From Anadara kagoshimensis (taxonomy: Eukaryota; Mollusca; Bivalvia; Arcoida; Arcidae), in contig CM037867.1 of NCBI GenBank assembly GCA_021292105.1, forward strand, positions 12,085,683-12,149,682: a stretch of 64,000 nucleotides of DNA. The letters run 5' to 3'. The position numbers were made by a program, and so were the translations under genes. The notes below the pieces were generated by a model. The model had not been told where the DNA came from and did not search any database. It was given only the letters and a program-made list of their open reading frames with translations. Shown here one piece after another: positions 1-64,000 of the stretch; position 1 is the stretch's first letter, and each line of letters starts with the position of its first letter.

Positions 1-736
1 TAAAGATTGATGACGCAAACGAAGATACATTCCTGACTGGACTGTTAGACACGGAAAGTTGTAAGTAGATGGAACGGAGATTTTAAGAATCAATACACAT
101 TTTTATGTTTTTTTTCTGGTTACTTTTATAAAAAATTCTGGTTTGATAAATCGGGAAATGACAAACTTTGTTGATATATGATCACATATCAAAAATAAAC
201 ATACTAATCCATGTCAAAATCGCAATGAAAGGCAAAGTAAAAACTTTGAAACTTTTAACCAGGTAAGAAAGACCGGCTGTCCCAAAAAGGGGGCGTACTT
301 CCTGTTACACCCGCCACGTGTGATTGTTCAAAAATAAAAGTCGGGGGAAAAACGATTAATAAAAGAATAAAACAACCAGTCGAATACTACAAATGAGTCA
401 AAACATTTCATTAAGTTACAATGAGCCATCGCGTAGTGCATTTACTTGTTAAAAAGTCTTAAAAGGCAGTTTATACCTATGTTTATTTTAGTTACACTTG
501 GTCAAGATGGTTGGTTTATCGGCGGAAAGTACAGTGACGGAGTATGGAGATGGGCTGATGGCAGTCCTATGGATTATTCCAATTTTCCGTATTTCCGAGC
601 TGAAGGTGGTAGAATCACGTTGTTTGCCGGAATATTCCGAGACGGAAGAAACGGAGCGTACAGATACACGTGGAACTACCTTACACGAAGATCAAGCAAC
701 AAAATGGGTTTCATTTGTGAAAAGAATTATTGTTAA
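1..736 (+). CDS. C-type lectin gene, 3' part (last two exons)
   Basis: Two exons are visible: one running in from the left edge to 60 (donor GTAAGT at 61) and the last exon 492-736 (acceptor TTTTAG). Both junctions are phase 1, and the exon structure matches exons 3 and 4 of the complete lectin gene at 33,637-39,593. The first exon reads KIDDANEDTFLTGLLDTES, the typical middle of a C-type lectin-like domain; the last gives WFIGG, then WRWADGSP, and ends MGFICEKNYC before the stop. The family binds sugars extracellularly through a Ca2+ site made by an EPN/QPD-type motif and a WND motif. Here no EPN/QPD motif is seen, WND is replaced by WNY, and the cysteine usually found between WND and FICE is missing. 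The fold is probably kept, but Ca2+-dependent sugar binding is doubtful. The signal peptide and first exons lie outside the window. Confidence 0.85.
190..345 (-). repeat. Family 1 repeat copy in lectin intron
   Basis: Single diverged copy in the 431-bp lectin intron. It has the landmarks of the antisense form: CCATGTCAAAATCGCAAT, GGCAAAGTAAAAACTTTG and CACCCGCCACGTGTG. The element reads 5'-3' on the minus strand. Confidence 0.7.
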
Positions 737-844
737 AATTCAAACTATTTATTGTCGATTTTTTTTTCAAATTCTTTGTGACGAACATACCAACCGGTTT
801 TTAAAATCACAATCTCAACCGTCAACCACAGACTTATCATTACT

Positions 845-2205
845 TTCTCAAATCTCAATCCCAAATCGATCCCAGAGGCAAAGTTAAAGTATGAAAACAG
901 CCACGTTTACTTCCACCAGAGAAGTGCGTCCACCGAGTACCCCGGAATGTTAAGCGTCTTCTGTTTATCTTATTGCACCAGTCAGTGTAAAATAATTAAA
1001 AAAAACAAACATACCAGTTCATGCCCAAATTCCAACCCCTAAAGGAAAGTAAAACTATGATAACTGGCAAATCAAGTTTAACATGTGAATTTCCAACAGA
1101 AAAGTGCGTCGGGTACTTCGGAAGAGTAAGGTCATCCTGTTTAGTAGTTACACCAATCACTTGTGAAATTAAATAAAAACATAAGCCCCAGTACATGCCC
1201 AAATACAAAGTAAAACTATGAAAACTGACAAATCAAGTTTAACATGTGAATTTCCAACAGAACAGTGCGTCGGGTATTTCGGAAGAGTAAGGTCATCCTG
1301 TTTAGTAGTTACACCAATCACTTGTGAAATCAAATAAAAACATAAGCCCCAGTACATGCCCAAATACAAAGTAAAACTATGAAAACTGACAAATCAAGTT
1401 TAACATGTGAATTTCCAACAGAACAGTGCGTCGGGTATTTCGGAAGAGTAAGGTCATCCTGTTTAGTAGTTACACCAATCACTTGTGAAATCAAATAAAA
1501 ACATAAGCCCCAGTACATGCCCAAATACAAAGTAAAACTATGAAAACTGACAAATCAAGTTTAACATGTGAATTTCCAACAGAACAGTGCGTCGGGTATT
1601 TCGGAAGAGTAAGGTCATCCTGTTTAGTAGTTACACCAATCACTTGTGAAATCAAATAAAAACATAAGCCCCAGTACATGCCCAAATACAAAGTAAAACT
1701 ATGAAAACTGACAAATCAAGTTTAACATGTGAATTTCCAACAGAACAGTGCGTCGGGTATTTCGGAAGAGTAAGGTCATCCTGTTTAGTAGTTACACCAA
1801 TCACTTGTGAAATTAAATAAAAACATAAGCCCCAGTACATGCCCAAATACAAAGTAAAACTATGAAAACTGACAAATCAAGTTTAACATGTGAATTTCCA
1901 ACAGAACAGTGCGTCGGGTATTTCGGAAGAGTAAGATCATCCTGTTTAGTAGTTACACCAATCACTTGTGAAATCAAATAAAAACATAAGCCCCAGTACA
2001 TGCCCAAATACAAAGTAAAACTATGAAAACTGACAAATCAAGTTCAACAAATGAATTCCCAACAGAGAAGTGCGTCGGATAATCTGGAAGAGTAAGTGCA
2101 TCCTGTTTAGCTAGTTACATCCGTCACGTGTGAAAGCGAATAAAAAAAAAAACATACACACTGGGTCAGTCCATGTCCAAAGCACAATCCCAAAATCAAA
2201 GTAAG
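845..2205 (-). repeat. 161-bp tandem array made of Family 1 tail units
   Basis: Units begin with CATGCCCAAATACAAAG at 1194, 1355, 1516, 1677, 1838 and 1999, an exact 161-bp period. A longer first unit starts at 1021, a diverged one precedes it, and the last runs out near 2165. The inner units are almost identical, while the outer ones are diverged and longer and look more like dispersed Family 1. Short open frames repeat once per unit on the minus strand; they follow the period and are not genes. Confidence 0.92.
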
Positions 2206-2214
2206 ACAACATAC

Positions 2215-2268
2215 AGAGACACCGTACTTATCAACAATTTTACCGTGATGTCGGTATTAAAACATTAC
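2215..2268 (-). mobile_element. Fossil retroelement fragment (RT-protein C-terminus)
   Basis: Read on the minus strand this short stretch gives RHHGKIVDKYGVSVC. It matches the end of the larger coding fragment at 52,119-52,390 and a protein tail widespread in invertebrate retroelements. It lies directly upstream, in the same direction, of the 161-bp array, so the array is the element's amplified 3' tail. Confidence 0.6.
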
Positions 2269-2288
2269 AGATATACACATGTATATAT

Positions 2289-2470
2289 ATTGTCAAACCT
2301 GTCTATAAAAGCCAACCAAGGGAACCAGTAAAAGTGACCTCTATAGGCAGGTGGTCTTTCTATACAGGTTCAAATAACATGAATAAAAAACAACTGGGAT
2401 ACAATTCTACTGGCCTTTATAAGCAGGTGGCCCATATATACAGGTGCCTTTTAAGGCAGGTTTGACTGTA
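2289..2470. mobile_element. Family 4 MITE, copy 1
   Basis: About 182 bp, from TGTCAAACCTGTCTATAA to CAGGTTTGACTGTA. The ends are inverted repeats of each other and carry terminal TA, as in Tc1/mariner-type insertions. It closely matches copies at 17,582 and 37,226. No coding capacity. Confidence 0.75.
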
Positions 2471-2611
2471 TTCATATTTCTATCTAGAGGAAATGTTTTA
2501 TGGACCAGGTATACAAAAATAAATACACCTAAGAATAGTTTTAATCACAATAACATTAAAGCTAATTTATATTGTTCAAGTTCTGAACACCAGGGTCTGA
2601 TGGACATACAG

Positions 2612-2808
2612 TACAGACCTGCGGAAAGTGTACCGCTATGCTAACGAGGCAGCTCGTCTTGGCTATATTTTGATAGCTTACTGACAGCTGTTTTTCTATC
2701 TTGACAGCTTTTGTGTCATTAATAATCCATATTATAATCACTCTGCAGTCGTGCTTTGACCCCTTTTCGTTAAGTTCGGTGTTAAACTTTCGACTGGCCT
2801 GTAATGTA
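2612..2808. mobile_element. Family 3 inverted-repeat element, short copy
   Basis: The left end ACAGACCTGCGGAAAGTGTA and right end GTTAAACTTTCGACTGGCCTG are inverted repeats. About 200 bp, non-coding. Confidence 0.55.
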
Positions 2809-2904
2809 TAATTACTTTTGACCCGACTTTGTCCTTTATAGATTTTGTTCTAAGGGACTCAAAACAGATTAACTTGTAATATTGACTTAAATACCTGCAT
2901 ACAG

Positions 2905-3616
2905 GCCTGTCGAAAGTTTATCGCTAAGCCAACAAATAAGTCACCTCAGCTCATCGTTAGATAATACCACTGCAGTAGCACAGTTGGTAGAGTGCTCGCT
3001 CCGTAATTGGGAGGTCATGGGTTCGAGCCCACTTGAAAGTGGGTAGTGACTGTTCTTTCGCGAATCACTCGGTATTACAAAATGAAAGTAACGGTTCTTT
3101 CGAATGGGAACTTAAAATAAACGGTGGACTTGGCACAATAAAGAACCCTGCTGTACGTATAATGTGATCAGCGGAATGCACAGGTAAAATTAATGCACCT
3201 TCGCTTATAGCTGACAACGGCTCGATATAAGTGAAATATTGTTGACTGGGACGTAAAACACATTTATTCAACTCCTCTTAAACATGTTGTATTGCTTTGA
3301 CCAAAAAGATTGTCTTATAATAAAATATACTAGTATTTTTACAAAATGAAATTTTATTGTATCATTCAGTTACGAAGATGGTTTCTTACCATTGTTGTTA
3401 CTGCGAGGGGTCCTCTTACAATTTTATTTTTAACGACATGGGTCGTTAAACACCATTACTCAACTCAGTTCATCGTCAGATATACCTGTATTGCGACAGG
3501 TTTAGAGCAGTTGCTATCTCTCTCGGCAGCTTTTTTGGACACTAGCTATCCAATTTTGACAGTCGAGCTTCAAGTTCTTACCGTTGGCTCATCGATAAAC
3601 TTTCGACAGGCCTGTA
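2905..3616. mobile_element. Family 3 inverted-repeat element with a SINE inside
   Basis: The left end CAGGCCTGTCGAAAGTTTAT and right end ATAAACTTTCGACAGGCCTG are perfect inverted repeats. The interior is non-coding and contains the tRNA-derived SINE at 2967-3270, a nested insertion. An open frame at 3346-3672 lies wholly in repeat sequence and is not called as a gene. The 260 bp after this element hold nothing recognisable. Confidence 0.65.
2967..3270 (+). mobile_element. tRNA-derived SINE, copy 1
   Basis: The head has a pol III A box (TAGCACAGTTGGTAGAG) and B box (GGTTCGAGCCC). The body, with GAAAGTGGGTAGTGACTG and CACCTTCGC landmarks, is shared with copies at 16,690 (minus), 25,040 (minus), 38,424 (plus) and 58,610 (minus). 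About 300 bp. Confidence 0.8.
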
Positions 3617-3882
3617 TTGTATGGACTATTGCGAATTATTTTGGTTCTCTCCGGAAACTCGTGAAATTTTAATATTCTTGTAACAAAACCTAATTTACTG
3701 GCAACATACTGAGGTTTCCTTACATACTTATTACATATCCCGTTTTATAGCCAATTATAGCAACTATTCTTTTTTGGTTATTGAATAACATATAAACTGT
3801 CACTATAAAATTGCTTTCACAAATAACAGAGTCTAATATTTTGGGTTTAAAGACAATTCTGTTCATCGCGTTAATTACTGAA

Positions 3883-4668
3883 CAGACCTCTCGAAAGTTT
3901 ACCACCGAGCTTACCAACAGAAGTCGAAGCTCGCTGCCGAATAGACGAAATATGGACAGGAAGTGATTAAAGATTAAGGCTACCGAGAGATAGATAGTAG
4001 GCGTGGAGTGTAGCTAACGAATGGCCTAGATGAGCCGCTGTTTTGACACATGTAATGGCCTAGATGAGCCGCTGTTTTGACACTTGTAATGGCCTAGATG
4101 AGCCGTTGTTTTGACACTTGTAATGGCCTAGATGAGCCGCTGTTTTGACACTTGTAATTGCCTAGATGAGCCGCTGTTTTGACACTTTTAATGGCCTAGA
4201 TGAGCCGCTGTTTTGACACTTGTAATGGCCTAAATGAGCCGCTGTTTTGACACTTGTAATGGCCTAGATGAGCCGCTGTTTTGACACTTGTAATGGCCTA
4301 GATGAGCCGCTGTTTTGACACTTGTAATAGCCTAGATGAGCCGCTGTTTTGACACTTGTAATGGCCTAGATGAGCCGCTGTTTTGACACTTGTAATGGCC
4401 TAGATGGGCCGCTGTTTTGACACTTGTAATGGCCTAGATGAGCCGCTGTTTTGACACTTGCAATGGCCTAGATGAGCCGCTGTTTCGACACTTGTAATGG
4501 TCTAGATGAGCCGCTGTTTTGACACATGTAATGGCCTAGGTGAGCCGCTGTTTTGATACTTGTAATGGCCTAGATGAGCCGCTGTTTTGACACTTGTAAT
4601 GGCCTAGATGAGCCGCTGTTTTGACACTTGTTTGTTAGCGTGGTGTTAAACTTTCGACAGGCATGTAC
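3883..4668. mobile_element. Family 3 inverted-repeat element carrying a minisatellite
   Basis: The left end AGACCTCTCGAAAGTTTACC and right end GTGTTAAACTTTCGACAGG are inverted repeats. Nearly the whole interior is the 34-bp array described next. The left subterminal part (ATATGGACAGGAAGTGA) resembles the interior of the Family 3 element at 28,225-29,137. Confidence 0.6.
4019..4632 (+). repeat. 34-bp minisatellite, about 18 copies
   Basis: The unit starts AATGGCCTAGATGAGCCGCT and continues GTTTTGACACTTGT, with no spacers. Most copies differ by zero to two bases. The array ends inside the right inverted repeat of the Family 3 element. Confidence 0.95.
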
Positions 4669-4679
4669 TGTAATATTTC

Positions 4680-7600
4680 CTTCTCAGTCCTGATTACACA
4701 CGTATAAAACAGGAGCACACAGTCTCACTTTCATGGTAGAAGTTCACCTGTTTACTAAATTGGCTGGTTGCGGTACAGTTAAACATGCAAACCAATCTTA
4801 CTAGCTCTTGATTGATTGGAGATGTTCAGTCAGGTCGGCTAATATAAATTCCGTAGCAAGAGCTATTTGATAAAATAAGAAAATTTTAGACAACATTTAT
4901 GAGTTGTATGCTTTTTGTCCAAAACCTCTTATGTATTTCGCAGATGAAAATTTAAAACAGTGGTGTTTTTTATCCTATAACCATTGACTAAGTAAATATG
5001 CTTAATAATATATATATATAAATAACTAATACAAACTGTAAATCAATTGGTTAAATTATATTAATGACTATTTTATTTTTATTATTATAAACAAATATTT
5101 ACATAATGTACGTAATATTACTAATGCATTTCCGAATATAATTTATCAGTTACCAAACATCCAAAGCAAATACCAGTATAAATTAAATAATACAATTATG
5201 ATACCAGGTATGGACGGGCATGTTTGAAATATTGACCAAAATAACAATCGACTATGTACACCAAGATGGTCATCATCTCTTGTTTGATTGGAAGTATCCT
5301 GCTAGTCGGTCTAGTTTGAAGTATTTATTGCATCTACATAGCTCTGTGGCTCTTTGCTAAAATAAAGGCAATGCATTCGCGGAGAGTTACATGGGCTTTG
5401 TCACAAAAACAGTTAAGCGCTTTTGCCAGATGTTGAAAGCATGGCTTATTAAATATGCATAATAAATTTTAAAAAGCAAATTTTACACACGGTAAATCAA
5501 TCAGTTAAATGATATTAATTACTGTTTTGTTTTCAGTATTATTAACAAATATTTACATAATTTAAAAAAAATCACTAATGAATTTCCAAAATGTAATTAA
5601 TCACTTACCAAACATTCAATGTAAATACCAGTATAAATAAAATTGTCTCTCCATGATTGAAGATTTAAGCTCACTGATTGGAAACATTCCTCACTGATTG
5701 GAAACATCAGTTGACTTTAGCGTTTTACACCTCATAAACCCCATTACACACCAAATAAAAAATTATATCAACTCGTGCAATACACTGTTATAAAGTCACA
5801 TAGACATATTGACTGAGAAATTATCTTCTGTTGGAATATTGACCGAAACAATAACGGACCATGTATACCAAGAAGCTCATCATCTCTTTCTTGACTGGGG
5901 AAATCCTGCTAGTTGGTCAAGTTGAAGTATTCAATGCATTCCAACAGAAAGTGGCTCTTTGGTCAATTAAGGACAATGAATTCACTGTGAGTTGCATAGG
6001 TTTTACCTTAAAAATAATTCAGCGCTTTTGACGGATCTTGAAAGCATGGCTTATCCAATATGACTAATAAATTTAAAAAAAACAATTTTACACTTGGTAA
6101 ATCAATCAGTCCGTCGGACTGCAAGACCTGGGCAGATTAGCACAGAATAGAACCAGATGGAGGAGTGTTGTCAGTGGTCTATGTACCTCCCTGGTACCAC
6201 AGGCATAAGTAAGTAAGTAAATCAATCAGTGAAATTATATTAATTACTGTTTTATTTTCAGTGATATTAATAAATATTTACATAATTAAAAATCACTTAT
6301 GGATTTCCAAATTTATCAGTTATTAAACATCCAAAGCAAATACCAGTGTAAAAAAATTGTCTCTCCATGATTGAAGATTTAAGCTAGCTGATGGGAAACA
6401 TCCCTCACTGATTGGAAACATCAGTTGACTTTAACGTATACACCTCATAAACTCCATTACACACGAAATAAAAATATATATCAACTCGTGCAATATACTG
6501 TTATAAAGTTACATAGACATATTGACTGAAAATATATTATCCAATACTTAATATAATTATGATAGCAGGTATGAACCGGTATGTTTGAATATTGACCAAA
6601 ACAACAACCGACCATGGACACCAAGAAGCTCACCATTTTTTCTGAGTTGGGGATAACCTGGTAGTTGGCCAACATGAAGTACTCAATGCATTAAAAAGCA
6701 AGTGGCTCTTTGCTCAAATAAGGACAATACATTCACGGTGAGTTGCATAGGTTTTGTCACAAAAACAGTTCAACGTTTTTTCAGATCTTGAAAGCATAGC
6801 TTAATAAATATGAGTAATACATTTTTAAAAGCCAATTTTACACACGGTAAATCAATCAGTTAAATTATATTAATTACTGTTTTTTTTCATTAATATTAAC
6901 AAATATTTACATAATTAATAATCACAAATGAATTTTCGAATGTAATTTATCAGTTATCAAACATCCAAAGCAAATAACAGTTTCAATACAAGTGTCTCTT
7001 CATGATTGAAGATTTAACCTCACTGATGGGAAATATCCCTTACTGATTGGAAACATCAGTTGACTTTAGCGTTTTACACCTCATAAACTCCATTACACAC
7101 GAAATAAAAAATATATATCAACTCGTGCAATACACTGTTATAAAGTTACGTAGACATATTGACTGAAAATATATCTTCCAATACTTAATATAATTATAAT
7201 AGCAGCTATGAACTGGTATGTTTGAATATTGACCAAAACAACAACCGACCATGGACACCAAGAAGCTCACCATTTTTTTCTGAGTTGGGGATAACCTGGT
7301 AGTTGGCCAACATGAAGTACTCAATGCATTAAAAAGCAAGTGGCTCTTTGCTCAAATAAGGACAATACATTCACGGTGAGTTGCATAGGGTTTGTCACAA
7401 AAACAGTTCAACGTTTTTTCCTCAGATCTTGAAAGCATAGCTTAATAAATATGCGTAATAAATTTTAAAAAGCCAATTTTACACACGGTAAATCAATCAG
7501 TTAAATTATATTGATTACTAATTATTTCATTAATATTAACAAATATTTACATAATTAATAATCACAAATGAATTTTCAAATGTAATTTATCAGTTATCAA

Positions 7601-7995
7601 ACATCCAAAGCAAATACCAGTTTGAATACAAGTGTCTCTCCATGATTGAAGATTTAACCTCACTGATGGGACATATCCCTTACTGATTAGAAACATTAGC
7701 GTTTTACACCTCATAAACTCCATTACACACAAAATAAAAAACATATATCAACTCGTGCAATACACTGTTATAAAATTACATAGACATATTGACTGAAATT
7801 TTGTCTTCCAATACTTAATATAATTATGACAGCAGGTAAAGACCGATGTGTTTGAATATTGACCAAAACAATAACCCACCATAGACACCAAGAAGCTCAT
7901 CATTTCTTTCTGAGTCGGGGATATCCAGGCAGACGGGTAACATGAAGAATTCAATACATAATAATAGCAAGTTGTTATTTGCCTATACATTGAAA
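4680..7995 (+). repeat. Tandem array of about 640-bp units
   Basis: About five to six units are present. The marker TAAATCAATCAGTTAAAT or a close variant occurs near 5493, 6217, 6848 and 7489, and again near 11,330 beyond an insertion. Spacing is about 633-641 bp where no insertion intervenes. The leftmost unit (4680-5200) is much diverged. A minus-strand frame of 60-80 residues (MVSFLVSMVGCCFGQYSN) recurs in three units, as expected of a recent tandem repeat; I see no domain in it. Confidence 0.85.
6098..6230 (+). mobile_element. Short LINE 3'-end insertion with target-site duplication
   Basis: About 107 bp is inserted in one 640-bp unit and is flanked by the 13-bp direct repeat TAAATCAATCAGT (6098-6110 and 6218-6230). 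The insert can be read as LGRLAQNRTRWRSVVSGLC followed by TSLVPQA and a stop, which resembles the C-terminal end of a LINE reverse transcriptase. It ends in a TAAG repeat. The picture is a heavily 5'-truncated LINE copy. Confidence 0.75.
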
Positions 7996-8079
7996 ATTAT
8001 GTCCATGGTGATGTTAGTGTTACTGTCCACAATTCTGCGTAATTCTCAGAACTTTAAAATTTAAAATAGATGCCTATTA

Positions 8080-11057
8080 GTGTGGCATGACGTGTCAGAA
8101 AAATAGTTCCCGTGCGATCTTTGTGCTAAAATTGATTTTTTGGATGATATTAAGCTACTGGGAAAAATGGGGTTCCAATTTTCCCACCCCTAGACTTTGA
8201 CACCCAAAAACCCCAATTTGACTGTATCTTCGTATTATGAATGATGACATGTTATTTCGTAGATTGTTGTTTGCTAAAATTGATATTTTTGTGTATAATT
8301 ACCGGGTTTTGATCATTTAATCACAAAATGGTGATGTTTCATTTATTATTTACTCCTGCTTCTATTTATAAGGGGGGGGGGATTTAGACAGACCCTTGTA
8401 TGATCTTGAAAAACCCACATATTTAGCTCTTAAGATTCACACTTTCCTTTTTTATATTGAAATTACCTTTAAATAAAAACGGATCAATTTCAACCCCATA
8501 ACATGACCGGAAGTGGCTACAGTCTACTCCCCGTTACGTAATTCGTGCTTTATCTTTAAATAACAACAAATGTTTCACCCTCACAATTCGTATGTTTCTT
8601 TTCTCTTTTTATATTTAAATATAAAATAGCTTTTAAATTTAAACTAATCAATTTCAACCCCATAACTTCACAGAAAGTGACTATCGTCTGCTCCCAGTCA
8701 CGTAAATTGTGCTTTATGCTCTACTTCTTCAGTGTACTTTTAATTTGGTTTATATCACTTCGCAATTCATGCTAATATCGATTGCTTGCTTTGTTTTATC
8801 AGTTCCCGTTTTTGGTCTATTTTGTTAACGTTTACCCTGGGGCATTTTTTCTTATATCATTATCTTAAAATCCTTTATCTTTTTCTTTAGCTCGAACGGA
8901 AGTTGTCAAACTCACATTCGCTCACGAATATTCTGGGTATAGAATGTAGTTTAATATTCTTGGTTAGTTTTAGGAAACAACCATAGTGGTAAAATAATGT
9001 TGTTAAACCATCCTTTTATGACCAATGCTTGAGTAATTTTATATAATATGGAAATGGACAGCTGACCGTCTGTTCAGCGGTTCTTTGATATTTTCCATAG
9101 ATTATATAAAAATTATATTGTTTAATCGAGGTTGCTTTATTCCCCTATTGTTACTTTTGAATGATTCCTCATAGCTATATGCAAGTGAAGTGTTTCTTCA
9201 CAAATCGTGTTCCTCATTTTGCGCCTTCTCTATCTACTGTATATCCCAAAGTTGACTAGTTCTGATAATAATTGTCCTCTGAGAATTTATTTAGAAATAT
9301 CAAGTAGCCAAATATCTCAAGATATAATAATATTTTCCCTTGACGTTCTAACAGAAGGTAACACCTATACAGTACTAGAAGATCAGTTTCTTTTAGCATT
9401 GATACAGTTTTTCAAATAGAAAGCTAAAAGTTATAAATAGGCCGACCAAGTTGTAAGGTTAGTTCTTCTAAATATCTTAATTAGTCTTAACAAAGGCATG
9501 GTCTTAATTTATCACAAGAATATCCTCTACAACATTATTGGACACTTTTTGTTACTGAAACTGCAGCTTATACACTGAAATAAATTCTAATGATGCTCTA
9601 AAAGTTATCTGGAAAGTGACCATCATAACAAGTCGTTATAATTCACCTTTTATAGATACAAAGTCAGATATTCAAGAAGGGTTTACAACTTATATAGCAT
9701 GAAAGTCGGAAAACAAGCCCTGTAAACAAATAACAATTATTGAAAGATGATGATTGAACTGACACAGAAGTGATTCTACCAACCACAGTGTTTTGGTACT
9801 AGGTATTGATAATGGTTTTCCTTACCAACAGATAACACCTCAATTTGATGGTCACACCCTTGTCAAAATTTGTTATACCATTTCCTAACATTCCTTAACG
9901 ACCTCCCTGAAGTGAATTACAAACAGACCATGTTCTACATGGCGTAAATGACTAGAATTCAAGAATAGGGAACACCGAGACTTCTATAAGGCCTTCATTT
10001 CAAAACATGGCTTGCAGAGGAATACAGCTGTTTTTCCATAGGAGAGATTGATTATATTGCTATCAACAATACTAGTATAAGAAACTGGTGGTAAATACCT
10101 TCATAGGCGATGGCTTCGATAAAAACACATTGTCTCCACTGTTTGAGATATTTGATCAAACTCTCAAAGAATAAAGAATACCAGAGCGAGTCAGTTTGTA
10201 CATTGGTAAGTGCAATAGATAGATTAACGGAAATAAGAGGAGCATTACTTGTGAACAAACACTACATTGGCAAAGAACTAAAAATCATTCAAACGTATTG
10301 ACAGGTAGGTTTAACTACAAATGATGAATACAGCTTGTATGAGTATAAATTCCAGCGCAAACATGCCTGATGAAACTCGATACATGACAATATTTTTAAA
10401 AAATCTCAAAAAGTCTTCCTTCTATCCATGGAACATTTTGGTATTTAAACAATCTTTATGAGGCATTATTAGTATATAATATATGAAAAATACCATAGCT
10501 TCGCTATGTAGATCGTCAGTTTTTTAGTTCTGAGCCGAGAGCTGTTATTCGAGCATTTATTATAAAAGGAAGGTTTAAACAGCATCATACTAATTTTATG
10601 GGATTTTCCTAACTAACCGGAAGCATAAGATGTGCTCTATTACTGAAAGATTACGTATATTGTAAGTTATACACCAGATTCCGGTATATTAAAAAAGAAT
10701 AAAAATCATGTTTAATTAAAAACTTTAAGTTAACTTTAAAAGTAGTAAACAAAACCAAACTTACGTGACCGAAAGCAGATAGTAACCACTTCCGGTCAAG
10801 TTGAAGGATTGAAATTGATCAGTTTAAATTTAAAACCTTACTTATATTCCAACATAAAAAATGTATTACTTGAAAGAGAAATTTTTTATTTGAGATTATA
10901 CAAGGGTAAGGTCTAATTTGCCCCTCCCTCGCTAAAAAGAAACTAGGGGGTCGGAAAATTTGAACCCCGCCATTTTCTTATTGTTTGGCCTTAACTAAAC
11001 AAAAAAATCAATTTTAGGAAAAATAATCGTACGTAATTACACGTCATACTGCACTAT
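8080..11057. mobile_element. 3-kb element with long imperfect inverted repeats
   Basis: The outermost paired sequence is GCATGACGTGT (left) and its counterpart GTATGACGTGT on the minus strand (right). Long matching stretches follow inward for roughly 600-700 bp, including CTAAAATTGATTTTTT, an A/T-G-rich GGGGTTC...CCCCTAG block and GATCAATTTCAA...GACCGGAAGTGG. The left arm contains a second copy of part of itself near 8620-8720. The interior (about 8750-10,650) has no recognisable gene; open frames there of 63-70 residues show no domain. Units of the 640-bp array lie on both sides, so it was inserted into that array. The class is unassigned; it is a fossil. Confidence 0.6.
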
Positions 11058-11064
11058 ATACTGC

Positions 11065-11262
11065 TAGATTACTTTTGTCGAGGTGTACTGATTTTCGCTT
11101 TATCATGGTGGGACATTTTCCGCAAAATTAGTACCGCGCATATATTAATGTATAGATTCTCGATCTTATAGTCACATTCATAAATCCGCCAATATTTTAC
11201 CCCGCGAAAATGTCGGAAATTACAAAACCGCACAAATTTGAATCCGAGAAATAAGTACATTT
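11065..11262. repeat. CG-bearing sequence between element and array
   Basis: This stretch contains GCGAAAA/TTTTCGC motifs (TTTTCCGCAAAATTAGTACC, CCCCGCGAAAATGTCGG), unlike its neighbours. A weaker relative occurs near 15,880-15,930. It may be a further small dispersed repeat. No coding sequence is seen. Confidence 0.3.
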
Positions 11263-11264
11263 AC

Positions 11265-11680
11265 AGCATATCCAATAACCAATAACTGAGTAAATATGAG
11301 CAATATCTAAAAATAAGCCAATATACACGATAAATCAATCAATTAAATTATATTATTTACTGTTTGATTTCTATTAATATTAACAAATATTTGCATGATG
11401 AAACAAATACTAATGAATTCCCAAATGTAGTTCATCATCAGTTACCAAACATCTCCGCAAATACCAGTTTCTCCATGATTGAAGATTTAAGCTTACTGAT
11501 TGGAAACATCAGTTGACTTAAGCGTTTTACACCTCATAAACCCCATTACACACCAAATAAAAAATATATATCAACTCGTGCAATACACCGTTATAAAGTT
11601 ACATAGACATATTGACTGAAATTTTATCTTCCAATACTTAATATAATTATGATAGCAGACATAATGCAGATTGGAATTAA
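11265..11680 (+). repeat. Continuation of the 640-bp array
   Basis: The array resumes at AATAACTGAGTAAATATGAG and includes the markers TAAATCAATCAATTAAAT and CACCTCATAAACCCCATTACA before fading out near 11,660. Confidence 0.8.
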
Positions 11681-12269
11681 CGGTTGTATTGATCACGTTA
11701 CCGGCTTCTCTGCTTTAGAAGTAGGTTCCTTGTACAGATTAATAATTCAATACAAAGTGACAATTAAGATACAAGTTTGGAATTATACGGCGTGTTTATA
11801 CCTTGTTATATAGACTGCAGTTTATCAATACCTACAAACTTACAACATAGAAAATTGAATAGATATGCCAGTTAGACAATACGATCATTTAAATCAGATT
11901 ATTAAGGTCGAATTGTTACGATTTTGTCGTAAGAGATAATTAAGAAATCGCTTCGGAGATTTTTTTATTGGGTAGTTTTATCGATATACCTAAATTAACA
12001 CAAGTGTGAATCGAATAGATGTGTAACAGTAAGGTGATATTACAATTTATATAGAATTGCTTCGTTACGTTCATTTCCAGGAGATAATTTAAAAATAATT
12101 GGAATTTAAAAAAAATATTTCGATATTAGCAATATAGACATATGGATAGAAATAATACGTAGTATGTAGTACGACTATTTGTTTGCATCCGAATATTTAG
12201 ATCGCATTTTACCGATATAAGTAATAAATTAGATTCAACTCTAGAGGGAATTCGGGACATGTTTTGTAT
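11681..12269. other. Gene-free stretch, nothing recognised
   Basis: AT-rich sequence with no open frame of note, no repeat I could match and no RNA gene. Confidence 0.6.
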
Positions 12270-12910
12270 GATGTTTGCATGGCTGATATTCGAGGTATGA
12301 TTCAAATAGGTTTTGTTTTAAGAAATGGGAATATGAGGCTCATATGTGCTCATATTTTAGTCAAGATTCAGGTATGCTTTTAAAGGATTGAAAGATTATG
12401 CTCACGTGTGCTGAAATTCGAGTAATGATTAAAATAGATGTTCGAAGGAACTAGAAGATGGTACTCGTGTGTTCTGATATTTTAGTAATAATCCAGAAAG
12501 GCTTTTGAAGGAATTAGAAGGTGATGTGAACGTGTGCTGATATTTAAGTAATGATTCAGGTAGGCTTTTGAAGGAACTTGAAGGTGAAGCTCATGTGTGC
12601 TGATATTTTAGTAATGATTCAGGTAGGTTTTTGGGGGAATTTGAAGACGATGTCAATGTGTGCAGATATTTGAGCAATGATATATATATACTATAGGCTT
12701 TTGAAAGAACTAGAAGATGCTGCTCATGTGTTCTGATGTTTTAGTAATGATTCAGATATGTTTTTCAATGTATCGGAATATGACACTCATCTGTGCTGAA
12801 ATTCGAGTAATGATTTAAATAGATTTTTGAAGGAATTGCAAGACGAGGTCCATTGTGCTGATATTCAAATTATAATACAAGTAGGGTTTAAGGAGAAATT
12901 AGAGGATTTA
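12270..12910 (+). repeat. Degenerate 62-63-bp minisatellite, about 10 copies
   Basis: The unit is built around GTAATGATTCAGGTAGGCTT, then a GAAGGAA-type segment and GTGTGCTGATATTT. Copies differ by many substitutions and small indels, so this is an old array. Confidence 0.8.
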
Positions 12911-13600
12911 AAACTAATTATCTTAATCTTTGTCGTCTACCAATATAGTGATATTCCTCCTATTTAGACACAAGCGACACAGTAATTCGTCACAATTTTT
13001 GAACAATGTATTGTTTTACCAATATTGTCAATACAATAAACTAGATCATTTTTATATCGAATTTTAAAATTTTGAAAATATCGAAAACCTTGTAAATGAA
13101 TGACGTTACACTGATATCTACTAGTTTGAAATTTGATTCCATTTTAACAAGGATATTTTCATTACGTTGTGATTCATCGATATTTTCAATGTCAGTGTCA
13201 TGTAAACAGTATTGTATCTCTCACGGAAGAATCACTGCGTCTAATTAGGATTACAATGCAGATGATGTCGTATACTTCAGGTGAAGCAGAATGAATACAA
13301 ATAACTTGATGTCTTATACGGACAAAGCTTATGTCTAAGAGGCTTCAACATGAATGATAATAGTCTAAACAGACAAAAGATTAGAGTCATATACGAACCA
13401 ATGAGCGCCTTTGACATTTAAATCGACAAATATTTATTGCAATTATACCAAACGTCAACGATTTTTCTTTGTAGTTATGTTATGTCACGCATTTGGAAAT
13501 AGCATGATAAAGGTGAAACGACAATTGTTTATGAAAGGAATATATATGTGTCAGTTTTTCTGAAATGATTTAAAACATACGGAAAGGTCGGAAGTTAAAA
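12911..13600. other. Upstream flank of the membrane-protein gene
   Basis: No repeats or coding sequence recognised. An AT-rich AATATATATG at about 13,540 lies some 60 bp before the start codon, but I cannot support calling it a promoter. Confidence 0.4.
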
Positions 13601-14177
13601 ATGAGTCTCAGTGGTGGGGAAAACGTTTCTACAGATGATTGTATATACAGTCCTTCCTCCACCCTGGACGGACATAGTGACGATGATCTTATAAGCTGTT
13701 CGAGTGATAGACGAACTGGTAAAATTTGTAGAAGGGGGTATATAATGAGAGACAAACACAACGACCGATCAATTTCATTTTGCCAGAAAAGTCATAAACA
13801 TCGGTATCATCCATATAGCCCATCATGTACTCCGGAAACCAATGATCACAATTCTCGCGAGAGTGAGAGTTTGTGGTCAAGTCGCGATTATGCAGACGAG
13901 GACACCGCAACTACACCGATTTGTCAAACATCGAAAAACAGCGTTTTGTATATCGATCCCATATCAGTTAAATATTTACTCGGCCAAATTGTGATACAAG
14001 AAGAACCTGGAAAGTTACGGGTCAGTGTTAGTCGACAGACCAGACGACAAAAATTTGTGTCACGTATTGTTATTTTTACTGCTATGTTCATGTTCTTTCT
14101 CAGCGTTACCATGGTTATAGTGTCACTAATGATGTCAAGTTCCATAGACCATATGGGTAAGTTGTATTAGATAAGGA

Positions 14178-14243
<66 letters not shown>

Positions 14244-17200
14244 CGTTGCCTTTTCGCGCGCCAATCAATACAAAATATAGCCCTTTTCACCCCCTTCCTG
14301 TCCACTTCAGTATATAACTCTGGTTGACTTGTATGTGTTATTGTGATGAAATTTCCTTTCATTTAATTTTGATTACACAGATGGCGGGAGTAGCTACTTA
14401 AGCAGGAGGTGTTTATCATTCCAGAGCACCCGGCCTCACTTCCCTGGTGACATTTCACGTGTTTAAATTATTTTTTCAGTTTCAAAGTTTTTGCTTCTGG
14501 GTTCTAATTCGGACATGGATTAGTATGTTTGATTTTCGTGTTTATTTATGAATTTTAACAGTTTAACATTACATATAAAGTCTTACGTTGTAACACTGTC
14601 TGTACTGGCTTGTATAACAAGAATAACGGAAACACTGCTTAAGATAAAGAAACAAGGTCAAAGAAATTTGATCAACAACTGTATTTTTCGAAAAGTTGTT
14701 TTAGATTTTGAAATCTCTTCATTTTTTTAATTTGTGTGACTTCATCGACATCGATATCTGTAGCTTCAACCCTGCAATGTCTTGTCTGTCAGAAATTATA
14801 AATATATTCGACGCCCCATAGTTCAATCTTTCTTTCATTCTCACTAGATAGCTAGACAGTAGGTTCATACCTGTCCTCACCTACCCGATAATATTTTACG
14901 TGTTTATTTTATTTTGTCAGTTTTCAATGTTTTTACTTCTCTTTGGAAACTGTGATTTGAAAACGGACCGGTATGTTTGAATTTGCTTGAATGGGATTCT
15001 TCATTTCGTTAATGTTGTCGTCTCAATTAATGTATTAATCAAAAGAGCAACCATACCGGTCCATGGCCAAATCTTGATCCTAAAGCAAAATAAAAACTTT
15101 GAAACTGGCAAATTAAATAAAGCACACGAACTTCCACTAGGAAAGTGATGCCGGTCTTTCCAGAAGGATACGCACCTGCTGTCTCGCTAGTTACACCTGT
15201 CATGTGTGATATAAAAAAACTGAAACATACCAGTCAAACTCGTTTATTTTACATGTTTAACATAAATCTCAATTTATATAATGCCGATGTTCAAGACTTC
15301 TTTTGTAGCGTGTAGTTTAAATAAACAAGTGCAAAACATTATTATTGTTGCAACTGGGGCTTTAAAAACTTCCTACATTTACAATTTTGTCACTGCATCC
15401 GTTTGGTGAGGCAGTGCTTAGTTCACTTATTAAGTAATTCTCCCGTTGTTGTCAGTATGATGTGCTTAGTAAAGGACTAGTATATTTTTCCAGCTTTTCT
15501 AACTTAGAATGATCTGGTAAATTAAAATTTTGGAAAAGAAATGGATTACCTGTCGTATGTGTATTGGTAATTAAAATTTTACAGGTTTCGCATTTTGTAT
15601 TTACAAGTTGTAATGGTCCGCTTGACCATTCATTAGGAATATTCATATAGGGGAACCACCTGATACATCGGTAGTGTTAAGATCAAAGTTAATACATTTT
15701 GTACATATATATATATTCTTTATATGACAAAACAAATACCTGTGCTCTCTATACATAGATGTACTTGGTTTGTTTTTAAATAAAAAGGTCAAGCGGACAG
15801 GTGCAAAGTCATGTCTTCAGACAATATAGATGTTGGCTATATACTTTGTTGTGTTATTTTACAAATTGTATGAATTTTCGCAGAAAATTTTCGACAGCGA
15901 AATTAATAAAAAATTAGTTCACCACAAATAAACCTACACTTGCAGTATTCAAAACTGGCACATGCCGGTATCTTAATTTTCATAATAAGAATGCAACCAC
16001 AGTAAACTGTCCTAGATTCTACTATGTCGTTTGTAGATATTCCAAGAGTCCCTGATGAATCCATAAATCGTAATTATCTTTGCATGTTTTACCTTGTCAT
16101 TTAACTTTCCATGCCTTTGATTTTAATATTATAACATAATCAATACTTCTATTAATTATATATATTTCCTTTAGATCTATTCTCTCTGGTCTTTGATGAT
16201 GTCAAAACTCGTTTGTGCTGTACCAAAGCTCACGTAGATAAAAATTTGTTAACGAGATTCCGCTTTTAAGCTGCTGCTGCGCTTTGAATATAGACTATTT
16301 AGTCTTATTTCTGTGTTTTACGTCACTGTCAGGGCAGCATTTCGGAAAAAATATGTTGATTTATATATTTACGTCTTCCATGTTGTAGTTGAAATAAAAT
16401 TGTGTTTTGATATTTTCTACAAGGCCAAAGATATTAATGGGATTTTTTAAAATTCTTTCTTTTATCATCTGTCCTATATCATCATAAGTTCTTGTTTTTG
16501 ACCATTGTGCGTTTTCCTGTTTGTCAGGTTTTCAAAATTCGCTTGGACCTTATTCACAAAAATATTAAAAATTGCCTTTCATAAACTGGCCTATCTGCTA
16601 TCACACATAAAGTTACATCATCCATATTTATGTTTATATTTATAAAGAATTTATTGTGAAACTTTTGCTTATTTCAATTATAGCGTGTATGTCGCTGATG
16701 GCATTTTACAGCAGGGGTCTTTATCGTGCTACAACTATCCTGACATGAGGATCTGGCTTATTTTAAGTTTCCATTCGAAATAATCGTGACTTTTATTTCG
16801 TAATGCCAAAAAAACAGTCACTACCCACTTTCAAGTCTTGTGTAAGACAAGGCCAGGCATCGAACCCACGACCTTCCACCTTCGATGCGAGCACTGTACT
16901 ATCTGAGCTACCACACTGGTTGATATTATAGATAAGCCTAAAGACCAATTACCTATTTACTTGCAATCTTAACGTACAAGACAAGACAAAGGGGCGCCTA
17001 GTCGCTTGCCATTTAGGTCTATTAAAGATTATACAATAACTGACTAATTGAATATATATCTTTAATTTAAATTGGAAATATTCGATAAGTATTCAATTAG
17101 TCAGTTATTGTGTAATCTTAAATAGACCTAAATGGCAAGCGGCAGGGCTACATAAAACAAAAACAGAGAAGATTACGGAAAACCAATTCCTATATAAATG

Positions 17201-20200
17201 TCAAATTAAAGATTCGCTCTAAACATAATGTACCTGTACATTTTCATACTGTATTGAATATCAGCGCATTAGTCAAGAAATGTAAGTCAAAATCAATAGA
17301 TTAAAACAAATTAAGTCTTCTTAACGATTTGTTACATATAAAACTTATAGATCTTAACCAGATAATCATGAATTATTGTTGTTGTAAATTCTACCAACAC
17401 AATGCATATCTATATAAAATGTAGTCCTTTGTTATTTCCAAATCAGTTGTAATGTCATAAAGGTACCTAAAATAGAAATATGAAATTTGCAACTGAAAAG
17501 GATGTACTTGTGTACTTGACAACAAACAACGTAACCAAGAACACCACACAATAGAAATGTGATAAAACAAGACGCTATAAATACAGTCAAACCTGTCTAT
17601 AAAGGCCAGCCAAGGGAACCAGTGAAATTTGCCTTTATGGGCAGGTGGCTTTTATATACAGGTTTAATAATATGAATAAAGAACAATTGGGATAAAATTG
17701 TATTGGCTTTTATAAGCAGGTGGCCTTTATATATAGGTGGTCTTTAAGGCAGGTTGGACTGTACATCAACAAAATCTTTATGCCAAGAAGATTCTGATTA
17801 TTTATTATCCTTAGAGCCAATAATTTGCCATAACTGTGCGATTCCATAACTGTGTCGGTTCACCAATTTTGTAACGAATTCACCAATTTTGTAACCAAAT
17901 AAAAACAATACTATTTATTTTATAAATAAATAAAAAGATTACATTCTACTATTTTAAATCAATTTTACTGAGTTATCCATTAGCATAAAAATAATACTAT
18001 TAGGTCTCTTCACCCATGCATATAAAACAAATATAGATAAATCCTACCCAGGTAATCAAAATCAATTATTCGATGAACTGTTACACGGAGAGCAATATCA
18101 AACTGATTCTATCATCAATAAAAACAGCCCAAAGGAATGAAATTTTGTTGTTTTAAATTTATTTACATGTAAATATAAACCAGAAATATCGAATTTTATT
18201 TAACTGTTCATGAAACATTCCATTCAGTTTTGAAATTGATTTTTCGTTGGTATGAAATGGAGCGATAAGTAAAATTTAAGGATAATCTGAACATTGAATT
18301 GGTAGTCACAGAAATAAACCTTGTCTGTACCATACGGACTGGTCCTTGTATCAAAAGAATTCATCAGCCTTTATTTAAAAAATGAAATTGAGTTTTTTGT
18401 TTTTCATGAGGTAATGAAGAGAATGAGAAATCCGCAAATTGAATGACAGACAAAGTCTTTCATGATTACTTTGCGGTCTCATTCTCTGCATCACCTCATG
18501 ACAAACAGAAAACTCAATTTCATTTCTTATATTTACAATTCATCGACAATTGACTGTTGCCTAAAATTAAAGTTGGTAAAATAATATACAATGTATCTTT
18601 TTGGCAGCTGGATGAACAAAATCGTGGGAACAGCAAGTTGACCTGAATCTTTGATGACTAGTGTCGCTGTTTTGCGGACAAAAAAGTAATCCCTTCAAAG
18701 TACTTAAACTAAGTAAGAAAAATGAATAAAACTAGATTTTGGCTAGTAATATTTTAATTATAATTTTATTGTAAAATGTAAACAAAAATACGTGTTACAA
18801 AACGCGTTACTTAATACAAGTACACATTATGTATTCATGCGCCATTGATAAAAAACGGGTCAACATTACGTCATCAAGTTCACGCGAATGCCCCGTTGCC
18901 TTCATGCACAGGTGAAGGCAATCAGTCGTTAAAACTTCATTGAAGGAGTGTTAATCAGATTATAAATATATAGGTGTATAATTCTTGACTGGGATGTAAA
19001 CAATTAATATTATCACGCCACTTTATCACTCTTTCCCATATGTTTATTAATGAAAAACCAATATACCGGTCCATGTTTAAATGATAATAAAACAAAAGAA
19101 AACTTTTGAATACAATAGAATGTAGTTAAGTAATGAACTTCTACAAAGGAAGTAAGACGGAGTGTCCGGGAAAGGAAACGTTGTAGACAGGTCAAATATA
19201 GTTAAAATCATGAACTTTTACAAGGAAAGTGAGGTAGGCTGTTTTGGAACAGTAATCGTCGCCGGATAAATTAGCTACATCCGTCACATGAATTACTGGA
19301 AGATCAAAACTATGGGATGTCAAATATATTATCGAGAATAGGCGTTAATTACATATTCTAACATGACCTGCGTTTTCTTCATATGAAACATAAAGAGAGC
19401 CAGCAGTGGTATAACAAACGATATACCCATCGCTATTCCGTTTTAATGACGTACTCCCTTGCTTATTTTATGACGTCATGTTATGTTCCGCGAACAATGG
19501 CTGTGACGTAATTTTCTTTCATAAAATTATTTATTTCAATGGAGGTAATCTCAACAGCCGAATTGTTTGAATGAACCGTTTTGCAAATAGATAGTAAATG
19601 TACTTCCGGAGAAAGAGTTCGCAGTGTTTATTTCAATCATTTTAATCTAAGTCATGTCAGATTATTTCTTAATTATACCAGTGTTAATTTCATAGTATTA
19701 GACGGCCATTTCCAAATACAATTACTCAATTGTAGTGCTTGGACCAAAATTGTAAACCTAAATTTCTTCAAGGGTTTGAACAAAATCCAAAGGACTAAAA
19801 TATATTTTAAAAAGTAAATATATTAATTTATGTCTAAATCAAAATCCAGAAGCAAAGTAAAACTTTGGAACTGACAAGTTTGGTTAGACATGTGAAGTTC
19901 CACCACGGAAGTGAATCCGGGTGTTCCGAAATAGTGGAAATTCCTGTTTATCTAGCTACACAAAGATCTTTAAAAATAAATGTATCGTGCATGAGGATGT
20001 ATATCTTAGATTTCTTAAAGTTTAACTAAATCCAATAATTCTTTTTTGTGTCTTCACATGAATTATTTAAAGACTTTGACTATCACGTTGATAAACACAA
20101 TTTGTAGTAGGTGTTTTTATGGAAATTACGATCTTGTTCCTGGATATAAACTTCAAACGTTTTAATTGATTTATATACATAAGTAGGTGTTTACAAGAAT

Positions 20201-23200
20201 CTCTCTGTAGACATGGTATTTCCCTCACCCTTTGTTATTCATGTGAGCTCTTAACAGAATGTGAAGTCACATTCCCGATACACGGTATACATACTTATTT
20301 TGGTCAACCTTTGGCATTATAAGATTGACTAGATAGAAATGTTAAAAGTATCATCTTAGCTGATCACTTACATGACATATTTATTATCCTACGCGATGTA
20401 GTTCTTTTTTCTCGTTGACAATTGTACTCAGCACGCATGATTTTGAACCATTACATGTGACGCGGTTGCAATTAAGTAATTGTATTATCTTACAATAAAA
20501 CAAACCAATCAATGTCTAATTTACAATTCCAAAGCAAAGTAAAATTTTTGACACTTGTTTATTGAGTTGAACATGTGAACTTTCAATATGGACATGGTAA
20601 CTGGGGCTTCTTAAGGGTAAATACATTCTGTTTAGCTGACTACACCTGCTAAGTGTAAAACTAAAATTGATATCAAAACGAACATACAATTAATACCATA
20701 CCCATGGTTTTTATCACACTTATCAACGATGATGAGACTTTGGACATTAAACTTTGAGGACCTTCATAAGCCTCCCAATATCCCTTGTTCAACAATTTAA
20801 CTATAAGTGGTTTCCTTCGTTGTATGAACGTTTTAAAGGGGAACAAACTCTATCATTATTACATATTATACCAGTTTTATATTTACAGCACTAGACGGTC
20901 GTTTCAGAATACAATTCCTCATTAGTAGTGCTTGGACCAAAATTATGAAACCAAAATTATTTTTAAGATGTTGAAAAGTACCAAATTAAGCTAAGGAAAT
21001 ATTTTGCAAGAGGGAGTATACCTTAGTTTTTGAGAAATTTCAAATTTTTACTTGCAGGAAATTTAGATAATTATAGTATATTTCATTAATGCTAAAACGT
21101 GTATGTGTGTACATAAAAATATATATTTCATCCAATTGAAATCTATTTGAACAGAAGACGCTCCACTTTCAAATCTGTCCCGTCTATTTTGTCAAATACT
21201 AAAAACTTAATCTTCATAAAGTACGATAAATCTTGTCGGATTTTGTGCAAGACATCTGATAGGTTGAATGTTGTTTTCAAAAGAAATACATGTTGTCTCC
21301 ATCTTGAAAAATATTATCCAAAGATCATATCAAATTGCAGATGGTATTGTATTTTCTAATAAGGTAAAATACAATTGGTTGTATGAAATATATGAAGTGT
21401 AATAGCCTCCTAGGATTGTACATTGTACTTGACCTTATACGGCAATACAACTTAATGTTATTTCCTCCTCGAGTATCTAGCCTTACTTCCCTGTTAAAAG
21501 GTCACGAAATTTTATTAATTTGTGCAAGATTTTACTCTCACTACTGGTGAGGGATTTTATTTCGAAACGGCCGTCTAGTGCTTCACAATTATCAAAAATT
21601 CCTTTGCTTTACGGATTAATTGTGTTTGATTCATATGTTTTAATATTTGTTCTTGCAAGACCACACAACGTATTGATCCGTTGGGGATAAAAAGCCGATA
21701 AATGCTCTACATTGAAGACATATTAAACTAGCTTCAATTTTCAGTACACGTAATTCTATTTCGTGTCGGCATTCAGGGTTAAATGAAACGTTTATTTCAT
21801 ACAGCGACATGTTTATAGAGTGAAATTCCTTTTTAAAACCATTTGTTTTTTGTTCATTTCAGTTAAATGTTATATTGCCATTCAAGTTTCCATATGATTA
21901 TATACGCAAGGTATTTTTATTTAATTTGCCAGTTTTTCAAAACTGTAAATTCTCACTGGCGCTTTAACCTAATTTTCCAGTAAACTAAAATTTGCAATTT
22001 TCAAAGTTTTACCTTTACTTTTAGGTTGTTATTTGCGGAAGTTTTCATATTTAACATTATTTGCGAGTTTTCAGAGTTTTAACTTTGTTTTGGTATTGTG
22101 ATTTGGACATGGAGCAGTAGATTCGTTAATCTCCTTATCTTACTAATTTTTTTCTTTTATCTCAAAGTCACTAAAACAACAAACATGTTTTAGAGGTAAA
22201 AATAGACTTAAGCAGTAGATGCTTCCCATCCCGCAGCTCCCAGCATCACTTCCCTAGCGGAAGTTTTCTAATTTAAGATTATTTGCAAGTTTTCAGAGTT
22301 TTAACTTTGCTTTAGTATTGTGATATGGACATGGAGGAGTAGGTTTGTTTTTAATCGTCGGCAAATAACCTTATTTTACTCAAGGACTACTTTTATCTCT
22401 TCCCATCCCAGAGCTCCCAGCATCACTTTCCTAGCGGAAGTTTTGGAATTTAACATTTATTGCGAGTTTTCCGTTTTAACTTTGTTTTGGTCCTGTGGTT
22501 TTTACATGGAGCAGTAAGATTGTTTTTAATGGTCAACACATATCCTTATCTTTAGTATCTTTAAACTACTGTTTTTATCTCTTAAGTCATTAAAACAACA
22601 ACCATGTTTTAGATGTAAAAAATCTAACAAACAAATAACTGATATTGAGCGACACAAAATCATTATAATCTGATGATCGATTTTACTTTTTCCAGATGTA
22701 CAAAAGAATGCTTTATGTATAATCTAGCTATGTAGGTGATGGCGCAGATTGTATATAGGTAAACAACATTGACCTGTCTGCTTGACCTTTGATTTAAATA
22801 TTCATTATGGACGAGTAAATTAAAGAAATAGGGATCACGCGTGTATATATTCGTCTAAACGATATGAACACTATTCGTGAACAATGTGTATATGTAATAA
22901 CTGCGAATCCTAACACTACCTATGTATTTGTTGGACCCTCCAATATGAATATTCCTAATGAAAGGTCAAACGGACAGGTCAATGTTGTTTGCCTACATCT
23001 AGGTGATGCATTGGATATTAATTTCTATTGTGACATGATACATAATCTGTGATGATTAATGCTCCTGATACCGTAACAATAGAAAACACGATAAAAGATT
23101 GGTTTCCAATATACACGTGTATTTCTAGTTCAGAAAATATTGAAATCTTGAAAATGTAGTGTGAAAGAATTTTCAATTTTAATCGACTAGTAGCTACGGT

Positions 23201-25709
23201 TAAGCTGCATAACAAACATGATTACTTCAATTTTTAATTGCCAACTTTTATTTTTCTATGCACCAATATACCAAATTCCGCTTATGGTGTATTTTTACAA
23301 TGAATACCTTATGGTAGAGCTTGTTCCGTATACAATGAACAAATTGTTGACCTATAGATATCGCAAGTCTAGGCTTATTAAGGTCCTAGAAAGAGTTTAT
23401 GACCGCCATCACAATGTTGATAATAAGTATGATGCCCATGGATTTAAAACTATCCTTGACACATCCCATTGTTTCATATTCCTTACATTCTCAATTTCGA
23501 ATCTACAAGTTGTGGGTGTAATCAAAAACAAACATACTAATCCATGTCCTAATCACAACCCAGAAGCAAAGTAAAAACTTTGGAACTGACAACTTAGGCC
23601 AGACACGTGAACTTCCACCAGGGAAGTGAGACCGGGTGCTCCGGAAGGGTAAGCACCTCCTGTTTAGCTAGCTACATCCGCCACGTGTGTAATCAAAATT
23701 GTGTGAAAGGAACATGAAACTATGAGACGTCAAATATATCCAGGGCAATCCTTGCCACAGAGACATCAAACTATCTAAACAGAAGGTGATTACCCTTTTG
23801 GAGCACCCGGCCTCCCTTCCGTTGTGGAAGTTAACATGACTTTAATTTGTCAATTTTTACTTTGCATTAGAATTGTGTTTTGCAAAGGACTGGTGTGTTT
23901 GTTTTTGCACAAAGTGGTATACAAGAAACTATAAATTACACAAAACTAGTTTCACTGCAATTCCTCAGGGCGCGGTTATTCAAAGCTCCATTAACTTAAT
24001 CACTATAATTTTTTATACTGTAAAAAACTATTATTTCTAAAATGTATGGTTGAAGGTTAGTGTAGAAGATTACTACTATTAGTCAGAAACATTTTTTAAT
24101 ATTGTATATAATAGACCATCTCTTTATTAGATAAAACAAACCATGCTAATCCATGTCCAAATCACAATTCAAAAGCAACGTAAAACCTTTGGTACTGACA
24201 AGTTAGGTTAGGCACCTGGGGAGTGAGGCCGGGTGCTCCGGGAGGATAAGCACTGCCTGTTTAGTGAGCTACACCCGCCACGTAACAAATTAAATTTTGT
24301 TACTATTGCAATTTTAAAACTCATATATTTACTTGCTGAATAGGTGAAATCGAAGATGTACTGAATACAGATTTATTTCAGCAAATTTAATAAAAGTAAA
24401 CCTTGTTTATGATCAATATCTATGAATTCAAATTTCGTTCATATGGTTCTATTTATAGCAATATATGAAATAAAGGATAATACGGGGTTATGTAAATGTC
24501 AGTTATATATAGATATCAATACTTTGGTTATAGAATAAATTTTAATTTGACAAAAACAATTTTTTGTCTTCCTATGCATAACGTAAAGTTAAAATGAAGT
24601 TATGTAAAGCATAAAAAATAATTAGAGTTTCTATATATTCAAAAATCTATTGTGACACAACAACGCATATTTCTTCTCATGTATGGCAATGTTAATATAG
24701 ATGGATATTGTCATGTCTAACTCCGTTGACAAATAGTTAATAGTCGATTGGGTCAACATGCACAAAATGAACAACGTACAACATCAGCCATTTCAGGAAC
24801 TATTTATAACAGATTACGTCACAACAATGTTTTGGTATTTATACGTCATACACTACATGTACTAACATACAAAACGGTAAACGAGTTTGGATTATGACAA
24901 AACAAATAGCCCTATACTCAACAGATTCGTTAAAATAGTTAAAATCACATACTAGTGTATATGCAATCAAAACGGTAAATAAAAGGATTATTTGTTTTAT
25001 TGATTGGTTGAATGGGGCGTTTCGTCCCCTTGAAAGAATATGTCACCTATATTGAGATGACAACAGCTATAGGCGAATTGGCAGAATTTTTTACCTTTGT
25101 AGTGAGCTCAGGGCAACGTAAGGAGAGGGTTCTGTAACGTGCCACGCCTACCGTGACACGGGGTATTGGTTTTTAAGGTCTCTTCCAACCATATGACTTT
25201 CATTTTTAAATGCCGAGTACTTTACGAAAGAACAGTCACTACCTTTTTTCAAGTCCTCGTCTGACCCAGCCGGGGTTCGAACCCACGACCTCCCACATAC
25301 AAAACGTTAGCTTAGTATTAAACTTTTGGCACAACTGTACTGTAAGTAATTATCTTTCGCCAGAGTAATATTTTCAGTCCAATTTGTGTATTACACTGTT
25401 GTTCTTTTTTGGTATATTTGCAACTAGTCGTAACTGTTGCACTATATTTTGCAGTTAAGGTACTAACGAACTATTTCAGAAGTGTTTAGTTATATCAGGA
25501 CCCACCACTCATGATCAGTCATGTCAGAACTGTAACCTACCACCAAATTACTTCTTTTGATTTGAATACTTGAAATATTAAAATCTTAATATCATGTTTC
25601 TTTTTATTTTGCAGTGCGCCAAGCTAACACATTACTTCAGAATGTTGTTCCAGTGGACTCTTCATCAACGACAGATTCATCGACCATAGCGTACAGGAAT
25701 GTAAAATGA
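13601..25709 (+). CDS. Small single-pass membrane protein, two coding exons
   Basis: Exon 1 is 13601-14156 (donor GTAAGT) and exon 2 is 25615-25709 (acceptor TTTTGCAG). The junction is phase 1 and together they encode 216 residues. An in-frame stop at 13571 makes ATG 13601 the first possible start. Residues 1 to about 150 are polar and Ser/Asp/His/Arg-rich with no signal peptide, so probably disordered and cytosolic. A hydrophobic stretch, IVIFTAMFMFFLSVTMVIVS, forms one membrane span near residues 157-176. About 40 residues follow, including the Ser/Thr-rich VDSSSTTDSSTIAYRNVK end coded by exon 2, probably outside the cell or in the lumen. I do not recognise the family and assign no function. 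The intron is about 11.5 kb and full of repeats. The C-terminal codons lie in the first unit of a tandem duplication. Expression is not shown. Confidence 0.65.
14184..14238 (+). repeat. (CT)n microsatellite
   Basis: A pure CT run just inside the 5' end of the long intron. It creates spurious Arg-Glu-rich frames on the minus strand. Confidence 0.97.
14370..14540 (+). repeat. Family 1 copy, sense
   Basis: Landmarks are GATTACACAGATGGCGGGAG, GAGCACCCGGCCTCACTTCC and CGGACATGGATTAGTATG. Fairly well preserved. Confidence 0.8.
14850..14990 (+). repeat. Family 1 copy, sense, diverged
   Basis: TAGCTAGACAGTAGGTTCAT, TTTTACGTGTTTA and ACGGACCGGTATGTTTG mark a diverged copy. Confidence 0.55.
15045..15235 (-). 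repeat. Family 1 copy, antisense
   Basis: CCATGGCCAAATCTTGATCC, GAACTTCCACTAGGAAAGTG and GCTAGTTACACCTGTCATGTG mark the copy. It faces the sense copy at 14,850-14,990, giving a loose inverted pair. Confidence 0.75.
15601..15806. mobile_element. Family 5 palindromic MITE, copy 1
   Basis: The left arm TGGTCCGCTTGACCATTCAT and right arm AAAAAGGTCAAGCGGACAGG are inverted repeats. Similar arms occur at 22,761-22,990 and 36,359-36,596. Non-coding. Confidence 0.6.
16690..16922 (-). mobile_element. tRNA-derived SINE, copy 2
   Basis: The head at the right end has the B box (GGGTTCGATGCC) and A box (TAGCTCAGATAGTACAG) on the minus strand. The body GAAAGTGGGTAGTGACTG matches the other copies. Confidence 0.75.
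17003..17141. repeat. Long palindrome with arms of about 52 bp
   Basis: Left arm 17003-17054 begins CGCTTGCCATTTAGGTCTAT. Right arm 17090-17141 is its near-perfect reverse complement and ends ATAGACCTAAATGGCAAGCG. The 35-nt spacer is AT-rich. Arm identity is very high, so it is young or maintained, and a transcript would form a long hairpin. Confidence 0.9.
17582..17763. mobile_element. Family 4 MITE, copy 2
   Basis: 182 bp from TACAGTCAAACCTGTC to CAGGTTGGACTGTA, with inverted terminal repeats and TA at both ends. The interior has the AAGCAGGTGGCCTTTATAT motif shared with copy 1. Confidence 0.85.
18380..18527. repeat. Imperfect palindrome with arms of about 58 bp
   Basis: The left arm contains AATGAAATTGAGTTTTTTGT, CATGAGGTAATGAAGAGAAT and CCGCAAA. 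The right arm has the reverse complements in mirror order (TTTGCGG, ATTCTCTGCATCACCTCATG, ACTCAATTTCATTT). A few mismatches; spacer about 30 nt. Confidence 0.8.
19060..19290 (-). repeat. Family 1, antisense, one and a half diverged units
   Basis: GAACTTCTACAAAGGAAGTA and GAACTTTTACAAGGAAAGTG repeat the same tail segment, followed by TAGCTACATCCGTCACATG. Two partial units are joined. Confidence 0.6.
19694..19745 (-). ncRNA. Hammerhead-type motif, degenerate
   Basis: The minus strand keeps the flanking GGTCCAAGCACTA and GGCCGTC parts, but the CUGAUGA core is lost. It belongs to Family 2 and is unlikely to cleave. Confidence 0.45.
19830..19975 (-). repeat. Family 1 copy, antisense
   Basis: AAATCAAAATCCAGAAGCAA, GAAGTTCCACCACGGAAGTG and CCTGTTTATCTAGCTACAC mark this copy. 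Confidence 0.75.
20500..20670 (-). repeat. Family 1 copy, antisense, diverged
   Basis: CAATTCCAAAGCAAAGTAAA, ACATGTGAACTTTCAATATG and TTCTGTTTAGCTGACTACACC mark this copy. Confidence 0.6.
20887..20938 (-). ncRNA. Hammerhead ribozyme motif, near-intact
   Basis: On the minus strand: GGTCCAAGCACTA, then CTAATGA (one base off CTGATGA), a GGAATTGTATTCT stem-loop II, GAAAC, a GACC/GTC stem III segment and TAGTGCT pairing with AGCACTA as stem I. The order is that of a type I hammerhead. The core substitution would probably impair cleavage. Confidence 0.6.
21536..21582 (+). ncRNA. Hammerhead ribozyme motif, near-intact
   Basis: On the plus strand: CACTA, CTGGTGA (one base off CTGATGA), stem-loop II, CGAAACGGCCGTC and TAGTGCT. 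Stem I is CACTA/TAGTG. It faces the copies at 19,694 and 20,887. Confidence 0.55.
22040..22560 (+). repeat. Family 1, three sense units in tandem
   Basis: The block AGCATCACTT...AGCGGAAGTTTT...TTTTAACTTTG...GACATGGAG occurs at 22,050-22,120 (partial), 22,240-22,350 and 22,420-22,520, with a period of about 180 bp. AAAACAACAACCATGTTTTAGA-like sequence also repeats after 22,160 and 22,590. Confidence 0.65.
22761..22990. mobile_element. Family 5 palindromic MITE, copy 2
   Basis: The left arm AACATTGACCTGTCTGCTTG and right arm AAACGGACAGGTCAATGTTG are inverted repeats, and pairing continues inward through AATATTCAT/ATGAATATT. About 230 bp. The open frame across it is not coding. Confidence 0.75.
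23218..23435 (+). mobile_element. Fossil retroelement fragment (RT-protein C-terminus)
   Basis: The reading frame contains RKSRLIKVLERVYDRHHN, matching HRLIKVLKKFYGRHH of the copy at 52,119. It is a broken copy. Downstream lie one antisense and one sense Family 1 unit. Confidence 0.6.
23515..23720 (-). repeat. Family 1 copy, antisense, well preserved
   Basis: The whole tail from AATCCATGTCCTAATCACAA to CACGTGTGTAATCAAAATTG is present, plus the adjoining GGAACATGAAACTATGAGACG segment that links tails to the coding fragment elsewhere. Confidence 0.85.
23770..23920 (+). repeat. Family 1 copy, sense
   Basis: CTAAACAGAAGGTGATTACC, GAGCACCCGGCCTCCCTTCC and TGCAAAGGACTGGTGTGTTTG mark it. With the antisense copy just before it, it forms an inverted pair. 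Confidence 0.7.
24135..24300 (-). repeat. Family 1 copy, antisense
   Basis: CATGCTAATCCATGTCCAAA, GAGGCCGGGTGCTCCGGGAG and CTACACCCGCCACGTAAC mark a well-kept copy with a small internal deletion. Confidence 0.8.
25040..25344 (-). mobile_element. SINE copy 3 cut by a Family 3 end
   Basis: 25,040-25,295 is the minus-strand SINE body and B box (GGGTTCGAACCC on the plus strand). The tRNA head stops abruptly at CCTCCCACAT and is followed by GTTAGCTTAGTATTAAACTTTTGG (about 25,306-25,344), which resembles a Family 3 end. Confidence 0.6.
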
Positions 25710-27100
25710 AATCCGTTTATTTGAATTTCTAACATCACTAAGATCTCTGTTTGGCCAAAAGCTAATGAAATATGTCTAAAAAGCATTTATATACACACGG
25801 AATAACGAGAATAGCTGAAGAGGTGCATAAAATTACTTAGTAAATGTCATGCGCTATATAATGTAAAATGACAACCGTTCATTCAATATTGTAATGACTT
25901 GTTTTATCACTTTAAAAAACTATGATAAACAATGCATTACATATCAAAGTATCATAGTATGATATTTTACAGGAAACGAATCGTTAATGTTCATAATATT
26001 ACATTTACTGTACCGTACGGGCATGTAATATGTCATCAGTTAATCTGAATTCATTAACTGTTCGTCACATTGTAATTAAAATGGCTATAAGAAACGTGTA
26101 ATGGCCATAGCTATTCCAACTAAAAAGTATTTATAAGCAGGCGAAGTAACACACATAGCTGAAGATGAGCATAAAATAACTCATTAGTAAATGTCGCTAC
26201 ATTTACGACAGTGTCATCCGCCATAGTACACATGCTGTAAAATGACATCCGTTTATTTGATTGTAAAACGTTATTAAGATGTCTGTTCGGTCATTAGCAT
26301 ACGTTATCTAAAAAGCATTTATAGGCACGTGGAACAACAAGCATATCTAAAAATGTACAAAAAAGAAGTAAACGGCTCTATATCAGTGATCAATGACAGT
26401 CGCATTAACCATAGTGTACAGGGATGTACAAAGTCTTCATTTCCTCTGAATTTTAAATGTCATATGGTAACATTCTGTTGTGTATCATATAAAAACTATG
26501 ATAAACAAAGCATAACATTTTAAAATAGCAAAATATGACATTTTACATGAAATGAATCATGAATGCCCAGACAACGGATCCTTGTATTAACTATTCCGTG
26601 CAAGCATGTAAAATGAGATCATGTTATCTGAATTTTAAATGTCATATTTTAATGACTTGTTATGACACTTAAAAACTATGAAAGATGAGCAATGCATAAC
26701 ATATCAAAGTAGCATAGTACATGTATTGCATTTTACGTAAAAGAATAATGAATGCACACACAAGTGAAGACATTATGACATTTACTATAGTGTACAGGCA
26801 TGTACAATTTAGATTTTAAATGTGATATTGTAATAGCCTGTAAAAACTGTGATAAGCAATGCGTAACATTCAAAGTAGCAAAGTATAGTGTTTTACACGA
26901 AACGAATCAGGAATGTGCAAAAAAGTCAACATCGCAAAATATGACATCCTTCATCTTAATTTTAAATGTGATATTGTTGTTGTAATGTTCTGTTTTGTCT
27001 CTTTGAAAACACATGTGATAAACAATGCAAAACACTGAAAGACATTTCACAGGAAATGACTTACGAATATAACGCATGCGCACAAAAGTGAACATCGATG
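25660..27100 (+). repeat. Tandem duplication starting in the last coding exon
   Basis: The segment CATAGCGTACAGGAATGTAAAATGA at the end of the membrane-protein gene recurs in diverged form near 26,220, 26,408, 26,590 and 26,790. Following blocks recur too: ATCCGTTTATTTGA, AAAAAGCATTTAT, AAACTATGATAAACAATGCAT and TTTTACAGGAAACGAATC. Units are unequal (roughly 190-300 bp) and about five are recognisable. The host stop codon (25707-25709) is in the first unit, so the rest may form or follow the 3' UTR. Confidence 0.75.
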
Positions 27101-27306
27101 TAAAGACTCAAGTCTAAAAAATATTATTGTGTTGATATCTTTAATTTATGCAGGAACCCTTTAACATCAACTGAAACTGTGGTTTTGTGTCCAGTGACCC
27201 TCGGAAGTTATGGACTGGTTATTGCGGTCATGTAAAGTGGAAATTAGGTTGTGATTCCCCACGTGGAATCGTGGAAAACTGAAAAATAACAGGGAAGAAA
27301 TGTAGC

Positions 27307-27378
27307 GGTCTGGGTAGCTCGGTTTGTGGAGTATTCTTTTATAGTGCGCGAGGTCCTGGTTCAATCCCCCACCCGACC
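27307..27378 (+). tRNA. tRNA-like sequence, probably a pseudogene or SINE head
   Basis: 72 bp with an A-box-like TAGCTCGGTTTGTGGAG, a B-box-like GGTTCAATCCC and ends GGTCTGG/CCCGACC that nearly pair as an acceptor stem. I cannot draw a clean anticodon arm, so a functional tRNA is unlikely. No repeat body could be matched downstream. Confidence 0.4.
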
Positions 27379-27804
27379 CTGCATCATGTCTCCTCCTTCA
27401 TGTTTGTTTTACTGTGAAACTTTATGGTAAAGGAACACGAAGTGAAAAAAAATATGTAAGCGTATTGATTTAATGGTGTACTGAATTTAGCATTTTTTTC
27501 GACGATACAGTAAAGCTTATTTGAATTCACCGCCAAATTAAATACAATCATAGTACACAAAGTGCTTGGGATTTCCTATTTTTCAAGTCCATCTGAATTT
27601 ACCCAAATTATATTTTGCGCTAAAATCGTACTCGCTAAAATTAATATATTTATGGTATTCTGGGATTTCAGAAAACAACGTTTACCGCCCTACATTAGGG
27701 AAATATTTTTGCAATCCTCAGGGACCGTCCCAAACTAAGTTAGAATTGTGTAGACGGGGATAAAATTCTAAACGTGGTAAGAAGTTATTGTTGGATTTCT
27801 TTTA

Positions 27805-27869
27805 GAGGGTAATATCTGAATCTGTTATGAGGGTAATATCTGAATCTGTTATGAGGGTAATATCTGAAA
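27805..27869 (+). repeat. 24-bp unit in three copies
   Basis: GAGGGTAATATCTGAATCTG followed by TTAT repeats almost exactly, without spacers. Confidence 0.9.
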
Positions 27870-28080
27870 TCTACTGTATCGCACTGAACATAGTGATGAA
27901 AAGGAAATCATAAAAATTAAGATAGAAATACCCAAATCTGTTTTTGACGAACATTGTTGAAGTGTTAGAGTATTTCAAGCAAACATCACTTTAACACTTC
28001 TATGCCCTAACTTTTCGCCACTATAACGATACTGATAGAATATTCAAGAAATTCAAAATTTTTAATTTTTCCCAATTTTC

Positions 28081-28133
28081 GGTCCGAGAACTACTGATAA
28101 GCAACTTTATTTCGAAACGTCTGTCTTGTTTTT
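28081..28133 (+). ncRNA. Hammerhead-type motif, one core change
   Basis: Plus strand: GGTCCGAGAACTA, CTGATAA (one base off CTGATGA), a weak stem II, CGAAAC, GTCTGTC, TTGTTTTT. Stem I is degraded, so probably inactive. Confidence 0.4.
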
Positions 28134-28224
28134 GCCAAATCAAAAAAGCTTTAGTAATAATTCATAAGTAATTTATATAAATAAACTAAATCGACAACAA
28201 TACTCCCTAAACAAACCATAATAT

Positions 28225-29137
28225 TCTCTCTTTGAAGCACAGTAAAATTTGTCGGAAGTTTAACACTGAGGTAACGAAAAGGGATTGTCGCTCGACTGCC
28301 GTAAAGCCGAGATATGGATAGATAGTGACCGAAAAGTTGTTAAGATACAGATAGAAGCTGCCAGAGTTCTGGTTCTGAAATATCGAGAGACCAAAATGAG
28401 CCATCGGGGTTTTACTGAACAACACAGACCCGTCAAAACGTTGACAATTGGCTTATAAAAGGAAGTAAAAGCTTACCTACAGAGATACCAAAATATGGAT
28501 AGTGCGTGGCTGTAAAGTTGTTGAGAAAAAGATTGGATCTGGCAAAGAGTTCTGAGATAACGAGGGACCGAAATAAGCTGTGGATTCGTCACCAAGTCTT
28601 TACTTTACAATACAAACTTCTCAAAACTTTAACAAATGGCTAATGAAGGGAAGTAAAATCTCAGCTGCAGAAAAGCCGAGATATGGATAGCTTGTGAATG
28701 TACAGTTGCTGAAATATAGATCACAGCAACCAAAGAGTTCTGATATAACGAGGGACCGAAATAAGCGGTGGATTCGTCACTAGGTCTTTATTGAACAATA
28801 CATTAACAATGGGCTAATAAAAGGACGTAAAGGCTCGGCTGTCGCGAAGCCGAACTGTGAATAGCTTGTAACTGAAAAGTTGTTAAAAGATTGATAACAT
28901 CTGCTGAAAATTGAAACTGTAAAGATTTGGCTAATGTGATTCGAGATGAGCTGCCAATTTGATTCTATTTTCTTAACTTATTTTATTTTTTCCACATCGA
29001 GTGGAGTTTACTGGCTGTTTATTTTGTAACTTGTAACAAGTTAATCGGACAAGTCGTATCCTATGTCAAAATCGTCCTGCTGAAAATATACAGCCATCAG
29101 CACCATGTGTTAAACTTTCGACAGGTCTGTATCGCAT
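28225..29137. mobile_element. Family 3 element with internal 180-bp tandem repeats
   Basis: The left end TTGTCGGAAGTTTAACACTG and right end GTGTTAAACTTTCGACAGG are inverted repeats. The interior repeats AAGCCGAGATATGGATAG, GTTGTTAA/GAAA, CAGAGTTCTG and GAGGGACCGAAATAAGC with a period of about 180 bp, about four units starting near 28,300, 28,480, 28,665 and 28,845. Non-coding. Confidence 0.65.
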
Positions 29138-29572
29138 TTTGCTCATACTATAGCAATTAGAAATATGTCCCTAGCGAGTTTGTGTTCTAAATAGTTAAAC
29201 GCCTTAATGATACCCATCAATAATAAACGGATTAAACCTTTGATGTATTGCGCTTATGCAAATTATCCACGTATTGAATTTTAATGTTATTTCATTTTAA
29301 AGTGTAATGTCCCAAAGGGGTTCTTTCATAATCTTGTAAATCGAGTTACGTGACAACCATTTGGAAAAATTTCTTTTTGTACAATTCACTAAAATCTTAT
29401 TTTTTTTATTAAAAAAACTAACAATGACGTTATTAACCCATGCTGATAATTTCTTGCACATCGAGTGGAGTTTACTGGCTGTTTATTTTGTAACTAGTAA
29501 CAAGTAAATCGGACAAGTAGTATCCTATGTTAAAATCGCCCTACCGAAATCATAGAGCCATCAGCACCATGT
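28990..29572 (+). repeat. 115-bp direct duplication
   Basis: The sequence from CACATCGAGTGGAGTTTACTG to CAGCCATCAGCACCATGT at about 28,993-29,107 recurs with few changes at 29,458-29,572. The first copy runs into the right end of the Family 3 element. Confidence 0.85.
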
Positions 29573-30079
29573 CTAAATATATGTTTATATCAATGACATT
29601 TAGCTTTTCCCTAGGTGGCCTAACGTTGTATACATAAGTTTACCTACCTAAATAATTGAAGGGTAGCCCGGTTCGGAGGAGTTTTTTAATTTGTATACCA
29701 TTTTATACCTATTGTGTAACACATTTTATATCTATTGTATAAAATGTTTTCTATTACTTAATGTTTAAGCTCGTAAAAAATTACACTAAATATTGTATTA
29801 CCTGTGAACGAAAAAATACACGTATCGGTTTGAGATATTTTGAGATACGTATTTTGCATAAAAAATATGTAGCAATGCAGTCCCCGGTTTCACAATCGTT
29901 CCTAAACTAATCTTACTTACATTTAGCTACTTTTGACAATCTTTTATGGAATTCAAAATGCAATTGTTTAACAAAACCAAAATGTTTTAGTTATGAGCTT
30001 TTAGTGGTCTTAAAATTGACATCATATTTAAACGAATATTACAAGCAGTAACAAAATTAGAACTTTATCTTGAGAGATG
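29573..30079. other. Gene-free stretch, nothing recognised
   Basis: AT-rich, with no repeat match and no coding signal. Confidence 0.55.
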
Positions 30080-30310
30080 AATACCCCCGCCCCCAATATT
30101 GACCTTCTGACCTTGATCTTTGATTTATGCATGTAAATTTGATATGCGGCACATCGTTTCATGTTGGTTAATATTTATGCAAAGTTTGATCAAAATCCAT
30201 CCATAGACATGGAAGATATGGAGTGGATGCGATATTTGGACAGACTGACAGACAGACAGGGTGATTCCTATATACCCCCTAAACTTCGTTTGCGGGATGG
30301 GGGTGGTAAG
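30080..30310 (+). repeat. Dispersed repeat ending GGTGATTCCTATATACCCCC
   Basis: The motif GACAGACAGACAGGGTGATT then CCTATATACCCCCTAAACTT closes a segment that also mentions GCAAAGTTTGATCAAAATCC. A related ending occurs at 48,535-48,860. The short open frame across it is not coding. Confidence 0.5.
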
Positions 30311-30647
30311 GGTTATGATAATTCAGATTTGAAACTTGTCTGGTTTAAGTTAAGGGAAATCTTGGATTTGGAATGATTGTGAAACCAGGGCCAGTAGACA
30401 TAGTTGTTATCAATGCACCGTGTTGTTTTGTAAATAGCCACGATTCAATGACTGTGATATACACAATATACTGTTAGTTCTCCCATATACGGTTTATTTG
30501 ATTTTTATGTACTTCCCTGCATTACTGTTCTTTTATCTTTTTAATACTAAAAATATTTCAAAATCTATATCTTGTTTATATTTCATTTAAAACAAGCATA
30601 CAGTTAATTATGTCGTTTAATATCCTCATCCCTATCAAGATTCAGAG

Positions 30648-30990
30648 GCCGCTGTGGCCTAATGAATAAGACGTTAGTCTACAAATCCAGCGTCTCTCAC
30701 CGCTGTGGAGTGCCGCTCAGAACACACGTGGGAAAGTGATTTTTTCCGTGTAATTGGCCTTTACTGGTTCACCTGGTATCAGTAAAATGTGACTGGGGCG
30801 TACTGACTCGGTGAGCTAGCACCTTAAAGTCGCCCTGAGTGCGCGCTAGTACAAGACAGACCATTCAACACACTCACACTTCACATGCATGCACAAACGT
30901 TTTCATAGATTAATCCATAGAGATTAATAAAAGTGGTCTCCTCGCGAATAGCTGAAAATTTGCTGATGCGACGCCAAGTAACGTTCAACC
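30648..30990 (+). mobile_element. Second type of tRNA-derived SINE
   Basis: The head is GGCCGCTGTGGCCTAATGAATAAGAC, tRNA-like but different from the other SINE family here. The body includes GGCCTTTACTGGTTCACC and GCACCTTAAAGTCGCCCTGAG, and the end is ACGCCAAGTAACGTTCAACC. Only one copy is in the window. Confidence 0.6.
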
Positions 30991-31324
30991 AACAAACCAA
31001 TCTGTCAAGATTCTTCCACTTACATGTCAAGATTCTGTTATTTTGAAACGGTCAGCTAAGGGATGATAGAGAAAGCCAAAAATTTTAAAAAAAAGCGAAC
31101 TGAAACTGAACTAAACTTTCTTACACTAAGATCTGTCCCGATTGGAATTTTAACCAAGACGATGATGGACACCATTAGCCTGCTTTCCGTAAATCGACCA
31201 TAGAGGACCAAAAAATGCGAGATGAGCATGTGTTTATAACACTAGCAAACAATTATTTAATATCATCAGAAAGGTTTTGATAACATGTCCAATGAAAACA
31301 TAGCCTGTTGGAAGGTATATTTGT

Positions 31325-31495
31325 TTTTGTGTGACGGGGGTAGCTAGCTAAACAGTAGACTCTTTACTTCCGGACCGCCCGGCCTCACCTCTCTGATAGA
31401 AGTACATGTCAACTTTTGCAAGTTTTAAAAAGCTTTACCTTGCTTTTTGGGTTGTTGTTTTAACATAAACAGGTATGGTTGTTTTTGATCATGTC
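31325..31495 (+). repeat. Family 1 copy, sense
   Basis: GTGACGGGGGTAGCTAGCTA, CCGCCCGGCCTCACCTCTCT and AACAGGTATGGTTGTTTTTG mark it. Confidence 0.75.
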
Positions 31496-32329
31496 CTTCT
31501 TCATATACAACCAGGTCCAACCCGAAAGTTTGCCGGCCTCCTCATATAACCTTTGTAATACAGAAGTCTTCAAGGTTTTAGTACTTTGTGTTTGGACCAA
31601 TGACTATTTAAATCGATTATACAGAATGTTTTTAAAATGACATAATTGATAAAATGTTCGATTTTAGTTTGCGTGAACGGTGAGTGGTAAAAAATGAAAA
31701 TATTCAGGAAAAACATAATTTCTTGATATATGGACAAAATTAGTAGAAAATAACTAAAAGTAGTTACAAAAACTTAACAAGTAAATGTTGGAGGAAAAAT
31801 TTTATCATTTACGATTCATTCTGTATCAAAAATACTAATTAGGCGAAAAATTATTGTTGGTGAGTGCATTTAAGATTTTTTTCGAGTTACGACTCTATTC
31901 TACCTAAAAAGATGTTTTATAGTATCATTAACTTTTGACATAGAAATAAAATTTATAAAATTAATATATGTTTTGAAACACACGCTTTGTTATTACTGTC
32001 TGAATATATTTTTTGCCAAAAGAATATAGTTTTTGTGTCCAAAATATATAAAGGGAGATAACTGTGACTTTTAATTTTTGTTGCGACAAATTGGCATTGG
32101 TTTGATTTAGTTATACGTCACCTGTAAATAACTTTAAAACAACTGAGGAAACATATCAAAATTTGTTATAGCTGACAAACTCCTGTCTAACTAAAAACTA
32201 CATAAATAAGGGCGTCCAAAATTCCGTTTTGGGTCTGTATAGGGCAGCTGATGATTGTGGTTCAGGTCTGTAAAAAAATATTTTTTCCGAAACATCCTTT
32301 ATATCAAGACTTAAATAATGGGTCCATTT
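31496..32329. other. Gene-free stretch, nothing recognised
   Basis: AT-rich, no matched repeat and no coding signal. Confidence 0.55.
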
Positions 32330-32490
32330 GCACACGTGGCGGGTGTAGCTAGCTAAACAGAAGGTACGTACCATTCCGGAACACTCGGCCTCATGTACAC
32401 ATGTTTAACCTAATTTGCCAGCTTTAAAGTTGTTTATTTTGCATTTCGATTGTGGTTTGAACATGGATTGATATGTTGATCTTTGATTAT
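32330..32490 (+). repeat. Family 1 copy, sense
   Basis: CACACGTGGCGGGTGTAGCT, TTCCGGAACACTCGGCCTCA and GAACATGGATTGATATGTTG mark it. Confidence 0.8.
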
Positions 32491-32647
32491 ATGCGGTTTG
32501 CATCGTTAGTGATTCTGGTCTGTTAACATGATAATGTTTACCCAAACATCCTTTATAGCAAGAACTTAAATAGTGGGGCCAATAAATTCATATAATGCAA
32601 GGCATCAAGGCACATAATAGTATGCATAATTTTCCATTATGTTTTTT

Positions 32648-33010
32648 TTTCACTTTCCGCTTCACTTCAAATCTTATGGATGCCATGTCGTATAGTGTAA
32701 GGTCATCAAAGTAAATAATATTACATTGTCTTCACTTACGGCTTAACTTCAAATCTTATGGATGCCATGTCGTATAGTGTAAGGTCATCAAAGTAAATAA
32801 TATTACATTGTCTTCACTTACGGCTTAACTTCAAATCTTATGGATGCCATGTCGTATAGTGTAAGGTCATCAAAGTAAATAATATTACATTGTCTTCACT
32901 AACCGCTTAACTTCAAGTCTTATGGATGTCATGTCGTATAATGTAAGGTCATCAAAGTAAATAATATTACATTGTCTTCACTAACCGCTTAACTTCAAAT
33001 CTTATGGGCG
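32648..33010 (+). repeat. 82-bp minisatellite, about 4.5 copies
   Basis: The unit contains TTCACTTACGGCTTAACTTC, GGATGCCATGTCGTATAGTG and GTAAATAATATTACATTGTC. Repeats at 32,731 and 32,813 give an exact 82-bp period; the middle units are nearly identical. Confidence 0.95.
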
Positions 33011-33029
33011 TCAGGTCGCTTGCTTGCAA

Positions 33030-33150
33030 TCAAACCCAAACAAACTTGATCTCTGTCCAAACTGCAATTCCGAAAGCAATGTAAAACTTACAGAAATTGG
33101 AAAATTTAGTTCAACTTGTTAAGTGCCACCAGTGACGTGAAACTTTTAGC
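33030..33150 (-). repeat. Family 1 copy, antisense, diverged
   Basis: CTGTCCAAACTGCAATTCCG, AAAGCAATGTAAAAC and GTGCCACCAGTGACGTGAAA mark it. It lies about 500 bp upstream of the lectin promoter. Confidence 0.6.
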
Positions 33151-33563
33151 ACAGAAATTAAGACGGGCATGTTGAAATGGAAGAAGAACCCGAAGATAAC
33201 AACGACCTTTTGAAGCGTATATGAATTGTGAGTATTTCAGGTATGTCAATGCGTAACTTAATATGTGGAACTTGTATATGGGGAAAGTTTCATCATGCCA
33301 GCATAAGAGACAGTACATTCATTGGTTTGTTGCATATCCAATCAGATTTCATTAAAGCCGCGGAAGTTTATCTTTGATTATTTCTTTTATTCAATCAGAA
33401 ATCATTAAACTTATTCTATTGGATGTTATTTATATTTAGGTTTTGTTTTCTTTTAAAGATCTGTCATTGGTTGCTTTGAAACAGCGTGCTAGCCAATAAG
33501 ATGTCATGAAATGTTTACAAGGAAATCTTTTTTCTTAACACTATTTCTCTATTAGATAACAGT

Positions 33564-33575
33564 ACTATATATAAA
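33564..33575 (+). promoter_or_regulatory. TATA-like core promoter of the lectin gene
   Basis: ACTATATATAAAG lies about 65 bp before the start codon. With usual spacing, transcription would start near 33,595-33,600, giving a 5' UTR of about 40 nt. Confidence 0.55.
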
Positions 33576-33636
33576 GATAAGAAGCGTGCTTCATTGTGTC
33601 AAACCATATCGATCATCTATTTATTTAACCTTTAAT

Positions 33637-36600
33637 ATGGCTATGTTTCATCTTTTGCTGATGGTATTCTTTATTCAAGGTAAGTAGATTTTGATTCATC
33701 CGGCCTCATTTTTCTGGTGGAAGTTCATGTGTTTAACTAAATATATCAGTTTCAAAGATTTCACTTTGCTTTTTGTGATATGGACATAGATTCGATATGA
33801 TTGTGTTTGATAAGCAGAGTTCAATTTTGTAATTTTTTTAATTTTTTTTTTTTTGGGGGGGGGGGGGGGAGAGGAGGATGGGGGCATTTTAAAAAAGATT
33901 ATAAATTTATTTTGCATTTATGTTATGTTAAATATGACCCCATTAGACCTAAACAATTAGGCAATTTAACAAAGGGAATGGGCTTTTCTAAAATGGACAC
34001 TTCCTTAGTTCTAGTATTTGATATTTTCTGCATTTTTAACGAGAGCGTTGCAAATGGCTAAAATTTCGGTCCGAGCGCTACTAATGAGAAATTGTGTTCC
34101 AAAACTGTTGTCTGGTATTCTAAAATGCAACAGGTTTAGTGATAATATATACACAATGTATCCTGTAACACACAAGTGACTACACGTCCCCTAGCACCAT
34201 AGTTTATGTGATAATAATAGACGCGAATAATACACAGTTGACGGGTCTTATTATTTTTTCTGAACATTGCTGTTTATTATACTTTTGACAAGACGAAAAC
34301 CATTTAAGACCAATCAGTTTGTAAACAAGGGTTGACTGGCTGTTAATAACCTCCGAAAATAACATGAAAGATGTCTAAATTTAGCAAAAGAAAAACAAAA
34401 TGAAGCTGAGCAAATGTAGACATTTATGAATTTAAAGTAACTTTACTGAAAGGACAGGATCAATTTAAAACGAATCAGTACGCAATGATTGGCTGTTTAT
34501 GGCCACCTCTGGCTACAACTTGCTGTTAATGTCCTCCGTATAACACGTCTGAATGATGCCTCACGAGGGATCTAGATAAAGAAACAACTATTTAAAGGTC
34601 AGTGCATGTAAATTGGTCTCTGGTTTAAATTATTTTTAGAGAATTTCTAACTCGATTTCTTATAAGGTCTCTGGTTTATCGTTGCTGTGTCCTTAAACTA
34701 AAATTTATCCTTCATATTTAGTGTAGTAGTTTTATTAAGATATGTCAATAAAAAGGCTTTATTTGGATGACAAGCATGCCAGGGAGTGACCAATCACTTG
34801 TTTAGCCGATTGTCTTATCATTCAATAGAACATCTTTTTGAGTAACAAAAGTGACTTTATTCGAAATCTCTTTCTTAATATTACATAATTACATGTAGTT
34901 ATAAGTGTTTGAAATTGCTTACAATCGCCCTAGCTGTTTGTATATGTCTGTACATTTTGTCATGTATATGTGTTTCCTCGAGTACCAACTCCGGTGGTGT
35001 AGAGTGAATAAAGAATAAATTTCGCCAGTGTACCACATGATATGGCATAATAATTCTGCTGAATGATTATTATCAGGGGAGGGGATATAGTAATGCCTTC
35101 CGTCCGTCCGTGTGTTCGTCCGTCACAAAGTTTGTCCGCGCTAGTGTTAAACCAGTCCCGGTTCATTGATTTTTCCAAGAGTTATGGCCCTTTGTGTCTC
35201 AAAATTTGTCCGCACTAGTTCTCATAGACCAGTCATCCGATATTCATGAAATGGTCAGTGGGAAGTGTAGTTGTGCATATCTTGAACAAGTTCCGGTTGA
35301 TTGTTTTTTCCAGGAGTTATGACCTTTTGTGTCACGAAGTTTGTCCGCGCTAGTTCTCCTAAACCATCCATCCAAAATTCATGAAACTTTACAGTTATGG
35401 TCATTGGGAAATGTAGTTGGGCATATCATGAACCAGTTTCGGTTCATTGATTTTTTCAGGATTTATGGCCCTTTGAAGTTTAATTTCGTCCGTTACAAAG
35501 TTTGTCCACAGCAATGGTCAGTGTGAGTATAGTTGTGAATATTTTAAACCAGTTCCGGTCCATTAACATTTCTAGGAGTTATGGCCCTTTTTAGTTTATT
35601 TTCGTCTCACAGGTAATTTTCAAACTTCTAACATATATAGTACATAGTACACCGATAGGTAATCAACAAAACAAGAGCTACATTGGCGCATATTAATACC
35701 CTAATAAAACATTATTAAAAAAATCCAGTTATTTATCTGTTCCTTTCACACAATTTTGATTACACACGTGGCGGGTGTAGCTAGCTAAACAGGAGGTGCT
35801 TACCCTTCCGGAGCACCCGGCCTCACTTCCCTGGTGGGAGTTCAAGTGTCTAACCTAACTTGTCAGTTCCAAAGTTTTTACTTTGCTTCTGGACTGTGAT
35901 TCGGACATGATCATGATCATGATCATTCCTGTATGTTTGTTTTTGATTAATACTTGACTTGTTCAGACTTCATAGATAGACACATTGGATGGACAGGAAG
36001 AAAATATGCAACACTTGACATTCTTACTTTTAAGATAAGAATGGCAAGTGTGACACTGTCGTTCATCTGAAAAACATTTATCAGCGAAGAATCTTGCTTT
36101 CATTGAAAGCTCTTTTTGTCATTGGCGATTAATAGCTGCATTTTCATGTTTTTCCTTAAAATGTTACGTTCGCTGGCACTGTTGCTAGGTACATGATTTT
36201 TCATTGCAAATTCATTTTCTTCTTCTATTTCACAGTTTGTGCAGCAATACAGTGTAAAGACGGATGGATTCACCATGATCATTCCTGTTACTTGGTTGTT
36301 GATTTTATGAAAGTACCATGGGTTGAAGCTCAGGTAATATTATTTTTAATGTTAAGTATACAACATTGACCTGCCCGCTTGACCTTTCATTTCAATATTT
36401 ATTACAGATCAATTCATTTATGTGTGGAGTACTCAGATGTTTAATTCGTCAACATCATAAGAAATACTCACTTTATAGAGTCAACATGTGTACCTTGTAC
36501 GTATTAACTTAAATTCTTACATAACCAATGTACTGTCTGTATCCTCCTACATAAATATTCCTAATAATAGGTCGAGCGGACAGGTCAGTGCTGTTTGTCT

Positions 36601-39593
36601 ATATACGTGTACATACAGTATCAAGTTTAACCTTAAATGTATACTGATCCCAATAGAAAGTTCGGAGCCCCCCCCCCAATAAAATTGTAACACAAACGTT
36701 TAAAAGAACTGCAATTTAAAATTGAGCCAAGTTTGATTGAATTATTAATGTTTTAAAAGAAATAAAAAACGTTTTAGTTACATTTTAAGTCTATCAGTCT
36801 TTATATACGCTTGTGCATCAATTTTAACGTGAAACTCCTAACGTTCCAATCGGACCAGTATGTTAGATTCGGTTATTAGACTGTATGATGTAAGTAAGAC
36901 AGAATATTTCATCCCTACAACTATCCTGTACCCAGTATACCATCATCTATCCTTACATATCAACTATATATAGCTCCTAATAAAAAAAAACATACTAATC
37001 CATGTCCTCCCAATCATAAATACGAAGCAAAGTAAAAACTTTGGAACTGGCATCTAAGGTTAGACACCTGAACTTCCACAAGGGAAGTGAGGCCGGGTGT
37101 TCCGGAAGGGTTAGCACAAAGGATATGTCAATTAAGGTCAAAATATAAGGTCAAATTTGACAAACTGAGCTGTACACTTTTATAGATAAACAACAGTGAC
37201 TTGTCCGCTTGATCTTAAATTTAAATACAGTCAACCCTGCCTTAAAACCACCTCTATATAAGGACCACTTACTTATAAAGCTTGTAGAATTTTATCCCAA
37301 ATGTTCTTTATTCATATGAATTAAACCTGTATATAAAGACCACCTGCCCATAAAGGGCATATTTACTCGTTCCCTTGGGTGGCCTATATAGACAGTTTTG
37401 ACTGTATTAGTAATTATTTAAATATAATTAAAATATCATTTAAATTATAGAGCAGTATAGAAAAGTAAAGAAAACACCGTTTTTATTTCGTCTAATCGTA
37501 GGAAACATGCATTTTTAACGTATGAATTGAGAACCCTAATGATACCGTATATTTGGTAAGCTTCTTAGAAATACATTGTTGGCTCGGGGATATAGCAAGT
37601 CTAAAACAGAAACAAACGCCAAAGTTTTATTGCCGTCATCACAATGGTGTTGATATGTACGATGCTTCTGAATCTAGAATTATCTTTGATATGTTTGACG
37701 CCCAGTAGTTCCTTTCATTCTCGATAAAACACGTGACGAGTATGCCTAACTAAACATGAGGCGCTTACTCTGCCGGTACACCCGGTTTCATTTCCCTGGT
37801 GACAGTTCACGTGTTTAACTTAATTTGCTACTCTTCAAAGTTTTTCTCTGTTATGGGATTGTGATTTCTAAAAAAACACGTATGTTTGGTTTTTTATTTA
37901 ATACTACATATTGTTTTGTATTACATACGTGTCAGGTGAAGCTAGCTTAACAGGAAGTCCTTACCCTGCCGGTACAACCGGCCTCGCTTCCCTGGTGTCA
38001 GTAAACGTATTTTACTTAATTTACCAGTTTTGAAAATTTGTACACTTATGGGATAGTGATTTGCACATGGAAACCAATGTTTGTTTTTGATTTGAAACTA
38101 TACACTGTATTACACACGTGTACCTAGATATGAAGGAGACACCCTTTCGGAGCACATGGCGTCATTTCCATGTTTGAAGTTTACGTTTTTAATTTAATTT
38201 ACCAGTCTTCAAACTCTGTTATGAAATTGTGATTTGGACATGAGTTTGTATGTTTGATTTTGATTTGTGATGGTCATACTATTTTAGGATCATTGCAGAT
38301 ATGAAGGAGGGATGCTAGTTGAAATAAACGATGTTACAGAAAACAATTTTCTGAAGAATTATTTAGGCCGTCTACATGAATCTAGTAAGATATTTTTCGT
38401 GTATTACGCTTCCTAGGTAAACCACTGCAGGAGCTCAGTTGGTAGAGTGCTCGCTCCGTAGGTGGAAGGTTGTGGGATCGATCCATTGTTTGGTCTAACC
38501 CAAGACTTGAAAGTGGGTAGTGACTGTACTTTTGTCAAGCTCTCGGCATTACCAAATGAAAGTCACGGTTTTTTCGGATAGGTTCTTAAAATAAACGAGG
38601 TCCCGTGTCATGATGGGCCTGGCATGCTTAAGAATCCTGCTGTATAATGCCAGCAGCACAACAAAGAGGCAAAAATTCTGCACCTTCGCCTAAAACTGGC
38701 AACATCTCGATATAAATGAACTATTTTTCAATAGAACGTTAAAAACCATTACTCAGATTCTTCCTAGGACAGGTCCTCACTTCCCTGGTGGTGGAATTTC
38801 GCATGTTGAACCCAACATAACTGGTCTTGTACTTAAATTTATAATCATCATCATGGCATTACATTTTGATAAAAACCGCATTTCTGAACCATCCTTTTTG
38901 TTATTCAATGTTACAAATAAATACATTTTTGAATCAGATATAAATGTTGCGGGTGTATCTAGCTAAACAAAAGTATAGCATCCGTTCAAACTGCCCTTGT
39001 AAAAATTCTTTTGTTTAACTTATTATGTCAGTTTTTAATGTTTATTCTTTAATTTTGTATTTTTTAAAGTTTTATCTTTGTTTTTGATATTGTGATTGTA
39101 ACAAGGACATGTGAATTTGTGATTCATTATAGAATAAATATATGTTTTTACAAAAACATAAAATAAAGTCTCTCCTTAAGTAGCAGAGTAGAGTATTTTA
39201 GTTCCATGTTCCTTTCACACAATTTTGATTACACACGTGGCTAGCTAAACAGCCGGCGCTGTGCTTGGAAGTTAACGTACCTAACCTAACTTAGTCCCAA
39301 AGTTTACTCTGTTTCTGGATTGTGATTCGGACATAGATTAGTATGCTTTTGATTTTTCAGACAGTTTTTGGATTGGTGGTACTGACATAGCCACTGAAGG
39401 CGAATGGAAATGGAGTGTGAGTGGCTATAGATTCGGATTTACAAACTGGGGTCCAGGGGAACCTAGCAATGCCGGTGGGTATCACCAGACAGAAGAATGT
39501 GCGGAACTTTATCACAATTTTAACTTTCAATGGAATGACGAAAACTGCGCCTTAAAGAAAAATAACTTCATATGCGAGATAGAGTATGTATAG
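33637..39593 (+). CDS. Secreted C-type lectin, four exons, complete
   Basis: Exons are 33637-33679, 36236-36333, 38288-38384 and 39361-39593, all with GT donors and AG acceptors; junction phases are 1, 0 and 1. The product is 156 residues. Residues 1-18 (MAMFHLLLMVFFIQVCAA) are a signal peptide, so it is secreted. The single C-type lectin-like domain has the six cysteines of the long form: C21-C32, C50-C151 and C126-C142 by family pairing. WIGG is at 83-86, an EPS motif at 113-115 where sugar-binding members have EPN or QPD, and WND at 137-139. The Ca2+/sugar site therefore looks largely present, with a non-standard specificity motif. In molluscs such proteins are commonly soluble immune or mucus lectins; that role is inference. 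Introns carry many mobile repeats but splice sites are clean. The gene is followed directly by hammerhead repeats. It shares exon layout with the partial lectin at 1-736. Confidence 0.9.
33690..33805 (+). repeat. Family 1 copy, sense, in lectin intron 1
   Basis: CCGGCCTCATTTTTCTGGTG, GAAGTTCATGTGTTTAACTA and TTTTTGTGATATGGACATAG mark it. It begins right after the exon 1 donor. Confidence 0.7.
33837..33876 (+). repeat. Poly-T / poly-G run
   Basis: A T-rich run passes into 14 consecutive G and then a G/A-rich segment. Low complexity; it yields spurious glycine- or proline-rich frames. Confidence 0.95.
34069..34118 (+). ncRNA. Hammerhead-type motif, degenerate
   Basis: GGTCCGAGCGCTA, CTAATGAG, a short stem II, then AAAAC and TTGTC. 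Core and stem I are changed. A Family 2 relic in lectin intron 1. Confidence 0.4.
35085..35625 (+). repeat. Degenerate tandem repeat, about four units
   Basis: Each unit has a form of GTCCGTCACAAAGTTTGTCC, GCGCTAGTTCTC, ACCAGTTCCGGTTCATTGAT and GAGTTATGGCCCTTT, spaced about 115-160 bp. Non-coding; located in lectin intron 1. Confidence 0.8.
35755..35950 (+). repeat. Family 1 copy, sense, near consensus
   Basis: GATTACACACGTGGCGGGTG, GCTAGCTAAACAGGAGGTGC, GGAGCACCCGGCCTCACTTC and CCTGTATGTTTGTTTTTGATT are present. There is a short ATCATG repeat near its end. It is one of the best-preserved copies. Confidence 0.9.
36359..36596. mobile_element. Family 5 palindromic MITE, copy 3
   Basis: The left arm CAACATTGACCTGCCCGCTT and right arm GAGCGGACAGGTCAGTGCTG are inverted repeats. 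It lies 25 bp after lectin exon 2. Confidence 0.7.
36985..37125 (-). repeat. Family 1 copy, antisense
   Basis: CATACTAATCCATGTCCTCC, GAACTTCCACAAGGGAAGTG and GGCCGGGTGTTCCGGAAGGG mark it; it is cut off after the last motif. Confidence 0.8.
37177..37225. mobile_element. Half of a Family 5 MITE
   Basis: AAACAACAGTGACTTGTCCG then CTTGATCTTAAATTTAAA is one arm only. It ends exactly where the Family 4 MITE begins, and no second arm was found nearby. Confidence 0.5.
37226..37406. mobile_element. Family 4 MITE, copy 3 (opposite orientation)
   Basis: 181 bp from TACAGTCAACCCTGCC to GACAGTTTTGACTGTA. The interior is the reverse complement of copies 1 and 2 (ACCTGTATATAAAGACCACC). Confidence 0.8.
37560..38270 (+). 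mobile_element. Fossil retroelement end with three tandem tail units
   Basis: 37,560-37,720 aligns to the RT-protein C-terminal fragment (GCCGTCATCACAATGG, TTTGACGCCC). Three Family 1 tails follow head to tail at about 37,728-37,900, 37,925-38,100 and 38,115-38,270, each with a GCACCCGG/ACAACCGG-like block, a TTTCCCTGG-like block and a GTGATTT...ATGTTTG end. The last unit ends about 20 bp before lectin exon 3. The copy is old and broken. Confidence 0.65.
38424..38740 (+). mobile_element. tRNA-derived SINE, copy 4
   Basis: A box (GAGCTCAGTTGGTAGAG), B box (GGGATCGATCC) and the full body, including GAAAGTGGGTAGTGACTG, CCGTGTCATGATGGGCC and CTGCACCTTCGCC. About 315 bp in lectin intron 3, starting about 40 bp after exon 3. 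Confidence 0.85.
38935..39115 (+). repeat. Family 1 copy, sense, diverged
   Basis: AAATGTTGCGGGTGTATCTA, GCTAAACAAAAGT and AACAAGGACATGTGAATTTG mark it. Confidence 0.55.
39225..39350 (+). repeat. Family 1 copy, sense, internally deleted
   Basis: GATTACACACGTGGCTAGCT, AACCTAACTTAGTCCCAAAG and GATTCGGACATAGATTAGTA mark it. It ends about 10 bp before lectin exon 4. Confidence 0.75.
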
Positions 39594-39631
39594 TTAACTT
39601 ATATTACATTTTATACCAGATTAAATTTTAC

Positions 39632-39683
39632 AACATTAGACGGTCTTTTCGGAATACAATTACTCAACAGTAGTACTTGGACC
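39632..39683 (-). ncRNA. Hammerhead ribozyme motif, left of the LINE
   Basis: Minus strand: GGTCCAAGTACTA, CTGTTGA (one base off CTGATGA), a TAATTGTATTC stem-loop, CGAAA, AGACC, GTC and TAATGTT. The whole repeat unit spans about 39,610-39,792 and is the first of the array split by the LINE. The core change makes activity doubtful. Confidence 0.5.
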
Positions 39684-39792
39684 AAAATTGTGAAATCTTT
39701 TTTTAATTTTTAATTTTTTTTTATTTCTTTTTTTTTTCAATGGGATGAAAAAATATCCAAAGGCCCAAAATATATTGAATCTTTACTTACTG

Positions 39793-39808
39793 AACTTATT
39801 TTAATTTT
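39793..39808 (-). repeat. LINE target-site duplication, 3' side
   Basis: AACTTATTTTAATTTT, identical to 47,025-47,040. Part of the T run could belong to the element's A-rich tail. Confidence 0.85.
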
Positions 39809-39909
39809 TTTTTTATATTTATTTTTTTAATTCACATTCATCATATTTTAACAATACTCTAACATCTATACATATATAATACAATATAAACTTACATAAT
39901 GAATGTGTT

Positions 39910-39947
<38 letters not shown>

Positions 39948-40070
39948 AGTACTTTATTATAGTGACATGTGCATCAAATACAATAGTAAAGTATAATCAA
40001 TAACATAAAGTAGCACCCGGCCCAAAGGACCTGTAAGTCACTCAAACATATAAATCCATAGAACAATATT

Positions 40071-40115
<45 letters not shown>

Positions 40116-40221
40116 GAGAGAGAGAGTATTTACGTAAATATCACAATTGGTGGTTGAATAGTTTTAAAGTCATTCAGTACAATGTAACATTGATGTCCAG
40201 ACCTAATAAATAGATATAAAT
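39809..40221 (-). other. LINE 3' UTR with two GA microsatellites
   Basis: GA runs (plus strand) at 39,914-39,946 and 40,077-40,128 lie between the ORF2 stop and the A-rich tail. No other structure was seen. Confidence 0.8.
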
Positions 40222-43200
40222 TTAAGTTATTACAATATTGTGGAATTGTTGCCATTCTTTCATAAATTTTTCTAGATTATTTCTGCTTGTAGCGATATTT
40301 TTTTCAATATTGTACACATCAGCCAAAATATACTTAAATGAATCTATTGACAGGGATTTGCCAAGACATCTAGTTTTATAAATATAATATTTTATATGGA
40401 CTATAATCAAATTTTTTATTCTGTTATTTAAACTAAAGTCTCCTAATATAAAATGAAGTTTTGTAAAATCTAATAGTATGCTGTTTTGTAAAAACCAGGT
40501 ATCTAGTTCTTCTAAAAAATTTTGCACATATTCACATTCCCAGAAGAGATGTATAACAGTTTCATTACTTTGTTTACAAAAAGTACATTTTGGATCATTT
40601 CTTAAATTAATCTTAAACAAAAAGGCGTTAGTACCGATTATATTATTAACAATTCTGTATTGAAACCATTGCAGTTTTGTACTTGATGTTGTTGAAAAAA
40701 TTAATTTATAGATTTCTTTCCACGTTTCTGTATTTAAATCTTCAAAGATTTCTTGCCATTTTAACCTTGCGGTTGGTATCATATTATTTTGCTTCAAGAT
40801 TTTGTACATGTCTTTTGAACCTTTCTTACTGATAAAAAATACTTTTAAATTCACCGGAATAAATGGATTTTCAACTTTAGAAACAGGCGCTTGATTATTT
40901 TTTTTTCAACATACCTTTCACCGATGAAATTATACCATTAAAGTCTACAAAATTTATATTACAATTAAAACAATTGTTAAAACTTTTGAGGTCTAAAAAA
41001 TTTCCATCTATATCGAGTAAGTCGTTAACAAATTTAACACCTTTCTCGTATAATTTTCTAAAAAACATGGATTTATTCCCCTTTTTTATGTAACTATTGT
41101 ACCAAAGGAAGTTTTCAGAAGGTTGCTTGTAAGTTTTTAATGTGTGACATGTTTTAATTAACAATAACCATGCTTTAAAGACGTCAATCCAAAAATTGTT
41201 TTTTATCTTTTCAATATTTTCAGTTATAAAGTCCTCCCCAACACTAAGTAATTTGTGGATATCTATTTGAGAATTCAGAATTTCTTTCCAACTGCTTTCT
41301 TCATGTAGCAGCCTCCTTATCCAAGTAGTTTTAAGAGCATTTATATAAGAACTCAAATGAACCATTTTTAACCCTCCCTCTTCGTACTCTTTTATTAAAA
41401 CATCTCTTTTGACTCTACCAGTAGGACTATCCCATATGAAGTGATATAAAATTGTATTAAGTTCAGTAATAATTTTCTGGTTTGGATTTGGTAATGAAAT
41501 AAATAAATGGTTTAATTGTGAGATGAGGAGTGTTTTTATCACTGTGATTTTTCCAATCGGGGTGAGATTTCGTTTTTTCCATGACTTTATTAACATCCGT
41601 ACTGTATTTATTTTCTGTTCGAAGTTAATTTTGGTAATTTTATCTATATCTACATCAAATATAATACCAAGTAATGTAAAACGAGTATTGCCCCAGTGTA
41701 AATCATAGTCTATACATAGTTTCTCTTCACTGTATTTTTTATTTCCTATCCAAATAATTTGAGTTTTGTCATAATTTATTTTAAGACCCGAAATGTTTGC
41801 AAAAACATCAAGTTCGCATAAAGCTTGTCGTAACGAAAGTTCAGATCCGTCCAATATAAGACAAGTATCATCTGCAAATAGAGATATTTTAGATTCAGTA
41901 AGATTTGTTCTAATTCCTTTTATTTTCACATTATTTCGAATTTTTATTGCTAAAATCTCAACACATAGTAAAAAGATATATGGTGACAAAGGGTCCCCTT
42001 GTCTACAGCCTCTTTTAATTTGAAAGAAGTTTGTTAAATTCCCCCCTTGTGTAACTGCAGATTTAATATCTTTATAGAAACTAGAAATCCATTTTCTTAT
42101 AGAAATTCCAAAATTAAAAAGAGTTAATACTTTGTCTAAAAAGGACCAAGAGATTGAATCGAAAGCCTTTTCGAAGTCCACTAATAATAATAACCCAGGA
42201 ATATCATTGTATTCAGTATATTGCATTATATCGTATATTAGTCTAGTATTTTCTCCAATATATCTCCCTGGAATGAAACCCGTTTGTTCTTTACCAATTA
42301 TATTATTTAAAGTCGGTTTAATTCTGTTCGCTATAACCCCTGAGCCTATTTTATATACCGTATTAAGAAGAGTAATTGGGCGCCAATTTTTCAATAAGTG
42401 TTTAGATTTTCCTTCTTTTGGTATACATGTTATTATTCCCTCCCTTTGTGTTACTGAAAGTTGTCCATTTTTATACCCATAATTTAAAGATCGAATAATA
42501 AAGGGCCCAATGTCATTCCAAAATATTTTAAAAAATTCAACAGTAAAACCATCAGAGCCAGGACTTTTATCATTTTTCATATTCTTTAATGTATATAAAG
42601 CTTCTTTTTCAGTAATAACACCTTCTAAACGATCAGATTCGCTTTTGGTTAATTTTGAATAGTCACAATTGTTGAGATAGTCGTTTAAATCTACATCTAA
42701 AATATTACGGTTTTCAGAGTACAGATTACTATAAAAACTTTTGTTGGTTTTTCGCCCTCTGTTACCCATTTAAATCGCGATCGAACGATAGAACTTTTGA
42801 TTTTTTCTTTTCTGACATTCTCTAATTGTACCCGTTTACCCTCTAATATACCAAAGTTTTGATCATTTAAATTTTCTTCCAAGTATTTTATTTCATCCAT
42901 CAATGTTGTCTCTTGATTTTCTTTTTGTTTTTTTACATAACTCACGTATGAAATAGTTTTACCCCTGATTTCCATTAATAAAGTTTCTAAAAATAATTGA
43001 TCATTAATATTGAATTGAACGGAGTCAAGTGGTATTTTATCAATATTATCTAAATCATAGACTGGGATTGCATATTGTAATTTGATTTTACTTATTAATT
43101 CTTTTATTGTTTTAATGTATTGTAAGTCATATAATAAAGAATTGTTAAATTTCCACAATCCTCTTCCCCTAATAAATTCGTTCAACGTCATTTGTAATTG

Positions 43201-43894
43201 GACTAATGAATGATGATCTGAACGATAACCTGGTTTTATAAAAGCTTGAAATGTATCTGTCGATAAAGTTTCACTTAATATGAAGAAATCTAATCTCGCT
43301 TGTTTTAGAGGGTTTTTTCTTCTCAAGTATATCTTTTCAAATTTGGATTAAGCTCTCTAAATGCATCTATGCAATTATTTTCCTGAATAAAATCTAATAA
43401 TTTGTTTCTGGCATTTGGGTTATTTGTACTAATGTAATTGAATGAGTCTAAATCAGGGTCCAAGCAAAGATTAAAGTCACCACAGATAATAAAATTGTTA
43501 TCTCCAAATTCAGCAATTATTTCAAAGATATTGTTATAGAAAATCGGGTCATCTTTATTAGGACCATATAGGTTTACAAGAGTTATTTTTCTCTGCTCAA
43601 CAAAGATTTCGATTGCAATATAATTTCCATTTTTATCATGTGATTCTTTTAACAATTCAAATTCAAAATTATTTTTAAAAAGTATACAAACACCCTTGCA
43701 TTTGACCTAAATGAACTGAAAACACATTTATAACCCCATTCCTGTTCTATCGACGAATTAATTTCAAATGTGAAATGTGTATCTTGTAAACAATATAAGT
43801 TATAATCAAGTGAATTTAGATAGTGAAATACATCTCTTCGTTTAAGTTTGTCTCCCAGACCTTGGCAATTTAATGATAAAATTTTCAAAGTCAT
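40222..43894 (-). pseudogene. LINE ORF2: endonuclease and reverse transcriptase
   Basis: About 1,220 codons in total, in five successive open segments: 43,894-43,649; 43,655-43,323; 43,326-42,697; 42,769-40,895; 40,854-40,222. The first begins MTLKILSLNCQGLGDKLKRR and has CLQDTHF, the start of an endonuclease/exonuclease/phosphatase domain; the next has GDFN and the third SDHHSL, its catalytic motifs. The fourth, 624 residues, is the RT: GSDGFTVEFFKIFW, WRPITLLNTVYKI, DFEKAFDSISW, GCRQGDPLSPYIFL and SLFADDTCLIL. The last carries CTFCKQSNETVIHLFWEC, a zinc-knuckle typical of these LINEs. It would nick target DNA and copy the element RNA. The frame breaks could be real or sequence errors in A/T runs. 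Confidence 0.92.
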
Positions 43895-45508
43895 GGCGGC
43901 AGGGGTCTAATTTTCAAACCACCTATTAAAGTATTTACTATAATTGAAGGGATAGACAAGAAAGAAAGTGAGAAGGAAGAATGAGAGAAGAAAAATGTAG
44001 ACTGAGAGATTAACATGATAAAATAGTAAAGGGAGATAATTTGATAGAGAAAGAAGTGTGTCTTATGACGGGATATGATGGCAATATTCTCCAGTTTATT
44101 TTCCTAACTAAAAGTTATTTTGTACCGTGATATGATGGATTATTGATATAAAATATAAATCTATACACCTTAAATTTGAATACACATACAAAAACATGTA
44201 TTTGTACCATACATACTGTCATATACCACCTTCTGAACTCAATCATAAAATACACTAAAAAATGGTAATATGCCATTTTTTGAATGTCTTTCATGATTAA
44301 ATTAAAAAAATGGTATATGACAATACCTACCCAATGTACATCTATCACTATTGATTTCATACAAAAATACACATACATATACAAATATATTCATATAATA
44401 CGGGCACAAGAGAGTACTTAGTCAATATGTATAACAAAATAATAAACAAAAGTCGCGCGTTTATGAAAAATCGTAAGCCCATGTAACACAAATCGCGATT
44501 AGTCGCGAGTCTATGCAACAAAAATCGCGAGTTTATGAAACAAAACTCGCGTATCTCGACTTACATTTCGGTTCTCTCGAGGGCATATTAATATTTCTCT
44601 CAAAACTTGTACTTGTATTAAAAATGAATACCTATTGAACATAAAGTAACACAACATACACTTTAATTATAGTTCATCAGTGATATTGTGGCAGAGTTTA
44701 TAACACGGTCAAGTTTATTATACACAAATAGGTATCAATACCGTGTATTCGTATATTTGTCAACCCCCCATCTTAGGATATCAACATTATAAAAATCTTC
44801 CATATCCATAAACATGCCAAAATATCAATGACGGGCCATACCTATATACATATATATACAATCTTCTACTCATATACATGTGTACACATATAAATATATT
44901 CCAAAACTTTTTTTCAAGGTGAAGAAAAAAAGCAGATCCACATATGAGTTTTGTATATAGTGAGTGCAAACGAAGACTCGTTAGCGAACAAAACTTCGCT
45001 CCAACGCGAATTAGTTTTTCAAGCGAAAACTTGCGAAAAAGCGCATTGTCTGATATCGCGTATTTATATTGTAATGTTCCGACTCCAAATTTTCTATTAT
45101 TACAGTTCATTCAAAAAATTTAACTATGACAACATAATAGATTAAGGAAAAGGCTCAAGTATTCGCGCATTACCGCATACAGGAACCAATCTCATTGCAA
45201 ACATATCCAATATGTTCGCATAGAAAACATTTAAACGCGTATACATTCATATACGTACATGTGTCATATGCCAATCTTTGAATTTTTATACAATAAGAAA
45301 TTAAAAAATTAGCACGTTACACATGTAAACCGGGGCTCACCAGCACACTCATATATTTATACAAATAACATTCGATACATTAATAACTACCACCAAAACT
45401 GACAGTAAATAGCAAGATAATTATTATTTATACTAACATTTATAAATACCACAAATCAAAAACATATATACATATGGAGGAAGATATATAGTCTATGGAC
45501 ACATTGTG
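43895..45508 (-). other. LINE inter-ORF spacer, about 1.6 kb
   Basis: Much longer than the short or overlapping ORF1-ORF2 junctions usual in L1-type elements. It is AT-rich with TATA/TACA-rich tracts. At 44,450-44,575 the motif TCGCGA/TCGCGAGT recurs about four times with TTATG(A)AACAAAA between. No recognisable domain in any frame. It could contain a promoter or translation signal for ORF2, or an older insertion. Confidence 0.55.
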
Positions 45509-46339
45509 TCAGTCTAAAGTACTGTTCTTAAGAAACCTGATTTCCAACACGCTTATAGCTGTTTTTGCAGCGTTTTTGAAATGAGAGAACCTCTTATGTC
45601 CCAGCTTCTGACCTAGTGTTCGCGAAACAACCACAAGAACATTGTTGAAACCTTCGTCTTTCATACAGTTAATTATACTTCTACCTCCTCCATATTCCCC
45701 GTCATCGTCAATTCCGTCATAAATAGCACCCTTTTCGTCCGTAAATCTATAGGCCACAATGTTATGTGTCGAAGTTGCCACCGATGGTATCGTCATAAGT
45801 TCATTTAGTGCTTCCCTCACATCCTGGATCGATGATACGGACATAGCACGACCTACAATTACGTTGCCATTTTCGGCTAGAGTGTCACCAGATGCAAATT
45901 TGCGTCTATTTTTAATATAAAGGGCAGTTCTAAACACGTCATTTGCTTTAGGTAACTCAACCTTTTCGTGAAATACCGAACCACTACGTTTGTATACAAG
46001 TTTGTCTCCAAAAACTTTTGTTTCTACATTCTGTTTATTTAAGTTGCTCTGTATATCAAAAAGTCGTTTACGTTTTTCGCGGACCGATTCCGGATATTGT
46101 GGGTTAATACGGATTTTTGAGCCATTCATTTTTAAGATTTTTGTTTTGCTCAAGATAAGCTCTTTATCAGCATAGTCGTGTAATCTCGCTATGACTACCC
46201 GGGGGAATTTACTGACATTCGAGGACGGTGGTCCTGATCTATGTATAGTATCTATACGTATAGACTTTTCAATCTTTAATTCTTCTACCAATACTTTACT
46301 TAATTTCTCTCTTAAATCTTCTCTGTCTGTTTCAGTCAT
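45509..46339 (-). CDS. LINE ORF1, C-terminal part with IMPACT/UPF0029-like domain
   Basis: 276 residues from the first methionine. Residues 1-125 look like an L1 ORF1p RNA-binding region: IDTIHRSGPP, FPRVVIARLHDYADKELIL and SKIRINPQYPESVREKRKRL are the RRM-like and C-terminal-domain hallmarks. Residues about 155-265 read as the IMPACT N-terminal / YigZ domain: THNIVAYRF, DGIDDDGEYGGGR, NNVLVVVSR and LGHKRFSHFKNAAKTAI, in the order and spacing of animal IMPACT (THNIYAYR, DDGE, GG, NVMVVVSR, LGPDRFKH). In IMPACT this domain is linked to translational control through GCN1; in a LINE its role is unknown. It lies in one open frame with the RRM region, so the fusion is visible directly. The N-terminal half of ORF1 is in another frame just upstream. 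Confidence 0.88.
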   Translation of the reverse strand: MTETDREDLREKLSKVLVEELKIEKSIRIDTIHRSGPPSSNVSKFPRVVIARLHDYADKELILSKTKILKMNGSKIRINPQYPESVREKRKRLFDIQSNLNKQNVETKVFGDKLVYKRSGSVFHEKVELPKANDVFRTALYIKNRRKFASGDTLAENGNVIVGRAMSVSSIQDVREALNELMTIPSVATSTHNIVAYRFTDEKGAIYDGIDDDGEYGGGRSIINCMKDEGFNNVLVVVSRTLGQKLGHKRFSHFKNAAKTAISVLEIRFLKNSTLD

Positions 46340-46877
46340 ACCTGTTATAACTATATATCTTCATACTTCTTCCTTGTAAATCTATAACTTGTCTTTGCTG
46401 TAAATCTATCTTTTGTTCTAATCTAGCTATGTAGCTTCTGAGAAGTTGAAGTTCTGAATTCATTCTTTTGTTTTCTTCTGTTAATGTTACAATGTCACAT
46501 GCATGGTTGTTACTTTCTTGTACTATAGAGTCCAGTGTTTCTCTCGAGCTTGTGTGTTCTTTATCTATTTTTTCTATTTTTGTTTCTAATGTTGATAGTT
46601 TTGTGTCTTGGTTATTTACTCTATCTACCACATTGTCTAAAGTGTTCTTTATATGAGAAATACCACTAAGAATTTCTTGAATTACAGTATTATCGGGTAG
46701 AGTCATATTAATGTTACCTGTATGCTCAGTGTTAATACCTGTACTGGCCATGTTCGTATTATTATAAGTGTGATCGATGTCTTTAATATCAAGAGAACTA
46801 CTCACTCGATCCTTTGTTGAAAATTTTCTGTCTGTTTTTCCTGAATTTTCTCTTTTCCTCTTACTTGATCTACCCAT
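46332..46877 (-). CDS. LINE ORF1, N-terminal coiled-coil part
   Basis: 181 residues. Residues 1-30 are basic and polar (MGRSSKRKRENSGKTDRKFS), a possible nuclear or RNA-binding tail. From about residue 65 to 165 a coiled coil is evident (IKNTLDNVVDRVNNQDTKLS, then LETKIEKIDKE and LLRSYIARLEQKIDLQQRQV), as in L1 ORF1p, which trimerises through it. It ends DLQGRSMKIYSYNRYD and a stop, overlapping the start of the downstream segment by 8 bp in a different frame. The GRSMK motif is where the RRM region normally begins, so the two segments are one ORF1 with a frame change, real or a sequence error. Confidence 0.85.
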   Translation of the reverse strand: MGRSSKRKRENSGKTDRKFSTKDRVSSSLDIKDIDHTYNNTNMASTGINTEHTGNINMTLPDNTVIQEILSGISHIKNTLDNVVDRVNNQDTKLSTLETKIEKIDKEHTSSRETLDSIVQESNNHACDIVTLTEENKRMNSELQLLRSYIARLEQKIDLQQRQVIDLQGRSMKIYSYNRYD

Positions 46878-47024
46878 CTGTTACAATCATTGCATTCACT
46901 GTTCTTTTATGTCCATTTTGGTACAATTTTCATCTATGAAGCCTACCGTAAAACTGGAGAATTTTGTTATTTTTTTACCCCGATTGAAACATGACCATCT
47001 ATGTGTACAGTCACGTGACACCCC

Positions 47025-47040
47025 AACTTATTTTAATTTT
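47025..47040 (-). repeat. LINE target-site duplication, 5' side
   Basis: AACTTATTTTAATTTT, identical to 39,793-39,808. Confidence 0.85.
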
Positions 47041-47042
47041 AA

Positions 47043-47094
47043 AGCACTAGACGTCTGGTTCGAAATAAAATTCCTCGTTAGTAATGTTCTGACC
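47043..47094 (-). ncRNA. Hammerhead-type motif right of the LINE, degenerate
   Basis: Minus strand CTAACGAG, stem-loop II, CGAAC, CAGACGTC, TAGTGCT. The stem I 3' strand is intact, the core is changed. Confidence 0.45.
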
Positions 47095-47182
47095 AAAAAT
47101 ATAGAAATCGGAATATTTTTTTTAAATAGTGATATGAGAAAATAAAAGAACCAAAATAACATTATGCCAGTTTAAATTTTAC

Positions 47183-47229
47183 AACACTAGACGTTTCGGA
47201 ATACAGTTCCTCATCAGTAGTGCATGGAT
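47183..47229 (-). ncRNA. Hammerhead motif, exact core, short stem III
   Basis: Minus strand: GCACTA, CTGATGA exact, GGAACTGTATTCC hairpin, GAAAC, then GTC directly. Stem III bases present in other copies are missing, so the fold would lack stem III. Confidence 0.5.
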
Positions 47230-47405
47230 CAAAATTATGAAACCAAAATTCTTTTTTTCCAAGATGTTGAAAAGAGACCCAAAGGACTAAAATATATTTT
47301 ACTTTTAGCTAAGTAAATACTTTGCATGACGGAAGTATATTATAATTTTTGAGGAATGTTTTACGAAATCCACCTAAGACAATACTTTGACCTTGTTAAT
47401 TTTAC

Positions 47406-47453
47406 AGCACTAGACGACTGTTTCGGGATAAAATTTCTCAAAAGTAGTACTTG
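47406..47453 (-). ncRNA. Hammerhead-type motif, degenerate
   Basis: Minus strand: GTACTA, CTTTTGAG (core lost), CGAAAC, AGTCGTC, TAGTGCT. Last unit of the array. Confidence 0.45.
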
Positions 47454-47589
47454 AAAAACTGTGAAAATAGTTTATCTAATTAATAAAAAGGAGAAAAAAT
47501 GGCTACGTTTTTTTCGAGTAATCTATCTACAGACTAAAATTATTGAAATCCACTGTAATTTAAAATAAGTGTTTTTGTCACTTAATCGA

Positions 47590-47650
47590 TAATTTTTTTC
47601 TTTGCTTCTGGATTGTGATTTGGACATGGATAAGTATGTTTGTTTTTTAT
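47590..47650 (+). repeat. Family 1 end fragment, sense
   Basis: TTTGCTTCTGGATTGTGATT then TGGACATGGATAAGTATG: only the distal third of a tail. Confidence 0.7.
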
Positions 47651-48534
47651 TATAATATTTCAGTTCAAACCCGACATAAAAGTATGTGGTTGTATAAAGA
47701 GTAAATAACCGCAACCACTTTAAATTGATAGTTAATATATTTGATTTTCGTTGTTTTAACCCAATTCATTTTTGATGACTCTCTTGTCACATATACAAAA
47801 AGCACATTGTTGGGGCGACATGTTTATACGAGCTGTCACTTTGCTTTGTCCTGTGATTTATATAAAAATTGATACCTATACACCTTGCTTAGATATTAAC
47901 TTTTGACGAAAAATCGATTATAACCTATGGACTAACAATTGACGAAATATATAATTAAAATATTGTTTTGAAGATACAAAAAATAGTAAAAATCTAAAAA
48001 CAAAACCACGTGCAACAATGTTTTGGATTCGAACACGCACCGCATAAATTGGATATCATATGAATATATCTTAAGGCGTTTATATAAGGTATCACGTTTA
48101 TGAACAAGATACCATGTTCTGGGAGGATATACCCTGATCTAGTTGTCATAATTCTAAATAGTTGTCTTGGTAGTCAAATGGCATAAATCATGCGTTGAGG
48201 TCCTCCAACAATACAGTTTTATAATTCGTGTGTTTTGTATGTTTATCCTGTCTTTGTTTTGCGACTAATTACATGAATCAATTTTCTTTCAGCGAATACC
48301 TACATTTTGGCATCTTTGGATGAGAATTTCATGTACCAGGTGTATTAAAAAACAAGTCAAAGTTTATATAATTTGTTTTTAAAACATATTTAGTAATAAT
48401 ATAACAATAAACTTTAAAAAATAATTTCCATATCGACAAAAAGTTTCTGATACTATTCTTAGGCAGAACAATGTATTAGTAAAGTAGAGAAAACAATACG
48501 GAATTATAACTGTCTCTTGAGAGACATATACCCT
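47651..48534. other. Gene-free stretch, nothing recognised
   Basis: AT-rich; no repeat match, no coding signal. Confidence 0.55.
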
Positions 48535-48860
48535 CACTCCAACATTCAAAAAATCTAATGTGATATGACATTAGTTTAAGATATCTTTGGACCATGAAGA
48601 TTACTCGTGTGAAGTTTTATGACAGACGTCTAAAGCAGCTATGAGATATGGCCCGGATACGAATTTTAAACATGCTTTTTATGCGACCTTGATATCTCGG
48701 ATTATGATCTTGGTCCAGGGTCATAACACACCTTTGGACCATGAAGATTATTCATGTGAAGTTTTATGACAGTCGTTCAAAGCAGCTATCAAATATATTT
48801 TACACGGACAAACATGGTGATTCCTATATACCCCTTCCTCCAAACTAGTTCGCGAGGATA
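48535..48860 (+). repeat. Dispersed repeat with an internal duplication
   Basis: CTTTGGACCATGAAGATTAC then GTGTGAAGTTTTATGACAG occurs twice (about 48,586 and 48,731). The end GGTGATTCCTATATACCCC matches the repeat at 30,080-30,310. Confidence 0.6.
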
Positions 48861-50538
48861 TTATAAGAACACGTTATATGTTATATGATGAAGATATAAT
48901 CGCTACTAGACAGAGATTATGGCTTTCCATCCTGTTAAGTGTATACTATTAACGTTACAATTGATTTAAGAATTCTCCGTTTTACTTATATTACATATTT
49001 ATATGAAGGCGGCCAGTTCTGGAATTTTGGTGGAAATCAGGGTGCTATGAGAAAACCCACAGACCTTCGGCAAACGAACTGACAAACCTTGCCTTTTAGG
49101 CAAACCTTAACGTGAGATTAAGTTTCCCACACCATCCCAAAACTGACCGCCTTAATATTTATAAGTTAAAGAATTTTGAAACGTTATTGCAATGATAACA
49201 TTTCATATTATTAATCGTTCAACTTCTTAAAATTTTAAGGTGAATTCTAGGAACATTGATGATTCAGAATTATCTCGGTTTCCTTTGATGGTTCCATCTG
49301 GTAAAGACATGTTTTAATAGGAAAAGGCGCCTTTTTCCGCATCATATTTACAGTGACGACACGCTTAACAAGAGTTGCGTAACTTCCAGAGCAGCCAATC
49401 TCCTTTTTCTCGTGGAAGTTCTCTTCTACTGAATTAGCAAGTTATCAGAATTTACATACGTCTATAAGATTAGTTTCGCCGTCGTACAGGTTGGCGATGC
49501 CATGGTTGTGTTTAGAGTCACTTGTAATCCAGAAGCCACACACGACAAGACGTTAGTGAAAGATTGTTTGTTGAGAATGGATCATTCATGAGCGTAACTA
49601 TGTACACTGGCTTCATTACAATGCCCCGACATGTACATTATGTGTCGATTTTCTATCCCAGCATCATTCATTGCTTGGGTTGTCGTAGCACGACGACAGT
49701 TAGGTGGGAAACTTTTGACATCCGGTTTGCTTGCTGATATCTGGTACAAACGTAAGATTTACTTAAAATTTGTTGTGTGCGCAAGATTTTTTGTAATATG
49801 AATTAATAGTGCATCTGAATTTTTGTCAGTTTTGCTGAGAAAGAATTTTAAAATTTGAACTGGGCATGAGTTATTTCTAGTGGTATACAAATGCTACTCC
49901 GGAATAAAAGCCTCTCCGGTCTTTGTCTCTTGAATGAGACAAACATATTCTTTCTCATCGAAATTCAAATCAAGGGAGTTGTAAATAACTGCAAATGGAA
50001 TCTTAGACCTCTTTTACCAAAATGAAATTAAGTAAGGTACAAAACACACAATCCCAGTTTGATTGGACGCGATACACTTTTTTCCCGGTTATGAGGAATT
50101 TCATTGCAATCATTTTAGTAATAATTTGTTCTGCTTGTTTAAAAGTTTCTGAGGCCACACGCTCAAGATTTCAAAAGGTAGTTTAGTATGTTGTTTGCAT
50201 TCTTTTGGTATATCGCCTAGTTTGCAACTGGCTGATCATTGGGGTTCTACTCTTTTTTATGGTCTAGCTTCGAAGTAAAAACTATTTGAGTTTTATGGCC
50301 AGATCTGCAAGTTGGATGTGTATCAAGTTACATCACTGCCATATACCTCGTTTTGCCAGTATAAAAGATAATTGGTGAGCAATCAGTGATGATAATGTAA
50401 TATTAATACTTTTTTATGTACTTCCTTACATTTCATTATTCTCCGTTCTATTGCTCTCGTCTGCAGAACCTTGTTAAATCGTTGACGTGATGTCTCTTTG
50501 ACAATCCTAAATTTGGAGACTCTTTGAATGTCATCTAT
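48861..50538. other. Gene-free stretch, nothing recognised
   Basis: A charged minus-strand frame of 71 residues at 50,383-50,598 overlaps the inverted repeat below; I see no domain and do not call it. A weak Family 1-like piece may lie at 49,365-49,440. Confidence 0.5.
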
Positions 50539-52045
50539 CCTAGTAGACATTTCTAACCTTTCGTCGGAGTAGGACTCGGAGATAGAGTTGTACTTCAAAG
50601 GAGGTCAGCTCAAAATTATGTTTTTCGTAAGAACATTTCACGCATATATTTCTACGGACTTATAATGCAAAACGTTTCGATAACCTGGTAAACGGCATAT
50701 TCTATGTCACAAAAAGCTTTATTGGAGAAATATATTGACATTGAACCTTAAAAATTATATATAATTCTATGCTGAGGTGACACCGAAAACATATGACAAT
50801 ATATAAAACAAGTCAATGCATCCTTATAAATTTACTTGTTTGTATTCAAGTATAATGAGTTAGTTATTCTATCTCTTCCATAGCAACTGAGTATTTTCAT
50901 TGTTTCTGTGGATTCGCTTTTATTCCTGTTTTTCTTTTCTTTCTGTATTGTTCGAAGTAAGTATTGTGATTATTGCAAATAAAATTGAAGTTTTACACAA
51001 TATAATGTTGAACACGTACGCGGAGGATGTGTTATGGTAATACGATAATGGATAGAAAAGCACGCAGGGCAACTGGCCAGATATTAGTGTGCTGTTACAG
51101 GCGGTACTTCCCACGAATTTTATAGACCAAGTACCGAGCCCGAACAACTTTTTTTACAGCGGACATCGTTATTATCGAACCATTGTAATCGCTGATAACA
51201 AAACGATGAATGGTCAACTAAGATATGTTCACAGTATAGTGGGTTTCTGGATATAAGAACGATCCCCAAATTATAAAACATTAACGCGTATCGGTCCAAA
51301 TACAGATCTCTCTATTACACAAGACTGTCTAATTTTGGCTGATAAAGGTTTTGCTAATAGGGCACCAGTAATTACCCGCTATCAGCGACAACACATTGTG
51401 GCAAAAAATTGATATGTAAGACGAAAATGTTTAAATTTTAAAAGAATAGTGAAGAAGTACCAAATAAGTGTAGGGCATGCTACTCGCGAAATCAAATAGA
51501 AATAGCTGGGTGAGCAGTAGTTGAAATAAATGCTGCTCTTGCTGTTAGAAGACGGCGACTTTTTAGACAGTATTAAATACCTTTTTATGACATAAAACTT
51601 TTGTCCCGTCTTCATTTTATTAATTGTATTACTACTTTTGTATTTTATAGGTTCATTGGGTTTATCTATATTATACTAACCTCATAATGTATAATATAAT
51701 ACAGAAGGTTTCAGTTAACGATATTATATTTTGAAATAATTGCCAGATCCACAAACAATCAGTTACAATAAAATCTACAATATAACATATTTAAAACACA
51801 TATAATACTGATTAAACATATTCTTTTTGTATTCAGGCACTGAGCGTGATGATAAAATGTTATCATTCACTGTAACAAATCTGATTATTACAGTGCAATT
51901 ATGACATCTGATGATTTTAAAAGATTGTTCATAAAACTATAGGCGTGAAATGTTCTTAGGACAAAAATATTTTTGAGGTGACCCCCTTTAAAGTAGAACT
52001 CCAACTCCAAGTCCTACTCCGACCAAAGGTTAGAAATGTCGAGTC
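50539..52045. mobile_element. 1.5-kb segment bounded by inverted repeats of about 105 bp
   Basis: The left arm (about 50,539-50,650) has CATTTCTAACCTTTCGTCGG, AGTAGGACTCGGAGATAG and TAAGAACATTTCACGC. The right arm (about 51,940-52,045) holds the reverse complements in mirror order. No transposase is recognisable between them. Probably a non-autonomous DNA element. Confidence 0.6.
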
Positions 52046-52118
52046 AGCTTAAAATAAATGACACGACTGATTCCTTAAGTTCTGTTTCATATTTAGACTT
52101 ATACCTGAATTATGACGT

Positions 52119-52600
52119 CCACGAAAGGCTACATTAAAAGCGATGACTTCAATTTTTCGATTGTCAAGTTTCCTTTTCTATGCAGCAATATACCTGCTTC
52201 TCCTGCTTATAGTGTATTTGTTTCCCAACTAATATGCTATGGTAGAGGTTGTTCCCACTACAGGGACTTTGTACAACGTAGCAAGCTGCTTGCAAATAAA
52301 TTGTTGACTCAGGGATACTGCAAGCATAGGCTAATCAAGGTCCTCAAAAAGTTTTATGGCCGTCATCACAGTATATTTGACGTCCCATAGTTCTATGTTC
52401 CTTTCACACAATTTTGATTACACACGTGGCGGGTGTAGCTAAACTTAACAGGAGATGTTTACCCTTTCAGAACAACCGGCCTCACTTCCCTGGTGGAAGT
52501 CCACGTGTTTAACCTAACTTGTCATTTCCTAAGTTTTTACTTTGCTTCTGGATTGTGATTCGGACATGAATTAGTATGTTTGTTTTTGATTGCATTAGGA
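52119..52600 (+). mobile_element. Fossil retroelement end: RT-protein C-terminus plus Family 1 tail
   Basis: 52,119-52,390 is the clearest coding fragment of the Family 1 element: DDFNFSIVKFPFLCSNIPAS, then a SQL motif, NKLLTQGYCKHRLIKVL and KFYGRHH. It resembles the C-terminal region after the RT domain in a family of retroelement proteins common in invertebrate genomes; I do not assign the clade. A well-kept sense tail follows at once (TTTGACGTCCCATAGTTCTA, GATTACACACGTGGCGGGTG, CGGACATGAATTAGTATG). Only the 3' end is present. This copy shows that the dispersed tails belong to a coding element. Confidence 0.7.
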
Positions 52601-53288
52601 TTCGGACCCTACCTTGTCCATATAAAACTTAAAAATGTTTTGAATTATGATAAGGCAATAAATTGCAGTTTATGATACATGAATTAATAAGGAAGAAACC
52701 TTGATGCTGAGACAGGAAATCGAACTTAATATTTCACTTTGATTGGACTTATTCATTTAATCAACCTGTAAATTTATATCATGCTATTGTACTATCAGTT
52801 TGTCAAACCGTGTAGTATTTTCATTACGCAGTGGAAATTCGGTCGCTGCTATTTACCTCATTCCTATAAATTTGGCATCAAACTTAGAAATATTAAAATA
52901 TTATTATGGATACTTTATTCATCTCTCTGCGGTTCTTAAACATAAAATGAATTATAATTAGTTAGGCCTATGGAACAAAGTGTCCATCGACGTGTAGATT
53001 AGGATAATATCATTCACAGATTTTACTGTAAGAAAGTGTATGAGTTTCTTGTCGAAGTCCCGAGCCTTTTTAGGATGTTTTAGATTCTCCCTCAATCTTG
53101 TTCTTACGGCAATTATATAAGTAAATATAACTGACTGGGCGAACAGCTATGAGGCGGGCTTAATGATCACAAATACAGATTCATTTGTAGCGTCTACATC
53201 ATCTCGCAGATCAAGAACTCTTCCGTTCGACATCAAGATGAATTAAGTATAATAAAAACAAACTTGACGCCAAATACTTGAATATTAT
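52601..53288. other. Flank of the first methyltransferase gene
   Basis: No repeat or coding sequence recognised up to about 53,100. The last 180 bp (GAACGGAAGAGTTCTTGATC on the minus strand) are shared with the region downstream of the second methyltransferase (about 59,000-59,180), so they are part of the duplicated block and probably 3' UTR. Confidence 0.55.
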
Positions 53289-54248
53289 TTATTTCAACTG
53301 ATCTTTTCGTGCCCAAGATTCCCAGGTAAACTTGTACTGGTATGTCATAATATGCGTTCGTGCTAAAAGTTCTTGGATTTTACAATATCTAGATACTGCA
53401 TTTTGTAAACCAGTTAGCCATATATGGGTACCAAATTGAACATGTTTGAAGTGATTTATCAGCGTTGAGGAAATAAGCGCTTCTACCACATCAAATTCAC
53501 ATCCCTCACAATTCACCGTGATTAAATCTATATCATAAAAACCAATCCCTATGTTGATAAAAAAGTTCGTAGCGTTAACAGTTTTTAACAGTGTGCCACC
53601 ATTTTCCTTCTTCTCCCGAAACACGGATGTTCCTTCGCCTTTAATTTCCACTTGAAATTCCCCATTTTCTTTTGCAAGTCCGATCTGATAAAGGACAACT
53701 TCCTTATTCGTTTCAAACATTTGGACTAGTTTTTTATAATAAACTTCAACAGGTTCTAGTATTACATAGAGCCTCGGTTTATAATTTCTGATCATTTCTT
53801 TGGCATCTATACCAATATTCCCGCCGATATCCAAGATAATACTCTTATTATTTAAGTATTTATGATGGCTGTGTCGCACAAATTGTGTATTTCCTGTCCA
53901 GAATTTACCATAGCCCTGTTTATAATCTTCTGGTTGATTTTTGATACATATATCAACTCTGTCCTGTTCTGTTTTGTTAAGATCGGTCGACAAAGGTTTT
54001 ATTCTTGTCAACATACCAGCATTTAACCCATTCATTGGTTTCGCCTTGTCTGCAAACAATAATTTTGGGTCAAAAGTTTTTAAACTTTCGTGCAGTTTTC
54101 CGTGATCTTCAAACATCTTAGGTTTTTTATGAAGATAATTTTTATGTACAAAGATTTCCGTCTCTATGATTCCTTCTTTGGATAGAAGCCATAATATCAA
54201 TGGTATGATTCCAACAATAACAAGAAGATAATTTATCCGACCTCTCAT
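53289..54248 (-). CDS. FkbM-type methyltransferase, type II membrane protein, copy 1
   Basis: 319 residues in one exon. Residues about 8-22 (LLVIVGIIPLILWLL) are a signal anchor, so the enzyme domain probably faces the Golgi/ER lumen. The SAM-binding motif LDIGGNIG is at 139-146, an acidic residue in LEPVE at 165, and ITVNCEGCEFDVVEAL at about 243-258, where FkbM proteins have a D(V)EG(A/C)E motif. The family transfers methyl groups to O or N atoms of sugars and small molecules; the substrate here is unknown. A polypyrimidine tract and AG end at 54,275, 26 bases before the ATG, so an upstream 5' UTR exon is likely. AATAAA overlaps the stop region. A paralog in the same direction lies at 59,187-60,047. 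Compared with it, this copy has about 32 extra residues between the anchor and the GLNAGMLTRI segment. Confidence 0.9.
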   Translation of the reverse strand: MRGRINYLLVIVGIIPLILWLLSKEGIIETEIFVHKNYLHKKPKMFEDHGKLHESLKTFDPKLLFADKAKPMNGLNAGMLTRIKPLSTDLNKTEQDRVDICIKNQPEDYKQGYGKFWTGNTQFVRHSHHKYLNNKSIILDIGGNIGIDAKEMIRNYKPRLYVILEPVEVYYKKLVQMFETNKEVVLYQIGLAKENGEFQVEIKGEGTSVFREKKENGGTLLKTVNATNFFINIGIGFYDIDLITVNCEGCEFDVVEALISSTLINHFKHVQFGTHIWLTGLQNAVSRYCKIQELLARTHIMTYQYKFTWESWARKDQLK

Positions 54249-54354
54249 TTTAGTAACGCAGCGGAACCAATTTTCTGAGAGGAAAAGAACAAAGAAAATA
54301 ATTAAATACTGAAAAACAAATAAAAATACAAAAAATTAATACAATGATAGATAT

Positions 54355-54640
54355 GTGAGATAGTCAATAAGCTATAAGACCGTCATCACAATGTTATTTA
54401 TAAGTATCGTGTCTGTATGAAAAATTAGCCAGGATACATTTGACGTCCCAAAGTACAAAGTTCTTTTTATTATCAATTTTGATTTCACCGTGGGTGTTGC
54501 TGGTAAATCAAGACATTCTTACCCTTCTGGAGCACTCGATCTCACTTTTTATGATAGTTTACGTGAATTACTTGATTAACCTGTATGTAATGTTTTTATT
54601 GTTGCTTTTTTGTATGGTGAATTAGACATGGACTGGTGTG
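54355..54640 (+). repeat. Fossil Family 1 end with tail, sense, diverged
   Basis: GACCGTCATCACAATG and AAGTATCGTGTCTGTATG match the coding end; TTTGACGTCCCAAAGTAC links to a tail with TTACCCTTCTGGAGCACTCG and TTAGACATGGACTGGTGTG. It lies in the presumed upstream region of methyltransferase copy 1. Confidence 0.6.
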
Positions 54641-55110
54641 GTGAACCATATTTTCTTAAACTTTATATTCCTAAACAAATGGATCTTGATGAATGGCAAA
54701 ATTTATTGTTCCTGAATAATTAAAAACAAACATTTCATTACATGTCCAAATCAACACAGCAAACTCAAAACAAAACCTTATATTTGAGACATGTGTTTTG
54801 GAATCACTAATTCACAATTAGTCTCGTATATTTCTGCTTTATTCATCATAACTTGAAGCTCACACACATTGCATCACAGTTTTGTTATGTTTCAAAATAC
54901 TTTTTTTTCAAATTTAAAACGATCACACAAATTCAATGTGTATTTCTAGGACAAAAGCGTTAATCATTCAGTTAAACGCAGCCTTGATCAAGAAAACCGT
55001 GAAGTGTTAAGACGACCACAAAGGACAAACTGGTAAACATAATCATTATAATTCTTGGCGACTTTGGACAGATATTATATGTAAATATTAATAATTATTA
55101 TGTTTTATTT
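54641..55110. other. Gene-free stretch, nothing recognised
   Basis: AT-rich. Any upstream exon of methyltransferase copy 1 could be here, but I cannot identify it. Confidence 0.45.
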
Positions 55111-55114
55111 TTCT

Positions 55115-55165
55115 ATCACTAGACGACCGTTTCGGAATAAAATTCATGAATAATGAATAATACTG
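55115..55165 (-). ncRNA. Hammerhead-type motif, 3' half only
   Basis: Minus strand TTCCGAAACGGTCGTCTAGTGAT keeps the GAAAC, stem III and GTC parts. The CTGATGA side is gone. Confidence 0.4.
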
Positions 55166-55419
55166 TTTTATTTCAATCCTAGAGGTAGAGAAATAAAAAT
55201 AAATTGTGTTTTGATCATTAATGTTAAAAAAACTGACAAACTGTACATAATCACCTTCTTGATAAAAATAACCGTCCGAGTTAAAAATTTTGGAATGAAT
55301 TAATTTGGATGCGCTTAATGTGATTATGTAACACCTTTAAATAATTAAGTGAATTTCCTCATTTTCTTCGTTAGAAAAATAGAGTTAAAAATTCAGATTG
55401 GCATCGTAGTTGTTATAAT

Positions 55420-55570
55420 AATCAAAAACAAACATACTAATCTATGTCCGAATTACACTCCAGAAGTAAAGTAAAACCTTTGGAACTGACAAGTTAAGTT
55501 AGACACGTGAACTTCCACTAGGGAAGTGAGGACGGGTGCTCTGGAAGGGTAAGCACCTACTGTTTAGCTA
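55420..55570 (-). repeat. Family 1 copy, antisense
   Basis: CATACTAATCTATGTCCGAA, GACACGTGAACTTCCACTAG and GGGTAAGCACCTACTGTTTA mark a well-kept copy, truncated after TAGCTAG. Confidence 0.85.
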
Positions 55571-55925
55571 GTTTTGGGGAATTTAAGCTGCAAAGTTAGG
55601 ACACGAACATGGCAATTATAATACAAGTTGTGGACTTGTTGTTTGATTTGTGGCAAAATTCAAGTTCGGTATCATTTTAAAACACTCTTTAGCACTTAGC
55701 CACAGTTGTTGGATCCCCAAGGGTACCATAGACCCAGAAATGTTGAGTATTTTTCCAATTCGTGGTATAATTTACCATTAAAGTCATGTACATATAAAAC
55801 ATGAAAGAGTTTCGCAAATTAGGCATAAGTAGATGCATTGACCCTGTATGTTCTAAAATTTACCAAAAATGAAAACTAAAACTAAACCTGTATTTAATTA
55901 CATATTATACCAGTTTTATATTTAC

Positions 55926-55977
55926 AGCGCTAGACGGCCGTTTCGGAATACAAGCCCTCATCAGTAGTGCTTGGACC
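55926..55977 (-). ncRNA. Type I hammerhead ribozyme motif, best copy
   Basis: Minus strand in order: GGTCCAAGCACTA, CTGATGA (exact core), GGGCTTGTATTCC (stem-loop II, G-C pairs at its base, partly mismatched above), GAA, ACGGCCGT, C (predicted cleavage after GTC), TAGCGCT. Stem I is AGCACTA/TAGCGCT with one mismatch. Stem III, ACGGCCGT, is self-complementary; alone it allows only three pairs with a two-base loop, but two molecules could pair over eight. That matches known small animal hammerheads which work as dimers, such as newt satellite RNA. The enclosing unit (about 55,905-56,050) carries TTATACCAGTTTTATATTTA before and GGACCAAAATATATTT after, as in the other Family 2 copies. Confidence 0.75.
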
Positions 55978-56069
55978 TAAATTATGAAACCAAAATTATT
56001 TTGAAGATGTTGAAAAGCTACACAAAGGACCAAAATATATTTAAATAATAAATATGAGACGTTAAATAA

Positions 56070-56190
56070 AAAGATCTATTCCATGTCCGAATCACAATCT
56101 AGAAGCAAAGTAAAACCTTTGGAACTGACAAGTTAGGTTAGACACGTGAACTTTCACCAGGAAAGTGAGGCCGGGTGCTCCGGATCCTAT
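56070..56190 (-). repeat. Family 1 copy, antisense, truncated
   Basis: CCATGTCCGAATCACAATCT, GACACGTGAACTTTCACCAG and GAGGCCGGGTGCTCCGGA mark it. It directly follows the best hammerhead unit. Confidence 0.85.
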
Positions 56191-57660
56191 AGATGAATTA
56201 ACAAACTTTTCAATTGGAAATATAAATAATATAAATATATACTACAGTTCTATTAAAGAACTTACTATATGTTTTCGTACTTACTGTATATATTTTCTGT
56301 TGTCAACTGTAACATAAAAACTTGTGTCCCATGAAATAAATGTAGGTTTATACTTGAAAAAAACTGATCATAAATAGGCAACTGATAGATTTTGAATGAC
56401 AAGCTAATTTGAAATCCAATACAGATGTCCCTGTGACGACAGCGATAACATCTTAAAAAAATCAACGTTAAGTATCTTTCTTTTAAGACACAATTATACT
56501 TTACAAATCGACTGAAAAAATCTACTGGAAAAATTATTTTTTTTATTTGTTATACACGGACCTTGACCAAACAACATAACAAAATTCCAGGATCGATTTT
56601 CGATAACTTCAAAATCTATGAAGCACCACCTGTTGACCATTTTCATGAATAATGAATATCATTTTATTTCAAACCCAGAGATAGAGAAATAAAAATAAGT
56701 TGGATTTTGATCATTAAAGTAAAAAAAAACGTATAAACTGTACAAAATCACATTTTTGATGAACATAACCGTCCGAAACATTTGGAATAATTAATTTGGA
56801 TGCGCTAAATCTGAATATGTAACACCTTTAAATAATTTAGCAAATTTCCTTATTTTCTTCCTTAATAAAATGAAGTAAAAAATCAGATTGCCATCGTAGT
56901 TTCCAAATACCCGAGTTTCGGGGAATTTAAGCTTTTAATTCAAATTTCGAATGGGGAAATTAATATTAAAATGATAAATATTAGATGTTAAATCTTAAAG
57001 ATAAATTAACAAACTCTTCAATTGGAAATATAAATAATATAAATATATACTACAGTATCATAAAGAACTTACCATATATTTTCGTAGTTACTGTATAAAT
57101 TTTCAGTTAAAAAAATCAGATTGCCATCGTAGTTGTTATAATAACTGAGATTCGGGGAATTGAAGCTTTTAATTCAAATTTCAAATGAGGAAATTAATAT
57201 TAAAATAATAAATATTATATGTTAAATCTTATAGATAAATTAAAAAAACTTTTCAATTGGAAATATAAATAATATAAATATACCACAGTATTATTAAAGA
57301 ACTTACTATATGTTTTCGTACTTACTGTATATATTTTCTGTTGTCAACTGTAACATAATTACTTGTGCCCCATGAAATAAATGTAGGTTTATACTTGAAA
57401 AAACTGATCGATTTTGAATGACAAACTAATTTGAAATCCAATACAGATGTCCTTGTAATGACGATAACATCTTAAAATCTTAAACGGTAAGTAATGTTTT
57501 TGAGATATATCTACACTTTACAAATTGACTGAAAACATATACTTTTTTGATTTGTTATACACGGACCTTGACCAAACTACATGTCAAAATTCCAGGATCG
57601 ATTTTCAATTAATTTAGAATCTATTAAGCACAACCTGTTGACCATTTTCACAGCAATACT

Positions 57661-57954
57661 GATCAAACCATATCACAGGGACATCAAAAAAACCAAAAGG
57701 TTTATTATCTGAAAAACGATACACTTTTTGATAGGCATCAATATTAGAATATTTTACTACATAGATGAAAACTATGGGTTCAAGAATAAGGGTCACAGAG
57801 GTATAAAATACAAAAAGAATAATTTTATGAAAAACATAAATCTTTTGTTTTGTACAGGCATTTAATTTAAAATAGTGTAGGTAATAACAGAACGATCGCT
57901 ATGATATAAAGATGAAGGTTGAAGGTGATTATAGGTAAAAGTCACAGATGTCTC
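57661..57954. other. Gene-free stretch, nothing recognised
   Basis: A 60-residue minus-strand frame here has no recognisable motif. Confidence 0.45.
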
Positions 57955-58180
57955 TGTGTCCAGGATTGCCCTATATATTTAACGTCCCATAGTTCTATGT
58001 TCCTTTCAAACAATTTTAATTACACACGTGGTGGATGTAGCTAGCTAAACAGGAGGTGTCCTCCCTTCCGGAGCATCCAGCTTCACTTCCCTGGTGGAAG
58101 TTGACGTGTCTAACCTGACTTGTCAGTTCCAAAGTTTTTACTTTGCTTCTGGATTGTGATTCGGACATGGATTAGTATGT
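57955..58180 (+). repeat. Family 1 copy, sense, near consensus
   Basis: The link segment TATTTAACGTCCCATAGTTC then TATGTTCCTTTCAAACAATT is followed by the complete tail (ACACGTGGTGGATGTAGCTA, AGCATCCAGCTTCACTTCCC, CGGACATGGATTAGTATG). Confidence 0.9.
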
Positions 58181-58609
58181 ATTTTTTATGTATAAGAATA
58201 CAAACATGAGCTAGGTTTTTAATACTATTGTACTCTTTTTCACTGTTTGAGCTGTTAATAATTATAAAGTAACAAGACCTAAGATATAGATATAGCATTT
58301 TAGAACAATTTATAATTAATCTGCCAATATCTTTTGGGCCTAACTGCTGAAGTTGTTTATGTTCCCTACAATTACTGTAATTACCCATTGAACATTTGCA
58401 TGATATTTGGGACATATCCTCAGGGGAGAATGAAGGTCTCTTGGCACTATACAAAGGTTTCTTGCTGGCAAACATGTACGCAAATTCAAGCTAAGGGAAA
58501 AACTACCACAGTAAAAAAACAACGTAATAACACAAGTCATTGTGACCACTGTTTCAAAACTGAATAAATTTGATTTGGGGTATTGATTAAATTAAATAGG
58601 GTTTTATTT
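58181..58609. other. Gene-free stretch, nothing recognised
   Basis: Overlapping open frames of 69-121 residues on both strands near 58,110-58,567 show no domain and partly cover repeat sequence. Confidence 0.45.
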
Positions 58610-58905
58610 TCCAGTCAAGAATATGTTACTTATAGTTAGACATCATCAGCTAAAGGCGAAGTGTTTTCACGGCAGTGTGCAGGGAAGGGTCTTTAATTTA
58701 TCACGCCTGGCGTGAAACTTGGCTTCGGTTTTTAATATTAGGTCACTTCCGAAGTATCCCGTGACGTTTATTTTTAAATCCCGAGTGCTAGCGACAGAAT
58801 ACTCACCACCTGGTTAGGTCCCGGGTCAGGGTTCAACCCCACTACTTCATAAATACGAAGAGAGCATTTTACTATCTGCATACTACCGTTGTGGTATGAC
58901 ATTAC
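58610..58905 (-). mobile_element. tRNA-derived SINE, copy 5
   Basis: Minus-strand copy with B box (GGGTTCAACCCC on the plus strand), an altered A box and the body CATCAGCTAAAGGCGAAG, GTGACGTTTATTTTTAAAT. Diverged. Confidence 0.7.
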
Positions 58906-59186
58906 GGAACAGAGTGACAAATTAAGTTTAAATACCAGTCGATTGGATCTAACTGGGTTTTTTTTTTATTTTTTCCAGTTTCTTGTCCAAGCTCAGTGTT
59001 CTTCTATGGATGCTCTATTTTCTTCTTCCATCTAGAACTGTCTACTTCATAAAGACGTACAACAGAATTAATCTACTCCTAAGTCGAGATTTAGTTTCTC
59101 GCGAATCGAGAACTCTTCCGCTCCACGCCAAGACGAATTAGATATGATTAAAAGAAACATGACGAACTATTCTTGTTGAATATAAT

Positions 59187-60047
59187 TTATTTTGATTGAT
59201 CTTTTCGTGCCCATGTTTCCCAGGTAAATTTGTACTGGTATGTCATAAAATGCGTTCGCGCTAAAAGTTCTTGGATTTTACAATATCTAGATACTGCATT
59301 TTTTAGACCTGGTAACCCGATATGAGTAGCAAATTGAACATGTTTGAAGTGATTTATCAGCGTTGAGGAAGTGAGAGCTTCTAGCACATCAAATTCACAA
59401 CCCTCACAATTCACCGTGATTAAATCTATATCATAAAAGCCAAGTCCTATGTTGATAAAAAAGTTTGTAGCGTTAACAGTTTTTAACGGTACGCCACCTT
59501 TACCCTTCTTTTTAAGAAAAACCGATGTTGCACCGCCTTTAATTTCCACATTGAATTCCCCATTTTCTTTTGCAAGTCCAATCTGATACAAAATAACCTC
59601 TTTGTTGTTTTCAAACATATTGACAAGTTTTTTGAAATAAACTTCAACAGATTCTAGTATTATATATAGTTTTGGGTTATAAGCCTTGAACATTGCTTCG
59701 GCATCTCTCCCTATATTCCCACCAACATCCAACATAATACTTTTATTATTCAAGTACTTATGATGTGTATGACGCACAAATTGGGTATCTCCGGTCCAGA
59801 ATTTCCCATGTCCCTCTTTAAAATCTTTTGACTGATTTTTTATACATTTATCAGCGTTATCCTGTTCTGCTTTGTCAAGATCGGTGGACACAGGTTGTAT
59901 TCTTGTCAACATCCCGGTATTTAGACCTTTTAAAGTTGTTGAAATGATTTTATTTCCAATAATACCTTTACTGTGGCAGTGCAAAAATAACAACGTTATA
60001 CATCCAGCAATGACAGCAATGGCGACATAAGGAAACCAACCCCTCAT
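59187..60047 (-). CDS. FkbM-type methyltransferase, type II membrane protein, copy 2
   Basis: 286 residues from ATG 60,047. A longer open frame begins at 60,176, but this start is preferred: it aligns with the MRG start of copy 1, and a polypyrimidine tract plus AG ends at 60,075, 27 bases upstream, nearly as in copy 1. Residues about 5-22 (FPYVAIAVIAGCITLLFL) are a signal anchor. The SAM motif LDVGGNIG is at 106-113 and ITVNCEGCEFDVLEAL near 210-225. The C-terminal 240 residues are very like copy 1, ending WARKDQSK. The linker after the anchor is about 32 residues shorter. Stop codon and AATAAA overlap (AAATAAATT). The substrate is unknown. Shared downstream sequence shows that the pair arose by tandem duplication. 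Confidence 0.9.
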   Translation of the reverse strand: MRGWFPYVAIAVIAGCITLLFLHCHSKGIIGNKIISTTLKGLNTGMLTRIQPVSTDLDKAEQDNADKCIKNQSKDFKEGHGKFWTGDTQFVRHTHHKYLNNKSIMLDVGGNIGRDAEAMFKAYNPKLYIILESVEVYFKKLVNMFENNKEVILYQIGLAKENGEFNVEIKGGATSVFLKKKGKGGVPLKTVNATNFFINIGLGFYDIDLITVNCEGCEFDVLEALTSSTLINHFKHVQFATHIGLPGLKNAVSRYCKIQELLARTHFMTYQYKFTWETWARKDQSK

Positions 60048-60174
60048 TTCTGCAGCACAGTTGAACAATGTGGTCTGGAAAAGAAAACAAACAATGTTGC
60101 TTAATATGAATACAATCAAAAAGAAAATGTTGAAATAACATTCAAAATACAAAGCAATAACTCTGAAAAATGGC

Positions 60175-60394
60175 AAGTTTTGTAAATTTCCACCAGGTAA
60201 ATCCCGTCCTTTCGGAAGGGTTAATATCTCCTAGTTCAGCTAGGTATACCCGCCAAATATTTTTCTTTGGTAAATAGCAGTTTTGCTTTGCATAATACAT
60301 CTCGATTTGATTTGCTAGCGTGTTTTGTGAGATTTTCTTATTTGAAAGCGATTTGATACCAATTATTTGAAATCAAAAACATACCAATCCATGT
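60175..60394 (-). repeat. Family 1: one antisense unit and the start of a second
   Basis: 60,175-60,255 has AAATTTCCACCAGGTAAATC, CCTTTCGGAAGGGTTAATAT and TACCCGCCA. A second unit begins near 60,370 (ATCAAAAACATACCAATCCA) and is interrupted at 60,394 by the 3.5-kb element; it resumes at 63,933. Confidence 0.7.
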
Positions 60395-63300
60395 TAGTCG
60401 AGAAGGCATTTTATGAACCTAGAAATGTTCATTCCTATAAAGTTTTTTTGCTGTTGTGTTTTTCTCATGGGTCCTTGAACAAAACTAACTTAGTTGCCCT
60501 TCCGGCAAACTTGGGCAACTTGCACAATATACATAAATCCAAAATGGCCGCCAAAACGCCAAATTAAAGAACATACTGCGATATAAAATATCTTCCAATA
60601 GCTTGTAATATATCCATTTAGATGTTTTCAGATATGAGAAACTTATTTCTGGTGTTAGTTTTTACATAGGATACACTTAACTCGCACAATCGGCTATAAA
60701 TTCAAGATGGCCGACGGACCATCATTTCTATAATAACCGATCATATGTGTCAAATAACTATTCATCCTGGGATAACAATGGGTAACCTAATTTGGTGTGA
60801 AACTTGTAACACTCCCTATCTCTAGAACAGTTACAAAATTATGGACAGGACATATTTCCTTAAGGCAAACATATCCTTGTGTGTTGTACTTATGATTTTG
60901 AGCCTTACATTGACATAACATGACATAAAAAGTTCTGATGGTACCGGGGGTCTCCTTTAGCTAATACCTGTAATGAAAATTAGTCATTGAATTTCAATCC
61001 GAAGTCGGTTATCACCTTACACTCTTAAGGAAGATCTTTGCTGTCGGTTCCCTTCCACAGCATTAACTAAAGGTGAGACAACAGAACATGATGTTGGAAA
61101 CAAAGTCATAACTATTAGGCTTTGATGTTCTTTATGAAGAGACTGTAGCGAGGAAATGCCACAGCTTTTCCTGCTGGCTGGTCACTCAGAACAACAAAGA
61201 ATAGTTCAGATCCCACCAAGTTATTTGTGATCTGTGTTAACCAAAAACATCAACTAAATAACTAAATGAGGAGGAAGAAGACTTTGTAATGCTGATAGTT
61301 TTCCTTTTCTAAAGAGATAGGAAGGTTTATCACAACGACTAAGAACATGTATGCCTAGCAGCTCAAGACATGTAGAACGAAGACCATGTCCCTAAGAACA
61401 TTTATGCCTGGCAGTTCAAGACATCTTGAACCAAAACCATGATATTATGCATGCATGGCAGTTCAAGATTTCTCAAACCAAGTCCATGACACTTAGAATA
61501 TATTCGTCTGGCAGTTCAAGACATCTCAAACCAAAACCATGGCACTTAGAACATGCATTCCTGGCAGTTCAAGACATCTCAAACCAAGATCATGACACTT
61601 AGAGTATGCATGATTGGCAGTTCAAGACATCTTAAACCAAGATCATAGCAAGTTGCTTTGAGGTTCAAAACTGTTTTATCACATCACTCAATCTGTACAT
61701 CGTCATCGAATTGTATGCATGCTTATATACCTAATACACTATCAAAACAAAAACACCTGTGTCGTCAATCAGCACACAAATGATATCATGACCTGTTTGT
61801 GCAGCCTGGAGAACATACGATACCATAGTTATGCCGGATTCATCATGGCCGAATCCACAATTGCATACATTTTCCTGTGTTGTTTCCTCTGTCATGGAAC
61901 GTAGGAGATATGAGATGCTATTTGTCGAAAAACAAGATTTTCTTTGAAGTGTCTGGATAGCAATGTGACCTTTTTGGATTGATGCTATGAAATCTGATGG
62001 GTTATCGTCATGTTTTCATGCATGCAATGCGGTACAAATCTGTAAATCATTGTGATTTGTGCTAGAGAGTTTTTGATGAACTACACAAAGCCGTTTGTCT
62101 AGAGCTGACTTCATGTCTTTTTAATGACAACCATTTTCATCCACAAGGGAAAACATAACAGAAACCATTTCAAATGCAAGCAGAAAGTAAGCTCAAACTA
62201 CCCTTGCTCTCCATGGTAACAAAAGAAACATGTTTTTAAGATCAATGACTGACTTTGTTTTTGCATCTTGACCGCGTCACTTTGAAAATTGTTGTCTTTA
62301 TAGAGCTAATGATGTCATTATAAAATGCATCAGGTAGACTGGATATGATATGTACTCGTATTCCATCATCTCATCAATTACATGTACAACTGAATCCACT
62401 ACAATGACAAATTAGAAGCAATTTGGCAAGCGACTGGCTTAAAGCTTATGACCTGTTTTCATTTAGAGGGAGTTTGTATTAGCAATAGCGTTTGGTTATA
62501 TATATATCCAAGGAATACCGAGGATTGAACTGTTCTTTGAGTCATGACTTGTTTCACACTCAGAATATCTTCATTTAAATTGATCAGAGACGTTCTATGA
62601 CTTTTGAGACGCACCAATCTACCAACTTAAAGGATCACACTAACGAGTCTAGTTTTAAAGGCTTCTTTTTCAAAATTGATAGCAGTTTGTTATATAAACT
62701 GGTCAGCTAAGAGAGCATCCTCATAAACACCATAGTGTCGACATGCAAGATCTGCCATATCTTCGACGGGACACTCATGCGTTTATAAAGATACCGAGTA
62801 AGATAACGAGTATATTGCACATGTCCAGCATCCAACAAACTCATTTGTTGGATGTGTTTATCAAGTTACAAATCATTTTGGTGGTAGGCAGTGCAGGGGT
62901 ATTACTTTCTGCAACCCAGTATAATTTATAAGTGAAACAACACTGTCGGATCTAGATGTTGAGATGTTGCTCAATGGTAACATGGATAAGTTGAGACACT
63001 ATTAGTCAGTCAATTCTAGACTGGACTGTGCATATACCAAATTCATGGACCTGGAATTCTGTAGACATAGCGTGTGTCTCATAGCCTCCTTTGGAGTGGA
63101 AATAGTAGATCAAAATATCAAAACTATCATAAAACAAAACATTAACAAAAAATATGACTTGTACTCAAAACCATCAATTTGTGGACGGTTGCTGCATTAT
63201 CGGGCGATAATACCTATCAGTTTGAAGTAATTTATCAATGTTCATGTAAAATTTGAATCAATTCACTGCCAAACTTATGATTTAGTTTGATAAATGTAGG

Positions 63301-63932
63301 AATGTAGTTTGGTTTCCATTCATGGTAACAGGTGACTGAATTAACTCTGATGGAAATAATTAGGCTCTGAAAACTTCTCCGTCGGATACACGCTTAAAAG
63401 AAACCTTGACAAAGTGGAACTTGCCTTTTCGTTAAATTTAGTAAAGCTGTAATCACTAAGATCGATCATATTTTAGATTTGTTATTAAAGGGAATTGTCG
63501 GGCTTCATTTATGACATTTAAATCAAAATGTGTGGCTAAGTTACGCAGTATCGAATGTGATATACTGAGTTGCATCTAATAATAAAAACCCTGTTACTCC
63601 TTCCCTTGTCTGGTCCAAATTGTTAAATATACGTTCAAATTTCGGTATATGTTAAGATCAACAACGAAAATGAGTTTCCTATCCCTGAAAACATATAAAA
63701 CGGCATTTACAAGCTATTATAGAACAATTCCTACGAAAGATAAATTTTCAATATGGTGTCAGGCAGCCATCTTGGATATATGCAAATTATGCAATTTGCC
63801 AAATGTTGCCTGCAGGGCAACTAAACTAATGTTACTCTAGGGACCCTAAGTAATACAAAACAGCAAAGAAATTCATAGGAAAAAACATTTCTAGGTTCAA
63901 GTATTGAACATATGGGAGTGTCAACTCGACTA
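60395..63932. mobile_element. 3.5-kb element with long inverted repeats, TSD TGT
   Basis: It starts TAGTCGAG and ends CTCGACTA, with the direct repeat TGT at 60,392-60,394 and 63,933-63,935. Removing the element and one TGT restores the Family 1 sequence ATCCATGTCC. Arms of about 330 bp pair imperfectly, for example GAACCTAGAAATGTT at 60,414 with AACATTTCTAGGTTC near 63,884, and AATAGCTTGTAATATATCC near 60,597 with its mirror near 63,705. The interior shows no transposase or other gene; open frames of about 60 residues have no motif. It looks like a non-autonomous DNA element. A 3-bp duplication occurs in several cut-and-paste superfamilies, so I do not assign one. Confidence 0.8.
61340..61650 (+). 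repeat. Minisatellite of about 57 bp, about 5-6 copies
   Basis: The unit is built from GGCAGTTCAAGACATCTCAA, ACCAAAACCATG and CACTTAGAACATGCAT. Copies differ by several bases. It is inside the 3.5-kb element. Confidence 0.9.
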
Positions 63933-64000
63933 TGTCCATATCACAATCCCAAAGCAACGTAAGAACTTTGAAACTGGCAAATTAGGTTAAACACGTGAAC
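63933..64000 (-). repeat. Family 1 unit, continued after the insertion
   Basis: TGTCCATATCACAATCCCAA, AGCAACGTAAGAACTTTG and TTAAACACGTGAAC continue the unit broken at 60,394. It runs off the window edge. Confidence 0.85.

Follow-up and report, generated by a model that had tools for sequence, protein, structure and literature searches.

The minus strand of the stretch analysed here (the window: 64,000 nucleotides of Anadara kagoshimensis contig CM037867.1, within which all positions are counted) carries a LINE whose ORF1 is fused in frame to a PF01205 (UPF0029) domain of the IMPACT/YigZ kind. We regard as well supported the conclusion that the element is a member of the L1 superfamily (an assignment by sequence comparison that spans the L1 and Tx1 clades) with this domain joined to its ORF1; a profile score more than twice the curated cut-off, a predicted ORF1p fold upstream of the domain and the surrounding LINE all bear out the original prediction of such a fusion. 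Our full explanation is that a LINE ORF1 gained the PF01205 domain, that the element has carried it since, and that through the domain the ribonucleoprotein particle (RNP) acquires a surface for contact with RNA or ribosomes; taken as a whole, we give it slightly better than an even chance of being right.

The fused frame and its C-terminal domain

The minus-strand frame at 46360-45509 is open for 283 codons, and from an internal ATG at 46339 it runs for 276 codons to the stop codon (45509..45511, minus strand), reproducing the coordinates and strand first proposed. A Pfam profile search of the 276-residue translation, the check suggested along with the original prediction, was significant for PF01205 (E 2.1e-16, 60.3 bits, residues 162-262), and the C-terminal 145 residues, searched alone, covered positions 6-107 of the 107 in the profile and scored 62.3 bits (E 4.8e-17; curated cut-off 27 bits). 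Converted by hand from residues 31-131 of that 145-residue piece, the domain, corresponding to the ancient domain of IMPACT, occupies 45554..45856 (minus strand).

When PDB sequences were searched to E 10, 17 matched the domain and a single one did so significantly: 6bqi (E 6.6e-8), named 'Protein IMPACT homolog', which, to judge by that name and by a length of 258, we take to be yeast Yih1. The remaining 16 lie at E 0.35 or worse, with the bacterial-type 2cve (E 0.36) standing beside chance matches to FtsZ; the YigZ equivalog model TIGR00257 was not reached (19.6 bits against a cut-off of 167.95). On these sequence scores, and because 6bqi so clearly outranks 2cve while TIGR00257 stays below its cut-off, the domain appears closer to eukaryotic IMPACT, represented in the comparison by the one sequence 6bqi, than to YigZ.

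A pairwise alignment with the 6bqi domain gives 29% identity, and the motifs DDDGE and NV.VVV.R are common to both. Among 19 columns that are invariant across 6bqi and three prokaryotic homologs, the LINE domain agrees at 12 (H, A, DDGE, VV, R and three further G) and has lost the other seven, and its glycine loops are shorter by one or two residues in the alignments. Its profile score (62 bits) compares with 110.9 for the 6bqi fragment and 121-143 for the three prokaryotic homologs. Taken together, the lost columns, short loops and low score suggest that the domain may be decaying. The seven lost columns and the low score also suit the idea that the captured domain is a passenger, tolerated as a C-terminal tail and of no use to the element, but the H, A, DDGE and VV.R motifs have been kept and the 145-codon segment has stayed open, as did 0 of 20,000 mononucleotide shuffles, an observation that says little about selection if the insertion is young; on balance we think a mere passenger unlikely. 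Modelling the whole frame with AlphaFold from its single sequence gave a structure (mean pLDDT 43.6, and about 32-51 by block over the PF01205 domain) that was discarded as too poor, and a 138-residue model of the preceding region was taken instead.

ORF1 upstream of the domain

The region preceding the domain (45947..46360, minus strand) is assigned as RRM and CTD from its predicted fold, whose best match is human LINE-1 ORF1p. The 138-residue single-sequence AlphaFold model has a mean pLDDT of 65.4, with block values of 74-87 in the CTD (residues 91-130), and the ten best of its 344 Foldseek matches at E up to 10 are all chains of human LINE-1 ORF1p (E 8.1e-4 to 6.4e-3, one of them below 0.001; probability 1.00; identity 15-18%). 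Low TM-scores to ORF1p (0.35-0.39 by query length) mean that the placement of the two subdomains relative to each other is poorly predicted, and it is the ranking of the matches that carries weight. The model thus predicts an ORF1 with L1-type RRM and CTD, as was originally read from the letters, and this reading stands at the level of fold; it found no counterpart at the level of sequence, where neither Pfam nor PDB, both searched to E 10, returned a match to this half of the protein.

The start at 46339 that had been given to ORF1 has to be abandoned: a coiled-coil-like part lies upstream in another frame (46877-46335), separated from the RRM-CTD/IMPACT frame by a frameshift near 46350. This N-terminal part (46335..46877, minus strand) starts with an ATG at 46877 and a basic stretch, followed by a leucine/isoleucine run of heptad-like spacing (a simple heptad count without a control). 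Among the 25 best of the 31 Pfam families that it matched, all are below cut-off and many are coiled-coil families.

ORF2, spacer and 3' UTR

ORF2 (43894-40222) lies in five pieces separated by four frameshifts. Its N-terminal endonuclease-like region (43326..43894, minus strand) is spread over two frames and identified from matches to Exo_endo_phos families below their cut-offs: the second piece reaches 23.8 bits for Exo_endo_phos (cut-off 24.5) and 23.5 bits for Exo_endo_phos_2 (cut-off 27.4), and no Pfam family was found for the first piece (85 amino acids) or for the piece at 43347-42697, such that in this frameshift-broken region one of three pieces has a marginal match. The reverse transcriptase (40898..42769, minus strand; RVT_1 E 3.2e-36) matched ten sequences in total, among them the LINE-1 ORF2 protein (8sxt, E 3.1e-62) and an R2 protein (E 2.1e-24), and by these comparisons it can be assigned to the L1 type. 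The C-terminal part, with a zinc-binding domain (zf-RVT E 1.5e-10, 42 bits against 27.5) and the stop codon, is located at 40222..40905 (minus strand), and a 3' UTR with GA/CT microsatellites follows, as read from the sequence, at 39815..40221 (minus strand).

ORF1 and ORF2 are separated by a 1.6-kb spacer (43895..45508, minus strand) that is T-rich on the sense strand and in which no open reading frame longer than 107 codons was found; like the flanking duplications, it had gone unmentioned in the original prediction. As a guess, this spacer could be 3' sequence of the donor of the domain; it may belong to the captured block, or be an older insertion nested in the element. It also contains a short CGCGAGTTTATG-like array (about 44445-44552) and, at 44214-44325 and 45256-45327, two imperfect inverted repeats.

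Boundaries and surroundings of the insertion

The whole insertion measures 7,216 bp (39809..47024, minus strand), as delimited by flanking duplications and by alignments of the joined flanks. Its sense strand starts at 47024 with GGGGTGTCACGTGAC and finishes in an A-rich tail that adjoins the 3'-end copy of the target-site duplication; the boundary there, at 39809, is uncertain by a few T. The duplication is AACTTATTTTAATTTT at 39793..39808, identical over 16 of 16 bases to the 5'-end copy at 47025..47040; as a control for chance, 200 mononucleotide shuffles of both regions gave a longest match of 13 bases. The flanks also share a 15-base word that derives from the flanking repeat itself. When the flanks were joined into an empty site, four alignments crossed the junction, all from other copies of the flanking repeat within the window, near 20859, 21601, 28157 and 55898; they extend only 1-10 bases to the left of the duplication (the first bases of the repeat unit), the remainder lying to the right.

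These observations support, modestly but consistently, the insertion of all 7,216 bp into the flanking repeat; the boundary evidence is good rather than overwhelming, because the reach to the left is only 1-10 bases and the flanks, being repeat copies, have words of up to 15 bases in common. Since 16-bp duplications bracket the element and the joined flanks align across the empty site, it is most likely that the unit, IMPACT domain included, jumped as one piece, and very probable that the fusion travelled with the element.

Across the seven frame pieces no stop codon interrupts 1,744 codons (overlaps counted twice), and this copy contains at least five frameshifts, one of the frame changes in ORF2 coinciding with an A9 run. 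In view of the frameshifts the copy may be dead; five frameshifts and zero stops fit either a young copy or indels of the assembly.

One copy of a dispersed repeat seems to have been the target of the LINE insertion. This repeat occurs on both strands, with a copy at 55927-55970 and related ones near 19672, 20865, 21540, 28068, 34078, 39611, 47033, 47172, 47396 and 55105. In a search of 231 bases, the minus strand of 55927-55970 matches the type I hammerhead ribozyme family with 21.7 bits (E 0.0045), short of the gathering score of 34; Rfam gave no match in the whole window at gathering scores, nor did the repeat copies at 46900-47600 yield one when E was allowed up to 1. From animals, retrozymes that carry type I hammerheads are already known (PMC7229834). 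Elsewhere in the neighbourhood, a stretch coding for a C-type lectin (39360-39593, plus strand; Lectin_C E 4.3e-10) lies about 215 bases from the 3' end of the LINE. Two minus-strand open reading frames at 53289-54335 and 59187-60230 (348 and 347 amino acids) look alike by eye and are possibly a duplicate pair; their matches to FkbM methyltransferase fall below the cut-off (13.5 and 18 bits against 22.7).

Origin and age of the putative graft

A segmentation of the element by composition, blind to its genes, kept four cuts, at 45535 (the end of ORF1), 45988, 43676 and 40220, none of which was matched in any of 60 block shuffles; other cuts that were tried were not kept. The cut at 45988 falls inside the CTD, 44 codons ahead of the start of the PF01205 match. 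On the sense strand the proportion of A declines from 0.46 in the coiled-coil part to 0.40 in the RRM-CTD region and 0.32 in the IMPACT part (GC 0.41), after which the T-rich spacer begins. With the codon choice of ORF2, the amino acids of the IMPACT part would give an expected GC at third codon positions (GC3) of 0.253, and the observed value is 0.366 (P 0.0012, 5,000 draws); because GC3 is also somewhat raised in the RRM-CTD region (0.290 against 0.225 expected, P 0.042), the rise is not unique to the IMPACT domain, and in the coiled-coil part GC3 is not raised (P 0.45). The change of composition near the join is in keeping with foreign sequence at the 3' end of ORF1.

On a rival reading, the domain belongs to no LINE lineage. 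This copy, or its immediate source, could have gained an IMPACT-like sequence by chance, for example through an IMPACT retrocopy that landed in the element or through template switching during reverse transcription, and for this speak both the single copy so far known and a composition unlike that of the remaining ORF1, which would suit a foreign piece of recent arrival. Against it, the join is in frame and at the natural C-terminus of ORF1, and the traces of a recent landing are missing in the stretches compared: around the domain there is no A/T run of at least nine bases, such runs within the element being confined to its 3' end and the one A9 in ORF2; no word of at least 10 bases is shared between 45890-46030, before the domain, and 43890-45520; and no word of 9 bases is shared between 45400-45560 and 43850-44150. 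A score of 62 bits where 6bqi, the IMPACT reference of the comparison, reaches 111 would likewise hardly be expected of a fresh host retrocopy. We hold a one-off chimera to be improbable, while still giving it some weight. The idea that the IMPACT piece, or the spacer, was inserted into an existing element at a later time was set aside as not supported by the shared words and A/T runs, at the lengths and between the borders compared.

Since its divergence (62 bits, seven of 19 columns lost) exceeds what would be expected of a fresh host retrocopy, the domain has probably either resided for some time in a fast-evolving element or lost constraint. As to the date of the graft, composition, which suggests a foreign piece, and divergence, which suggests an old one, point in different directions.

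Other copies and earlier descriptions

The fused ORF1 is known from one copy, and from a single copy it is unproven that the fusion became fixed in a family of LINEs. In two collections that hold no eukaryotic genomes, the fused protein had no confirmed relative among 13 pattern matches in viral_contigs and 71 in genome_contigs, and the reverse transcriptase had none among three pattern matches in viral_contigs. The motif DGEYGGG did not occur in viral_contigs; the looser DDDGExGxG occurred in at least 120 stretches there and, with an arginine-like next codon, in at least 118 of genome_contigs, and seven protein pieces of the element, compared with those 238 stretches by tblastn, found nothing at E 0.01. 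With the domain and the 6bqi fragment aligned as a query, 141 pattern matches came up, none of them a confirmed relative. The silence of viral_contigs says little, because LINEs with the motif NWRPI[ST]LLN are scarce there: two stretches contain it, one of which marginally matches the C-terminus of ORF2 (E 0.078).

No fusion of PF01205 with a LINE ORF1 was found among the literature matches listed, a scope that leaves bioRxiv, most subscription papers, Repbase and Dfam outside; a term search for UPF0029 gave no occurrence in PMC11203168, PMC10294476 or PMC9115989. Should other copies turn up without the domain, the case would shrink to that of a single chimera.

Possible function of the domain

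By the mechanism we favour, an IMPACT-type coding sequence, without its RWD part, would have been joined to the 3' end of ORF1, so that the ORF1 product would consist of coiled coil, RRM and CTD followed by a C-terminal ancient domain. The source element would already have carried the domain, which would then have travelled along in transposition. Within the ORF1 oligomer it might add an RNA- or ribosome-contacting surface to the LINE RNP, working like the extra ORF1 modules of other LINEs (PHD, esterase, zinc knuckle, helicase) and not as an IMPACT-like inhibitor of GCN2. The YigZ fold resembles ribosomal protein S5 and domain IV of EF-G, and it is chiefly because of this likeness that we favour contact with RNA or ribosomes; taken by itself, such a role is possible but somewhat doubtful. 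It is ranked above a capture of GCN1 because no RWD match was found: in Pfam searches to E 10 the RWD domain was found in neither the RRM nor the IMPACT piece, nor was it among the 25 best of 31 families matched by the coiled-coil piece (those 25 extending to E 0.13).

The original prediction had also envisaged action through GCN1, or a blunted eIF2-alpha stress response, and in the light of the missing RWD match in the ORF1 pieces this proposal is weak. As a decoy for the stress pathway, the domain would bind GCN1 or ribosomes as IMPACT does and sustain translation of LINE RNA under eIF2-alpha kinases, and the PF01205 domain that it shares with IMPACT/Yih1 speaks in its favour. In the passages of PMC4503747 and PMC7140605 that bear on this point, Yih1 is described as competing with Gcn2 for Gcn1; it is the RWD domain that, overexpressed alone, strongly impairs growth under starvation, and substitutions in RWD helix 3 that reduce Gcn1 binding, but for the ancient domain the function is described as unknown, its invariant loops clustering on one side. 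With the Gcn1-binding part apparently lacking in the LINE protein, a decoy of this kind seems very unlikely.

A broader proposal is that an L1-type LINE lineage co-opted a host domain linked to translation, such that ORF1p would dock the RNP on ribosomes or on reported partners of Yih1 (GCN1, actin, a cell-cycle kinase) and tie retrotransposition to the state of translation, stress or the cell cycle. We consider this co-option a long way from probable; if true, it would offer a portable system for finding binding partners of the ancient domain. In any case, an element that keeps the ancient domain without RWD is a way to test what that domain does.

Comparison with known systems

The element resembles other L1-superfamily LINEs (LINE-1 ORF1p and ORF2p) in the coiled-coil-like part, RRM and CTD of ORF1, in the reverse transcriptase and C-terminal zinc-binding domain of ORF2 (the endonuclease match being marginal here), and in its flanking duplication and A-rich 3' end; it differs from them by the PF01205 domain after the CTD and by the 1.6-kb spacer between ORF1 and ORF2. 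With IMPACT/Yih1, which combines RWD and ancient domains, it shares the ancient domain (PF01205, with 6bqi as best match), but the LINE protein has no RWD match, is set in a retrotransposon ORF1 and has shortened glycine loops.

Shuffling of domains in LINE ORF1s is already known, and a domain of IMPACT type would be a novel addition to the modules involved. Jockey-superfamily ORF1s with PHD or esterase modules are described in part of the text of PMC4120745, where 448 elements were typed; Table 1 of that paper, devoted to ORF1 domains of Jockey-superfamily elements, lists RRM, zinc knuckles, PHD, esterase, coiled coil, zinc finger/leucine zipper and L1-type trimer modules, and PF01205 is absent from it. 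Virus-like RNA helicases are reported in PMC5563155 from the ORF1 of Jockey and the ORF2 of TRAS elements. The ORF1s with PHD, esterase or helicase are like ours in carrying a shuffled-in domain and differ in which domain it is and, for those of PMC4120745 (Jockey), in superfamily. Retrotransposons that captured DNA methyltransferases, as presented in PMC5890265, are comparable in having a host-type regulatory domain within their coding sequence; there, however, the domain is another one, the hosts are dinoflagellates and charophytes, and methylation activity has been shown.
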